Below, piece by piece: positions 1 through 64,000 of a DNA stretch of 64,000 nt. Under the pieces are notes generated by a model that saw only the letters and a list, made by a program, of their open reading frames with translations, was not told the origin of the DNA and did not search any database. Position 1 is the first letter of the stretch; every line of letters starts with the position of its first letter. A program made the translations under genes and the position numbers. Origin of the DNA: Thelephora terrestris (taxonomy: Eukaryota > Basidiomycota > Agaricomycetes > Thelephorales > Thelephoraceae); contig WIUZ02000012.1 in NCBI GenBank assembly GCA_015956445.1, positions 868,001 through 932,000 on the forward strand. The letters run 5' to 3'.

Positions 1-370
1 GGGGAAAAGAGCGGGATTGGACGATAAAATTCTGCTCTGGGTGGGGAAGGGGCGGACTAGTATGGCATACGACCTTGGGTTAGGAGATGACGATATTAAT
101 CGCGGGTCGAGCCAGGCGGGTGTCTGTTACGAGGAGAGAGGGTTCCGAACGCGCGTGTTGGCAGCTTAAGGGCTTGCGACAAACGGAGTGAAACCGGCCG
201 ACGCGAATCAGGGAAAGAAAGGGGAGAGGGAAGGCGAGGGGGGCAGGAGACAAAGAGGAGGAGGGCAAAGCTGGGCCAGCTGAGATTGGCTGGAAGACGC
301 TTCCCAACTCACACGCTCAACCGCAGATTCGAAGAACGCCACAAGTCACGCACCGTGCACTCTCTGTACC
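1..370. other. Upstream region of IMP3, no gene seen
   Basis: No coding exon is recognised here. The stretch is purine-rich on the plus strand between about 190 and 270 and presumably holds the IMP3 promoter and 5' UTR. No convincing TATA box was seen. Confidence 0.5.
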
Positions 371-1201
371 ATGGTCAGGCAGTTCAAACACCACGAGCAA
401 AAATTGCTCAAAAAAGTCGATTTCCTAAACGTACGCCCCCTATTCCCCGCCAATTTTCATCGCTGAAACAACTTTTCAGTGGAAGCAAGATGCCAATCTA
501 CGTGAGATAAAAGTCATGCGTCGGTACCACATCCAGGACAGGGAGGACTACAATAAGTGAGGATCATCCAAACAATAGACCCTTTCTAATCCTTTGTTTG
601 TTCCTTAGGTATAACAAATTGTGTGGTTCACTCCGCTCTCATGCCCACCGTCTCTCTCTCCTTCCCGCTCAGGACCCCTTCCGCGCAAAAATGGAAGGGC
701 AACTGATGTCGAAACTCTACGACATGGGAGTACTCAACTCGCAAGCAAAGCTCAGCGACGTCGACAGCAAGCTCACTGTTGCTGCCTTTTGTCGGCGGCG
801 ACTTCCGGTCATCATGGTGGTGTCCAAGATGGCCGAGACAGTCAGTGCGGTGGGTGGCCTTTGCCCCGCGCGTCCGCCTCGAGTTTTGTCTGACGCACGT
901 TCCTTCAGGCCGTGAAGTTTGTTGAGCAAGGCCATGTCAGGGTGGGGCCAGATACGATCACAGATCCCGCATTCCTCGTGACACGGTAAATCTCGCCTCT
1001 CATTCCTTGATTCTCAGCCTGACGCGTGTCGACTTCATGAAAGGCACATGGAAGACTTCGTCACCTGGGTCGACACCTCCAAACTCAAGCGCACAATTGC
1101 CAGGTATAACGACGAGGTTCGTGCACTGTATTAGGGTGCGGCTGAAACGCTGATCTATGGCTATTCTTTCTCTCAAGCTTGATGATTTCGATCTACTATG
1201 A
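371..1201 (+). CDS. IMP3: U3 snoRNP protein Imp3, six exons
   Basis: Imp3 is an S4-domain protein of the U3 small nucleolar RNP that acts in the nucleolus in 18S pre-rRNA processing, promoting U3-pre-rRNA pairing. I read exons 371-430, 480-556, 609-849, 909-985, 1044-1116 and 1178-1201, all with GT-AG introns of 49-61 bp, giving 183 residues, the same length as yeast Imp3. Family hallmarks are visible: [20 protein letters not shown] at the N terminus, REDYNKYNKLCG, the S4 stretch [40 protein letters not shown], and the acidic end DDFDLL. The start is the first ATG and matches the family start. Nothing looks damaged. Confidence 0.96.
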
Positions 1202-1647
1202 TGCGGCTTGGACATCTGTGACGATCCCAAGATGCCATTCCATCCTCCATGGAAGCAGTTGATTTGTCTGATTGACCTGGGGCTTTGGATGCGGGCGGCA
1301 ATGCTACTATTGCAAAATCCCAGGGATCGCGGTACCGCTCCCCGGTAGCGAGTTGGATAGAAGTTAGTTACGTCTATCCTCTGGTTCCTCGAGTACGTTA
1401 CGTAGCTCGTTGAGTAGATGGGCGTTTCTGGAAGAAAGGTCAACATGAGGTGAAATTCACGTGATGCAGCCATTTACAGCGAAGACGGCACAGTCGAATT
1501 AGCGTTAACCGTTTCTCATCGCTATTCTGCATTTTCCACCCCCGTTTATCTCCAACCCTTGCCAACATACACGCACACGTAGACGATCAAGGCTGAAAGC
1601 CGAGCGTGTCCAAGCGAGCTGACCAGGCTGTTTGATACACACCAATA
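1202..1647. other. Intergenic IMP3 / kinesin
   Basis: IMP3 3' UTR plus the kinesin promoter. The minus-strand open frame covering about 1000-1473 overlaps IMP3 exons and shows no known domain, so it is not called. Nothing else seen. Confidence 0.5.
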
Positions 1648-4600
1648 ATGGCCGAGTCTGGCGGGGAAGGTAATATCAAGGTCGTTGTGCGATGTCGGCC
1701 GCTCAACACTCGAGGTCCGTATCCCCCGTTTTGATTCTGAAACCCGGCTGAGCCGCCTATTCTTCCCCACCACGCGTGACAACCCTCACCACCCTTGGAC
1801 TCGACGTTATGCAGAGCTTGCCCGTGGCGCGAAACCTCTCATCAGGATGCAGGGGAACCAAACAATCCTCGACCCTCCAGAGCCAGGTTCCGCACAGGCT
1901 CAAGCTTCCTCTGGACGTGCGACCGAGCGCAAGGCTCACAACTTCACCTTCGATAAGAGTTACTGGTCGGCTGGGCCGAGGGATGAACCTGGATACTGTT
2001 CACAAGAAACATTGTATAATGATTTGGGCCTTGAGTTATTGGAGCATGGGTTTTCGGGGTTTAATGCGTGTATTTTGGCTTGTGCGTAAACTTCGCTCTC
2101 TCTCCAAGCGAATGTTCGCTGACAAGGGTGATGGGAAAACACAGACGGACAGACTGGTATGGTCTACCGTGTTATCGTCGTCAACTTTGGCTGTTCATTG
2201 ATCCCAGACTACTACAAGGTTCCGGAAAGTCGTACAGGTCAGTCCCACCCGAGTCAGCCCTGCATACAACTGCCTGACGCGTTCCATCCAGTATGATGGG
2301 ATGTAAGTCAAATTCTTGTCGTTGATTCGCATGGAACATCGAATCTGATCCACAACAAGATGGCGCGGACAAGGGTATCATCCCCCTCACCTGTGAAGAG
2401 TTGTTTCGGCAATGCGATGAACGCCATGCGAGGGATTCGAGTGTCAGCTTCGTCGTTGAGGTTTCATACATAGAGGTATCAATACCCTATCCCACATCAA
2501 CCTTCGCACTGATCGTTTGAGGGTAGATCTACAATGAAAAGGTCCGAGATCTCCTGAACCCGAAGAACACGGGCAACTTGAGAGTTCGCGAGCATCCAAG
2601 CCTTGGCCCATACGTGGAGGATCTGTCAAAATTGATGGTCAGGAGCTACGACGAGATGATGACGCTTATGGACGAGGGGAACAAGGCCAGGACCGTTGCA
2701 GCAACCAACATGAATGAGACGTACGTCCAGAAAGTCTCTTTTAGCACACTCCGCTAATTGCATTCGCATCCCAGCTCTTCACGGTCGCATGCTGTCTTCA
2801 CCCTACTCCTCACCATCAAGCGACACGATCTCGATACAAAGCTTGACACAGAGAAAGTTTCACGTATTAGGTTCGTTCGAGCAACTACAATATGTGATCA
2901 TAATTATTGATAGGTCACCGCAGCTTGGTCGATCTGGCTGGTTCGGAACGAGCGAACTCTACAGGGGCCACAGGCCAACGGCTGAAGGAGGGTGCGAACA
3001 TCAACAAATCTCTCACGACCTTGGGAAAGGTCATCGCCGCCCTTGCGTCCGCGTCTGACAACAAGAAGGGAAAGAAGAAGGGAGAGGATTTCATTCCCTA
3101 CCGTGATTCCGTGAGTCCCTGCCTCTCGGCCGATATTCTACCTCGCTGACGGTCGGATGCCTTTATAGGTCTTGACATGGTTGTTGAAGGATAGTTTAGG
3201 AGGAAACTCCAAAACTGCCATGATAGCCGCCATCTCTCCTGCTGATTACGAGGAAACTTTGAGTACTCTGCGGTACGCCGATCAAGCAAAGAAGATCAAG
3301 AACAAGGCTGTTGTCAACGAAGATCCTAACGCGAAACTTGTTCGGGAACTCAAGGAGGAGCTGGAAATGTTACGAGGCAAGTTTATCGTCACGGAGTATC
3401 GTCCTGTCCTGGTAGCCAATACCGTTTTCGTTATAGCGCGCGTTGCAGGAAGCTCTGGGGAGGAAATTTTCGATGTCAACATTCCGGCTGAGAAGCAGAA
3501 GGTCACTTACCAAGCGAAAGATGGCACAATCAAGACTGTAACCAAGGCGGAGCTGCAGGAGCAGATGGAGGCGAGTGAGAAACTCATGCAGAGTTTGCAC
3601 GAAACGTGGGAGGAAAAGATGGCCCGGACCCAGGAGATTCACAAGGAACGTGAGAAGGCCCTAGAAGAGCTGGGTATCACTGTAGATAAGGGAGCGGTCG
3701 GCGTCCATACCCCGAAGAAGATGCCGCATCTCGTAAACTTGGTGAGCTCTGTGATTTGCTTCTAGGTCGACCAGTTAGCTGAGACTGTATGTCGCCATAG
3801 AACGAAGGTAACTGCTGTCCGGGTGTCCCAGAAACGCGAATAACTGAAGCTCACTGCGCACAGATCCTCTTATGAGCGAGTGTCTGATATACCAGCTCAA
3901 GCTGGGAGAGACAATGGTAAACCTCTCGCTAACGAAGGTTTGTATGACCTCTGACCCTGTGATCCGCCAGGTTGGCCATGTAGATAGCCAAAAACCGGTT
4001 GCCATCCGTCTCAGCGGCGAAACCATCCGGGAAGAACATTGTTATTTTGACAATAGGGATGGCAAGGTGATGCTATGTGCTATGCCAGATAGTGTCACTG
4101 TACGCGGTGTCCCCTCATCTCATCACAGGATACCGTCTGACATGGATCGCAGATCCTCAATGGGAGGCAAATCTCTCCTGGACAGGTTCACAGACTCCGA
4201 TCAGGCTTTCGAATCATTCTCGGAGATCACCACGTTTTCCGATTCAACAACCCCGAAGAAGTACGGAAGCTACGCAGTCGAGCCGCCAACAAGTCTTCGT
4301 CCCTTCAGCGCAGCGTGTCTGCCGCTGACCTGGAGTCCGGGAACGGTGAGGGTTCGACACGGCCGCATTCACCGACGGGGTCTTCAGTTGATCTCGGTGG
4401 AGATGGCGTCGACTGGACATTCGCTAAACGAGAGCACGCCTTTGCCAGGCTAGGGTTGGACCCTGCGTTAGATAATCTTCCCGATGAAGATCTGAACAGG
4501 TTGTTCGAGAAGATTACGAAGGTAAAAACGATGCGAGATCATATCGCAAAACCTCGGCCGGAGAGCAGCCTTAGTCAGGCGATGGATAGCTTCTGTCAAG

Positions 4601-7600
4601 GCATGGATGACGTCTGGAGCGAGTCTGGCAGAGCATTCGATGCCTATACGGATGACACGAGCGTGGACGCGAATGGGACTCCAGATATGGAAAGTTCGGC
4701 GAGGGATGTTCGTGATCAACTCGAGAATCGACGGCTGGAGTTCGAATCGAGGTTGCAGGCTATTGGGGAGTCTTCCGAGGCGGAAGACCTGAAGGCGGAG
4801 AAACAGCAGATGGAGCACCAGCTCAAACTCATTCAGAGTCAGATGAAGAGGATCATCGACGCGAGGGCTCGAGGGGAGGACTTGGAGAAGATGGAGTTTG
4901 AACCGACAATTTATTCTGCGAAGCAGCTGAAGCTTATCCGCAAGGTTTTGGACAAATGGAGAGCCCATCGGTCGTTCTCTATGGCGGAGGTAGTGTTGTC
5001 GAGCGCTGTGGTGATCAAGGAGGCGAACGTTATCAGGTACGAGACGAGATGAGGCGTGTTTCCTCACGTTTTGACCTCTTCTTAGCAAGGAGTTAGGGAA
5101 GGATGTTTCATACAACTTCACCATCGCCGCCGGCGGGTCTCTGGCCAAACCTACGTCCTCAGTTGATACGATCGCAGGTTTGGACGAGTTCGGCGACATG
5201 GCGGACCCAACGCTGGCCTCTGCCACTCAACCATCTGTTGCGATCAAGGTCCTCGACAAACGCAATAACGCGATCTACCTCTGGTCACTTGATCGACTGC
5301 GGCAGCAACTACAGCGGATGCGTAACCTTACGGTTTTCATCGACCGGCCATCCTATTCGCAACACTTTTCTTCGGAAGAACCATTCTATAATTCTCCTCC
5401 ACCCCTCTTCTCCTTCATCGGCAATGCTTTGGTTTCCTTGGCTCCGGTTTCCCGGCGATTGTCGTCTACTTCGATTGTGCCCATATTCTGTCGGTATACC
5501 GCAGAGGCAATAGGGTCATGTCGGATCGACCTGCGGATCCTCAACATCGCTCCTCCAAAACGACATGCCGGTTCTGCCGCTTCCACCAGATCATCTTCGC
5601 CTCTACCATCCTCAACTCCGAACGGGAACAAGCCGTTGGCCGTCGGTAGCAAGATCAACTTCGTGCTGACGATAGACTCGGTCAAAGGTCTCTCCCCTCA
5701 CGATTTCTCATCCGTACACCTCCAGGCTAGGCTAGCTTCGTTCATCGGACCGAGCGTCGGTGCCGAAGAGGTCTTCGCATCTTCCGTTGTTGATTTGGAG
5801 AATGCTTCCCTGTCTGATCTCAAGTTTCGTCGAACGTTCACTATTGGCGCAACGGCGAAGACGCTGGCCCATCTCAGAGAAGGCTACGCTCCTATAGAGT
5901 TCTTCGCTTCCGTCACGCCAACCTACCTAGAGCGCTTAGAACGGTGGGACGAGATGCGCGAGCAACGGACGGTTTTCACTAATGGGAATGACGCACATAC
6001 AAACGGGACGACATCGCCTAGTTCGCAGTCACCGCGACCCTCGACGCAACCGATGAGACGTTCTGAGACGGAGTTCTTCATGGAGCAGACACACGATGTC
6101 GTTGCATGGGTGCAACTGTGTGAACTTGGGCCAGATGGAGATTATGTGCCAGTGCCGGTCGTTACTTCCGGAGGGACGGACCCTGGAACGTACACCTTAC
6201 ACCAAGGGCTTCAAAGAAGGATCGCACTACACCTTGTGTGTAACTCTGGGCGCCAACTCCCGTGGTCAGAATTTACCAGGGTTCGGATAGGGAACGTGCG
6301 GCTGCTGGATCCGAAGGGACGGTTGCACGACTCGACGTCAAAACACCTGGTGACTCTGCCGCTTCTACAGCACCAAGACATTGAGTTCAAGTCGGATGGC
6401 ACCGGAGAGCTGAGATCGGAGGCTTTGTGGGACTCGAGCGTCCATGATTCAATACTGCTCAACCGCGTTACTGGCGCCAACCAGAAGGTGATGCTCCAGT
6501 TGACCTGGTCTGTGGCGGTGGAGACTTGCGCAGAGCCTGTCCAGTTCAGCGCTGACGTTGCCATCACGATCCAAACCAGGGACGCGCGACCTCCTTCAAA
6601 GTTGATGACTTTTCTCACCTCAAGCAAGATCCTGTCCAAGACGAGCACCGTCTTTCACGTCCGACTTACCCCGCCGTTAACGAGATCGGCAAAGGACCTG
6701 TGGAGACTTGACACTGCTGAGAAGTACGTTCGCGGGGAAGAAGCACTTGGCGGCTGGAGATCGAGAGGCATCACGGTTGTGGAGGATTATTCGAGACTAG
6801 TGACGATGGAGCGGAGAGCCGCTGACGTCCAAGCTATCCGGGTTATCTTGGCTTCCACGCCTGCTAGGCCCCCAGCACCGGCAAATTCCATGGTATGGGG
6901 TGGAGAGGAACTTCTCAGGAAATCTATCGATTTGTGGCAGAAGAAGTTTGGACATCGAGGCGAGGTATTCCTTCCATTCCATCTCCATTGATCCGGATCT
7001 GATGAATTTATCCTTAGATCGTGTTACGACAGGAACCTGAGGAAGAAGTCGCGAGCTCGTCATCGTCGAAGGTGGTTGACACCGAGGCCCTCAACTGTCT
7101 GAAACTCGTTTCTAGCACGAAACCGATACCTAAGAGGTATGGTTGATCTTTTGAGTTCTTTGATCCCTGGCTAATATCGAATCTCCAGCGATGGTCCCAC
7201 GAAGAAAGGCCACCTTTCGTTATTGTTGGACGCGAACCTGAATACCTGGGAACGGCGGTGGTTCGTGCTCAGAAGGTACGTTTTCAGGCTGATGTCGTTT
7301 CGAGAAGCATCTCGTTCACGGAAGTTATACCGTATTTAGGCCTTATCTCCACATGTATGCTCACTCGGATGAGTTGGAGGAGAATGGTGTGATTAACCTG
7401 AATGCGGTCAACGTCGAACGTAACCCAGATATGGAAATGCTCCTTGGGGTAAGCCTTGACCGCTTTGTTTAGTCTGGGGTCCTGATCGGATGGTCAACAG
7501 AAAAAGTTCACCTTTACCCTGTTCACTGCCTCCAACTCCTACGCTCTTGCTGCACCTAATGCCAAGGAACTACAATCATGGACTAGCAAGCTCGATCCTA

Positions 7601-7617
7601 CTCGTCTATTGGCCTAA
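1648..7617 (+). CDS. Kinesin-3 motor, Unc104/KIF1A family
   Basis: A plus-end microtubule motor of about 1,600 residues that carries membrane cargo such as endosomes. The start [20 protein letters not shown] is standard for the family. Domains in order: motor (1648 to about 3380) with Walker A GQTGSGKSY, switch [12 protein letters not shown] and neck-linker side [20 protein letters not shown]; coiled coil (about 3530-3700); FHA (about 3860-4290, [13 protein letters not shown] and HHVFRFNN); a second coiled-coil/KIF1B-like part (4300-5050); a cargo-side region (about 5180-6990) ending in a conserved DUF3694-like block; and a C-terminal PH domain (about 7190-7600, [20 protein letters not shown]) for phosphoinositide binding. 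The P-loop is spread over three tiny exons: 2145-2156 (12 nt), 2219-2237 (19 nt) and 2292-2302 (11 nt). The exon structure around 3380-3450 and 3730-4090 is uncertain in detail. The stop TAA follows LDPTRLLA. Confidence 0.94.
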
Positions 7618-8325
7618 TCCGCCGCCCCCTCGTTCACATACTGTTTCTCCATAGACTCCCCCATATCTCCTTGCTCAACGGAGATCACACCGCGGTACAT
7701 TTTTGCCTTCCCCCCCCCCCCAAAGGACCTCCCACCATCTTTTGTTCGATATGCTTTTTGCGTTCATGACCCCTTTGACGAAACACTCTACTTCGGCAAC
7801 CAGGAATACAACATCAAGCGGAATGTAATACTCTCTCTCTGTGTTTTCAGCGGTTCTAGCAACCACAGTCCGCTACGCGGCTTTACCGATACCCCGAATC
7901 TATCCCGTTCATTATTTACCATAATAGAAGAAACACACAACCATTTGCGGGACTTGCAGGATGTCGATTGTGAACCGCTCCGCCGGCGTTTCGGGTTTCA
8001 TTTTCTGTGATCTGCTCTTGCTCTTAACCGATATTTGGTGCTCACGCTCAGATCTCAGAGCTCTCCGGTGATCAGCGGGATTCTCAGTGAAGGGTGACAT
8101 CGATCGAGAGAGCGGGAGGTCCGGTGATTCTGGGGAAAGACTTCCAAAGTGGGAGATCGCGCGCGGTCAATTATACAAGAGTGTATGCGAAAGCTGATCT
8201 AGGGTATTATGCGTTATATGAGGTCGTTTCAAGATATTCGGAAAAAACATAGATGGATACCGAGTCGCAAGAGAAGGCGGAAAAGCAATACGACAGAGAG
8301 AAAGATGATCTGCAACTCCAATCGT
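7618..8325. other. Convergent intergenic region
   Basis: Holds the 3' ends of the kinesin (plus) and the fatty-acyl synthase (minus). A run of 12 C lies at 7710-7721. The short open frames are not supported by any similarity. Confidence 0.5.
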
Positions 8326-9866
8326 TTAATCACACGGAGCAGGCATCCCGTTCTGCCAAAAAAAAACAAAAACACGCGAATCAACGTCTCGTAGGAACCT
8401 CGCAATCAGTGGAAAGAGCGCTGAGCGTACCTTGTAGAACGTGAGCATGTGACACGAAATGTATCCCTTTGCGAACCCCGCCCCGGCGTACGCGAACAGG
8501 TACCCCCACTTCCTCCTGAACGTCTCAAACGCGGCGGGATCTCTGAGCCCTGGATACCGCTTCGCCATCGTGTCCGCCGTCACGTTAGCCTCCAACCTGC
8601 GACTCCACTCTCGCAGCGTCCTCGGGTAATGAGCTCCGTGGTTCTCGACGGACTGGACCGAGAACCGGTTCTGGGACGCTTTCGTGGTGGCGGTTACGAG
8701 CGCCGTGACGCAGGGGAGCGCGGAGTTTGGCCACATGTAACGGCGCATGAAGTCTTCTGGCTGGTAGGTCCTATAGCGAGCTTCTGGGAACGTCGTGGAG
8801 GTGACGACGGCGGTGGCGTTTTTGTCTTTCAGAGCCCAGTCGACGAGCTTGAAGTAGGTTTCGTAGTGTTGAGTCCCGACGTGCTAAGGTGGGCACATCA
8901 GCTTTGGTGGAAGGGAGAAATAAACGGGACGCTGACCTCGAGCATCTCCACGCTCACGAAAGCATCGAAGCGACCGGCCCAATCAGCTGGCATGTCCCGA
9001 TAGTCCATCAGGTGGACGCGAATCCTGCCTTGGAGTCCAGCTTCCCTGACCCTGTCCTCCGCCAGAGTTTTCTGTTCGATGGACAGCGTCAGGGTGTCTA
9101 CCTCTGCGCCGAACGAACGGGCGGCCTGAAGCGCACGTCAACACGCATTTCATCGCCTTTGAAAGTCGTTGAACATACCTCTATCGCCATTGCTCCCCAC
9201 CCTGAGCCGAACTCAAGGACTTTCATCCCAGGCTTCACCCGGGCCATGGTAAGAACGTGGCGAATTTTCCTCAATTGGGCCGTCTCGAGATCAGACGGCC
9301 GAGCGGTTGGGAGGAAGTCCCCTCTGAAACCCCCTTCCTCATCAGACCAAAGGGCGCAGGAATACATCATCTCGTCGCTCAGGAAACCTTTGAAGAGATC
9401 GTTCGATTGGTCGTAGGCATCCATGACGTTGAGTCTGGCCCGACTTGGCGACTGGCCGAGAAAGGCATTGTACAAGCCAGATACCATAGCACTGAGGCTG
9501 CTCAGCGTCGAATCAAGGCCGGTCATCTCGTCGTAGTTGTCGAGCCAAAGCTGTTGACGGTTCAGCTCGTGCAAAAACGGATGGGTGGGAACGAGAGCTT
9601 ACGTTCATCATCCCCTTCAAATCGACAACGTCTATGTCGCTCATCATGTACGACTCGCTGAGGCCAATGTCCGCAGAGGCAAGTACCCGGACGTAAAAGA
9701 GATCGTTGTTGACGGTCATTCGGACGGTGTTTCGACCGCGCTCATAAGTCCCGAAGCGGTGGACTCCTTGGGAATCTGTGATCTCGAGGTGGCCAACCCT
9801 GAGCGCGCTTTGCAGGAAGCTGAAGACCGAGGACCTCGCTGTGTCGTCGTTGTTCAGCTTAGTCAA
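8326..9866 (-). CDS. Cyclopropane-fatty-acyl-phospholipid synthase-like methyltransferase
   Basis: A SAM-dependent enzyme of the CFA/mycolic acid cyclopropane synthase family, which adds a methylene group across double bonds of unsaturated acyl chains. Reading from the minus strand: N-terminal segment RVGHLEITDSQGVHRFG, then YDQSNDLFKGFLSDEMMYSC, the SAM-binding glycine motif VLEFGSGWGAMAIEV, LSIEQKTLAEDRV, and VSVEMLEHVG. The C-terminal part carries YQPEDFMRRYMWPN. The last intron is 8353-8430 (T-rich tract then CAG), so the protein ends TFYK-NGMPAPCD with TAA at 8326-8328. The true N terminus is unresolved: the open frame at 9866 begins with TTG after an in-frame TGA about 20 nt upstream, so a short first exon probably lies upstream. 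Fungal sphingolipid C9-methyltransferases are distant relatives, but they have N-terminal membrane helices that I do not see here. The gene faces the delta-9 desaturase at 11834. Confidence 0.9.
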
Positions 9867-11833
9867 GCGAGGGAGATTATGTCACCCACCGAAGGACATT
9901 GACCAAGATGTGGGGAAGAAGCTAGAGGGTAACATTGGCAGGAACGAGAGGGGATCGTGGACGACCTCGGTGAAGTGTGAGGAGGAAGTGAAGGTGTTCA
10001 TTGGGACTCGAATGTTACACAGACTGTGGAGGGGGTGGATTCTCAAGGAGTTTGTTCTGGGTTGGGTCGTGCAGTCTGCCCAGGTTTATATCGAAGCTCA
10101 TGACCGACGGGCATGATACCAAGGATGGACGAGATATTTGATGCTCGACCATGTCTGGTGATTGAAACAAATTGTGCGGGAGATTCGCAATATTTTGCCG
10201 TGAAACTCTCCAAAAGCGTAGGAATGAAGAGAAAGATTCCCAAGGATCTGCGCCGGTGCAACTCAAATTTTCTCGGAATAAGCTCGAAGGACGCGGGACT
10301 GCACCGTAGACAATTAACGAGGATTTCTGCCGGCCTCTGAAAGACGTTAAGAAAGTGCTCGGCGTTGCTCGTGGTAGATCAGTGGGAGAATGGGTTTCAT
10401 TGTTTGCCTTTATTTATCACGGCTTGCATCCGGTGTCTTCGGGCCTTCTAAAATTGAATTACCGTAGTTCGTAAGCCAAGGCCACCTCCTCAGTCGCACC
10501 GGGGAGCTTACCAATCAATACCCGGCCCGGTGGACCTTTCCTTTTATATCCTGTGGCGGCCAAGATCTGTGAGGCGTCCCAAAAGGAGGGAGATTGCAGC
10601 GTTACTCTCCCGCCATCGGATCTAGCTTGTGCGGTGCATCGCTACTGCTCTCACTCTGAGGGCCAGATCGGAGGGGCCGACTTCGAGTGCGAAGATCTCG
10701 CCGTTCGTTTGTCCATTGTGGCGGAGCTCGTGTTCGTCGAGTTCCGGGATATGACTGGGGTGATTTGGGCGAAAAGCAACTAAGCCGTAGATGGATGGTC
10801 TGTTAGCCGACAGGGCTCCAGGCCCCGTTGTCGGACCCACGATGTTCTCCTGGTGCGGAACGTGGTCGGGCCTCGTTGGAGTCTTGGTGGCGGATCTTTT
10901 TGTCTTTCGGCTTGGGGTTTGTTTGTGTGGATGCCTACCAATTTATCTTATAGCCGTTAGCGGAAGGGCGGCGTTAGGAGGCTAGCAGCCAGCCAATTGT
11001 TTGCACGGAATTGCTGGTGATTCTAGTGAGAGTTCCCTATAAACTTAAACCGAGGGTCCATCCCTGAGTCAATCCCCCGCTCTGAATTTGAGGCAGGATT
11101 CCAGCCTAGTCTTCCCTGTTTGTAGCGATCTATGTGATGGAACTCAAGCACCATGCACCGTGAAGTTTGAAGGAGAGTCCTGGGCGAAGGTGCCGTGCAT
11201 ATCATCTACGGTTAGTGGGAAACACTGAAGAAGCGGGATCTGGGATCAAACAACTGGAAGTATCAGGATCCAATCCGAGTGCCTGTGTAGGTGCTTGTGT
11301 GTGAACGGTGTGCAGAACTCTACATCCGCCCGCGATGTGGATCATACGACGAGGACGTGCGTTGGCTATGTGACGCTGTTCGTATACGTGTAAGCTTCAG
11401 CTTCGTGCTAGGATCCGAACGCTGAAAGGGAATGGCAAGTTGCCATCAGGCACCTACTATACCAGGCTCGATCGGACCGCGATTATGCAAGTGTCCATTA
11501 TCGTAATATTTGCGCACGCAGCCACGTCCCCGGCGTTCGCACCCCGCTGGTAAAACTCATGGACCGTCTTCGAAGTCAACCAAAGGAAGGACAAGAAGTG
11601 TTTCACAAAAGGACCTTCCTCTTTTGGTATCATGGTTCAAGAGTGCGAACGGTATATAAACACCAGCGAGTACGCTCTGTCTCTCGTTCTCTTTTCCGTT
11701 TCTTATCTCAAATACCGCGAACAGTTGTTTCCCCGCCTCGAGTGTCGCCGCCCTCGTGGTAGCTTCCTCTTTTTTTTTTTGCTGGGAACGCCGCCACGCC
11801 CTTCAAACCCTTCTTTTCCTACCTTCGCCCGAT
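9867..11833. other. Shared upstream region of CFA-like gene and desaturase
   Basis: About 2 kb between two divergent lipid genes. No coding exon is recognised. It should hold a possible first exon and the promoter of the minus-strand gene, and the promoter of the desaturase near 11650. A T-run of 12 precedes the desaturase ATG (about 11769-11780). Confidence 0.55.
11653..11660 (+). promoter_or_regulatory. TATA-box-like element of the desaturase gene
   Basis: TATATAAA lies about 175 bp upstream of the desaturase ATG and is followed by a pyrimidine-rich 5' leader. Placement fits a fungal core promoter; function is inferred. Confidence 0.5.
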
Positions 11834-13600
11834 ATGGGTTTCGTCTCTCGTCCCTCTGGTGTCGCCCAGGACGACTCAGGAGCGCAACCAAAGCCAACTC
11901 ATCTTGCTCCCGCGCCGCCCAATTCCGACGCCACTGCTTCCGAAATTCCGCGATCAGATAAATACGTGGACAAACTCCTTCGCGCCGCTGAACCGTTGCC
12001 TCCCATCTCGTGGTCTAACTGGCGCAAACAGATTCGATGGTTTAACCTCTCGGTGATAGTCATCACGCCACTTCTCGCGTTATACGGCGCTGCGACCACC
12101 AACCTTGATTCTCGTACGCTCTGGTTCAGCGTCTTTTACTATGTGTTCAATATGATCGGTCCGTTTTTTCTCGTTTCGGAACCTTGTCCTCTTGGCTGAT
12201 TCCGTTGGGATTTTAAGGAATCACGGCTGGTATGGCCTTTGTCGTATCGCCCGGTCGACTTGTCATGACGTGTCACTGTCAGGTTATCACCGCCTATGGT
12301 CCCACCGAGCCTACAATGCTTCCAAGCCCCTAGAGTACTTCCTCGCTGTGGCGGGTGGGGGCTCCGTTCAAGGAGCGATCTGGTGGTGGGCTCGAGGCCA
12401 CAGGTCTCATCATCGGTAAAACATTCCAGCGTATTTGTCGTAGTCTTGCTAACCAACTTCAGCTACACTGATACAGATCTAGACCCGTATAACGCGGAAC
12501 GCGGTTTCTGGTGGGTAAGTGGCTACATTTCCGCGAGCTTGCGGGTATATTCATTTTTGAACGCAGTCTCATGTCGTCTGGATGCTCGTGAAGCCAAGAA
12601 TAAAGCCTGGACCAGCCGATATCAGCGACCTGCGCAAGAACGCAGTTGTACAATGGCAGTACCGGCACTATTTCGCGATCGCGCTAATCTGGGGAATCAT
12701 CATCCCCACCGTCATTCCCGGATACTTTTGGTTTGACTGGCGTGGTGGGTACTTTTACGCCGGCTTCTTTAGGATTGTCGCAGTTCATCATGTGAGAGCA
12801 CGCACTGTAACTCCCTTAATCTCGCTCATACGGGAAATTTATAGTCTACGTTCGCGGTCAACTCTCTGGCTCATTGGCTGGGCGAGAGCACATTCGATGA
12901 TAAGCACACGCCGAAGGATCACCTCCTTACGGCGTTTGTGACGCTGGGAGAGGGATACCATAATTTCCACCATCAGTTTCCGATGGACTATAGGAACGCC
13001 GTGAAATGGTACCAATGGGATCCGACCAAGTGGTTCATCGCGGTCTGCAACAGACTCGGGCTCGCCAGCCATCTACGCGTCTTCCCTGAACGAGAGATCG
13101 ACAAGGGCAGGTTGACGATGCAGCTGAAGAGATTCAAGGCTAAACAGGATATGCTCGAGTGGCCTATGGACTCTAATGACCTGCCCGTGATTAATTGGGA
13201 GAGTTGTAGGTTTCCAAGCTGATTTATGACTGCTTCTTGCTGAGGTTTCATTCAGTCAAGGAACAATCCGAGACCCGCCCCCTGATTCTCGTTGGGGGAT
13301 TCATTCACGATCTTTCCTCATTTATGGATCAGCACCCTGGTGGTCGTGGCCTGCTGTCGTCTAATGTCGGAAAGGACGCTACTACTGCCTTCTTGGGTGG
13401 CGTCTACGAGCATTCTCATGCCGCTCACAACGTGCGTCCCCTTTAATCACTGCAGACTTGAAGCGTTAATTGGGTCCGAATTTTAGCTGTTGGCAATGAT
13501 GCGAGTGGGTGTGCTCTTTGGAGGACTCGAGCACGTTTCCGAGATCGTTGTTCCACCCGGTCAGAGGTTGCGTGTGGTAAATTACGGGGTGGAGATCTGA
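11834..13600 (+). CDS. OLE1: Stearoyl-CoA (delta-9) desaturase with C-terminal cytochrome b5 domain
   Basis: An ER membrane enzyme that makes oleoyl and palmitoleoyl chains from saturated acyl-CoA using electrons from its fused cytochrome b5. The three histidine boxes are visible: [16 protein letters not shown], and [11 protein letters not shown]. Hydrophobic pairs lie before box one and around [12 protein letters not shown]. The C-terminal b5 domain has the haem motif HPGG and the second haem ligand region SHAAHN. At least seven short introns interrupt the gene, for example 12159-12217; others follow HHR, GFWW, AVHH, INWES and AAHN. The ATG at 11834 opens [14 protein letters not shown]. The stop is after VVNYGVEI. 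Such genes are usually regulated by unsaturated fatty acids; no such element is identified here. Confidence 0.95.
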
Positions 13601-14124
13601 CCCATGATCTTCGTCTGCCGCGCACTCTGCTTTCGATTCTGCACTTATGCTTTCTGTCCCATGTTCTTTTTTTTCCTCTTTGCATGAAGAAATTCCGGTT
13701 TTAATCGCCTGTTTGTCTGTAGTACCTAATATGTACTAAACCGCCTCGAGGCTTATAGGGTTGTGATAGCAAAGTAGATGATCCCTTCTCCAAGTCGTCG
13801 GACGTCTCCTAGATCCGCGAGGATTAGACCGACGGGAGAAACGGACTTTGGTGAACGCCGAACAAGTCAAAGTCAAAGCCAAATTGTGCCATCGAGTTAG
13901 ACGCCGCCGCTACTCGCCGGAAGTTTACTGCCAATGGCCTTTAGAGAGATGATATGTAACAACGTTATCAACATTAAACTTACTCTCCAGTGTCGGTGGT
14001 AAAAGAATCGCCCAGAAAGAAAGGAGGCCGAAGCGAACGCGCCCGGGGGATCTAGACCTCGCTTAATAGGTGCGAGCTTAAACCGGCTCACCCTCGTCTC
14101 GACCGGAGAGGTTGACGTAGGGGG
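13601..14124. other. Intergenic desaturase / prolyl oligopeptidase
   Basis: 3' end of the desaturase and promoter of the next gene. No exon or RNA gene recognised. Confidence 0.5.
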
Positions 14125-17100
14125 ATGGCGTTATATCGACAAGCCAGGGTTGGCTTGAATCTGTCTCGTAAGCTCCCGCGCTCACCCTCGCTCGCTCCTC
14201 TTTGCCTTCTCCGTCCTTCTGGCAGGCTCACATTCACATCGATGGCTCCCAACTCCTGGATCCCAAACCGCTACCCCCAGTCGCGCCGCTCTGATCACGT
14301 CGACATCTACAAAAGCAAGGCGAAAGGCTCCGTAAAAGTCCCCGATCCCTACAACTGGCTGGAACAAAACTCGGAAGAGACCGCTCGCTGGGTCACTGAA
14401 CAAGAGAAGTACACTCGGGAATACATCCGTTCCAGTCCTGATTGGGGACGCGTCGAGGCCGATATCAGGAAAGTCACCGATTACGCCAAGGTGCGGTTTT
14501 TTCGCTCTCACAGTGCACAGATACACGCACTCGCATGCGAGTTCGCGATCGATCCTGAACTTCGGGCACTATAGTCCTCCGCGCCTTCCTTCAAGTATGA
14601 CAAAAGGTGGTACTGGTACTACAACAGCGGTCTTCAGGCCCAGTCAGGCACGTCCCGCCAATCGCTTTCTTTCGTCACACACGCTAATTGATGTCCACGC
14701 AACGCAATCAGTCATCTGGAGATCAAAGACGGAGGAACTGCCAGATTTTTCAAAGCCAGAGACCGAGATCGGTCAAGTCTTTTTCGACGTGAGTGTCAAC
14801 CTAAAAAGATTCCCCGGGGTGATCGAAAGTGACCGCATCTTACCGTGTTCAAGCCGAATCTGTTGAGCGAGGACGGGACGGTGTCCATACGCACCAGCGC
14901 CCACTCCAAGGACGGAAAATATTTCGCCTACGGACTCTCGACATCTGTTGGTGTTTTCCTCTCTCTCTGGGGCTTCGACGCTCAGATTTTCTCACTTAGG
15001 GTTCCGACTTCTTCACCATCTACGTCCGTCCGACTTCTTCTCCCCTCGCACAGAAAGAGGGGGGGCCCCGCGTCTCCCACGACGACGGTCGATTACCTGA
15101 AGAGATCCGTTTCGCAAAGTTCTCCTCCATCTCTTGGACCCACGACAGTAAAGGTTTCTTTTACCAGGTAAATGACCGCAATATCAAAACACGTAACGCC
15201 CCTTGTCCTTATCTCTCTCTCTCTCTCTCCCCTATCTTCCAGAGATACCCACAACGCGTTTTGAACGGAGATGCCTCATCGGACAAGGCTGGAATAGAAA
15301 CCGCCAGCGACGTCGACGCCGAGTTATATTACCACAGAGTCGGCACTCCGCAGTGTAAGTCTTTTGTGCGGTTCTGGACGTTTTTGTTTTTCGTTCATGT
15401 AACCTGATGGTGGGGGTGTGTGCTGGATTCGTGCGTCCAGCTGACGACATTTTGGTGATCAAGGATCCGCAACACCCGGACTGGATGTGGTCCGCCGCCG
15501 TTTCTGAAGTCGACGGTCGGTACCTCGAGCTTACCGTCAGCAAAGACTCCTCTAGAGTGCGTGTACAACCCTCACCGTCTCCTTCCCTGCCCTTTCTGCT
15601 CTCCGTGAACTTACCTCGGACGTGTAGAAATACCTGGTTTGGATCGCGGACCTCGAAGAGAACGAGATCGGTCCAAACTTGAAATGGATCAAGCTCATCA
15701 ACGAATTTGACGCCAATTATGAGATGTTCGTCCACCTCTCTCGTTCCGTGAATTTCTACAACTCTGAACGTTATTCTGTTATACCTGAAGCATCGGAAAT
15801 GACGGTACCAAGTTCTATTTGGAAACCAATAAGGACGCGCCTCGAGAGAAGATCATCACGATCGACATTGCGGATCCAAAGTTCACACAGAAGGATCTGA
15901 TTCCGGAACAGAAGGATTCAAAACTCGTGGTCGGCGTCTTGGTTAAGGATCACATCGTCGTCGTGTACAAGAAAGACGTGCGTGTGTCTCCTCAGGAACT
16001 AAAAGAATACGGAAATGTTGATTGTCTGATGTGTACAGGTCAAGGACGAAGTCTACATCTACAACCTCAAGGACGGGAAACGAATCACTCAACTCGCCAA
16101 AGATTTCGTGGGGGAGATCGCGATTTGGGGCAAGAGACAGCATCCTTGGTTCTTCGCCACCCTCACGAGCTTCACCAATCCTTCGCTCATTTACCAGTAC
16201 CGGTTCGACGACGCCCTCAAGGAGGAAGAGAAATGGGGGTTGCTGAGGGCGACTGAAGTCAAGGGACTTTCGGCGGACGATTTCATATCGAAGCAGGTTT
16301 GGTACGAAAGCAAGGATGGGACCAAGATTCCGATGTTTATCGTGAGGCACAAGGATACACCCTTGGACGGAACTGCTCCCGGCTATCAATACGGTTTGGT
16401 TTTACCCCACGACCTCTTGAGATGCGCGAGCGTTGAACTTGGGGTCCACAGGATACGGCGGTTTCAACATCTCCATCAACCCGTTCTTCAGCGGAGCCAT
16501 CCTCACGTTCGTTCAAAAGTGCAAGGCGGTTCTCGCCGTTCCGAACATCCGAGGCGGAGGCGAGTTCGGTAGGGAGTGGCACCTCGCTGGTACTAGAGAA
16601 CGAAAGGTGAACGTAACTCTACAATTTTTTATTTCTAGTGGGTCTAACAGTAGATCGTTTGCGCAGGTCAATTGCTTTGACGACTTTATCGCTGCATCGT
16701 GAGTGATCCTTCTGTGCAGGTGCTCAGCGGTTTTTTGAGCTCGTTTGCCTAGCGAGTACCTCGTGAAGAACAAGTATGCTGCCGCGGATAAACTTACCAT
16801 CGCAGGTGGCTCAAACGGAGGTATGGACCGTAGGATCGGTCCCCGTTAGTTCTTCTGGCCCTGATCACCGTTCGTACAGGTCTACTGACAGCCGCATGCG
16901 TCAATCGCGCCCCACCGGGAACTTTCGGTGCTGCCGTGGCTGAAGTAGGGGTCTTGGACATGCTCAAGGTAAACCTGATCTCTCCCTTTCGCCTCTCTCT
17001 CTCCACGTTCGGTCATTCGCTGACGATCAACACCCGCGCCTCTAGTTCGACCAATACACGATAGGCCGCGCCTGGACTTCCGACTACGGCGACCCGCAGA

Positions 17101-17525
17101 ACCCGGAAGATTTCGATTTCATTCATCCTATATCTCCTTTGCACAATATACCCACCGACAGAGCGTTACCACCGACTATCTTATTCACCGCGGACCGTGA
17201 GTCAACGTTCGTGCCCCCTTTCCCCACTATCCAACGCTCAAGTTTTGTTCGCTCGTTTGCAGATGACGACCGAGTGGTCCCCTCACATTCCTTCAAACAT
17301 GCCGCGACGCTGCAACACTTGCACCCTAACAATCCCCACCCTTTGTTGATAAGGCTCGAGGTGAAAGCGGGACATGGGTCCGGAAGGTCCACCGAACAAA
17401 TGTGAGTTCCCTCATCCTAGTTCGTGTGGGGGCTTGTTGACGATCGTTTCTGTGGTAGGATCATAAGCGCCGCCGACAAGTTCGCATTCATCGTGAACGC
17501 CTTGGGCCTCAAGTGGGAGGATTAG
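14125..17525 (+). CDS. Prolyl oligopeptidase (S9A serine peptidase)
   Basis: Cleaves small peptides after proline. The usual N-terminal part ([19 protein letters not shown]) is followed by a seven-bladed beta-propeller and the C-terminal alpha/beta hydrolase domain. Catalytic residues are visible: Ser in GGSNGG (about 16807), Asp in DDRVVP (about 17270) and His in [10 protein letters not shown] (about 17370). The conserved [11 protein letters not shown] and VPNIRG precede the nucleophile. About a dozen introns are present. Two ATGs compete: 14125 gives a basic, serine/leucine-rich, acid-free leader of 39 residues before the second at 14242 ([12 protein letters not shown]), which is where most family members begin. 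The upstream one could give a mitochondrial form. Nothing nearby suggests a peptide-cyclising role, so I read it as the ordinary housekeeping enzyme. Confidence 0.94.
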
Positions 17526-17887
17526 ATGCGGCGGTTTATGCATTATGTGTGATACCCGTTACACCAAAAGAAAAAAAAAGTTCCGCTAGGACTGTCTTTG
17601 CCCTTCCTTACTTAGGCTGCATGTAAATGACCTCTGACGACGACTGTTGATACCACGATTGGACTGTTCGACATGAAAAGGGAGAGAATGCGAAATGGGA
17701 GTCGGGGTTATATATATTATATGCCACGGTATATACCCTGAGTGGGGGGGATACGCCGAGGCGTTTAGAGATTAAGGTATCCAGCAAGAATAAACTAATG
17801 TAGGTGAACGAGGTTCAAGCGTGTATGTACAACCCTCACGCATCGTGAAAGCTGAGCGTGAGTTTCGAGATATGAAAACGAGAGAAT
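17526..17887. other. Convergent intergenic region
   Basis: 3' ends of prolyl oligopeptidase and of the mitochondrial carrier. Contains an AT-rich tract (tatatatatta, about 17709) and no gene. Confidence 0.5.
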
Positions 17888-19320
17888 TCACTCCTCCTCC
17901 GCCGACCGGAGTCTTTCTCTCTTGGCCGCCGCTATCCGAAGCAACCACGCGATGTTCTCGTACACGACGAACGTCACGCACGTCCCGGGGAGGACTCGAA
18001 CGAAGTTCGTTGCGAGGCCGCGGTAGAACCCTCTCACGCCTGATTCGGAGAACGTTCGCTTGATGCACGTGGGGATATCGGGATATAGATGCTTCGTGGC
18101 GTTGTTCTGTTGTTTGCGGGGACGGGTAACAGCGTCAGAGTTCAGGTGTGTTTGGGGCGAGAGAGAGGAAGGGTGAATAGAATTTACGCACTTGAATTCG
18201 CGCCCGAATGACTTGGTATGGGTAAGTTACGGCCAACGCGAAGATTTTGCTAGCCCCGGAAGCAACTATGTACGTGGTGTTCGCCTGCACAGAAAACAGA
18301 GAGATCGAGTAGGGTCAGACCATAAGAAGGTACACGCATACGGCTTGCGAAGAACGCGGGAACCCACCAGCTTATCATCTTCCAAAGTGTACGGCCTCCC
18401 AGCCTTCTCGAACATCGCTCGTTTCCGTTTGAACGCGAACCTTTTGACTCGCTCGTACGCCATGAACTGCAGGGAGCCATTACTGACGCCGACCAAGGCC
18501 AAGAGAGTCCCTCGGTAGAGACCTCTCACTCCCTCCGTCTGGTAGATGCTTGACAACCCATCTATGCAACGGGTAGAACTTCAGTGTCCATGGCCACCAG
18601 TGCGCCTCTAAGGCAGATATGAACGGATGGGACGTACGCCATACGCCCCGATATGAGTTAGGATCTGTCCAATGTGTCGTGATCATCCGGATTTTGACCA
18701 CCCAGATCGGGTTGGAGAATATCGCGGAAGCGGCACCTAAACCACGATGTAAACAGCCTCGTAGGGGCCGCAGCACACGGAACACGACTGACTGGCTTCC
18801 GCGGCGTAGACCAAAGTTTGCCCCGAGGATAGCTCTCCACCTTCGCTCCCTCGCTTCTTCAGCATATTATAGCTGCCCGACAAATAACATACACGATCAG
18901 CCAAAACTTGAGTCAGAGCTCACACGATCGAGGGCATCTGACCGAGGATGCAAGACGGAGACACTCACAACAAAAAGTACAACCCCCAACTACTGGCGTT
19001 CCCTACGACGTTCGGTCCAACACCTCTGTACAACCCTCTGATACTGTCCTTGACGTAAATATCCTTCAACGACAACGCAATGTGCTTGAACACGTTTCCC
19101 TTCCCCGGTACGGATGATGTCTGGAGCCTGGTCTTTATCAGATCCAAAGGATGCATACAAAACACCGCAGCGACGCCGGCTCCCATCCCCGCGACGGCAT
19201 GGTCCTACGAAGTTCGCGGGATTTCCGGGCAAGTCAATTTCCTTCCGTCGTGCATGATTTCTGGAACGAACGTACAAGAGCAGCCGTGGGGAAAAAGCTA
19301 GGCTGGCCCTCTTTCGACAT
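17888..19320 (-). CDS. Mitochondrial carrier, FAD/folate type (Flx1/SLC25A32-like)
   Basis: An inner-membrane solute carrier with three repeats of two helices each. Carrier signatures are [11 protein letters not shown] (repeat 1), [10 protein letters not shown] (repeat 2) and [11 protein letters not shown] (repeat 3). The PIWVVK form together with [15 protein letters not shown] is characteristic of the FAD/folate branch, which is the basis for the substrate guess. The start is [15 protein letters not shown] at 19318-19320, spliced to [16 protein letters not shown] further intron follows GLYFLL, and another after YAAEA. The C terminus is [21 protein letters not shown] with the stop at 17888-17890. 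Frame is intact across all joins I checked. Pyrimidine-nucleotide carriers share PIWVVK and remain an alternative. Confidence 0.88.
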
Positions 19321-19904
19321 AGGTACACCGGTGTCTAGGAGGTAATAGCGGAGGTATGACTCGGTCAGGTTGAGGACATAGTCAGCGCACAAGGTCGTTC
19401 GACCGAATGTGCTCCGTCACGACGCGTGACGTACAGCCGCGCCACGCCTTTCCGATCAACTTTTAAAAACCAAACTCTTCCGATCACCAGGAACGGATTA
19501 TTTAACCCCCGCGATCTCAGTGGTCTCAAACCCAAACGTAAAGATAATGATTTATGTCTATAGTGTACATGTGCGTGCAAAACTGAAACAACTTCTACTA
19601 CACTACTTACCAGAGGCGAGAGATAGTTTGACCAGCGTGGAGCAGCAATGAAGGATATGTTCCAGACAAAACGAAGACCGGCTCCCAAGTTTGGAAACGT
19701 CCAGAGGACAGACGGAATGCGAAAAATCGTAAAGATAGTATAGCGAAGAGGCAAAGCTCATCAGATAGTGATGTCCGAAAGCGACGTGTGCAAGGCAGAT
19801 ACGTCCATCCACTCGACGAGACATAAAGAGCGACCAAGTTGAAGGGAAAGTCGTTTAGCGATGTGTCGTCTTTGGCTTCCGAGCCGGTACGACGTACAAG
19901 ACCC
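19321..19904. other. Intergenic carrier / cyclin
   Basis: Promoter side of the carrier and 3' side of the cyclin, both minus strand. Small open frames here show no recognisable domain. Confidence 0.45.
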
Positions 19905-21420
19905 CTAGACGAGGTACTCCTGACTCTGGGCCCGGATAATCGCCGAACGTGAGTGAGTCACATGACGGATTGCTCCAGTTCCATACTCTTCCTGAACCTC
20001 AGGTTCGATCATATCGTCGGGATTGAGCAGATCTTGTTTATCCGTTCGGTCGTGGATGCTTCTCGTGGCGACTCCCCACATCCTGCTCAAGAAACTGCCC
20101 TCCTTGCGAGAATGAATCGTCCCGGTCCGAGTGAGACCTCTGGTGTCGTTCTTCAGGAGAGAACCCCAGGAGACGCTCCGAGAGGGGAGCCCAGAAATAT
20201 GCCCAGAGTTTTCAGAGTCCAGAGAGTCTTCGGGGGCGTTGACCAACCGGATTGTCAACGAGGAGAGCGTCGAGGAGGGGGTCGAGTTGACGGGATTTGC
20301 GGGACGAGAACCTTCCACACCTTCAGGACCCGAGGGCGACGAGGCGGTTGTAGAGGTTTTGCGCAGCCGCCGGTATGCATGTACTGGAACTGGCTTGAGA
20401 TGGAAGCTCGCGGGTACAATCTGCTGTCGGTCTATGCCGTGGGCGCGAGTGTCAACAGCTGAGTCCGAGATGAGAGGCCATTCTGAGTCCGAATCAGCGA
20501 CAGAGCTCAGGTCCGAGGAATCGCACGTGAAACTTGGGGTGCTCTTGATGGAAGAGGAACCACTTGGGTTCCTTTGCGCAGGAGATGCGCAAGCAGTAGT
20601 CGCGGAGCTGAGGCAAACGGAAGACAAGCGTTTAACAAGGACTTGGACGCCAGACAGAGAGCCAGATTGAGAAGACTTTTCGCGAGGGGGAGTGGGCGGC
20701 ATCTGGGCCAGTGCCCGGGCAAGACCAGCTTTAGTCACGACACTGACAGCAGCTGCGCGTTTCTCCTGAGCCTTGGTTCGCATGAAAGGCGCAAAGTGAT
20801 AGCGAGTCTCAGCCTCGTCAAACCGGAGGTCATAGTCTAGGATAGCAAGTAGCTCAACCTCTGTCCTGGTGATCTCGAAGACGCCAAAGTAACCAGTGTA
20901 TTTTGCCCAGTGAATGTTCTTCGGGCAAGAGTCGTTGAGATACTTAGCGGCAACGATCAATGTCGCCAAGAAGACCCGATGGCATGCAGTCGGAGAATCT
21001 ATGTGGGATAAGCCAGAGCTGAGGGGTATGACAGGAGACGTTGGACATACATCTGACATCTTCGGGCAACCGTGTGCGAAGACGTTCCAAATAAATGAGA
21101 GTGGCAAGGAAAGTCGTAATGTGTACGTTCGAAGCGTTAACTTGCATCGAGATAAACGTCTCCAGACTAGGCAAACCCAGGCAGTCTAAGCTGTCCACTT
21201 TCGAACAAGCGGGAAAAGACGTCTTGTAAGGGGTATGAGGGGGCGTCGGAATACCAGTTCCTTCTGAGGCCTCCTCATCGGGCCAAACGACAGACCGAGT
21301 CTTCCGAGCCATATAAGACACCATGTCAGGGGTGATCTTTTGGCGGAGGAGTTGCAGGAGATCTGGGTCGTGCTTTGACCTGGGGAGGAGGGAAGCGCAA
21401 TGAAGACGACTGGAGGTCAT
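19905..21420 (-). CDS. Pcl-type cyclin (Pho85/Cdk5-class partner)
   Basis: A cyclin of the PHO80/PCL family, which activates a Pho85-like kinase in G1 progression or phosphate and polarity control. The start ATG is at 21418-21420 (MTSSRLHCASLLPRSKHDP). The cyclin box runs from FISMQVNASNVHITTFLATLIYLERLR across one intron to TACHRVFLATLIVAAKYLND, SCPKNIHWAKYTGYFGV and ITRTEVELLAILDYDLRF, all typical. The intron uses a GTATGT donor after DVR and an acceptor CACATAG. The remaining C-terminal half (about 270 residues) is Ser/Pro/Thr-rich with several SP/TP sites and looks disordered. The product ends QSQEYLV. Confidence 0.9.
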
Positions 21421-21665
21421 GGCAAGTTGTTTTGCAAGGGAAAGTGAGGTTATAAAATATTGTAAACCCGTCGAGGGATTTTTGAATCGTCTGTGGGTTG
21501 AAGGAGGAGGTAGACGAACAGGGGAGGGGATGAGGTTCAACAGACGCTAGAGCGCGCCTAAATAGCTTTATTCGGAAATGAATGCAAACAGATCCAAACA
21601 ACCGCCCAAGCGATCGACGATTACGAGCGGAGGCACGCCACAAACAGCGAGGCTGGTGACCAACT

Positions 21666-22810
21666 ATGCTGCCTCGAGTCTTTGACTGGGTACTCACCCT
21701 TGGATTGGTATTTGGAGGGTGTTGTAGGTGGGACAAGTTTATCTTGGAGATTTTCTGACCAATTAACCGTTGCTCAGTAATGCCCTAACGCTGGAAGAAC
21801 TGACCTCGAAATACCCCACCGTCGGTCATCTCGTCACTTTTGTCCAATTTCTAGTCATTGCTATCCACGGATTTCCAAAGCACTTCACAATCACCAGATG
21901 GCGAGGGATTCCAATACCCAAGCTCAAACCACGACAGATTCCGCTCTCCGTCTACTTCGTTCAAGTGGTCCTTTTCTGCCTGCTCTCCATCCTCAATAAT
22001 AAGGCTTTTTCCTACTTTATCCCCATGACTGTGCACATCATATTCAGGAGCGGTGGCCTTATTATTTCTATGCTCATGGGACGCACACTCTTGAACAAGA
22101 GGTCGGCGATACTTTGAATTCAAAGCCTTGGTACTCACCAATCTTCCAGGTACACAACTTTACAGGTGGTATCTGTGGTCCTCGTGACTTTGGGAGTCAT
22201 ATCGACCACTCTCTCCGGCACAAAGAAATCTAAGGCCGGGATTACCACCAACTCCGTGTCTGCCGTCATGGACATTCACCAGTACCTCACTGGAATTGCC
22301 CTCCTCAGCATCGCACTTGTTTTGAGCGGCCTGCTAGGCGTCGTTCAGGACAGAGCGTACGCGAAATTCCGAGGGACGGGTAATACACCTTGGGAAGAAT
22401 CGATGTTCTACCTCCACTTCCTTTCGATGCCGATGTTCCTATCATTGAAGGGCGACATAGCGGAGCAATTTTACACCCTCCAGCAGCCTTCAGCTTTTTC
22501 CACTTCATCCTCGTCACTCCCTTCTCCCATCCCAATCGCGTTTGTTATCCTTGGTTTGAACGTTTTTACTCAACTGATCTGTGCGGCGGGTGTCAATCGC
22601 CTCACTTCGCGGGTATCTTCATTGACCGTTAGCCTGATTCTCGTCGTCAGGAAGGCAGTGTCGCTCTTCGTCAGTCTGACAATATTTGGAGATAAGGAAA
22701 TGGACCAGCAACAGAAGCTGCTCTTGTATGGAGGTGCAGGATTGGTGTTCTTTGGGACGGTCCTTTATTCGATAGCACAAAAACGGAAAACAGTAGATAA
22801 GGTTGACTAG
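21666..22810 (+). CDS. Nucleotide-sugar transporter, UDP-GlcNAc type (Yea4/SLC35B-like)
   Basis: A ten-helix membrane carrier of the ER or Golgi that imports nucleotide sugars; the Yea4 branch carries UDP-N-acetylglucosamine used in chitin and glycan synthesis. The start MLPRVFDWVLTLGLVFGGCCSNA joins exon one to exon two at 21728-21777. Signatures include LVTFVQFLVIAIHGFP, YFIPMTVHIIFRSGGLIISMLMG, RYTTLQVVSVVLVTLGVISTT and SLTVSLILVVRKAVSLFVS. A lysine-bearing tail (AQKRKTVDKVD) resembles an ER-retention-type C terminus. Substrate is inferred from family resemblance only. The gene is divergent from the cyclin with 245 bp between start codons. Confidence 0.9.
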
Positions 22811-25800
22811 CATTGATCTATGAGCAAACGTGGCAAGGAACTTATTTCTAGCGGCTCGAAATCGCTTTGCGGATGGTTTTGTTTCGTACATGTTTGCAAA
22901 ACTGGTCACGAACAACTCTCCCTGCGTTCATGGTAACCGACATCCACGTCTCAACTCCACAAGGCCCTCACAGATGCTCCTTGCTGGAGGTTACAAGACG
23001 GCCAACAAGTCCTAACTTGAAGTGGACCCTTCCTAGCACAAGAAGCTCCTGTTTTTCGTTTCCCTTGTTCGAGCTACACAGGATCTTGAGCTCGAGTCTA
23101 TTTGGAGGCGATCCTCGGGGGGCGATGGAAATTGACTCCACCAAAGACGGTGAAAGTACTTGAGATATCACCAGGAATCGCCGATGAATGGATCCTTCCC
23201 ACACCAGATTTATGACCCCTCAGCTGGGACTTGACCCCCACGTCAGCCAACATCTCCGTCCGATTATAGTATCTTGCACTCTTGTTCAACCACTCCTCCA
23301 ACTCCACCGAGTTACTCGTATTTGGACCAGCACTAGGTTTCCTGTCAAAAGTGTGATATTTAGCGTGCATCCACAAGAGGTCCACCATGGGGAACCCGAG
23401 TTCAACGATCATGTCGAGGGACTCCTCAGGTGGGTAAGCATACGGGCCTACAGCTTTGAGCTATGGGGGTACACCTAGTCGGAGTTACTAAATCCCGGAT
23501 TTAACTTTCACCATCGCATACCCTGGACTAAAAGTCGAGTTACTAGCGAACCCCGCAACTTGGGAGGGCATTTCTGAGGACTAGTTCTTGTGAATTCTTC
23601 GGCAGCACCCAGCTAAATAAGGGTATCATCGGCAGCGATATATTGGGTGGTAGGCTGGTCACCAGCACAAGGTCGCTTTTCAAGGATGGGAACACGCCCG
23701 AAGTAGACGAGTTGAACCCAAGCGTAATAAGGTGCTTATTGCTACACCCGACGGTGAGCAGGTGAAGAGATTGGCGGCTGCGAATTAATCGGACATCGCA
23801 GGGAAGAGGCCCGCGTCTTCAACTCCTCGAGCAACCCCGTTACCCAAGGGTCGCGATTGCGGAGAAACGGAAGGGTTTTTACATGGGCTCTGAAAGCCGA
23901 CGAAGTGACGCAATGCAAAGAGTCTCGACTCGGCGCCTAGACTGAATCTGACCTCAAGGCAGAGGGAGAGGCGTTTTATTACTGTGACTGACAATAATTG
24001 ATGACATCGATGAGGTATATAGTGACGTACTTTCGTCGTGATTCTGGGAGGAGTTTTCTAGATTCTCCTGCCACTAAAAATACTGTGCGGATTTGGAGGA
24101 CAATTGAGGGATCGTTCATAGACCATAGCTGTGGAAAAGGCCGGATGATATGACTCCATGGCATGGCACGGCTCGGTTAGGTGGTCAGAATGACGTGAGT
24201 AATGTTGGCGAGCACGGTTAGGTCTACCTTGCATCGGTGAGCCCGACGGGACTGCTGGGGTCCTGAAGCGGCATGATTACCGGTAACGACTGGATGAGAC
24301 AATCTCAACCTTCTTTTCTGGCTCGATTGAGTGGAGTTCGCCGAGGTGAGAGATCACGTAGACAGATGGGACTACAGTTGGCGATACACAGGGGGAGTAC
24401 GGGAGCGCACCTTGTTGTACTCGGGGCGCGCACGGTCCAATACGGTGTTTTCTGTTTCCAGGAGCGACCGATGTGGTACTAAGTGAAGATGGTCATTAGC
24501 CTCGAACAAGGTCATATGCACGGAAACACGTACAAGTCTCCTTCGGCGACTCGGAGATCGTGGTCGTAAACGATCCAGCGCGGAGCTGAGGCCTGACGTT
24601 ATCGACACGCATGCCGTGTTCATTAAACCCACCATCTGTGTACCCTGTATCCTCCGCGGCCACAGCCGGTGTTCAAAGGTAGGCACAGATGGGGCTAGAT
24701 AGGCCGAGAGAGCTCTGGGGTGAAGCCGGACGTGTGTTGGCGCTAATTTTGAGCGTCCAATGAAAGCACAGGTCCTAGGCCCTGGCAACCGAAATGAGTC
24801 CAGGGGGGTGGAGTATCTTTGAAGGTGCTTCTACTTCTGGAGGGAGTCGGCTTCCAGGACTGAATGTGTTCACCCACAATCCGACGTCCAGGAGAATGGG
24901 ATGAACCACCGCTTCCGGTCCAAGGACCTATGCGAGAACTCGGTCGCACGGGCTACACAAAGCTATCTGACGCAGAATCCCCAACCGTACCTAGGGTGCC
25001 CGCTTCGGTTTCAGCGCGTAACTCAACTGAGCGGCCGTCAGCGCAGAACCTGGATGCCATTTTACGTAGTCCGAAGGAAACGCGAGCGCGTCCCGGCGCG
25101 TGGTGATTGCCCTGTACTTGATTTTATCATCGGGATTTCCCAAAACAGATAGAAAATTCTACGCCAGCTTTGTACACCCTGCGACCGCTGAAAACCTGCA
25201 GCGCTATGTGATCGAAGAGAGGACGTGGTTTGGAGGGGGATTCCAGCGGGATCCACCAAGCGCAAAAGACCCCACGTACGTCGGGTCTTCCATGATTCCC
25301 GGAGCCTCCGACTGTGTGTTTTTCCCAGGGGATCCTATGCCCACGGATTAGTGCGAGCGAAAGTCAGATCCCAAGGAAACCCGTAGGTTATAACGTCCTC
25401 CTCGCTGATGGCATAGGGGGCCTCTGACTGTGACACTTGGGAGTACCGCTCATTCGAAGTGACGGAAAGCAACCGTGTTGAGGGTCCGCTTCTGCAAACT
25501 CAAGGTCAACTTGCCGTAGTGGGGTGGGTTTCTAGGAATCTCAAGTCCCTGCAATGCGCACAAAAGGGGGCGAGGGAGCCGACTTTGGGTTGGCATGGGT
25601 TGGCGGAGCATACATATCTAAACGCGGTATCCCACAAGTGAGGTTCTAACTTGCCATCTCTGCGACACCGTCGCCTGCCAAACCGCGCACCTACCCCAAT
25701 CGGCACGAGGTGATTGCTGCGTTAGTGCCGTCAACCCATGGAATTCCACAATGGGAGGTATGAAGACAGCGCGGAAGTGGACCGTCACACAAGATTCCAA

Positions 25801-28687
25801 AACAATGAGGCATCTGGTCCGTGCGCGATTTGACTGTGAGCGGGAACTCTGGGGAAATGCGACATTTTGTTGCCTATAGAGAGGAAGCCACTCGAATGAG
25901 CCTGGTACTCCTGTCTGTAGCCCCAGTTGAGTCGGGGAAGGCATCGGATAGACGCGATCCAGAATTCCCGAAAGGCCCGTTTATCGCGCGCCGCGAATCG
26001 AGTCTGGGAAATTGCATGGTTGGTTGGGCTGCCGCTGGATCTGATCCGGAAAGCGTGATGAGAGGGGGGCCGGATCAAAGCACAACGGATGAACAGTGGA
26101 TTGTGACATCTCCCGGAAGGGTAAGGGTTGAAGGGGAAAGATTACCATCTCCAGGCTCACCTATTCTAGGCTCGAAAGGGCTGCCTCAGAGACTCTACTG
26201 CGAGTACATGAGTGAGCAACGCGTCAACTGGAGGAAAAGAACAGCCATGGAGTGTGGGAGTCGGCCCTCCAGGGTCAAGGCCCTTGATTCATGATACGGA
26301 GCTTGTTCGGTGGGTTGGCCACTATCAGGTGGGGCACCCCCTCTGGGACACTCGAGTACGGATTCCAGCCGATCCTATACATCTTGGGTAGATATCGTCA
26401 GAACTTATCCCACTCCACGTTCGTAGGCGATAGTACGCAGCCACATCAAATCGGCCGAATCGAAAGAACCTGTGGTGGTGTGGCTCAGAGGGGGGCAAAA
26501 TGCTATGCGGTGGGCTGCTCCCGATAAAACCGCCCAACGACGAGTGTTCGGAACGCGGGGTACTAATCGCTTACAAGGCCCGACAGGCGCACGCGGGCAA
26601 TGCAAGGATGCGTCTTCCCCAAGGAGCAGGTGGTCAGCGATGACGCGTGCCGACTCTCCGACACCCCATGGTGAGGCATGAAGATGGCTTGGGATACGAC
26701 TAGGTGTAGTGCCCTCTTCTGAGCTTGGGCATGGGTTCCGGCCAAGGGTGTGACGCTCTGGCACAAGAATCTTCGGGACGCGTCACTGTGTCACCTGCAA
26801 CGCTCAAGCGCTCACAAAGTGATATCATCGGCCCCTCCATTACCATAGCGAGCGAGCGCCTGTGCGCAACATTCCCTCTTCCGGGATTGATGGATTGATG
26901 AGCCTACTGCGCGGATATTGGGGCAGTAACCCTGGCTCCACACTGTATGCGTCTGCTCCCTCTCGAGGTCGGCCACGGTTTTAATTCACTCGGCTCAGGC
27001 ACCCTTGGGTGTGATTTCATAGGGAATCCAAGAACTTGATCTTCTCACTCGCTTCGAAGAACATGAAGGAACACCGATAACATCTGGGTCGACACACGTA
27101 AACTAGCACAACGGCCGGAGTGGTGACAATCTTTGCCTGCTTTCCATCTCGGGTACCGAACATCCAACCGCTGAGCACTGAGAACTGAGGCCCAAGGCCC
27201 CCCCACTGTCCAGTAGCGTTCCTCTGTGGTACCAACATGACGAGAAACGATGGCCAATCTCTTGTCTCACATTCTGGGATCTTCGGGCGGGCTGGTGCCA
27301 AGAATGCACTCGGATCATTCGTAACTTACAGTGACCCGGGAACCTGAGAGCGGATCACGTCTGGAGGCTAGAACCTTCCAGTCTCCTCGAGGTTTGGCTC
27401 TAGACGCAGAAACGATCCATCCGTGGGTGATCAATCGGGCCAGGTCAGAAGGCCTTGGAGTGAACCGGCGCGCATCATCGTTCATAGGCAATTGCTAGTA
27501 TCTGCATGGGTTTATCTCGGATATGGACATCCTGTGCCACCTCTGTGGTCGAATTGCAAGCCACTAAGGCTCTTATTTTTACCACCCACGTTAGGGCGAA
27601 AATTGAGGTGCGCTTCCAGCAGACACTTCGTTAGTCTAACTCTAGATGGAGGCAGCTTGTAGGAGAAAGTCCACGAAGGTTCACCCCTTTCTCACACGAC
27701 TGGCTTAATCGCCTCTTGCGGTTACCGCGGAGCGTCGCAAAGCGGACTAGCAGCGCCCAAGCCTCTCAATTGAGGGAAATCCGGGGCGATCGTCTGCCGT
27801 TCTACCCTCTGGACCGACCTGGGCGACGAAAAGATTCGCCCGGGGCGTCGTATGAATGTACAGGCGAGGCATGGGAGTAAGTTCTCAACTCAATGGAAGA
27901 AGCAAACGTAACGTCGACGAGGAATCTGATGACCTTCGTATATATTAGGATAGCCATGATGCTGCCACATGCCACCCAAGTGTCCGCATAGGGCCGGGGA
28001 CCTGGGGTTCAAGCACAAAAGCGTTCATTACCGGTGCTAGCTTTGAAGCAGACTTCCCCGCAACCTACGGTTACTTCAGCCCTGTCGATTCGAGGGTGTC
28101 AGGTCGCTCGAACGCAGCAGAAGTGCCAGGTTCCATAAGATCCACCAAGTTCGTCGAAGACACTGCCAGCTGTGGTGCAAATTTCGGAGAGTTAAATCGC
28201 GTAGCGCTTGGCACCCACTACCGTGTATATATTCGCGATCGGATATCTTGAGGATAGCAATGACAGAGAGTACACCCGAGGGAACCCTCGCACCGTGGAT
28301 ACCTGGGCCAGGATCGGTTGTTCGGCCTCATGACCGCTGTACGTAAAGGCGATCCGGGTTGCATTGGCGCAATCAAACGAGTCGGGTAAGAAACCGACGG
28401 CTCTCGAACGGCCTATAGAGGCACTGGTGAGACAAGCCCGACAGGTGTCGTCGTTTGGGAGGTTCCCGAGGTGAGAATGCGTGTAAACACGCCGGTTCGC
28501 ACGACGGCGAGCGATAATGTAAAACAAGAGGGTTCGTTGCTGCGTTTTCCTTTTATGGTAAGTGTTTTCCACAATCCGTATGGGGCATATCATGCAATGG
28601 GTCAAGGAGTTGTACTTACTCTAGGCTCTCTTATTCCCCCCCTCTTCATCCTCCCCCTCCGGATTTTCGCTCGTGCACCAGGAAATC
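22811..28687. other. 5.9 kb stretch without recognisable genes
   Basis: No exon chain, transposase or RNA gene could be recognised on either strand. The longest open frames (for example 25821-26294 plus, 28192-28605 minus, both under 160 codons) have no known motif and no clear splice continuation. Base composition seems balanced, with few homopolymers and no obvious tandem repeats, unlike the other intergenic stretches. The last few hundred bases should hold the BTB gene promoter. Confidence 0.45.
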
Positions 28688-30041
28688 ATGGAATCCTACC
28701 AATCTGATTGGGATGAAACCTTTCAGTACTTGTCTCGCGAGATGCTCGTACCAGAGGTGCTCGAAACTGACCTGCAGCAGCAGGTTCCCACACCTCCCGT
28801 ACGCTTTTGTCCTCTCCCCGCTTTTACCACGGCGCTAACCTTACTTTGGCGTGCTCCCGCCACAGGCTTCCGAAATCTCGCCTTCTCTCAGGAAGGACAC
28901 AACAACCCTCTCTGTCTCGACCACATTCTTCCCAGGGGCGGACCTAGGTCAGCCACACCCCCCAGATTTGGTCTTGCACAGCTCGGATTCCGTATTCTTC
29001 TACATCCACAGCTCGGCGTTCCTCAAATTCTCGAAGAATCCGTTCACTTCTCTCATCCCGGCATACCCAATCTCCCCCACGTCAGATGATAGCATACTTC
29101 CGGAGGTCATTGTACCGGAGAACAGCCATGTCCTCAATATCGTTCTCCACCTCCTCTACATGATTCCGTGCACACATTTCTCTCCTCCAGCGGACGTCAT
29201 ATCCAAGGCAATTGGCGCCTTGAAACGATACGGTGTTTCTATCAAGCCCTTCGCAGCCCCTGACACATGCCTATACGACCTTATCTTGTCCCGGGCCCCA
29301 CTCCATCCCATTGAACTCTACGCGCTAGCTGCAGAACACGATTTACATGATTTGGCAGTCGCAATCTCATCCCACTTGATGTCATTCAATCTGTCGACCT
29401 TGACGGACGAGATCGCCATTCAAATCGGACCTACCTACCTCAAAAGCCTCTTCTTCTTGCACCTTGGTAGGAATGAAGCACTGAAGAGGCTACTGTTCAC
29501 ACCACCTACTCTACACGGTCCGACCCTGCAGTGCGACTTCGCTGAACAGAAAAAGCTAACGCGTGCGTGGGCGTTGGCCGCTGCGTATCTCGCGTGGGAT
29601 GCTCGTCCAGGTTTGTCACATTGTGGAGCACGACCGAATTTGAAACTAATTCATCCCGTCCTGCTATCGTTGATCAGATCTCTCCACTGGCACGATCAAC
29701 TCAGTCTTCGGTTCGCTGCAGAAGCATCTATGTTGTCAGCTGTGCCAGAACAATTTGAGGCAACGAGTAAAACAGATCATCGTCGAATGGTCCGACGTGA
29801 AGGTCAGTCACTATTAAATCGCTTCCAGCTGACGTCTCACCATTCAATGTTCAACGTCGGCTCAGAGGACAATCTGATCAAACCCCTTCGTCCCGTGCCC
29901 ATCCCAAAGAAGAATATGGATTGGGCCGCAATCTGTAACCATAATTGCAGGCTGTCGCGTCATAAATTACGGCAAGACCACCCAACTACAGGTCTCCCTG
30001 CGCGCATCACTGGTATCAGGGACCACCTCGTGCCCTTGTAA
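28688..30041 (+). CDS. BTB/POZ domain protein
   Basis: Two exons (28688-28798 and 28866-30041) give 428 residues. After a short acidic start (MESYQSDWDETFQYL) comes a BTB-like fold of the type common in mushroom genomes: PPDLVLHSSDSVFFYIHSSAF, then the strand and helix region VIVPENSHVLNIVLHLLYMIP. The following helical segment, with VISKAIGALKRYGV and ELYALAAEHDLHDLAVAISSHLM, also fits this family. These proteins are numerous in Agaricomycetes; partners and roles are mostly unknown, and Cullin-3 adaptor function is only an assumption for the fold. The C-terminal 100 residues are basic, with no further domain recognised. The start ATG directly precedes the conserved reading frame. Confidence 0.82.
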
Positions 30042-30729
30042 ACCTTTCCAATTTTATCCCGAACCTACTCCATTCCTTCACATAACTACGATTCGCCTTG
30101 GATGATATCCGACATCCAAGTGACTTTGCTACTCCTATCATTATTCTTTTTACCTACCCTGCCGCCTTTTTCGCATCCATTCGCCTTTCATCTCCCTCCT
30201 CTACTTGCCGCCCCAGAAATTATCCCTCCCGCCCACGCCAGTCTTATCAAAACCCTCGCACCTTTATGCCCATTACCCCTTCGTTGGCGGGTGTCTAGTC
30301 AATGCACCTCATTTACGTTTCGTTGCCTCCGAGACTCCGAATCGTTCATCGATCCTCAGTGTCCGTCACCTTAACCGTTGTCCTGCATCGCACCCCCAGA
30401 TCCCATCCCCTTCCACGACTTTTCAACTCATGTTCTTGCACTTTTCCACAATCTTTATCTGTCGCCATGGATCGTCGTTCTCGTTCTCATCGCATCACGT
30501 TCGTCGGCTTGCTTTCAAACTCTCCTCTCCGTTTTTCCTCCACGTCTCGTTTCATTCCCACACTACGAGCACACGCACAGGGCTACACTCGAGTAAAAAT
30601 ATACATGCTCCTGCCTTGCGATAATCAATCTACCTTCGCGTCTACCAGGCCCGCGGGTCAACCCCCAAACCAAGACACGCCAACAAAGAAGAGGAGCCCC
30701 GCAAATCATAGAGTGGAACGGAGATCCAC
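30042..30729. other. Convergent intergenic region, pyrimidine-rich
   Basis: Between the BTB gene and DBP8. The plus strand is C/T-rich, so several long overlapping open frames appear in all three frames. They lack domains and are not called. Confidence 0.5.
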
Positions 30730-32954
30730 TCACTCAGCAAGATCGGATTTGCGCTTTTGCCTTTTGATCCTGTGGACCTCTTCACGTTTTCCAAAGTTGG
30801 AATCATGCAGTTCCTGTCAAAATGTCAACGTCAGTACCCAAGGAACGGCGGTAATGACGGAATGCCGCGCCCCAGCGATGACAGCACGCCGAACACGAGG
30901 CTCCGGAGTATGATCATAGCGGAGTGGATCACACCCAAGATGGTGGGCGGGAGCAGTAGGGAATGGAAGAGCCGAAAATAAGTGGAGCGTGACTTCGCGG
31001 GGTGGTGGAGTTGGGCTGTTCTGGGAAATGGAAACGAAGCTAACCATGTTCGCGAGCCGTTTTGCAGTCGATACCGTGTTGAGTTTCTCCAAAACTTGCT
31101 CCTCGGGGAGCGCCATCTCTGATAATTTCGTATCTGTCGCGACCGTCGCTAAGGATGACGCTGAGGGTAAAAACGGTTTTGCGACTTACTGATTCTCGCT
31201 TCGATCTTGATCACTTTCTCTTCATCTCTCTCCGTCACGAAACTTACCGCCACACCGCCCTTACCCTTTCTGGCAGTCCTACCCACCCTGTGGGTGTATT
31301 CTTCGGGCTCTGATGGAACGTCCCAGTTGATTACCAAAGCGACTTCCTCGATATCCAGACCACGCGACCCGACGTCCGTCGATATCAACACGGGGACAAC
31401 AGACGACCGAAACAGCGATAGCGAACTGAGCCGTTCTCGCTGTGTCAGCCGAGAATGAAGCGCGGTGCTCCTGATCCCGAGAGATTTGAGCAAGTACGTG
31501 AGGTATGCAACGGAACGGGCACGAGCGCAAAAAATGATCGTCGGTGGTGGTTGCACAAGCTCCAAGTCCGTTGATGCGGATCGACCATTCTTCCTGTCCC
31601 CTTTCGCTTTGGACTTCTTCGGCCTCTTCGGTGCTGGCTCCGGGGGAGCTCTTCGGAGATGGACGGTGGATTCAGGGGGGTGAGTGAGGAGGTAAAAAAG
31701 ATATGGTTCTCTGACGTGAGAGGGCATGAGGATGTAGTACTGTCGCAGGGTCGATACGGTTTCAATCCTAGATAAACAGATAAGAATGGGAAAATGGTGA
31801 TTGAGATCCCACTCGAGCGTACGTATCGGTCATGCGGTGTATAAACGGTTTCTGTTTCCCTGGCCTCGGTGGAGCTTCTGCGATTGATTCAATCGAGGGT
31901 GTGAGGGTGGCGGTGAACAGGCACGTCTGCCGTTCTTTTGGCAGAACGTTGAACAGATAAGATAGCTCTGGTGTGAATGTGGGGGTAAGAAGCCTGTCTG
32001 CTTCGTCAAGAACCTGTGTGCATATTTTTAGGTGCATATTTTTAGCTGCCAATGCGTCTAATCCCGCAAAGGCATCTTACCAAAAACTTGATCCTAGAAA
32101 AGTCCCATCCCCCATGGGAACTCTTGAGATGATCAACGATACGCCCCGGAGTCGCGACCACGATATGTGGCCTGTTCTCGAGTTCCAAAGCTTGCGCGAT
32201 CATGTCCATCCCGCCGACGACCACGGCTGTGCGGATGTTCAGCGACGCTCCCAGAACCGCAAATTGCTCTGAAATCTGTAGAGCGAGTTCTCTACGACAA
32301 AGGTTTAGGACCCTTCGACACGAGGCATCAGAATGCAGATGATAACCACCTTGTTGGTGTGAGAACCAAAGCAAAAATTCCGTACGGGTCGGCGGAGAGC
32401 CGTTGTAATATAGGAACCGCGAATGCGATCGTCTTTCCTGAACCAGTCTTCGCGTTTCCTATACAATCCCTACCTTGCCAAGACCCTCAGCGCCAAAGAC
32501 AGAGCACCGAGTGAGGGGAATACATGCCATCAAGCAGCGGGGGGATACACGCGACCTGGACATCGGTGGGTGTATATATTGACATCTTGTTCATTGCGGA
32601 TACAAGTGGCGAGGATACCCCCAGCTTTACAAAGGTCTGAGGTAGAGAAGAAACATGCGATGGAACCGCATTTTTCTCGGTCACGATGTTTTGGCGAGGT
32701 TTGAACGAGAAACGGGAGGCTGTAGTGTCTTCTTCACCTCGTGTCGGAGTTTCAGATGCAGAACCCTGATCGTCTTCGTCTTCATACAGTGGAGACGACC
32801 GTACAGATTCTGAATCTTCTCCAGAGTCGGACGAATCAGAATCCTCCAAGCTTTCCTCGTCCCTGACACGTTTCTGCCGTTTGCGCGAGCCTGACTCTTG
32901 GCGACGCATCAGATCGTCTATTGTGAGAGATTTCCGTTTATCCCGAGGCAGCAT
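30730..32954 (-). CDS. DBP8: DEAD-box RNA helicase Dbp8/DDX49
   Basis: A nucleolar ATP-dependent RNA helicase for early 40S ribosome assembly. The start is [19 protein letters not shown] at 32952-32954, followed by an acidic Ser/Asp stretch. Helicase motifs in order: Q-motif (FVKLGV..YTPTDVQ), motif I AKTGSGKT, Ia PTRELALQ, Ib VATPGRI, DEAD-box DEAD in [10 protein letters not shown], motif III as TAT (FTATLTPS), then [22 protein letters not shown] and [10 protein letters not shown]. One intron lies right before motif I (after LLDG). The last intron joins KRLANM to [19 protein letters not shown], the family's C-terminal block, with TGA at 30730-30732. An insert rich in Lys/Pro between the two RecA domains (about 31560-31660) seems lineage-specific. 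Confidence 0.93.
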
Positions 32955-33781
32955 GTTAGGTGTGATGAGGTGAAGCAGGCCTTTGGGAGCAAATGGGCGG
33001 AGAGTGGTGAGCGTGATCGGCACTTTTTTCGATCAGGGATCTAGGGTTCTGTCCTCCGTTCCCCACAGCTTACATTGACAACCCACGAGACCTGCGGTCC
33101 TAGAACACCGAAGTCCCCACTTTACATGGGAACTGAATGGTATGTATGGCCTCTTGTCACTTGTGCCAACTGTAACTCCGACATCAGACTTCCGTTGGGA
33201 CGAGTCAGTGAATACAGACGAAGTAACCGCCTCCGGATGGTGTCGATTCCTCTCTCCTGCATCGAAGGGAGCATAATATCAGAACAATTGTTTCTCCCTC
33301 GGTGCTAGGAGGCCGTGGACGCCGGCCCGCATGGTGGCCTGCGAACGCTCGCGAGGGGATACTAAAAGGTGAAATCCAGTCATGTCTATGTTCACCCAGA
33401 ACGTGCGCTGCAAATTGATTCGACCAACGCGATCCACGCACCCCAAGAATGTCCCAGAAGTCCGGGTGGCATAACCCTTCACGCTCACCTCACCCGAAAC
33501 CGTCCAGCCGTCCGTCACGACCAAACCAACAGCCAGCGCTTGAGCTTGTAAACGCCTCCAGAAAGCCTGATCAGCAGACCTCATCAAGTACGTGACAAAT
33601 TTCTCCTCCTGATCGAAACTTCTAGGCTGTGTAAGATGTCATCAAAAGCATTCGAGCTTACACAGACTGGGTGGACCCTCGTTCTGCGTTTGGCGCCGCG
33701 TATCCCGTAACATGGTAATTCTATTGCCATACGAGTGGCGATACATTGCGAACCTTATGTACATCGAATGCCATCCTTCCG
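32955..33781. other. Intergenic DBP8 / tRNA-His
   Basis: DBP8 promoter. A 102-codon minus-strand open frame at 33279-33587 shows no recognised domain and is not called. Nothing else supported. Confidence 0.45.
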
Positions 33782-33863
33782 GTCTATATAGATTAGTGGT
33801 TAGATCGTCGTGTTGTGGTTTCACAAATCCGCGACGACCCAGGTTCGAATCCTGGTATGGACA
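33782..33863 (+). tRNA. tRNA-His (GTG) with a 10-nt intron
   Basis: A full cloverleaf can be drawn. Acceptor GTCTATA (33782-33788) pairs with TATGGAC (33856-33862) with one G-U pair; the discriminator is A. The D arm region AGTGGTTAG and the B box GGTTCGAATCC are standard. T stem CCAGG/CCTGG is perfect. Anticodon stem TCGTG pairs with CGCGA, leaving a 17-nt loop TTGTGGTTTCACAAATC, that is a 7-nt loop plus a 10-nt intron after position 37. The anticodon is GTG. The intron contains CACAA, complementary to TTGTG of the loop, the usual anticodon-intron pairing of fungal pre-tRNAs. A T5 terminator follows (about 33869). Intron boundaries are inferred. Confidence 0.88.
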
Positions 33864-33866
33864 CTC

Positions 33867-33873
33867 CTTTTTC
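33867..33873 (+). terminator. RNA polymerase III T-run
   Basis: A run of five T immediately downstream of the tRNA 3' end (within CCTTTTTC), the expected pol III terminator. Confidence 0.7.
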
Positions 33874-33960
33874 TATTTTGCCTCACCGGCATCCCCCGCG
33901 GCTTTTGAGCAGTTCAGAATCATAGAGTCATAGATACCCACGAGGTTCTTACTTCACCCT

Positions 33961-35312
33961 ATGCGCACTCCAATAACCTCGCTCGGCATCACCTTTCTTG
34001 GGACTGCCTCAGCCCAGCCTTCTTCAACACGGAATCATTCGTCTTTAGCTCTACGGCTCAATGGAGATGTTTGGTTATTCGATTGCGGTGAAGCGACTCA
34101 ACACCAGATCATGAAATCGAGTCTGGTGAAGATGGGGAAGATCGAAAAAATGTTTATAACACATCTGCACAGTGAGAAAAGAGTTTTCGCTCCCCGTGTC
34201 GCTGTTAATCTAGACAACTTCTGGCTACCCAGGTGATCACATAGGTGGGCTATTATGTCTGCTTGCGAGCGCTATGAACGGAGATGGAGGAACCATCCCG
34301 GGCGTCGAAGACCCACGGGTGGGATCCACGCCAACCAAACCGGTATACACCTCTTCCCCCACAAGGTTTAGCCGCTTATCTCATCTAATCTCCGGACCCG
34401 GTCCGTTTACAGCCCTTGGAAATCTATGGTCCACTAGGGACGAGAGCTTACGTGAGAAACGGACTGAAACTCACGTACACCCTCCTCGAGGGTTCATACG
34501 TCGTCCACGAGCTTCGGTTCCCTGAAGACCCCACAGACGAAACCGAGAACTCCCCCTCCCCATCTCAGAATCTCCACCTTAGCGAATCACCGGACGGCCG
34601 CAACATCGCTCTAGTCGATGGTAAATGGGCAGATATATTCAAGGACAACATCATATCTGTTTCTGCCGCTCCAATCCTCCATTCCGTCCCTTGCGTGGGA
34701 TACGTTGTGCACGAAGCCCCAGTCCAAGGGAAAGTCGATCCAAAACTTTATATCCCCCACTTCAAGCGGACTGGGACGAGCATGAAGTTAATGGGGGAGA
34801 TTCAGAAGGGTCAGACCGTCACACTCGCGGATGGAACTGTGCTCGAGGGACCACCGAGGGAACCTGGAAGGAAAATCGTGATTCTGGGGGATACGTATGA
34901 TCCATCACCGATAGAAGAGTTGGCGAAGGGAGCGGACATAGTTGTCCACGAAGCGACAAACGCTCACCTTCCTGGCGTCGATGGCAGGATCAAGGCGGAG
35001 GATACCTACGAGTCGGTCGAGGAGAGGGCCAAATCAAGAGGCCATTCTACGCCCCAAATGGCTGGAAAATTTGCGAAACGCATCGGAGCGAGCAACCTCT
35101 TCCTCAACCACTTTTCTTCTCGGTACTCTGATGAAGTCGATGAAAAATCTCGGGCTATCATGTTTGCCATCAAGCACCTGGCTGTTGTTGGGTTTGGGCG
35201 TTCGGAAGTCGTTTGTGGGAGAGACCTCATGAACATTGAGATCCCTCCCAAACGTGCCATGGTGGAAGGAAATAAACCGAAAGTCGTTCAAGACGCGGTA
35301 ACCTATTCATAG
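33961..35312 (+). CDS. tRNase Z, short form (ELAC1-like)
   Basis: A zinc endonuclease of the metallo-beta-lactamase fold that removes the 3' trailer of pre-tRNAs. Exons 33961-34171, 34233-34342 and 34413-35312 give 406 residues, close to the short form rather than the roughly 800-residue long form of yeast Trz1. Visible motifs: [21 protein letters not shown] (nucleotide-binding start), [11 protein letters not shown], the metal-binding HLHSDHIGG formed by splicing exon one to two, [24 protein letters not shown] and NHFSSRY. The three-residue HST block [10 protein letters not shown] is present. The start ATG at 33961 is 97 bp after the tRNA-His gene. Its stop codon region overlaps the end of the THO7 gene on the other strand. 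Confidence 0.94.
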
Positions 35313-36417
35313 TCTGGATTCGCAGACGCAACGCTACTACCGTCGCTCGCTTCACCCTCTTCCAAATCCTCTCTCGCTTTCTTTTTGGGCGATTTGACCT
35401 CACCGGGCTCTTCCGGCAGTTCTCCCATCTCAATATCGTCGTCATCCTTTGTAGGTACCGAGATAGGTGAGGACACCCGGGGGGAAGAAACCTCTGAAGA
35501 GATGGCTTTCGATTGTAGTTGACGCTGAGCGACAGACGTTATTGGGACTGGAGTGGAGAATCGAGAAGGAGTGAACGGTTTGGCATTGGGGTTGAGGGAA
35601 GACTCGTCGGTCAATCTTTCGTCATCAGGTGGGTCATGGGCGTCTTCACTGGCAACGTCTGATTGAAGAAGGTCTGGGTCTTTTCCGAGTAAACGTAGGG
35701 AACTGATGTCGTTGATAATGGTGTCCAACGCGGTTCTTTGAGCCTGGACGAGGCGGGTTTGGGTCTCATGCTCTGAGAGAATGGCGGCAATATCATTCTC
35801 GAGAGAATCGATGGATCTGTCAAATTGGTGGGCTTTTTGAGACTTTAGTACGCCGTGACGGTGGGCTTACTGCTGCAGCTCGTCTCTGGACGGGAGTTGA
35901 TTGATTTTCTCGGCGATAAGGTCGTATTCTATCATCTGACGACGTGAGAGTTGTGCGTCTTCCAGGGAAGTCTTGAGTTGTTCTATCTGTCCTTTCAGAG
36001 ACTCGCGTTCGTCCTCTGAGAGAATTGCTTCAGTTCGAAGGGGTCGTGTGCCGGACTGCCACACACCTATTCTTTGTTTTTCTCGCTCATATTGTTCCAC
36101 TTGTCGCCTCTCTGCCTCACATACGAGGACAGCTTTTTTGAGGGTAAGGTGGAAGGAATCGAGCTCTACCCTGAAGAGCTCCTTAGCCTCTTCGATAGCT
36201 ACGGGTTCGGGCTTGGTTTCAGGCGGGTGCAGAGGATACGCGACTGAGGCGTAAGTGTGATACCGTTTGATGACTTTTTTGAGAACTTTCTCGTCGTTTG
36301 TTATCCTGGAATGGATGATTGCGTCTGTAGATGAGTAAACAGCTACACAAGACGGAAAATCTCGGGAAACCGATCCTCACCTTCCTCCTCCGGGGTGGGC
36401 GGTTGGATGGTGGCCAT
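35303..36417 (-). CDS. THO complex subunit 7
   Basis: A coiled-coil subunit of the THO/TREX complex, which couples transcription to mRNA export. The start MATIQPPTPEEE at 36415-36417 is followed by an intron, then DAIIHSRITNDEKVLKKVIKRYHTYA-like text, the conserved THOC7 N-terminal block, and SVAYPLHPPETKPEPVAIEEA. A long heptad region runs through VEQYEREKQRIG, LKGQIEQLKTSLEDAQLSRRQMIEYDLIAEKINQLPSRDELQQ. After a second intron it continues to RTALDTIINDISSLR. The C-terminal 110 residues are acidic and Ser/Pro-rich with a lysine patch (KSPKKKARED) and end NPDYE. The stop TAG at 35303-35305 lies inside the last codons of the tRNase Z gene on the opposite strand. Confidence 0.87.
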
Positions 36418-36678
36418 GTTGCTCACACGGATATCACCGGAGATAACCGACAGACGAGGAACCAAAGGAACCAATTCAAAAATCCTCGGAAGAAGTGGCC
36501 GACGAACGTTCAATCATGTGACCCGGAGCTGGAGGGGAAGTATGTGCCACTTTGCTTCGAACGTTTTTCAGTTCTTCCTCCCATCTCCACCGACAGGGCT
36601 GAACTTCTTTCACCTGGGCCGGGTATCACGCAGCGCTCACCTCCTCTAGCCTTCTATTCTTTTCTCCGTTGACAGCAA
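36418..36678. promoter_or_regulatory. Bidirectional promoter region THO7 / VTC1
   Basis: The two divergent genes have start codons 261 bp apart, so this short stretch must carry both promoters. A pyrimidine-rich tract precedes the VTC1 ATG. No specific site is recognised. Confidence 0.55.
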
Positions 36679-37288
36679 ATGTCTACCCAGCCTCTCCTTC
36701 AACGCACCGCTAACAAGCGCATCGCTCTCCCGGTCAGGGTAGAGCCCAAGGTCTTCTTTGCCAATGAACGCACTTTCCTCTCATGGCTTCACTTCACCGT
36801 CGTGCTCGGTGGTCTAGCCGTCGGCCTCCTCAACTTTGGTGATAAGGTACAAACCCTCCGTTTCAGCCATCCCTCCCCCTGCTGGGCACTCACTCCTCCC
36901 TCGCTGATAGGTCGGGAAGATCAGTGCATCCATGTTTTCTATCGTCGGTATGTCCCTGTTATCTTTTCAAATAGGTTTAAACATGCTCAAGGTTATGAAT
37001 TCGTTTACCAAGCTATCGGGGTGATGCTGTACGCCCTCTTCACTTATCACTGGAGAGCTGCCGCCATCCGACGCGGAGGAAAGCAGCAGTACGACGACCG
37101 CATTGGCCCCGTGAGTCGAAAGTGCGGCTCCCATGTGCCAACTGTATTCTGATGCTCCCGATAGACAATCCTTTGTATTGCGCTGCTCAGTACGCCTTCC
37201 CATCACTCCGCACCCGTGCTTCCTTGTACTGACCCATCACTCAGTCGCTATCGTCATTAACTTTGTGCTTCGTTTCACATCGGATTAG
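36679..37288 (+). CDS. VTC1: Vacuolar transporter chaperone subunit 1
   Basis: A small membrane subunit of the VTC polyphosphate polymerase complex at the vacuole, built only from the three-helix DUF202-type domain. Exons 36679-36846, 36911-36947, 37013-37110, 37165-37189 and 37245-37288 give 123 residues, near the 129 of yeast Vtc1. Key residues: [37 protein letters not shown], whose basic residues line the polyphosphate channel in the family, then [22 protein letters not shown] and the last helix [18 protein letters not shown]. Several exons are only 25-44 nt, so the model depends on splice reading, but the protein is continuous and family-like. Confidence 0.92.
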
Positions 37289-38351
37289 TTCCAAGCTCCC
37301 CCCCCCCTCCGTTCCAAATATCACAAAGTTACTGAGGGTGGGCTACCTGAGTGGGCTGGCTGTATGCACCAAATACGTTTCTATCACCCTTTCCGCTAAC
37401 AGTGTACATAAATCGCTGCCGAATCTACCGTTGCCTGCTGCCCCCTATGTAATCTTGGTAGTTAGGCTGTGCAACTAAAGTGGTGTCGTTTCTCCTTACT
37501 TCGGTCTTGTCTCCTCAAGTGTCGTATCACGTTGTTACCGGAGATGCGAAGTTCCCAGAATGGATACGTCTAGCTGAAGAAGATTTCGCAGCCTATGGCG
37601 GGCTCACAAGAATCCAGTGTATGGGCCATGCTCGCGGTGGATGCCCTATCATCCGAATGCGTTTCATGGCGCAGTGGTTATCCACATTTCAACCAGGGAC
37701 GCACGGAAAATTTGAGACTTCGGCGCTTCAGCAAGGGGAAAGCGCCCGGTTAACCTTTGACGGCAAGGAGGGGACGGATCTCGGAAAATTCAAAACAGCC
37801 TTGCTTCATTTGAGGTCTTCCCCAAGGCCTGCAACAATTTCTGGGCGCTTGCCCGTAGAGCATAGTGAAATTCGTAGCATAGTCCCGTGCAAAAGAAACA
37901 CCATCGCGAGTCGAAGGAGCTTCGGATCTGCGCAGAAGAGACACGTCCTTCAGAGGACGTGGGTGTATCTTGGCTGACATTAGTGCCCTCGAATGACCCA
38001 GGTGCTCTGCTAGTAGTGATGTTCCATACGCGTAGGTCCCACGAGAAGAAATATATCTATCCTTCTGAAGTGTCGACGTCTTGGCGGACTCGGTAGATCA
38101 CTAGCCAAGATAAAGCCCGTCGTTGCAAGTTTGTTCACCAAGTCGCAAAATGGTCACTGTGAAGGGCAAAAAATATTCAAACCGTTGGATAAGCTCTACC
38201 CACCTTAACGAACTCCCAGGTCTTGCACCAACCCCTCCTCTAGCACAGAGGCATCATCGTTGACAGTGAGTCTGGGCGGCAATCTCCGTCGATCGACGGA
38301 AGCCCCTGGACTTGGAGGTGGTGCCAAACCCACCAAACGACTTTTTCCAAG
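37289..38351. other. Intergenic VTC1 / MOB1
   Basis: No exon recognised. A 165-codon open frame at 37480-37977 has no known motif and no fitting splice partner and was left out. A run of nine C occurs near 37303. Confidence 0.45.
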
Positions 38352-39474
38352 ATGTCTGCATTCTTCGGCTTGTAAGCCTCATAAATCCACTCCAACCCAC
38401 CCGCCATCTGACTGGCTACTCTCCAGAGGGAAGACCCGTACTTTCAAACCGAGGAGGGACATCCCAGAAGGAACGAAACAGTATCAGCTACGAAAGTACG
38501 CCGAAGCCACTCTCGTACGTCGGCGTTACCTGGCCCAAATGAGTACTTTTATCGAGCTGCGAGTGTGTCTAGGGTTCTGGTAATCTGCGATTGGCTGTTC
38601 AGTTGCCCGATGGCGAAGACACCAACGAGTGGTTGGCCGTGCACGGTGCGTCACCAAACTACCCAATCTCGCTCTAGTTTATTGCTGACTATCTACTTTG
38701 CATAGCTGTCGACTTCTTCAACCACTTGAACATGCTTTACGGCACCATCACCGAGTTTTGTACCCCACAAGAGGTCCGTTCACGTTCGATGCTTGCCCAC
38801 CACAGATTCCTCGTTGAACCTTACCCGCGCTTTCACAGTGTCCGGTAATGTCTGCCGGTCCAAGGTGACCGCCCAGCTGGAAATCCATCTGTGCCATTCT
38901 GACTGCGGCGTGGCTAGATACGAGTATCTCTGGGAGGACGGCGTGAAGTACAAACGCCCCGCGAAGCTATCCGCACCAGAATACGTCGACGCGCTGATGA
39001 ACTGGGCCCAGGGTCTCCTCGATAACGAGAAGTACTTCCCTAACCAAATCGGTGCGAAAGGCTGGATGGCTCCATTGCGACGCTCCACTGTGTTGCTCAC
39101 GGTTCCGTGCTCTAGGTGTCCCTTTCCCAAAAGATTTTAGAGATACCGTCGGGACGATCTTCAGGCGACTGTTCCGCGTCTATGCCCACTTGTATAGCAA
39201 CCACTTCGACCAGATCTGCGCCCTTGGCATCGAGGGTGAGTAGCGGGCCGCTCTGCTGGTAGGCTTCGAGCTTATCCATCTACTAGCTCATCTGAACACG
39301 AGTTACCGACACTTCTTCCTATTCGTGCACGAGGTTCGTAACGAGAAAGAAATCCGATCCCAAACCAATCTCAACCTGACCGATATTTGGCAGTTCGATC
39401 TCGTTGAAAAGAAGGAACTCGCTCCCCTCGACGAGCTCAATGACGCGATCCTCGCGGAAGACAAGGGCCGATAA
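38352..39474 (+). CDS. MOB1: MOB1 kinase activator
   Basis: A Mob1/phocein protein that binds and activates NDR/LATS-type kinases (Dbf2 in yeast) in mitotic exit and septation. The first exon is tiny (MSAFFGL) and splices to GKTRTFKPRRDIPEGTKQYQLRKYAEATLGSGNLRLAVQLP, the family start. Zinc ligands are visible as [22 protein letters not shown] and, on the other side, HLYSNHFDQI. WADGVKYKRP-like WEDGVKYKRPAKLSAPEYVDALMNW and PFPKDFRDTVGTIFRRLFRVYAH are also diagnostic. The C terminus is NTSYRHFFLFVHEFDLVEKKELAPLDELNDAIL..DKGR. About six introns. No damage seen. Confidence 0.94.
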
Positions 39475-39605
39475 AGTCTGTGCCACTCCGTTCAATCGAC
39501 CACACGTCGAAAGCATGTATATACCCCCGTTGTAAACCACCGACAATCGTATTCTCGGAGTGTAGAATAATGGAATGATTTTTGGCCAGGGAGGTGGGGG
39601 AGAGA

Positions 39606-40615
39606 TTATATATACGAGACGGACATAACCCAATCCTTCTTCAGAGCAAACCCGTTCAAGTTTTCTTTGGCCACCGCGGCCAGTTGAGGGGTCTCGTATA
39701 AGATCTGGGCCATTTTGACCGGTTGACCGGCAGCGTTGGGGGTCGGGGAAACGAGTACTCGCACGGTTTGCAACCCCCGGTATCTGATCCAGAGAACGAT
39801 CGGCACGGGCACGGTGGACGCATTGGAAGGAGGGGACGCACTGTTGGAAGAGGACGGATAGAACGTCGTCTGTAACTTCTTGCGGCAAGTTCGTACAAAG
39901 TAGCTGGGCAGATGGTTGTTGTGTTGTTGCTGAAGCGATATTAATACCGGTACAAAATGAGGGTACAAAAATTCACCTTTCGAAGGGGCGGCGGGTTCGT
40001 CGTCATCGTCGTCGTCCAGCTCCATTTCCTCATCGCTCTCTTGTTGCTTCTCTCTCTTCGCCTGGCGTCCGGCAGGGCCATCATCATCCCTGGGCCGTTT
40101 CTCGGATAGCGAAACCCCACTCGCAAATTTCGAGTTAAACTCGGAGAGTGCGCCTGCGTGTGCACTTTTGGGAGGAACAAAGTTTGGATCCTCCCTCTTC
40201 AAAGTCGCATAAGATTTAGCCTTGGCGTATGATATCCGCTATCGTCCCAGATGACAATTGTTCCAGGGGAAATCAAGATCGACAGACCCAAGCCGACCGT
40301 GTGCAGAAAAAGAGTGGGGAACCTGGTTGGATCAACCTGAAATACGACGCTGATTGGCTGACAATCCCTCACCAGTGGCTTATCGTAGAACGTCATACCT
40401 GCGCAAGCCCTCATCGCAGACGTCGCCCCCGCCAAATCTGCGAAGACCAAGAACGCTTGACCTCGCATCTTGGGACTTTTCGTCGCGACGACATCGATCA
40501 CCTTCCCGTAGGTCGCGAAAAGCGCGTAGAGCTGGGTGCGTAGCTCCTCTTTGTTGATCTTGTCGTTCAGGTTGTTGATGTAGAGCGTCGTGTTGGGTTG
40601 GGCGGCTGAGTCCAT
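39606..40615 (-). CDS. U1A/U2B'' spliceosomal RNA-binding protein
   Basis: A two-RRM snRNP protein that binds a stem-loop of U1 or U2 snRNA. RRM1 opens at the start: MDSAAQPNTTLYINNLNDKI (RNP2 LYINNL), LFATYGKVIDVVA, and RNP1 RGQAFLVF; an intron after FYDKPL leads into RISYAKAKS. A linker with KRPRDDD and an unusually acidic run (ELDDDDDDEP) follows. RRM2 carries LLCTNLPQEVTDDVLSVLFQQ, then RVLVSP and KMAQILYETPQLAAVAKENLNGFALKKDWVMSVSYI at the end. One gene serving both U1A and U2B'' roles is usual in many lineages; which snRNA it binds cannot be told from the sequence. Confidence 0.91.
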
Positions 40616-41417
40616 TTTGGTAGGGTTGAGGTGGGATGGATGGGCGTTTGTAATCGGACTACATGGACTGAGGTTCCCACGGTTAGGGGTTTCCTTATCT
40701 CTTCGAGGTTCGGGTCGGAAGGCACCTTGAGCGTCGAGTTGAGAGGCGTTGCCTACGTGGTATTAACTAGGTTTGTGTCTCTCAAGCAGAATACCACTCT
40801 CAAAATATCTCCTGACGTCCAAGGAACGAACGACGCTTAACGTTCTTGAGGCCACCACCTTTCAAGCGTGTACGGAGATGAGTATTGCGCATCATTTTGA
40901 CGATCCCATCGTGCACAATCCCGTACTCGGCTGGAAGCCCAGGTATCAAATATCAATGGATCGCTCAGCCTTATCTCTCCTTTGGCCATCGATTTCATGA
41001 GCAGCTGAAATCATTTGGTCCATGTGCTTCCAGGCTTGGCGCTGTCGTATTGATGCACGATGCATGACATGCATGATTGCAATGTGCACAGTGAACGTTG
41101 GATGCAAAGGCTACAAAGGCGGATAACAATTGCGTTCCCACGATCAGGGGAAAGTTGATGCACGTGTGCTAAAGCAGGACGCGTCGAGTACAAATTCACG
41201 GCATTTTTTTACATGGTGCGATCCGTTACCGCACCTCCAGCCGGGCCGCTTTTCATCCCTCTCCCCCTCTTTGCCTGGTGACAGCACCTTCCACCAACTT
41301 ACCTGTAGCGACGGTCTCAGGGCATCCAAGCTCTACTGCAACTCAACCGTCCGTGAGGTCGACTCCCACTCCTTTAAAAGAAGAGACTCAGTCCGAAGAG
41401 GTGACGCAACAGTCAGG
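40616..41417. other. Divergent intergenic region
   Basis: Shared upstream region of the U1A/U2B'' gene (minus) and the ceramide synthase gene (plus). No gene seen. TTTAAAA near 41372 could serve as a TATA element for the plus gene. Confidence 0.45.
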
Positions 41418-42787
41418 ATGAACGCCGACATACTCCCGCCATGGGTCGCCGCATACATCATTCCATTTTTCTCTCTGTCGTACCCAATGGATCCGCCTCC
41501 AAAGTCTGACTCCTTCCAGGATTACCCACACTTCGGGAATGGCTGGCTCGACGTCTGCACGATCATTGGTTTGATCTCAGCTATGGCCATTCTCCGAGAT
41601 CTGGCCCGGCTTTTCTTGTTTGAGCCATTTGCGCACTGGAAATTGGCCAGGGATCTGAGGGCCAAAAAGCTCGCGGGCAAGGGCAGGGGTTCGTTGTCAC
41701 CGTCGCTTAAAGCGAAAGTGGTTTCGAACGGAACAGCGAATGGTCATCATGCCAATGGAGACGCCCATGAAATCACCTTCACCGTTGTAGAGAAGAGGAG
41801 GATGCATAGAAGTGTTTTGAGGTTCGCGGAGCAGGGATGGGCACTGCTTTGCTATTCCTTCCAATGTGGATTCGGACTCGTGAGTTTCTCCTTTTTTCCT
41901 CGCATCGTACTTGTCGGTTGATTTGGTTTGGATTGGTAGTACGTTCATTATAATTTCCCAACAAAAATGTGGTCTCCTGCGGCTGGTATCTGGTCCGGAT
42001 ACCCTTCTCAGCATTATCCATTACCGGGGCCAGTCAAGTTCTATTACCTGAACGAGACTGCATTCTATATCCACGGAATATTCATCTTGACTGCCGAAGC
42101 GAGGAGGAAAGATCATATTCAGATGATGTCGCACCACTTCATCGCGATCGCTCTCATGTTGCTCTCCTACTTCTGGAACTTTACCAGGGTTGGATGTCTC
42201 ATCATGCTCCTCATGGACATTTGCGACGTTTTACTTCCGGTACGTTTTTGGTGTATATATGCGCCTTTCTCGCTGTTATTTTGCATCCCCTTTCTGATAC
42301 ACGTAACGCAGTTGGCCAAGATGATTAAATACATGGGGGGCAGTCTGAGTTGCGACATCGTGTTCGGCCTCTTCATGTTCGCCTGGCTCATCACCCGGCA
42401 TATCCTGTTCATGCTCGTCATCGCATCGATTTATGCGGACTTCCCGTATTACAGTCAATTCAGATGGGATCCACTGAATGGGTATTACGCGTCCGAGAGA
42501 ATCTACATTGCTTTCATGGTGTTGATGAGCCTTCTACAAGTTAGTTTTATTTCCTGTTTGCGTCGCATTGGAGACTGAGCAACTTTCCCGCGTTAGGTAC
42601 TCCAACTGATCTGGTTCTGTACAATTTTGAGGGTGGCTTACAAGGTTTTGACTGGAGGAGGGGCTGAGGACGATCGAAGTGATGACGAAGAGTACGTTCT
42701 TTTCGTATCCCTCTACTCAGTCACGTACTCACATAATTTACCCCCAGCGAGGAGGACGAAGATGACGACCAAAAGAAAGATCGTTGA
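41418..42787 (+). CDS. Ceramide synthase (Lag1/Lac1 family)
   Basis: An ER multi-pass enzyme that N-acylates sphingoid bases with acyl-CoA. The TLC domain is clear: FYYLNETAFYIHGIFILTAEARRKDH, then the Lag1 motif MMSHHFIAIALMLLSYFWNFTRVGCLIMLLMDICD with the paired histidines and the following acidic residues. Later helices are FGLFMFAWLITRHILFMLVI and ILRVAYKVL. The N-terminal part has a first helix (IGLISAMAILRDLARLFLF) and a Ser/Gly-rich loop, TANGHHANGDAHE. Introns follow CGFGL, CDVLLP and SLLQ, plus one near the end. The C-terminal tail is highly acidic (EDDRSDDEESEEDEDDD) and phosphorylatable-looking, as in yeast Lag1/Lac1. Start ATG at 41418. Confidence 0.94.
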
Positions 42788-43144
42788 ATAGCCTGACGCG
42801 GGAGTTCCACGCAGTGCTGGGTATACCTGTGACGATTTACATTCTCCATCTTATATTTCATCTTAAACTCCTCTATTCCCTCCTGTACACACGATATACC
42901 CCTAAGTACCATAAGCAAACCCGAGAGCCTCGAGGAAACCCGTTGAATACGCTTTTGAGTTTCGCCGTGACATGCGTGACTCAATCACATCATACGCCTC
43001 CCCACCTGCTGCGATCCTCCCGGAACGATATCTGTCTGTCCACTTCCGTCATCTCAACCGGCGGAACCAGTGCACCAAATCCTTGCCGTATTGCGATATT
43101 CGCCACCTCTTCGACAAACGTCACCCCACGGAACGATAAACGGT
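42788..43144. other. Intergenic ceramide synthase / SNF7
   Basis: 3' UTR and promoter of the next gene; no exon recognised. Confidence 0.45.
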
Positions 43145-44049
43145 ATGGCCGGTTGGATGGGCTCACTTTGGGGACGAAAGGATACGCAGCAGGTGTCAAG
43201 GGATGCGATTGTTGGCCTGCGCCAACAACTGCAGATGATTGAGAAGAAAGAGGAGTATACGCTGAAGAAGGTTGAGGAGGAGATGGCTAAGGCTAAGGCT
43301 AACGCCATAACGAACAAGGCTGGTATGTCAATCTCATCTTCCTGGGGTGTGACTATTGTTCATCTGTGCTGAATAAACGGTTGTGTCGTTCCTGTGTGCA
43401 TGCGGATGCAGTTTCTCTCGCTGCACTGAAGCGGAAGAAGATGCTAGAGAACGAGCTGGAGAAGCTACAAGGAACGAAGTTCCAACTTGAGATGAACGTG
43501 AACACGCTCGAGTCTGCGAAGATAAACCAGGAAACTATGCTTGCGATGAAGAAAGCGGCTGATGCTCTGAAAACAATTCATGGTGACCTGTATGTCCATT
43601 CCATGATCTTCCCGAGATGCATGTGCTCATATGTGGGTGTTCAGCTCGATCGACAAGGTTGACAAGACTATGGCGGATATCCAGGAACAGACACAACTTG
43701 CGGCTGAGATCCAGGATCAGATTTCGAGTGGACCGCTTGGTGCTGATCTTGACGAGGTGCGTCATTTCCGTGTGGATCTTCTACTATGATCGAATCCTCA
43801 CTTGTTGCTTTAAGGATGAGCTGAGGAAGGAGTTGGAGGATCTTGAGCAAGACAAACTGAACGAGATGTTGCAGGGTGCGGAGCCTGCACCAATACATCT
43901 GCCACCAGGCGCTACGAGGACAATAGCAGGTAGGTTCATGGTCACGATCTTCATTATCACGAGGTCGGCTGATCTTTGTAGCCGAGCAACCAGCAGAACT
44001 GGACGAGGAAGAAATGCTGAAGAAGTTACAGGCCGAACTTGCGATGTGA
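43145..44049 (+). CDS. SNF7: ESCRT-III subunit Snf7/Vps32
   Basis: The filament-forming ESCRT-III core protein for multivesicular body formation and membrane scission. The start MAGWMGSLWGRKD is followed by the basic helical hairpin (RDAIVGLRQQLQMIEKKEEYTLKKVEEEMAKAKANA, AALKRKKMLENELEKLQGTKFQLEMNVNTLESA, ETMLAMKKAADALKTIHGDL), then the acidic regulatory half (IDKVDKTMADIQEQTQLAAEI, DELRKELEDLEQDKLNEML). The C terminus is EMLKKLQAELAM, a likely MIM1-type helix that binds Vps4. Five exons with short introns. The net charge switch from basic to acidic is as expected. Confidence 0.94.
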
Positions 44050-44684
44050 CGCCTTTGTTCCGGCTTCGTTCTCCTCATATCCTCGTGTAGTCGCCGCTGT
44101 ACAGCTTACCTTCCATTTCTCTATCTTTCGTGTACGTTTTTCTCTTCCCCACACTCGTATTGGAGGGGAGCAGTTGTTGCTGAACGACCTTAATTTCGTG
44201 TAGATTTGAAACCGTCATTACCCACGACCTATCGATTATTTAGTTCTGTCCAAGACCCCGATTGCGGAGGTTCATATGATAGATCGTCCATCCCTTTGCC
44301 CGAGTGACCCGAGTGGCCTTGTCTACCCCGTCTGCTCTTCTTTGGCTCACATGTTTTCTCGGAGGTGACTGTTCAACCCCAGTGAGAAATCGCGCGAATG
44401 GGAACGAGCCGGGTTCATCACTGGCGAACCGGAACGAAACGTGGCAACCGGGATCTAGGCCATGCAACTCGGGTCTATCCGAAGTCGCGTGGACTTAATT
44501 AGTTCGCGCGAAGTTCAACTTCTTTAAGCTTCTCTAATTCATTTTGTACACTTAAAACATATCTTCGTGTTATCTGAATATTTGGCGTGAATTGAGATGA
44601 TTTTTTTTCGAAAATTCCTAAGTCCCTCCTTCGCTCTAAGCCTCCCATATCTCCCGGGAGCATATTGCCAACTCCCTTCCTCGA
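44050..44684. other. Left flank of the transposon complex
   Basis: No gene seen. The left end of the DNA transposon should lie here, but no CACTA-type terminal inverted repeat matching the right side could be identified by eye. Confidence 0.4.
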
Positions 44685-44783
44685 ATGTCCCTTGCCTTAG
44701 GTGGAGATGGGGACCCCTCGAAACTTCCTTGCAAGTGTGCGAAGTGTGCGCTTCACGGCGTAAGGTACCTTGCTAGACGGACG

Positions 44784-45137
44784 TGTTGAGCAGGCAGAGT
44801 ATAATATTATACTACTACATGGATACTCTAATCCTTACCTGAAGGGGAGAGGCTTTATAGTTGCTAGTGGGAGAGAGAGAGAGAGAAGCGATTGATTGAT
44901 CTATGGACACATGAGGGGTATATATACTATCTACTCTATTAACGTCACATCTATACAGTGTGACTGATGCATGGTCCGTGCGGCGGCTTAAGGCACGCGC
45001 GCGTTATACCAATCGATCGGGTCACTGATGTGACACCGTCCCTTCGGGTCGCTTATTCAGCGCTCTCCGGCATCGGCTCTCGCACGAAGCGGTAGAGCCG
45101 GTTGACCCGTTGCCGGACACAGACCTTCGGTTCAACA
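44784..45137 (-). repeat. Solo LTR of the copia family, inverted
   Basis: 354 bp reading as the reverse complement of the two copia LTRs at 48385 and 54408, from TGTTGAGC to GGTTCAACA. By eye it differs at about five substitutions and one single-base deletion. It is flanked on both sides by GGACG (44779-44783 and 45138-45142), a perfect 5-bp target duplication, so it arose by insertion followed by LTR-LTR recombination. It sits within the first exon of the Tnp2-type transposase, after codon 33. Confidence 0.95.
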
Positions 45138-45139
45138 GG

Positions 45140-48100
45140 ACGTGGTATAACCACAACCCGGGAGGAAAAAAAGCAAAACTTCCGAACCTTTCCCTACAAG
45201 AAATCGACCATATGATGGACCTCCCTGCCCCCAAGCGTACCAGAAGAGCTAAGAAGCGTTATGGAGAAGAAATCGTGCAGATGCGCGCACACATATCTAG
45301 CCGAATCGCGGGATCGAGCTCTGTACGTATCATATCAGATCAATATATGCGCTCTAGTTAAGTGATATTCATGAAATAATTTTTCCAGCGTGTTGAGAGA
45401 CGTGAGACGACCCCAGAACTGCCCCAGTTTACCCGTCCGATGGATGGATCTCAATTTGAAGAGACTCACCCCCCTGCCGCCTTAAGCAACGAAAACGAGG
45501 AGACTGACCGAGATCGCCTTCGTTCTCCTTCTCCGGCTGGTGACAGAATGGAAGAAGACCTCCTTCCACCCCCTCTTACCCTCACAAGGAACGATGCAGA
45601 TCCCCCAGATGATCAAGACGACCCTCCTCTCGATCCCGATCCCGGCGTACACCCTCCTCGCAATTTTGATTCTGACGAAGATCCCCCACCTCCTGATTCT
45701 GATTCTGACGAAGGCGATCCTCCTTCTGACGAAGATCCTGGCGAAGCTGCTCCTCCTATTGACACTGGTCCTGGTGAGGACGACCCTCCGCTTGACTCTG
45801 ATTCCGAGGAGGAGCCCCATATCACTTTGGATAAACTGAAGACCAGCTTCCAGTTTATCCAGATGGCCAAGGCAGCTACTCTGGAGTCCCAGTTCAGTCC
45901 GGCTGAACTCAGAACGCTTCGGGAGCCTCAGGAGGTCCATTTCTCTCCATCTGACGACCCAGATCTCCGGCTTTCCATCGACTTCTATATCTCGTCGCTG
46001 GATCACACTCAGTCCCAGAGGGCGTACTCTAAGGCTCAGTCTATTGTTCAGAGGACCTTCCCTAACTCGAACATGCTTTCTTATGACCAAGTTAAACGGC
46101 GGGTTTCTGACCTCTCTGGGATTGTCACCTGGAAACACGACATGTGCTTCCATTCTTGCGTCGGCTTCACTGGGCCCTATGCGAACCTAGAGACGTGTCC
46201 TGACCGTCGTTGTCTCGAGCCACGCTACGACCAAGAGGAGCTTCGGAAATCTCATGGGAAGAAGAAAGTTCCTCGAAAGCAATTTACGACCTTCGCTCTT
46301 GGTCCGCAACTACAGGCTCGTCGGAGGAGCTCTGAGATGTCTCGCAAGATGTCCTACCGGTGCGAGAAGACTCGGGAGGAACGAGCTCGCAATCTGGATG
46401 CCGAGGACTATAGCTTCGACGACATCTTCTGCGGCTCAGATTATCTCGAGGCCGTTGAAAAGGGCGAAATCTCTGATGACGATATGGTCGTTATGTTCTC
46501 TATTGACGGCGCGCAACTCTATCGCAACAAAAAATCGGATTGCTGGATCTACATCTGGCTTATTCTGGATCTTGCGCCTGATCAGCGCTACAAAATTCGC
46601 AACATTCTGCCCGGGGGTGTTATTCCAGGTCCTGGGCATCCGAAAAATTTAGATTCCTTCCTTTTCCCTGGATTGGCGCATCTCTCTGCCCTTCAAAAGG
46701 AAGGCTTGCGCATATACGACGCATACCGCCGCAGGGTATACACCTCCCTGATCTTCTTCCTCCTCACTCTTGCAGATGCCATCGCTATGGCAGATCTCAG
46801 CGGCTCTGTTGGCCATCACGGCAAGAGAGGCTGCCGTCTTCTCTGCGAGCTCATCGGGCGAAATAAACTGGGTGGCCCACACTACTATCCAGCTTTACTC
46901 CGACCCCATGATGACCCGGACGATCCAGATCCAGATCCGGAACGCACTCATCCGGACGTCAAAATCTCGAACCTTCCCTTGGTGGATCCACTCAAATATC
47001 GCGCAAATTTGAAGAAGGTCATCACTTCGCGGACCAATGCGGACTATCGAGAGAACCGACTCGACACTGGTATCAGGAAGGCCAGTCTATTTGATTGCCT
47101 CTCCCGTAGCCTCAAACCGCCAACTTGTTTTCCTGGCGACATCATGCATCAGCCGGTTATAAATCTTACGGCTCTGATGTTCGATCTCTGGTGCGATTGC
47201 GAAGGCTGTCGTAAGGCGGATCCTGATGGTGTCTGGGACTGGGCCGTTCTAAATGGAGATGTTTGGAAGACCCACGGAAAGAAGGTTGCGGACGCTGCGG
47301 TTTATTTCCCTCGTTCCTTCGACCGAACCCCTCGGAATCCGGCGAAGAAGATCTCAAGTGGCTATAAGGCCTGGGAACTGCTCCTCTATTTCTACGGCCT
47401 AGGACCCGGTCTCTTTTATGGAATTATTCCAGAGAAGTATTATCGACACTACTGTAAGCTAGTCATCGGTATTCGAATTATCTACCAACGCCGGATCTCA
47501 CGCCAACAACTCCAACTCGCCCACAAACTTCTTCTCGAGTGGGTCCTCGAATTCGAACTTCTGTATTATCAACGGAAGATCGAGCGCCTTCATTTTGTTC
47601 GGCAGTGTGTCCACTCGGTGACTCATCTCGGCCCTGAAACTGCCCGACTAGGACCACCTTCGCTTTCGGCCCAGTGGACCATGGAGCGCGTCATCGGAAT
47701 TTTCGGCTCGCTTATCAAACAGCCGTCCAATCCGTTTGCAAATCTTACGGAACAGGCCAAGAAGGTTGCAGAAATCAATTCCCTTGTTGCCATCTGGCCG
47801 GAACTCAAACCCAAGACGAGTGACCCCCACGGATCGATTGACATTGGCCAAGGATATCTCTTGCTGGGTCCCAAAGATGAGAAGCCCTATGACGTCCCTC
47901 AAGTTGAACAAGACGCCCTCGGAATGTTTTACTCCAGCATCCCAAATCGTGGATCCACCCCTCCAAAATCTATTTACCGATGGGGAAGACTCCGGATTCC
48001 AACTGAACAGGTTGCGCGTTCTTATTGGAAAGAGGAAGTCCGCTCGTCTAGAAGGGCACGTACCGATCGAAATCTTAAGGTACGCGAGCTTACTTCATTC

Positions 48101-48384
48101 GCGTCTGGGTTTTGATCTGCACTAACGTAAATCCCACAGGTTCTCCATCAGGGTGCCGTTCGTATTGCCGAGGCAAGATATTACTTCCGCACAGACATTG
48201 CTGGAGTTCGGGAGACCCTCGCCGTTTGTTCCCTCTACTCCCCCGCCAATGAACGACTTAACCGAGAGACGTACGGTGCCCTCAATGTATTTGAATACAA
48301 GGGTGAGGGTAGTTTAATCATTATTCGAGCGACGTCCATCATCTCAGTTGTAACGATGGTACCATTTGGTGAACAAGTTCAGGG
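45140..48384 (+). mobile_element. Central part of the Tnp2-type DNA transposon
   Basis: This stretch between the two LTR insertions holds most of the transposase, including the 891-codon frame from ATG 45440 to TGA 48115. Two introns are read: 45323-45388 and 48080-48139. The element probably also includes 44685-44783, 54768-54840 and the companion gene at 55024-57573; its outer ends were not located. Confidence 0.7.
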
Positions 48385-48739
48385 TGTTGAACCGAAGGTC
48401 TGTGTCCGGCAACAGGTCAACCGGCTCTACCGCTTCGTGCGAGAGCCGATGCCGGAGAGCGCTGAATAAGCGACCCGAAGGGACGGTGTCACATCAGTGA
48501 CCCGATCGATCGGTATAACGCGCGCGTGCCTTAAAGCCGCCGCACGGACCATGCATCAGTCACACTGTATAGATGTGACGTTAATAGAGTAGATAGTATA
48601 TATACCCCTCATGTGTCCATAGATAAATCAATCGCTTCTCTCTCTCTCTCTCCCACTAGCAACTAAAAAGCCTCACCCCTTCAGGTAAGGATTAGAGTAT
48701 CCATGTAGTAGTATAATATTATACTCTGCCTGCTCAACA
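48385..48739 (+). repeat. 5' LTR of the copia element
   Basis: 355 bp, beginning TGTTGAACCG and ending GCTCAACA, so the ends are the canonical TG...CA with a longer imperfect inverted repeat TGTTGA/TCAACA. It contains a TATA-like tract (tagtatatatacccc near 48595-48608) and a CT microsatellite (about 48635-48652). Confidence 0.97.
48595..48608 (+). promoter_or_regulatory. TATA-like tract in the 5' LTR
   Basis: AGTATATATACCCC within the LTR, the likeliest core promoter for the retrotransposon transcript. Function is inferred from position. Confidence 0.45.
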
Positions 48740-48752
48740 GGTTATGAGCCCG
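48740..48752 (+). other. Primer-binding site complementary to the initiator tRNA-Met anticodon arm
   Basis: GGTTATGAGCCC directly after the 5' LTR is complementary to GGGCTCATAACC, which is the anticodon stem-loop of eukaryotic initiator tRNA-Met with anticodon CAT. Pairing with the inside of the tRNA and not its 3' end is the half-tRNA priming mode known from Drosophila copia and Ty5. Confidence 0.8.
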
Positions 48753-49441
48753 GGCTATGCCCTGTGTTCCAAGCTGCGCCTCTGTGGCTGCGCTGTGAAC
48801 AGGCTCTGACCTTACCTTAGTGCGCCCTCTGTGGCTGCCACTGCGCTATTCAGGCTTGACTGTCTACTTGCTTAGAAAGCACTATTCACCATGTTCTTTT
48901 TGATTTGTAGGCTTACCCCTCATCAAAAGAATATGGAAAACGAACCTACCCTCATCGACCAAACGCCACCTCCAAAGGAGCTTAGAGCGCTGGACTTGGG
49001 GAAAGGGGATAACCTCAGAATGCGTATTAGACACGTACTAGAGGAGATAACAAAGCGCGCCCAAGAAGGCGGACCACGACGAGTCATACGTCGCGTCCCT
49101 AAGCAGTACTTCTTTTAGACATGTCAATAAACCTTCGCCTATCCACTGCGCAGGAAGGGGACTTAGAACAAAAAAGTCAAAAACCCCAAGAAGGGATGAA
49201 ACAGTGACTAGCCAAAGCTGAGCACAACACACATTCGTAGACCCCACAGGGGAGGGTAGTCGATTAACATCTGCCGACGGTGTGGAATGAGGCAATATGC
49301 GATAAAAGCTTCTCACTAAAGTAATCCTTGAAAGGAAAGACTGCTTCTCCCCCTTTCGTTTGCTTCTGGCACCAAAAGAAAAGCGTACGATAAACTGATG
49401 AAACTTGTTATTGGTTGCAGGACTTCCACCTCCCAAAACAA
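48753..49441 (+). other. Long leader of the copia element with a small ORF
   Basis: About 690 bp separate the primer site from the Gag ATG. The leader holds a 75-codon ATG frame at 48891-49118 that is rich in charged residues and ends RRVPKQYFF. A second in-frame ATG lies at 48933. An acceptor-like TTGGTTGCAG precedes Gag (49411-49420), so leader splicing is possible. The frame has no known domain. Confidence 0.5.
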
Positions 49442-52400
49442 ATGTCTTCTCAACTCACCTCCCTCGTCCCCGTCCTCTCCGGCCCGAACTACCAACAGTG
49501 GGCTGGGCCAATGCGTTCATACCTAATGTCGCAAGGACAATGGAGGACGATCCAGAAAAAGGAACCTACCCTCGAGGTATGGCCAAAAACTGAAGCCACC
49601 TATGATGCCGAGAACAACCTATTGACTCAGGCGCAGGAAGGCACTGATAACCAAGACGAAGTAGACGCATGGGCTGAGGCAAATGATAAAGCCCTCGGCA
49701 ACATCCTCCTGCGCCTTGTCCCGGATATCCAGTACAAGTACCGAGCTGAAACCAGCGCTGCCGCCCTTCTCAAAGCAATCGAGAAGGAGTATGGAAAGCC
49801 AGGGATCATCGGAATCTACCTGGAGTTCAAACATGCGATGGAGGTCAAGATCCACGAGGGACAAGACCCCACGCCCGCCTTAGACAAGTTTGCTTCCCAT
49901 ATCGGCCGACTTGAGAGCAACGGGGAAGACGCCGTCATCCCCCCTTTCATCAAAGCGATGATGCTCATGTCAAAGCTTCCTCCGTCATACAATAACATTC
50001 CACAGGCGGTTTGCCAGACGGAGGATCTAACCAAGCTTGATGTGGATGGTCTTCGGCGGTCAATCCTCCTCGCATGGGAGCAGACGTCCAACGGCAAAGG
50101 TAGACAGCAGGCGCATAGGCTGTCCAATGTACAGCGCACTCCTGGAAACCCCAATTTCCAGCAACAGCAGCAGTACAGCGGGGATCAACCCCAGGGCCAA
50201 GGTGGACGCGGGCGTAACCGACGAGGAACCAGAGGAGGCCGAGGAAGGTTCCAACAACAGGCACAACAGTCTGAGGAGCCCCCCATACCCTCTCCCATCC
50301 CCCCTCAACCTCCAGTTGCGTCTAGCTCCGGTATGTCAGCCACTGACTACGGCTTCGCCTCTATGGCAGCCTTTCCCACACGCTCCCTCCCGGTCCATCG
50401 TGAAGGTGCAGGGACCCCTTCCTTCTACCCCTCCGTTCAGAAGGCAAGAGATCTCTCAGCACGACTAGGCGTCACGCCCACGATTGAGACCCTCAAACGA
50501 CTGGAGCGCTCCTGCGAGCAGACGGTCGATCCTCGACCTCGCAAAAAGGCGCGTACCCCGCCAAGCGAGGATGAGGTGAGCCTGGGATGGTCGGGTGATG
50601 AGATGGTTGTTGGATCCCCCGTGTCGGTTGCCGGCCCGTCTGGCGGAAGGTATGAAACAAGTATTCAAGTGTTGAGTAACGATGCTAACGACTCCACAGC
50701 AGCTGAAGATAGACGTAATTCTTCAGTAGTAGCTTCCGAATACACTTGTTTGACCTTGTCCGCCCTGAGTGAAACTGAAGCCGTGTGGATGCTCGACTCT
50801 GGTGCATCCCGGCACTTTACCTTCGATATGAATGATTTTGTTGAATACGAGGCAATCGAGCCCATTCCTCTAAGGACTGCGACTACTTTCACAACGATCA
50901 TCGGTAAAGGAACGGTGATCCTCTACGTAGACGAAAGGGCTGTTAGGCTAAACCCTGTCTATTTTGTTCCTGAAATATCCCATAGGCTATTATCTCTTGG
51001 CCAGTTCCTCAAAAGCGGACTCTTCTCGAGGGGGAGTGCTCGCGAAATTTCACTCTACGAAGAAGAAACTAAGTTTCTTACCTTCCACCCTCGAACCGAG
51101 GATGATAGTATTTACATCATCAGGACTCTCCTCGGGGCGCAACTTACTGCTGCCAAAATTGAAACCATATACGATGCTGATTTTGAGATCATGCACCGCC
51201 GACTGGCTCACCCCTCTAAAGAAGTGATCCAAAAGGCCGGGAAACATGTCAAGGATTTTCCTCATGTCGAAATCCCAAGAGAGCACCTCTGTACTGGATG
51301 CGCGCAAGGAAAGATGACCAATAAAACCTTTCCCCCTTCCAGCACCAGAGCGACTGCCCCTTTCGAGCTGATCCACTCGGACCTGAAGACCTTCCCCATT
51401 GAATCCTATCGCAAATACAAGTACTCAATCGTCTTCTATGACGACTATACCTCACACGCCTGGACCATGAATTTGCGCACTAAGGACGCTGCACTCGTGG
51501 CTACCAGGCATTTCCTGGCTATGGTTGAAACCAAGTACCAGAAGAGAGTACGCCGATGGATGTCCGATGCCGGGGGAGAATACACGTCCCTAACATTTAC
51601 AACGATGCTCAAGGAAAAGGGAATCGAGATCCTCCAGTCTATCCCGCATGCACACCAGCAAAATGGCCGCGCGGAAAGGATCATTCGAACATTGATGGAT
51701 AAGGCAGAATCCATGAGATTACAGGCTTGCCTCCCTCAATCCTGGTGGGAATTCGCCATTGACCACGCAACTCACGTTTACAATCGAACGCCGAATCGTC
51801 GCCTAAACTGGCAGACCCCATTCCAGCTATTGAATGGAAGTAAGCCATCGATTGATCATCTTCGGGTCCTCGGTTGCGGAGCATACGTCTTCATCCCGGA
51901 AGAAGTACGGGTAAATAAACTCGCACCCCGGTCGGAGTTGATGACCTACCTAGGGACCCACCCGGGAGGAAAAGGATGGATCTTCATGCGCGGACCAAAT
52001 AACATTATCTTCTCCGCCGCACAAGCCACCTTCGATGAGTTGCACTTTCCAAAGTGCCCAACTGCCAGTACACGGCGCAACACACGGCTGCAATCTGCTG
52101 CGCCACCCTTACCCAGTCATCACTGTCATAAAGACGGTGACTGCCAGTGTCCCCTTCCAGGAGGACAAGAGGAGGATGACGCAACACCCTCAGCGCGTCC
52201 CAAACCTACCCCCAAGCCTTCCTCAAAAGGCAAGGAACGTGCTATTGAGCCCGCACCACAGCCACAAACGCCGGTGCAATCTAGAGCGCCCAGTTCGGAG
52301 CCGCCGAGATCGCCTACGCCCAGCTCTAGCTCTGATTCCGGCCCTGAAGATGCACCACCCGCTCCGCCAGCGGTTATGCCTCCATCACCTATTAAAGCTC

Positions 52401-54331
52401 GGAGGCCTCAGCGTGAGCGGAAAGTACCGGCCAAGCCCGGCAATGTTTACGGTAGTAAACACCCGGTAGAAATAATTAAGTCTACCCGGCGAATGAAGGA
52501 TTGGAAGAAGGTTGTCGGGGATTTTTCCGCGGCACCTAGGCGCGGGCGAAGTTCAGGAACAGTTCCCGGACCTAGCACGCAGCCACTCCCTGAGAGAGAA
52601 TCCTCCGCCGAGGAAGAGACTGAAGTGGTGTCGGAGTCCGAAGATGAGGTTGAGAAATCCGTTGAACCATCCGGATTTACCACCCCTGAGGAGGACACTG
52701 ACGCCCTTCTAGCTAGGCTATGCCGGGAAGGGGGAGTAGAACTCCAAAACCTCTTGATTTCGAAGGCTGTCTCACCAACCGCCGACGGAAAAACTCCAAA
52801 AGAATGGAAATACCGAGACATCGCCACACTACCACAGGCTGAGCTCGAGGAATGGAGGACAGCTTGCAACGAAGAGTTGGAAGCTCTTCGCAAGCGTAAC
52901 GTATACGACCTGGTGGAGCGCCCCCGAGGCCGCAAGGTTATTAAAAACCGCTGGGTATTCGACCAGAAACCAGATGGTCGCAAGAAAGCCCGCTTAGTAG
53001 CGAAAGGCTTCTCACAGGTTGAGGGAATGGACTACGATGCCGTGTTCTCCCCCGTTGTCCGATTCGAGACAGTGCGCCTAATATTTGCAATGGCCGCCCT
53101 CGGAGGATGGGTCCTTAAAGGACTTGATGTTCGAAATGCGTACCTATATGGCGAACTCGACGAGGAAATCTACATGGAACAACCAGAGGGATTCGTAGCT
53201 CCTGGAAAAGAGACTCATGTTCTCCGCTTAAAGCGTGCCCTCTACGGACTGAAACAAGCCGGACTCGCATGGTGGCGAGCCCTGAAACGGTCCATGGAAA
53301 AGCTCGGATTCAAATCCTTGAGCTCAGATGCCGGGATCTTCATTTACCAGGATAAAGATGGAAAATTCGTAATTGCGTTAATCTATGTAGACGATGCCAT
53401 TTTTACCGGACCCCACACAGCGCTTACGGAGCAGCTCAAGGGGGAGTTCATGAAGATATGGGAAACTAGGGATCTAGGAGACCTAACCGATTTCCTCCGC
53501 ATGAGGATCACCCGACATGGCAGCAAGATTTCTATAGATCAATGCGCCTACCTCCAGACAGTCCTCGAGCGATGTGGGATGCAAAATGCAAAAGTTGCTC
53601 CAACCCCCCTTCCAGCCGGGTATGTACCAACTCCATCAACAGAGGTAGCATGCCCGGAAAGACGAAGCAGGTTCCAGACCATAATCGGTTCCTTACTGTA
53701 CCTAATGCTGGGTACCCGACCTGATATCGCCTTCGCGGTCACCAAACTTGCGCAATATGCTGCAAACCCATCAAAAGAGCACGTCGAGAAAGCGCTGTAT
53801 ATCTGCCGCTATTTAATCGGGACTTCCAAATATCGATTAACCTACGACGGAGATTCACGGGAAGGTATCTCAGCCTGCACCGACTCAGACTGGGCCTCAG
53901 ACCCCACTCAGAGACGATCCCAAAGTGGATACTTTGTCCGAATGGCAAAAGGACTCATCTCATGGACCTCAAGAGCGCAGAGAACCATTGCGCTGTCGTC
54001 CACTGAGGCTGAATACATGGCGCTTTCCGATTGTAGCCGCCAAGTAGTCTGGATGCATACCCTACTGGGGGAGCTCGGCTATGACCTTAAAGTCATCCCA
54101 ATCTGCGGAGATAACCAAGGCTCGATCTTTATCGCCTCAAACCCGGTCACTGAAAAGAGGTCGAAACACATTGACATCCGCTATCATTATATTCGCGAAG
54201 TCATCAATGATGGACGCGTGGTAGTGTATTTCATTCCCGGAGATGACAACCCCGCGGATCTCCTGACGAAGAACCTTGGAGTCGTCAAACTCAGAAAATT
54301 TAGAGATGCCTTAGGCCTTGAATTCTTCTGA
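49442..54331 (+). CDS. Copia Gag-Pol polyprotein
   Basis: One frame of 1,629 residues from ATG 49442 (MSSQLTSLVPVLSG). Gag has the UBN2-like start GPNYQQWAGPMRSYLMSQGQW. It ends in a Gly/Arg-rich patch (GRGRNRRGTRGGRGRF) and I see no CCHC zinc knuckle. The protease has DSGAS. The integrase has the HHCC finger (MHRRLAHPS, CTGCAQGK), then catalytic D (HSDLK), D (MSDAGGEY) and E (NGRAERII). A proline-rich spacer (about 52170-52400) precedes reverse transcriptase: KNRWVFDQKPDGRKKARLVAKGF, LDVRNAYLYGELDEEIYM and the catalytic YVDD. RNase H has TDSDWASDP, SSTEAEYMAL and GDNQGS. No stop or frameshift was seen, so all enzymes look functional. Confidence 0.96.
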   Translation: MSSQLTSLVPVLSGPNYQQWAGPMRSYLMSQGQWRTIQKKEPTLEVWPKTEATYDAENNLLTQAQEGTDNQDEVDAWAEANDKALGNILLRLVPDIQYKYRAETSAAALLKAIEKEYGKPGIIGIYLEFKHAMEVKIHEGQDPTPALDKFASHIGRLESNGEDAVIPPFIKAMMLMSKLPPSYNNIPQAVCQTEDLTKLDVDGLRRSILLAWEQTSNGKGRQQAHRLSNVQRTPGNPNFQQQQQYSGDQPQGQGGRGRNRRGTRGGRGRFQQQAQQSEEPPIPSPIPPQPPVASSSGMSATDYGFASMAAFPTRSLPVHREGAGTPSFYPSVQKARDLSARLGVTPTIETLKRLERSCEQTVDPRPRKKARTPPSEDEVSLGWSGDEMVVGSPVSVAGPSGGRYETSIQVLSNDANDSTAAEDRRNSSVVASEYTCLTLSALSETEAVWMLDSGASRHFTFDMNDFVEYEAIEPIPLRTATTFTTIIGKGTVILYVDERAVRLNPVYFVPEISHRLLSLGQFLKSGLFSRGSAREISLYEEETKFLTFHPRTEDDSIYIIRTLLGAQLTAAKIETIYDADFEIMHRRLAHPSKEVIQKAGKHVKDFPHVEIPREHLCTGCAQGKMTNKTFPPSSTRATAPFELIHSDLKTFPIESYRKYKYSIVFYDDYTSHAWTMNLRTKDAALVATRHFLAMVETKYQKRVRRWMSDAGGEYTSLTFTTMLKEKGIEILQSIPHAHQQNGRAERIIRTLMDKAESMRLQACLPQSWWEFAIDHATHVYNRTPNRRLNWQTPFQLLNGSKPSIDHLRVLGCGAYVFIPEEVRVNKLAPRSELMTYLGTHPGGKGWIFMRGPNNIIFSAAQATFDELHFPKCPTASTRRNTRLQSAAPPLPSHHCHKDGDCQCPLPGGQEEDDATPSARPKPTPKPSSKGKERAIEPAPQPQTPVQSRAPSSEPPRSPTPSSSSDSGPEDAPPAPPAVMPPSPIKARRPQRERKVPAKPGNVYGSKHPVEIIKSTRRMKDWKKVVGDFSAAPRRGRSSGTVPGPSTQPLPERESSAEEETEVVSESEDEVEKSVEPSGFTTPEEDTDALLARLCREGGVELQNLLISKAVSPTADGKTPKEWKYRDIATLPQAELEEWRTACNEELEALRKRNVYDLVERPRGRKVIKNRWVFDQKPDGRKKARLVAKGFSQVEGMDYDAVFSPVVRFETVRLIFAMAALGGWVLKGLDVRNAYLYGELDEEIYMEQPEGFVAPGKETHVLRLKRALYGLKQAGLAWWRALKRSMEKLGFKSLSSDAGIFIYQDKDGKFVIALIYVDDAIFTGPHTALTEQLKGEFMKIWETRDLGDLTDFLRMRITRHGSKISIDQCAYLQTVLERCGMQNAKVAPTPLPAGYVPTPSTEVACPERRSRFQTIIGSLLYLMLGTRPDIAFAVTKLAQYAANPSKEHVEKALYICRYLIGTSKYRLTYDGDSREGISACTDSDWASDPTQRRSQSGYFVRMAKGLISWTSRAQRTIALSSTEAEYMALSDCSRQVVWMHTLLGELGYDLKVIPICGDNQGSIFIASNPVTEKRSKHIDIRYHYIREVINDGRVVVYFIPGDDNPADLLTKNLGVVKLRKFRDALGLEFF

Positions 54332-54398
54332 GCACATACCTCCAACTTACTACAGTCCAGTTCCCACCAATGAAGTTATATAGGGAGCTGTACTTAGT

Positions 54399-54407
54399 AA
54401 GGGGGAG
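54399..54407 (+). other. Polypurine tract
   Basis: AAGGGGGAG immediately before the 3' LTR, the expected plus-strand primer for reverse transcription. Confidence 0.9.
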
Positions 54408-54762
54408 TGTTGAACCGAAGGTCTGTGTCCGGCAACAGGTCAACCGGCTCTACCGCTTCGTGCGAGAGCCGATGCCGGAGAGCGCTGAATAAGCGACCCG
54501 AAGGGACGGTGTCACATCAGTGACCCGATCGATCGGTATAACGCGCGCGTGCCTTAAAGCCGCCGCACGGACCATGCATCAGTCACACTGTATAGATGTG
54601 ACGTTAATAGAGTAGATAGTATATATACCCCTCATGTGTCCATAGATAAATCAATCGCTTCTCTCTCTCTCTCTCCCACTAGCAACTAAAAAGCCTCACC
54701 CCTTCAGGTAAGGATTAGAGTATCCATGTAGTAGTATAATATTATACTCTGCCTGCTCAACA
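54408..54762 (+). repeat. 3' LTR of the copia element
   Basis: 355 bp that read the same as the 5' LTR over the whole length by eye. It is followed by the second target duplication CAGGG (54763-54767), after which the transposase frame resumes. Confidence 0.97.
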
Positions 54763-55023
54763 CAGGGACGTTCTACCTTCTTTTTTTTAGTAGAAAAATT
54801 TGCACTAGGCGTAGTTGATACAGGTGTAATTTTAGAGTAGGGCAAGGATATACAGGATAGCTGGTGTACCGTGATTTAATGTATTTTGATCGGAGTAGAT
54901 ACACTTCGCCTCGGTTAGATCAGATAAGCCCGATCGGACTCCGTGTTTCTGCGTCCGTTCGCCCAATTTTTTTCTCTTTTTCTCTTTTCTCAGCTTTTCT
55001 TCCTACCACCACCTTCTTCCAGG

Positions 55024-57573
55024 ATGCCATCGTCTCCGCCCATTTTTTCCAGCGACTTTGAGATCGGAGTTAGCTCGGATGCTCTCTCGGCCTCATCCCA
55101 CCTATCTGCTCGGAACACAGGGTTCCTGCCGCTCTCGGATATGGGCCCGCCAAGCCAAAACAATCCTCGCAAATTTGGCGGGTTTTTTTCCCCTCCAGGT
55201 GGCGATCCTATGCGCTCCCAGCAAATGTTCATGGGATCTAGCTCTGTACGTACTCTATGTTCCCTCTGGTTGATATTCTATATCTTTAAAAGCGTCCGGG
55301 ATCTTATCACGGCCCTCCCTACACCCAAACGACCCCATACGACCACGTTTCTCGCATGAGTGTTCCGTTTGAAGAGTTCACAAGGGTGCGCAACGATCGT
55401 GATTTCTGGCGCACCAAATACCACGAGTTAAAGTGAGTTCTCCTGCCGCATATATGCTATCATATAGCTTCATTTGTCGAATATATGCGCATAATTATTG
55501 ACTATATGCGCCTATTTTAACTTGTATATCGCACTAACTTAACAAAACTACATCTAGGAGTACCCACGACACTGTCATGGAGAATATCATCGACAACGTC
55601 GCCGATATCTCCAAGAAAATCTCCGCTCGGATCATAGCGTCGCAAACGACCCCCAAAGTGAAGACCCTCGATGATCCCGACGCCCCCATGACGATATCCA
55701 TCGCATCTGATTCATCTGGAACCTCCGACCCACCTCAGCCATCGTCGCTGTCCACCCCAAAATACACCCGACAGCCACTTCCCCAGCTTGACCCGGCGAC
55801 ATACCCACTTGTCAATCACTGGGGAAACGACGGTTACAACGGGAACCGAAAGGGTGGGAAGAGGGGTGGTGAGGATACCCTCGAGGAGAAGGCGCCGAAG
55901 ACCTCCGTCTTGTCCAGTTTCATGGAAGACGAAACCGGGAGGGAGATTCCTGAGAAGGTTAGGAAAGCCGCGCGCAAGACGGCTAAACAATTTTTCCAGG
56001 AGATCCTTGACAGCAACCGCGCTCCCGCCAACTGGGGAGAAGCTCCCCGCGACATCGAAAATGAGCTCGTCCACATCCTGGAGAGCGAATTTTTTTGGCT
56101 CCGACTCTGTGAGGGTCACTGGAAAGCCATCAAAGTGGCTACCAACAGCTACTCCCAGTGGCACCGCAAGGCTCTATTGCGTAAGGCCGCTGCCGAAGCT
56201 AAGAAGACAGCAGCCATGAGAAGGGCTGAGGCAGAGGTAATTGACGTCGACACCGATGACGCCGATGAAACCAGGACCTCCAAACGTCCCAGGGACGAAG
56301 AGGAGGAGGCTGCAGGACGTCAGAAACGTCATCGCATTGACGAGCCTCAACCCACCCCTCGACCTCGCCCCACAGTAGTCCAGCCCAATGTTCCACGCAA
56401 ACAGGTATGAGTGTCGTTTTTTATAGACTGTATTTGCTGCTAATACCACCTGCTAGAATATCTTGTACGAATTTATGGGTATATGCACGAGTGAAGTCAC
56501 GTACTGACTCCATCTGCACAGTGACAAGATGAAACTTACGCCGGCCGTAGAAATGATTCCGTTGACTCAGGTATGTGATTCTGGGGTCGTCTGTATGGTT
56601 CAATTGATTTCCCTGCCTCAAGGTTGTCTTGGAAGAAAATCTACGCCCGTCTGCTTCTGGTCTCTCCCGGCGTGCATCCAACCATCCTCCCGCTTCGCTT
56701 GACTCTGCACCTGTTCCTGCCCCCCTCGAAACCTCTCTTGCACTTGCTGCTGCTATCGCTGCTGGTCCATCTGAACCACCTGTCCTCGGTCCTGCATCTA
56801 ATCCTACGCCTGTCTCTGTTGCTGCGCCGACACCTGTTGTTGCTCCTGTCTCTGTTTCTGTGCCGGCATCTGTTTCTGCGACTGCTCTTGTTCTTGAGCC
56901 TCTCCCAACGACTCCCCTCGAACGTTCTGACCCACCTGCTGCTCAGGTCAACCCTGGTAAAGCCCCTAGCCCTGCGAAAAAAACTCCGGCTCTTCTTCTC
57001 GCCCCAATGGAAGACTCTGCCGGCCCCTCTGCCTCTGGTTCCGGCCTTGCTGATAACTCGGACGTTCAGCAAGACACTCAAGTTGCTCAGACGGCTCCGA
57101 AGAAGAAGGCGACCACGAAGAAGGCAAAGGCGGCCCCAAAGAAGGCAAAGGCGGCCCCAAAGAAGGCTCCCGCGAAGAAGAAATTCAAGAAACTCACCGG
57201 AAAGTATGTTGTATTCTTATATTTTCTTCATTCACCACGCTTACATCTATTCCAGGGAATTATTCTACGGCGATTGGAAGGCAGCCAATCCTCAAAAAGA
57301 ACAGGTAGACTTCGAGAACGCCTGGAAGGCTGGCAGGCCGGTTGACTGCAAGGTATGTCACGAATCCCTTTGTATGTTATCTTATCTGACGCTGACTTCG
57401 ATCAGATGTATAATGCACGCGCGCGTGAACTTGTAAGTCACAATTATATTCTTAACTAATTGCGATGTCTATCTAACGAAACCTTCCAACAGAATGACGA
57501 CCGGGAGCAATACGAGAAAGAAGAGGCTGAGAAGGAACAGGCCGAAAAGGAACAGGCCGAGAAAGAGACTTAG
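55024..57573 (+). CDS. Companion gene of the Tnp2-type transposon, function unknown
   Basis: Eight exons (55024-55245, 55293-55432, 55558-56404, 56529-56570, 56623-57203, 57256-57352, 57406-57432, 57493-57573) give 678 residues in a continuous frame. I do not recognise an enzyme. Order: Ser/Pro-rich start; DRDFWRTKYHELK, a short coiled segment; a helical core with FFWLRLCEGHWKAIKVATNSYSQWHRK; an acidic stretch and KRPRDEEEE; a long Pro/Ala/Ser-rich linker; a lysine repeat of the histone H1 kind (about 57090-57190, units like KKAKAAP); then LFYGDWKAANPQKEQVDFENAWKAG; and a heptad tail EKEQAEKEQAEKE. The architecture suggests a nuclear, nucleic-acid-binding accessory protein, by analogy with TnpA of plant En/Spm. 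It lies on the same strand 183 bp after the transposase stop and looks undamaged. Confidence 0.75.
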
Positions 57574-58181
57574 ATGCGTTGTTGTGTCCGTCGCGAGAGG
57601 GACTGGGTATGGTGTGGTATGGGGACGGAAGGAAATTAGATATCAGTAGACCCGCATTGAACGTCACCGTCTTTAGATCCAAATAGAAATTGTTCGCTCT
57701 CGCTAGATCCCGGTGTGAATTCGAGATCTATTTGGATCTATTCAAATCTAACCGTACAAACGAGTCCATTAAATATTGCTACGATTAGAAACTAATAGAA
57801 CAAATCTAACATCAGCAAACAATCTGATCACTCATTAGCACTACGCGGGCCGATCGTCGTGTTTCACGGATTTTGAGGGGAGAAATGTCACTTCGGGAAA
57901 AATAAACTCGTCTTCCATGCATGCCGGAGGTTTGATGCACGGAAGCCCATTTCGCATGCAGCATTTCTAGCCGCAAGAAGTTCTGACCTACGCTTAGCAA
58001 TTTTTTGATTGATCAGCTCACACTGTATGCGAAGAAAAGAGACATTTGATTGCTGTATGAATCAAGAGAAGCGCGTGACATAGCCAGTAATTAGACTATT
58101 CACTAAAACAGCCATCAAGGCAGGGATACGAAAGAAAAAAATGGCGCAGCCTCGAGGCGGGAAAGGGGGAATGGTCAATGG
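57574..58181. other. Right flank of the companion gene
   Basis: No gene seen. Contains a perfect 13-bp inverted repeat (57674-57686 and 57728-57740) and AT-rich DNA. The right end of the DNA transposon may lie here, but no matching terminal repeat was found by eye. Confidence 0.4.
57674..57740. repeat. 13-bp perfect inverted repeat
   Basis: TAGATCCAAATAG at 57674 and its complement CTATTTGGATCTA at 57728, with 41 bp between. It could form a stem-loop. It lies 100 bp after the companion gene stop and may be a transcript 3' end element or a subterminal transposase site. Confidence 0.6.
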
Positions 58182-58873
58182 TCAATGGATTGTGCTCATG
58201 CGTGCCCAAGAGGCAAATCTCTTGCGAATGGCATCTCGGCGCAGCTGGTGGGACCACTCGGAATAAATGAGGTCAAACATGCCATCGTACTCCGAAAAAA
58301 AGGTCGTTCCGTGGAGGTTGATTGGCGCATGTGTCCCAGAACGCCATTCCTCGTAGCATACTTGAAGAATGGTTCCCGCGAGCGCGACGAGTCGGGGTGG
58401 TGGCACCTTGGACCAATGCGCATAGTAGCCTGGGTCGCCTGGGACAATAGGTTGTTTGTTGAGAATCTCCTCGCTTGGGGAGGCGCGAAGAGCATCTTGG
58501 GAAAGGGGGTAATCGTAGATCTTGATCACTGCTGCACGGAGCATTGGGGAGTTGAGGGAATTTCCACTTGTCCGGCCGCTCTAAGATATATATAGGTTAG
58601 ATCTACAGGCGTTGCAGGAACATGACTTCTTGCCATTAACGTGGCCCATGGACCATCCAAGAACCTCTTCCCACATAGTTTCTTCCTTATGAACTCACGA
58701 ACGATGGTGTCCTTTTCTTCGGTCACTTCCAGAGACCTTCCATTGGCATCAGAGAGAATGATGGGGGGAGCGTCCTCGATTGCCTTTGTCACTTCATCCT
58801 TGATGAGGCTGCGAATGTGATCACGGAGGATGCCGCGATAAGTGGTGGGATGCTTTGATATTAACTTTGCCAT
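58182..58873 (-). pseudogene. Frameshifted gene of an unrecognised family
   Basis: Two minus-strand frames read on into one another but differ in phase. The first (58873-58526) begins MAKLISKHPTTYRGILRDHIRSL and ends LRAAGQVEIPSTPQ before running to a stop. The second (from about 58544) continues MLRAAVIKIYDYPLSQ, then VPPPRLVALAGTILQVCYEEWRSGTH and ends WARMSTIH at 58182. No splice sites fit the junction, so a single-base frameshift near 58535 is the simplest reading. A further 5' exon (LLTAISALSDSEGFVASSP, about 58930-59010) may belong to it. The last third has some resemblance to the basidiomycete DUF6532 type, tentatively. Function unknown. Confidence 0.6.
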
Positions 58874-60091
58874 CGACTCTCGGTGTTCCTCGACTGTGGA
58901 ATGTAAGCAATTTGTAGTTTAAGTGAGATAAATGACGTACGGTGAACTTGCCACAAAGCCTTCGGAGTCCGAGAGGGCAGAGATGGCAGTTAGAAGGTCG
59001 GGTCCTCGGTTCAGAGGCGCGAGCCTCTAGGGAATCTGCGGGAAGCGAATGAAAGGTGAGAGAGAAAGTCGGGAAGAGAACGGGAGAACGAGGCAGAGGA
59101 CGACGGGAAAGCCAGAGAACGAAACTACCGATAACCAACAAAGGGAAACGTCGGGATACGTCGGGACAACAGAGTCAGAAATTGGGACACCAGCGGGACA
59201 CAAGAGACCAGAGGGACAACGAGAACGAGGGCGAGACGACGAGGGAACCGAAGGGAGGACCGTAGCAACGCTGCTAGGCCTCAGAAGAGAGAGAGAGAGA
59301 GAGGAGAGAGAGGAGGGAACGCTGCTGATTGATTGCTGGAGTCTATCGAATACAGGGGCCTTTATATACAATACTGGGGGCTCTGAGAACGAAGGGACCA
59401 AAGGAAACGAACCAAAGTGATGTCAAAAGACCTAATGACGCGTCTATGACATAGGGAAGGCAAGGGATCGAAGGGAACAGCGAGGGAAAAGAATGTGGTT
59501 GGAAAACGAACCAGAGGGAGGCCTAGAGTCGAGAGCGAAGCGATCGATCGAGACGTGATCGGGACACAGGAAACGGAGATAGGGAAAGGAAAGCTAAAGG
59601 TAAGAGCCGTGATGGAGGATCGGGAAATGGTCGGGACACGATCGGGACTGGTCGGGACGTAATCGGGACGAGGTGTGAAGGAATAAGAGTCTGAGAGAAA
59701 CTATCTACTAGAGAACGCGGGTCGCAGGTCTAAGGTCGAAGGGCGCAGGTCGCAGGTCGCAGGTCTAAGTCGCAGGTCGAAAGGGAAAACGTCGGGAAGT
59801 CGCGAGGGAGAATAGGGAGAGAGGGACGTGTGGCGAAGTGAAGGGACAGGCAAATCCTCGTCGGGACAGTCGAGAATGCTGAGGGAGGTCATCCAGACCT
59901 CGCGCAGCGGTTGTCGATAGTCGAGAGAAGGTCGCGATTCCGGATAGTGTCCGAAATACGGTCACGACAACGCGTCACCCCTCGTTCCATCGCATATATA
60001 GCAGTATTGGTGTGCAGGCTCCCCTATCTCCTGGCTCAACCACTAACCTGCTATCTCCAGCTTCACTTTTCTCTTACAGATGCGACGCATT
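58874..60091. other. Purine-rich intergenic block
   Basis: From about 59040 to 59960 the plus strand is strongly G/A-rich. It contains repeated TCGGGAC words (about eight copies, clustered at 59628-59671), GA microsatellites (59288-59318) and a heptamer array near 59710-59780. No gene is supported; the open frames are composition artefacts. Confidence 0.55.
59705..59782 (+). repeat. Imperfect tandem array of CGCAGGT
   Basis: About six copies of GGTCGCA/CGCAGGT separated by TCTAAGG-type spacers. Likely a minisatellite. Confidence 0.6.
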
Positions 60092-60388
60092 GGATGAACC
60101 ATTACAACGGGTTCAATTACGAGGAGTTTTGGGAGTTTATCGTCGACTTCTTTGAGGCTGACGAGACCCCGGAGGGGCAAGAGGCATCAACTCAACTCCT
60201 TGAATGGTGGAACAAGTGTGTTCGTGGTTCCAATCTCATCTCTGCTATTACTGATAAACCCTCGCAGGGAAGTCTTCCCGAGGTCCTCATCCACACGTGC
60301 AGTGGCTCAAACATCGGTACGAAAGGCATCTTTTGCGATCCTACGCCAACAGCGTCAGGCTGCCCGATCATCTCAACCGCCCTTGTAG
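60092..60388 (+). CDS. Small two-exon ORF, function unknown
   Basis: An exon from ATG 60092 (MNHYNGFNYEEFWEFIVDFFEADETPEGQEASTQLLEWWNK) splices by a GTGTGT donor (about 60218) and a CTCGCAG acceptor (about 60268) to EVFPRSSSTRAVAQTSVRKASFAIL and ends SSQPPL at TAG 60388. A splice acceptor precedes the first exon (TCTTACAG at about 60080), so this may be the last part of a larger gene whose 5' end is missing or unrecognised. The acidic WW-containing helix followed by a basic tail resembles C-termini of uncharacterised mushroom proteins; no domain name can be given. Confidence 0.5.
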
Positions 60389-61087
60389 CGTCCAGTAGCA
60401 CTTTCGATGTCCATTTGCTCGACATAATATAGCTGAATTCTGGTTATCCAATGTGTGATCCCCAATGCAGACTGAGTGTATGTGGGCCTGCATAGCTGCA
60501 CGTTTCGGTTGGGTCGAGAGGTTGTAGACACGTACACCATAATATACTACTGACAATACGAAGATAATCCGATGACAGGCTGCAAGTTTCCACCAGAATT
60601 TTGAAGGTCTCACGAAGTTATTTAGTGTTGCAGCGAGTTGCAATCTACGGCTGGGAAATTGTAGCATTTGTACAGGAGACGATAGCAAATTGTCGGGCTT
60701 TCCTCAACTTGCCAATGCCGATGAATTACCGCCACAATTTTGAGGGGCTCACGAAGTTACATGGCGTTATAATCGGTTATAACCCACGTTCCGGGAATTG
60801 TACCGCTTATGGTCGATTACAGTGCTGATGGCCCAGTGTTGGAAGATAATTGACCGAAACAAAGTCAACGTGTCAAGTGAAGTGAAGTGACAGTGACTTT
60901 ATATGATTCACTTCACGCGATTTAAACTCGGCCTTCTCGGAGATCTGATATGTGTCAAGATTGTAAAACCTAGCCTGCAGCCGCGCGGCGTGCCAAACAG
61001 CTTACAAAATGTACGCGTGTTATCCTCGAGGCCAGATACAATAGAAATACTGAGTTACGGCCCTCACCGGCTCAATCCCTTCCCCCC
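60389..61087. other. Left flank of the hAT transposase
   Basis: Contains a degenerate direct repeat (60596-60680 and 60735-60815, sharing TTTTGA..GGNCTCACGAAGTTA and GGGAATTGTA) and a subterminal palindrome-like AGTGAAGTGA...TCACTTCAC (60879-60915). The hAT left end probably lies here, but its exact terminus and 8-bp target duplication cannot be set without the right end. Confidence 0.45.
60596..60815 (+). repeat. Degenerate direct repeat, two copies
   Basis: Two related segments about 136 bp apart, each starting AATTTTGA followed by CTCACGAAGTTA and later GGGAAATTGTA or GGGAATTGTA. They may be subterminal repeats of the hAT element. Confidence 0.5.
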
Positions 61088-64000
61088 ATGCCCCCGAAAT
61101 CCTCTCGTACTTGGTGGCGCCTCCAGTTCTACGACCACCCCGGTACCTCGTCAAAACGCGAGGATGCGTTCTATGTTGCCCCATCAGGCAACAAGGTCAA
61201 CAAGGTGTACTGCATGCCTTGCTTTGACATCGATGTTGCAGAGATCACCGCAAGAGACGAGTCAGATCTTGGCCTCGGTCGACGAAATAATGCTCGATCT
61301 AGGGAGGAGATAGTAACCTACTGTATGTCATAATCCACTTGTTCTATCACTCGTGTGGCCATTGACTTGATGGCCCTCTAATAAATTTAGTGTGGAGCAT
61401 ACGGAAAAGCTCTGCACAACCGCCGGACAACGAGCGCGGGTTTATCCACTACGCCGGTTCAACACTTTTGAACCACGTGAAGGTCTGCTCCAGACAGACT
61501 GCGGAGAACCGAGCTCGAGCGAAGCATGAAGGAGCTTCACCAAGGAAGTCACACAATTCAGGTGGCACCAGTCTGGACGTCCAACCGATGTGGCCGGTAT
61601 CCATCCCGGGTCCGTTTCAGCATTCTCCGCCATACACACAGATGTTGCCCCCGCCATCGTTGCCTCCAACACGAACATGTTCACCAGCAGTCTCCATTTC
61701 TGCCCTCTCAGCTTCCCTACCTTCGCCATTTTGCGGCCTCACGGTCCCGCTAAACGATGGCCCGCAACTCAGTCCAGGCTACCCCTTCATGGATCTCCCC
61801 ATCCCGATATCGCAATCGCAATCGCAATCCGTCTTAATTGACAATCCTGGCGTGTGGCTCCCCGAGTTTCAACGAAAGTTCGAGGAGAGAATTGCGAGGC
61901 TCACTGTCTCTGCCGGTATGCCACTTTCGTGGGTCGACAACCCAGAGTGGATTGACTTCATCAACGACTTTGTTCCTTCCGCCCGGTCTCCATCACGGAA
62001 AGTCCTCACTAATCGCCTAATCCCCATGGTTGCGAAGAGTTATCGGGATATGGCAAAAATTGCAGCTAGAAACCAGAATGTGACTCTCCAAGCGGACGGG
62101 TGGACGGGTGTGAATTTCCACCATTTGCTCGCATTCATGATTTCATTCAATAACCAGGTTTGGTTTGAAACACCTTCACAAGACCTCTAATAATTGACCC
62201 TTTTCTCAGATTCATACACTCAATGTTCATGATACCTCATCTGAACGGAAGACGGCTGAGAAACTTGTGATGCACCTCGAGAATGCGATCTCGACCATAC
62301 GAACCGACTACTTCGCCTTTCCTGTTGCGGTTGTCACTGATGCATCCGGAGAATGTCGCAAGGCTCGCCGAGTTCTCGCACTAAAGTACCCTGACATAAT
62401 GTTCCTTGATTGTTATGCTCATCAGGTCAATCTCGTTGTTGGGGATTACTTCAAATCTCAAGCATCAGTGCTGGATTCTGCGGACAATGCAACAGAGTTG
62501 ATCTCTTGGCTTCGCAGCAAGACCCAGATCCTTGCATCGTTGAGAGAAGTTCAGGTCAAATATGGCGAAAATGCTGTCAAGGCGGTCATCCGTGCTGTTC
62601 TCACACGATGGACAGCTCATTATCAAGCATATGCCAGGCTCTTGGACCTTCACTCAGTGCTCGTCATGGTGGTCGATATGGATTCACGCCGACCAGAGAA
62701 GGAGAGGTGTGTGATTGCGGGAGACGCTAAGGCAAGAAAAAAAGCAAAGGATATGGTCATGTTAATCAAGGATAACAACTTCTGGATGTCCTTGCTTCGG
62801 TATGGCCGTTATTCATGATTTACGTATGCATCTTTGACTGACAGATATCTAGGATGAAGATGCACTTAGAACCACTCGCGATCGCAGCAAATGTCACTCA
62901 AGCAGCATTTTGTCGTCTTGACACAGTTCTTTTAACCTTTGGATTCCTCGTCATGCGGTACGAGCGAATGTCAGACGAGGCTGATCATGTTGCATCTACA
63001 TCAATCATCTCCAGCCTTGAGAAACGTTGGATGGCGGCGGATCAAGATATTTTTATCGCCGCTGTAATCATAAACCCCTTCTTTCGGGCAGAGCCATTTG
63101 GCCGTCATGCAAGGTTTGTTGTTGCTGGGATCATCGAGTTTCTTGGACGTCTCTATGTCCGATTCTTTCGGGAGGTACCCCCACAGGCATTCAACACTGA
63201 ACTGCGCCACTACCTCACAGAAGAGGGACAGTATTCTGAGCTGCATGCAACATGCTACAGGCACAAGGCATCAGCAAGACAACAGGTTTGTTTTACTTTC
63301 ATGTCCCCATCCCACCCAGAAACTAACAAATTTACAGGAGATACAACTAGACCCACTTGAGGTTTACCGTGATCTGAGCTTCTCCTCAGAACCACACACC
63401 CCATTTCGCTGCCTGGCCATTCGTCTCCTCTCAGTCACCGCCAACTCTGCCACTTGTGAACGCCTTTTCAGTGTGTTTGGAAACACGCTCACGAAGCTCC
63501 GAAACCGAATGGGGACTTCGACTCTGAGCTCTATTGCAGAGCTGAAGATGCATGTTCGCAACGAACACCGCCTCAATTCGACAAAGTCACGGATGAAGCG
63601 CATGTTCACCACTCGCTCGAAAACCACTTCCCTTGCCGACGAATCCTCATTGCTCTCGATGGCTGTACAGCCACCAAGCCCACAGCAAATTCCGTCAATA
63701 AGCGATGACGACACTATGTCATCAACCCACAACGAGCCCACTGCCCATATACCAGGCTTCCGCGAATTTGTCTCCGATCATCACTCTGCACCCATCAACA
63801 ATGACGAGGCACCCATCTATCCCCCACTAGGAGGCAAACTGAGCCTCAGTCAGCTCTTCAACTTTGGGAATTCACACTGGGTTGAGTTATATGAGGAATG
63901 CGCTGCAAGGAGTTTTGAGGAGGAGCTCGCATTGTATGATTTACTTAACGAAGATTCCGCAGCAGGCGAAGGCATGGAGGTTGATGTGGATGAAACGACA
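61088..64000 (+). CDS. hAT-family transposase with DUF659 domain, truncated by the window end
   Basis: A cut-and-paste DNA transposase. The start is MPPKSSRTWWRLQFYDHPG at 61088. An N-terminal BED-like zinc finger has VYCMPCFD and, after the first intron, HVKVC. A Ser/Pro-rich linker follows. The DUF659/RNase H-like core has LQADGWTG (first Asp), VVTDASGECRKARR (second Asp), CYAHQVNLV (the conserved Cys/His pair) and RWTAHYQAYARL. The C-terminal hAT dimerisation region is FRCLAIRLLSVTANSATCERLFSVFG with the catalytic Glu. At least four introns (after EIVTYL, ISFNNQ, MSLLR and ASARQQ). No in-frame stop was seen in the joined exons. The acidic C terminus is still open at 64000. Confidence 0.9.

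What the first reader, a model, noticed from the sequence alone, without database searches (positions are those of the whole stretch)
44685..54840. Two independent LTR insertions of one copia family inside a single transposase gene
An inverted solo LTR breaks the first exon at codon 33 and a complete copia element breaks the last exon. Each has its own perfect 5-bp target duplication (GGACG, CAGGG). Dropping both insertions gives exons whose lengths add up to an exact frame ending in TAG at 54840. This fixes the order of events and shows the DNA transposon was intact before the hits. The copia family may prefer, or tolerate only, other mobile elements as targets.
Basis: seen in the sequence. 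Interest (0 to 1): 0.75.

Follow-up and report, generated by a model that had tools for sequence, protein, structure and literature searches.

The report
Transposase gene hit twice by copia
In a genome that looks fungal, two separate jumps of one copia retrotransposon family broke the same recently copied DNA-transposon gene, and untouched sister copies prove it; this is ordinary nesting of mobile DNA, unusually well documented.

Summary
A minus-strand solo LTR (44784-45137, TSD GGACG) and a complete copia element (48385-54762, TSD CAGGG, identical 355-nt LTRs, open gag-pol frame) sit in one Tnp2 (PF02992) transposase gene; without them the exons give 3288 nt ending in TAG at 54840. The decisive test, empty-site paralogues, is met: 3 of 3 near-identical Tnp2 copies in the same genome (C2, C6, C12) are uninterrupted at both points and keep an intact 1095-aa frame. 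The solo LTR is of another copy lineage than its neighbour (5 substitutions and 1 gap apart; 1 substitution from the C14 LTRs): two insertions. Both came after this Tnp2 copy parted from its sisters (12 private substitutions in 6153 columns). Which LTR came first is not fixed. An older LTR of the wider family (89%) sits in another Tnp2 gene on C3. Young copies lie in or at repeats in 8 of 10 cases against at least 6 of 20 random sites (p = 0.02, fading to 0.40 under the strictest count). 'Tolerates only mobile elements' is rejected; a mild repeat bias is unproven. Ordinary nesting, new example.

The parts
44378..57809 (+). Tnp2-type (PF02992) DNA transposon copy carrying the two LTR insertions; 5' terminus CCCAGTGAGAAA at 44378; homology to the C2 and C6 sisters stops at 57809, so about 105 bp at its 3' end, TIR included, are missing here
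44685..44783 (+). transposase exon 1, first part (33 codons)
44779..44783 (.). target duplication GGACG, left copy
44784..45137 (-). solo LTR, 354 nt, inverted to the gene; 1 substitution from the C14/C41 LTRs
45138..45142 (.). target duplication GGACG, right copy
45143..45322 (+). transposase exon 1, second part
45389..48079 (+). transposase exon 2, holding the Transposase_21 (PF02992) match
48140..48384 (+). transposase exon 3, first part
48380..48384 (.). target duplication CAGGG, left copy
48385..48739 (+). 5' LTR of the complete copia element
49415..54331 (+). open gag-pol frame of the copia element (gag, pre-integrase, integrase core, RVT_2 in copia order); listed from a TTG
54408..54762 (+). 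3' LTR of the complete copia element, identical to the 5' LTR
54763..54767 (.). target duplication CAGGG, right copy
54768..54840 (+). transposase exon 3, second part, ending in TAG

Best explanation
A Tnp2-type DNA transposon was copied very recently within this genome (sister copies on C2, C6, C12). After the copy at this locus had parted from its sisters, two members of a young, multi-copy Ty1/copia family integrated into its transposase gene by ordinary integrase strand transfer with 5-bp staggered cuts: one, of the C14-like LTR lineage, in exon 1 in antisense orientation, later reduced to a solo LTR by LTR-LTR recombination; another, of a slightly different lineage, in exon 3 in sense orientation, still complete. 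Both break the transposase frame of this copy. Shown: insertions, duplications, empty sites, intact sisters, separate LTR lineages. Inferred: integrase mechanism, origin of the solo LTR by recombination, loss of transposase function.
For: Perfect 5-bp duplications at both. Uninterrupted sequence across both junctions in 3 of 3 near-identical paralogues: first site 100% (C2), 100% (C6), 99.75% (C12); second site 99.5, 99.75 and 100%, over 400 nt each. Those paralogues keep the GTAC/AG splice sites and a single terminal stop, with 3-6 residue differences. LTRs of the complete element are identical; the solo LTR differs from them by 5 substitutions and 1 gap but from the C14/C41 LTRs by 1 substitution. 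5-bp duplications also at 8 of 8 other young insertions read and at the C3 solo LTR. 12 substitutions private to this Tnp2 copy in 6153 ungapped columns.
Against: Nothing found against two separate insertions. That the solo LTR was once a full element is not shown. No allele of this very locus without the insertions was found: the left host flank piece has only its own match in a capped list, so the empty sites are paralogous, not allelic.
Confidence: 0.96

Rival explanations
1. One event: the inverted solo LTR and the complete element come from a single insertion followed by inversion, self-insertion or gene conversion.
For: Same family, 3.2 kb apart, opposite strands.
Against: Different, perfect target duplications; the solo LTR is 5 substitutions and 1 gap from the neighbour's LTRs but 1 substitution from the LTRs of a distant copy; the stretch between the two is colinear with the three sisters.
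Confidence: 0.02
2. The copia family is steered to repeats or silent chromatin (integration bias), so double hits in a transposon are expected.
For: 8 of 10 young insertions in or at repeats against at least 6 of 20 random 220-bp sites, p = 0.019. 3 of 130 insertions derived from the partly listed LTR ends lie in or beside Tnp2 matches; with the same margins 0.55 expected, P = 0.018. The C20 and C23 insertions lie in one repeat family. 6 neighbour pairs under 5 kb, the window pair among them, against 1.9 expected; reached in 27 of 2000 uniform draws.
Against: The window pair is the reason for the test: without it 6 of 8 (p = 0.044), 5 of 8 with C60a as a miss (p = 0.20), 4 of 8 counting only whole-site DNA copies (p = 0.40), and the p for all ten is 0.058 if two more control pieces were hidden repeats. 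Outside the window 1 Tnp2 hit against 0.54 expected, P = 0.42. 2 of 10 sites are not in multi-copy repeats. Loss of insertions in genes by selection gives the same pattern.
Confidence: 0.25
3. The solo LTR in exon 1 acts as an intron: the duplication's last G plus the LTR's TG start gives GT, the LTR's CA end plus the duplication's first G gives AG, and removal leaves exactly 3 extra nt in frame.
For: Arithmetic: 359 nt added, GT-AG span of 356 nt, 3 left over.
Against: Its donor reads GTGTTG, unlike the GTAC donors of the gene's own two introns; the other duplications in Tnp2 genes, CAGGG and in gene sense GCTCC, lack the needed ends; the copia element in exon 3 breaks the gene anyway; no RNA data.
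Confidence: 0.03

Closest known systems
Ty1/copia (Pseudoviridae-type) LTR retrotransposons of fungi
   Same: TG...CA LTRs, 5-bp target duplications, integrase before reverse transcriptase, RVT_2
   Different: Nothing seen that sets it apart; its place within copia was not tested and no call names the host
Nested and clustered TEs of Laccaria bicolor (PMC3411680, passages seen)
   Same: Copia elements nested in or next to other elements
   Different: Here both empty sites and the recency of the target copy can be read off intact sister copies
CACTA / Transposase_21 transposons, including CCC-ended TRC elements of animals (PMC1636069, passages seen)
   Same: PF02992 match; inverted ends starting CCC
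   Different: 7-bp target duplications in 4 of 4 elements with both ends read; those passages report 2 bp, and passages of PMC12730594 give 2-5 bp for this clade

Membership tests
Ty1/copia LTR retrotransposon | integrase upstream of reverse transcriptase in one polyprotein, RVT_2 type | tested here: met
   rve 647-744, RVT_2 1162-1399 of the 1638-aa frame
Ty1/copia LTR retrotransposon | paired LTRs with TG..CA ends and short target duplication | tested here: met
Ty1/copia LTR retrotransposon | tRNA-type primer binding site after the 5' LTR | not tested
   GGTTATGAGCCCGGGC follows the LTR; a likeness to the initiator-tRNA anticodon arm is recalled only
Solo LTR | single full LTR flanked by one perfect duplication, no internal sequence | tested here: met
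   44784-45137, GGACG on both sides
CACTA (EnSpm) transposon | Transposase_21 (PF02992) transposase | tested here: met
   38 bits, cut-off 28.6
CACTA (EnSpm) transposon | termini CAC..GTG | tested here: not met
   CCCAGTGAGAAA..TTTCTCACTGGG in C2, C6, C12
CACTA (EnSpm) transposon | 2-3 bp target duplication | tested here: not met
   7 bp in 4 of 4 elements with both ends read: sisters C2, C6, C12 and the 80% relative on C1
Plavaka-B (element in the C12 sister) | termini CATCA..TGATG, 2-3 bp duplication, Plavaka transposase | tested here: met
   CATCAGTAAA at both ends, duplication TC, PF18759 at E 7.5e-24 and 1.1e-23; definition from passages of PMC12730594
Plavaka-B (element that starts at 57810) | termini CATCA..TGATG, 2-3 bp duplication, Plavaka transposase | tested here: inconclusive
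   terminus CATCAGCAAACAATC here and a matching end on C9 with a 2-bp AA overlap; no transposase looked for

The most novel reading that the evidence does not exclude
This copia family is steered by its integrase to young, CpG-methylated DNA-transposon bodies (Tnp2 genes among them), so that one mobile family brakes another; the hit copy's private substitutions, 11 of 12 at CpG, would be a mark of that chromatin. Against its being a special mark: two of the three sisters show the same lean (C12 9 of 12, C6 3 of 3; C2 12 of 28). Odds lowered from 0.10 to 0.08 after the control rose to 6 of 20.
Probability: 0.08. Interest if true: 0.6.

Novelty: new member of a known kind. Interest (0 to 1): 0.3.

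Why it matters
It is a clean natural record of retrotransposons disabling a DNA transposon: the target's state before the hits, its intact sisters and the recency of both parties can be read from one assembly. If an integration bias for transposon bodies were proven on fresh insertions, it would mean that mobile families limit each other. As it stands it is a well-documented case of something common.

Tried and rejected
Single-event origin of the two LTRs: rejected. Exclusive preference for mobile elements: rejected. Other Tnp2 genes broken by the same LTRs: of 30 fetched Tnp2 loci (L009-L038) searched with the LTR only the window's own matched; comparison of the position lists gave one more, C3, with duplication GGAGC and a 99% empty site in the C7 paralogue L031. 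Several Tnp2 matches are split by gaps of 0.6-10.6 kb; by my own reading of the lists, none of the listed LTRs lies in the gaps I checked. A first clustering count and a first Tnp2 expectation were faulty (rows sorted by strand; expectation without the margins used for the hits); replace them. Solo LTR as intron: kept only as a minor rival. The host was not identified: the 120 listed of 258 kinesin relatives and 120 listed of 806 Tnp2 relatives bear no organism names. Papers: in the listings of searches, and in passages of PMC12730594, PMC1636069, PMC3411680 and PMC9674265, I saw no report of this pair of insertions or of a 7-bp duplication for a Transposase_21 element; the library is partial and I read no paper whole.

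Repeat test, rows. Counted as in or at repeats: window solo and window full (one gene), C14 (by gypsy pol domains, not by copy count), C20, C23 (by contiguous matches of both its flanks to C20's right flank; its junction was not sent as a query), C12, C56, C60a (left flank at the edge of a repeat). Counted as misses: C5, C60b. C41 was dropped as a copy of C14 (flanks 99.9-100% alike) and C51 as a copy of C5 (98-99%). Control: 20 random sites from 19 contigs of known length (27.6 of 40.6 Mb). Searches showed another copy for 5 of 20 (one only on a duplicate contig, C35); a further search of the remaining 15 added one, L075, so at least 6 of 20. Every search scored only 40 candidates and one high-copy piece filled most places each time, so fainter copies of other control pieces may still be hidden; that flatters the contrast. 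The numbers (5 of 20) are replaced.

Full report
What is there. The window is bases 868001-932000 of contig C4 in an unnamed 40.6-Mb genome of 60 contigs. Genes with short introns, kinesin and TLC-domain genes and the transposon types suggest a fungus, probably of the Agaricomycotina; that is inference, no call names the host. The claimed features were checked directly: solo LTR, complete copia element, two different perfect 5-bp duplications, and a frame of 3288 nt once both insertions are skipped. The finding's coordinates are right.

Empty sites. A search of the whole genome with the 891-aa exon-2 frame gave 56 matches, four of them at 99-100% identity, the window copy included. The other three, on C6, C2 and C12, carry uninterrupted sequence over both junctions: 400, 400 and 399 of 400 bases at the first, 399, 398 and 400 of 400 at the second, in that order. 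All three have the same splice sites and one terminal stop and differ from the window's exons by 3 (C6), 5 (C2) and 6 (C12) residues. More distant paralogues also run through without the LTR: C1 at both sites (84.9 and 77.4%), one C58 locus (L032) at the first (84.9%), another (L014) at the second (77.6%).

Two insertions, not one. The two LTRs of the complete element are identical. The solo LTR differs from them by 5 substitutions and 1 gap, but from the four LTRs of C14 and C41 by one substitution, a CpG to TpG change. Each thus comes from its own source lineage. The solo LTR most likely arose by LTR-LTR recombination of a full copy; that step rests on general knowledge and is not shown.

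Time. The four Tnp2 copies differ by 0.24-0.67%. The window copy has 12 substitutions that none of the others shares, in 6153 ungapped columns; 11 of the 12 are CpG to TpG or CpA. The same lean is seen in two sisters (C12 9 of 12, C6 3 of 3) and less in C2 (12 of 28), so it is not special to the hit copy. Both LTR hits fall in the short span since this copy parted from its sisters. They cannot be put in order, since neither lies inside the other and only one has an LTR pair.

Preference. The partly printed position lists give 163 distinct LTRs, about 130 insertions, 33 of them pairs. Among 10 independent insertions of the young subfamily the targets are: this Tnp2 gene (2), a gypsy pol gene (C14), one high-copy repeat family (C20, C23), a repeat with two other uninterrupted copies at 98-99% (C12), a high-copy inverted repeat (C56), the edge of a repeat beside an F-box gene (C60a), a site with relatives only at 77-79% (C60b) and a site whose only other match is a duplicate contig (C5). 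No Tnp2 match was found in the flanks of the other eight. The control is at least 6 of 20 random sites. The excess, 8 of 10, has p = 0.019; it is 0.044 without the window, 0.20 with C60a as a miss as well, 0.40 when only whole-site DNA copies count, and 0.058 for all ten if two control repeats stayed hidden. By position, 3 insertions lie in or beside Tnp2 matches against 0.55 expected with the same margins (P = 0.018); without the window 1 against 0.54 (P = 0.42). Two of ten young insertions falling within 3.3 kb has a chance of 0.007 under a uniform spread and 0.026 if only a quarter of the genome is open. These numbers hint at a tendency for repeats, which selection against hits in genes explains as well as targeting does.

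A second Tnp2 gene hit. On C3 a solo LTR of the wider family (89% identical) lies in a diverged Tnp2 gene, with duplication GGAGC and a 99% uninterrupted site in the C7 paralogue. Like the window's solo LTR it is antisense to the gene.

The target element. The DNA transposon has 12-bp inverted ends CCCAGTGAGAAA in the sisters and makes 7-bp duplications in 4 of 4 elements where both ends were read (C2 TATAAGG, C6 ATTCATC, C12 GTTCACC, and the 80% relative on C1 CGTGATC). Its transposase hits PF02992. CCC-ended Transposase_21 elements with 2-bp duplications are known in animals (PMC1636069, passages); passages of PMC12730594 give 2-5 bp for this clade and 7 bp for Kyakuja, which lacks inverted ends. 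The window copy lacks about 105 bp at its 3' end: at 57810 another terminus begins (CATCAGCAAACAATC), like Plavaka-B, and a Tnp2 3' end was found on contig C9 followed by the same 17 bases that precede the element's 5' end here. The C12 sister carries a Plavaka element of about 6.6 kb with duplication TC. So this small group of sister copies has been hit by at least two kinds of element; C2 and C6 are whole.

Verdict. It is ordinary nesting of transposons, unusually well documented.

Noticed in passing
44378-57809; L039-L045, L082, L083, L013: Tnp2/PF02992 transposon with CCCAGTGAGAAA inverted ends and 7-bp target duplications in 4 of 4 elements with both ends read, longer than the 2-5 bp given for this clade in the passages seen.
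   Followed up: partly
57810 and L081 (C9:883300-886300): The Tnp2 copy stops at 57809 before a Plavaka-B-like terminus; a Tnp2 3' end lies on contig C9, followed by the same 17 bp (GGAGGTGACTGTTCAAC) that precede the element at 44361-44377. Either C4 and C9 are joined wrongly in the assembly or a rearrangement parted them.
   Followed up: partly
L045 1615-6600 and L082: Plavaka transposon (PF18759) of about 6.6 kb in the C12 sister copy, 2-bp duplication TC.
   Followed up: partly
44378-57300 against C2, C6, C12: Private substitutions lean to CpG: window copy 11 of 12, C12 9 of 12, C6 3 of 3, C2 12 of 28, as expected from deamination of methylated CpG.
   Followed up: partly
L080 310-663 (C3): Solo LTR of the wider family in another Tnp2 gene, antisense, duplication GGAGC.
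   Followed up: yes
48685 and 48910: The copia LTR carries CAG/GTAAGG and the leader carries TTTGTAG/G: a possible leader intron spanning the primer binding site. Motif reading only.
   Followed up: no
59911-63360: Frames with a DUF6698 match and a sub-threshold DUF659 match right of the Tnp2 copy, probably further mobile elements.
   Followed up: no
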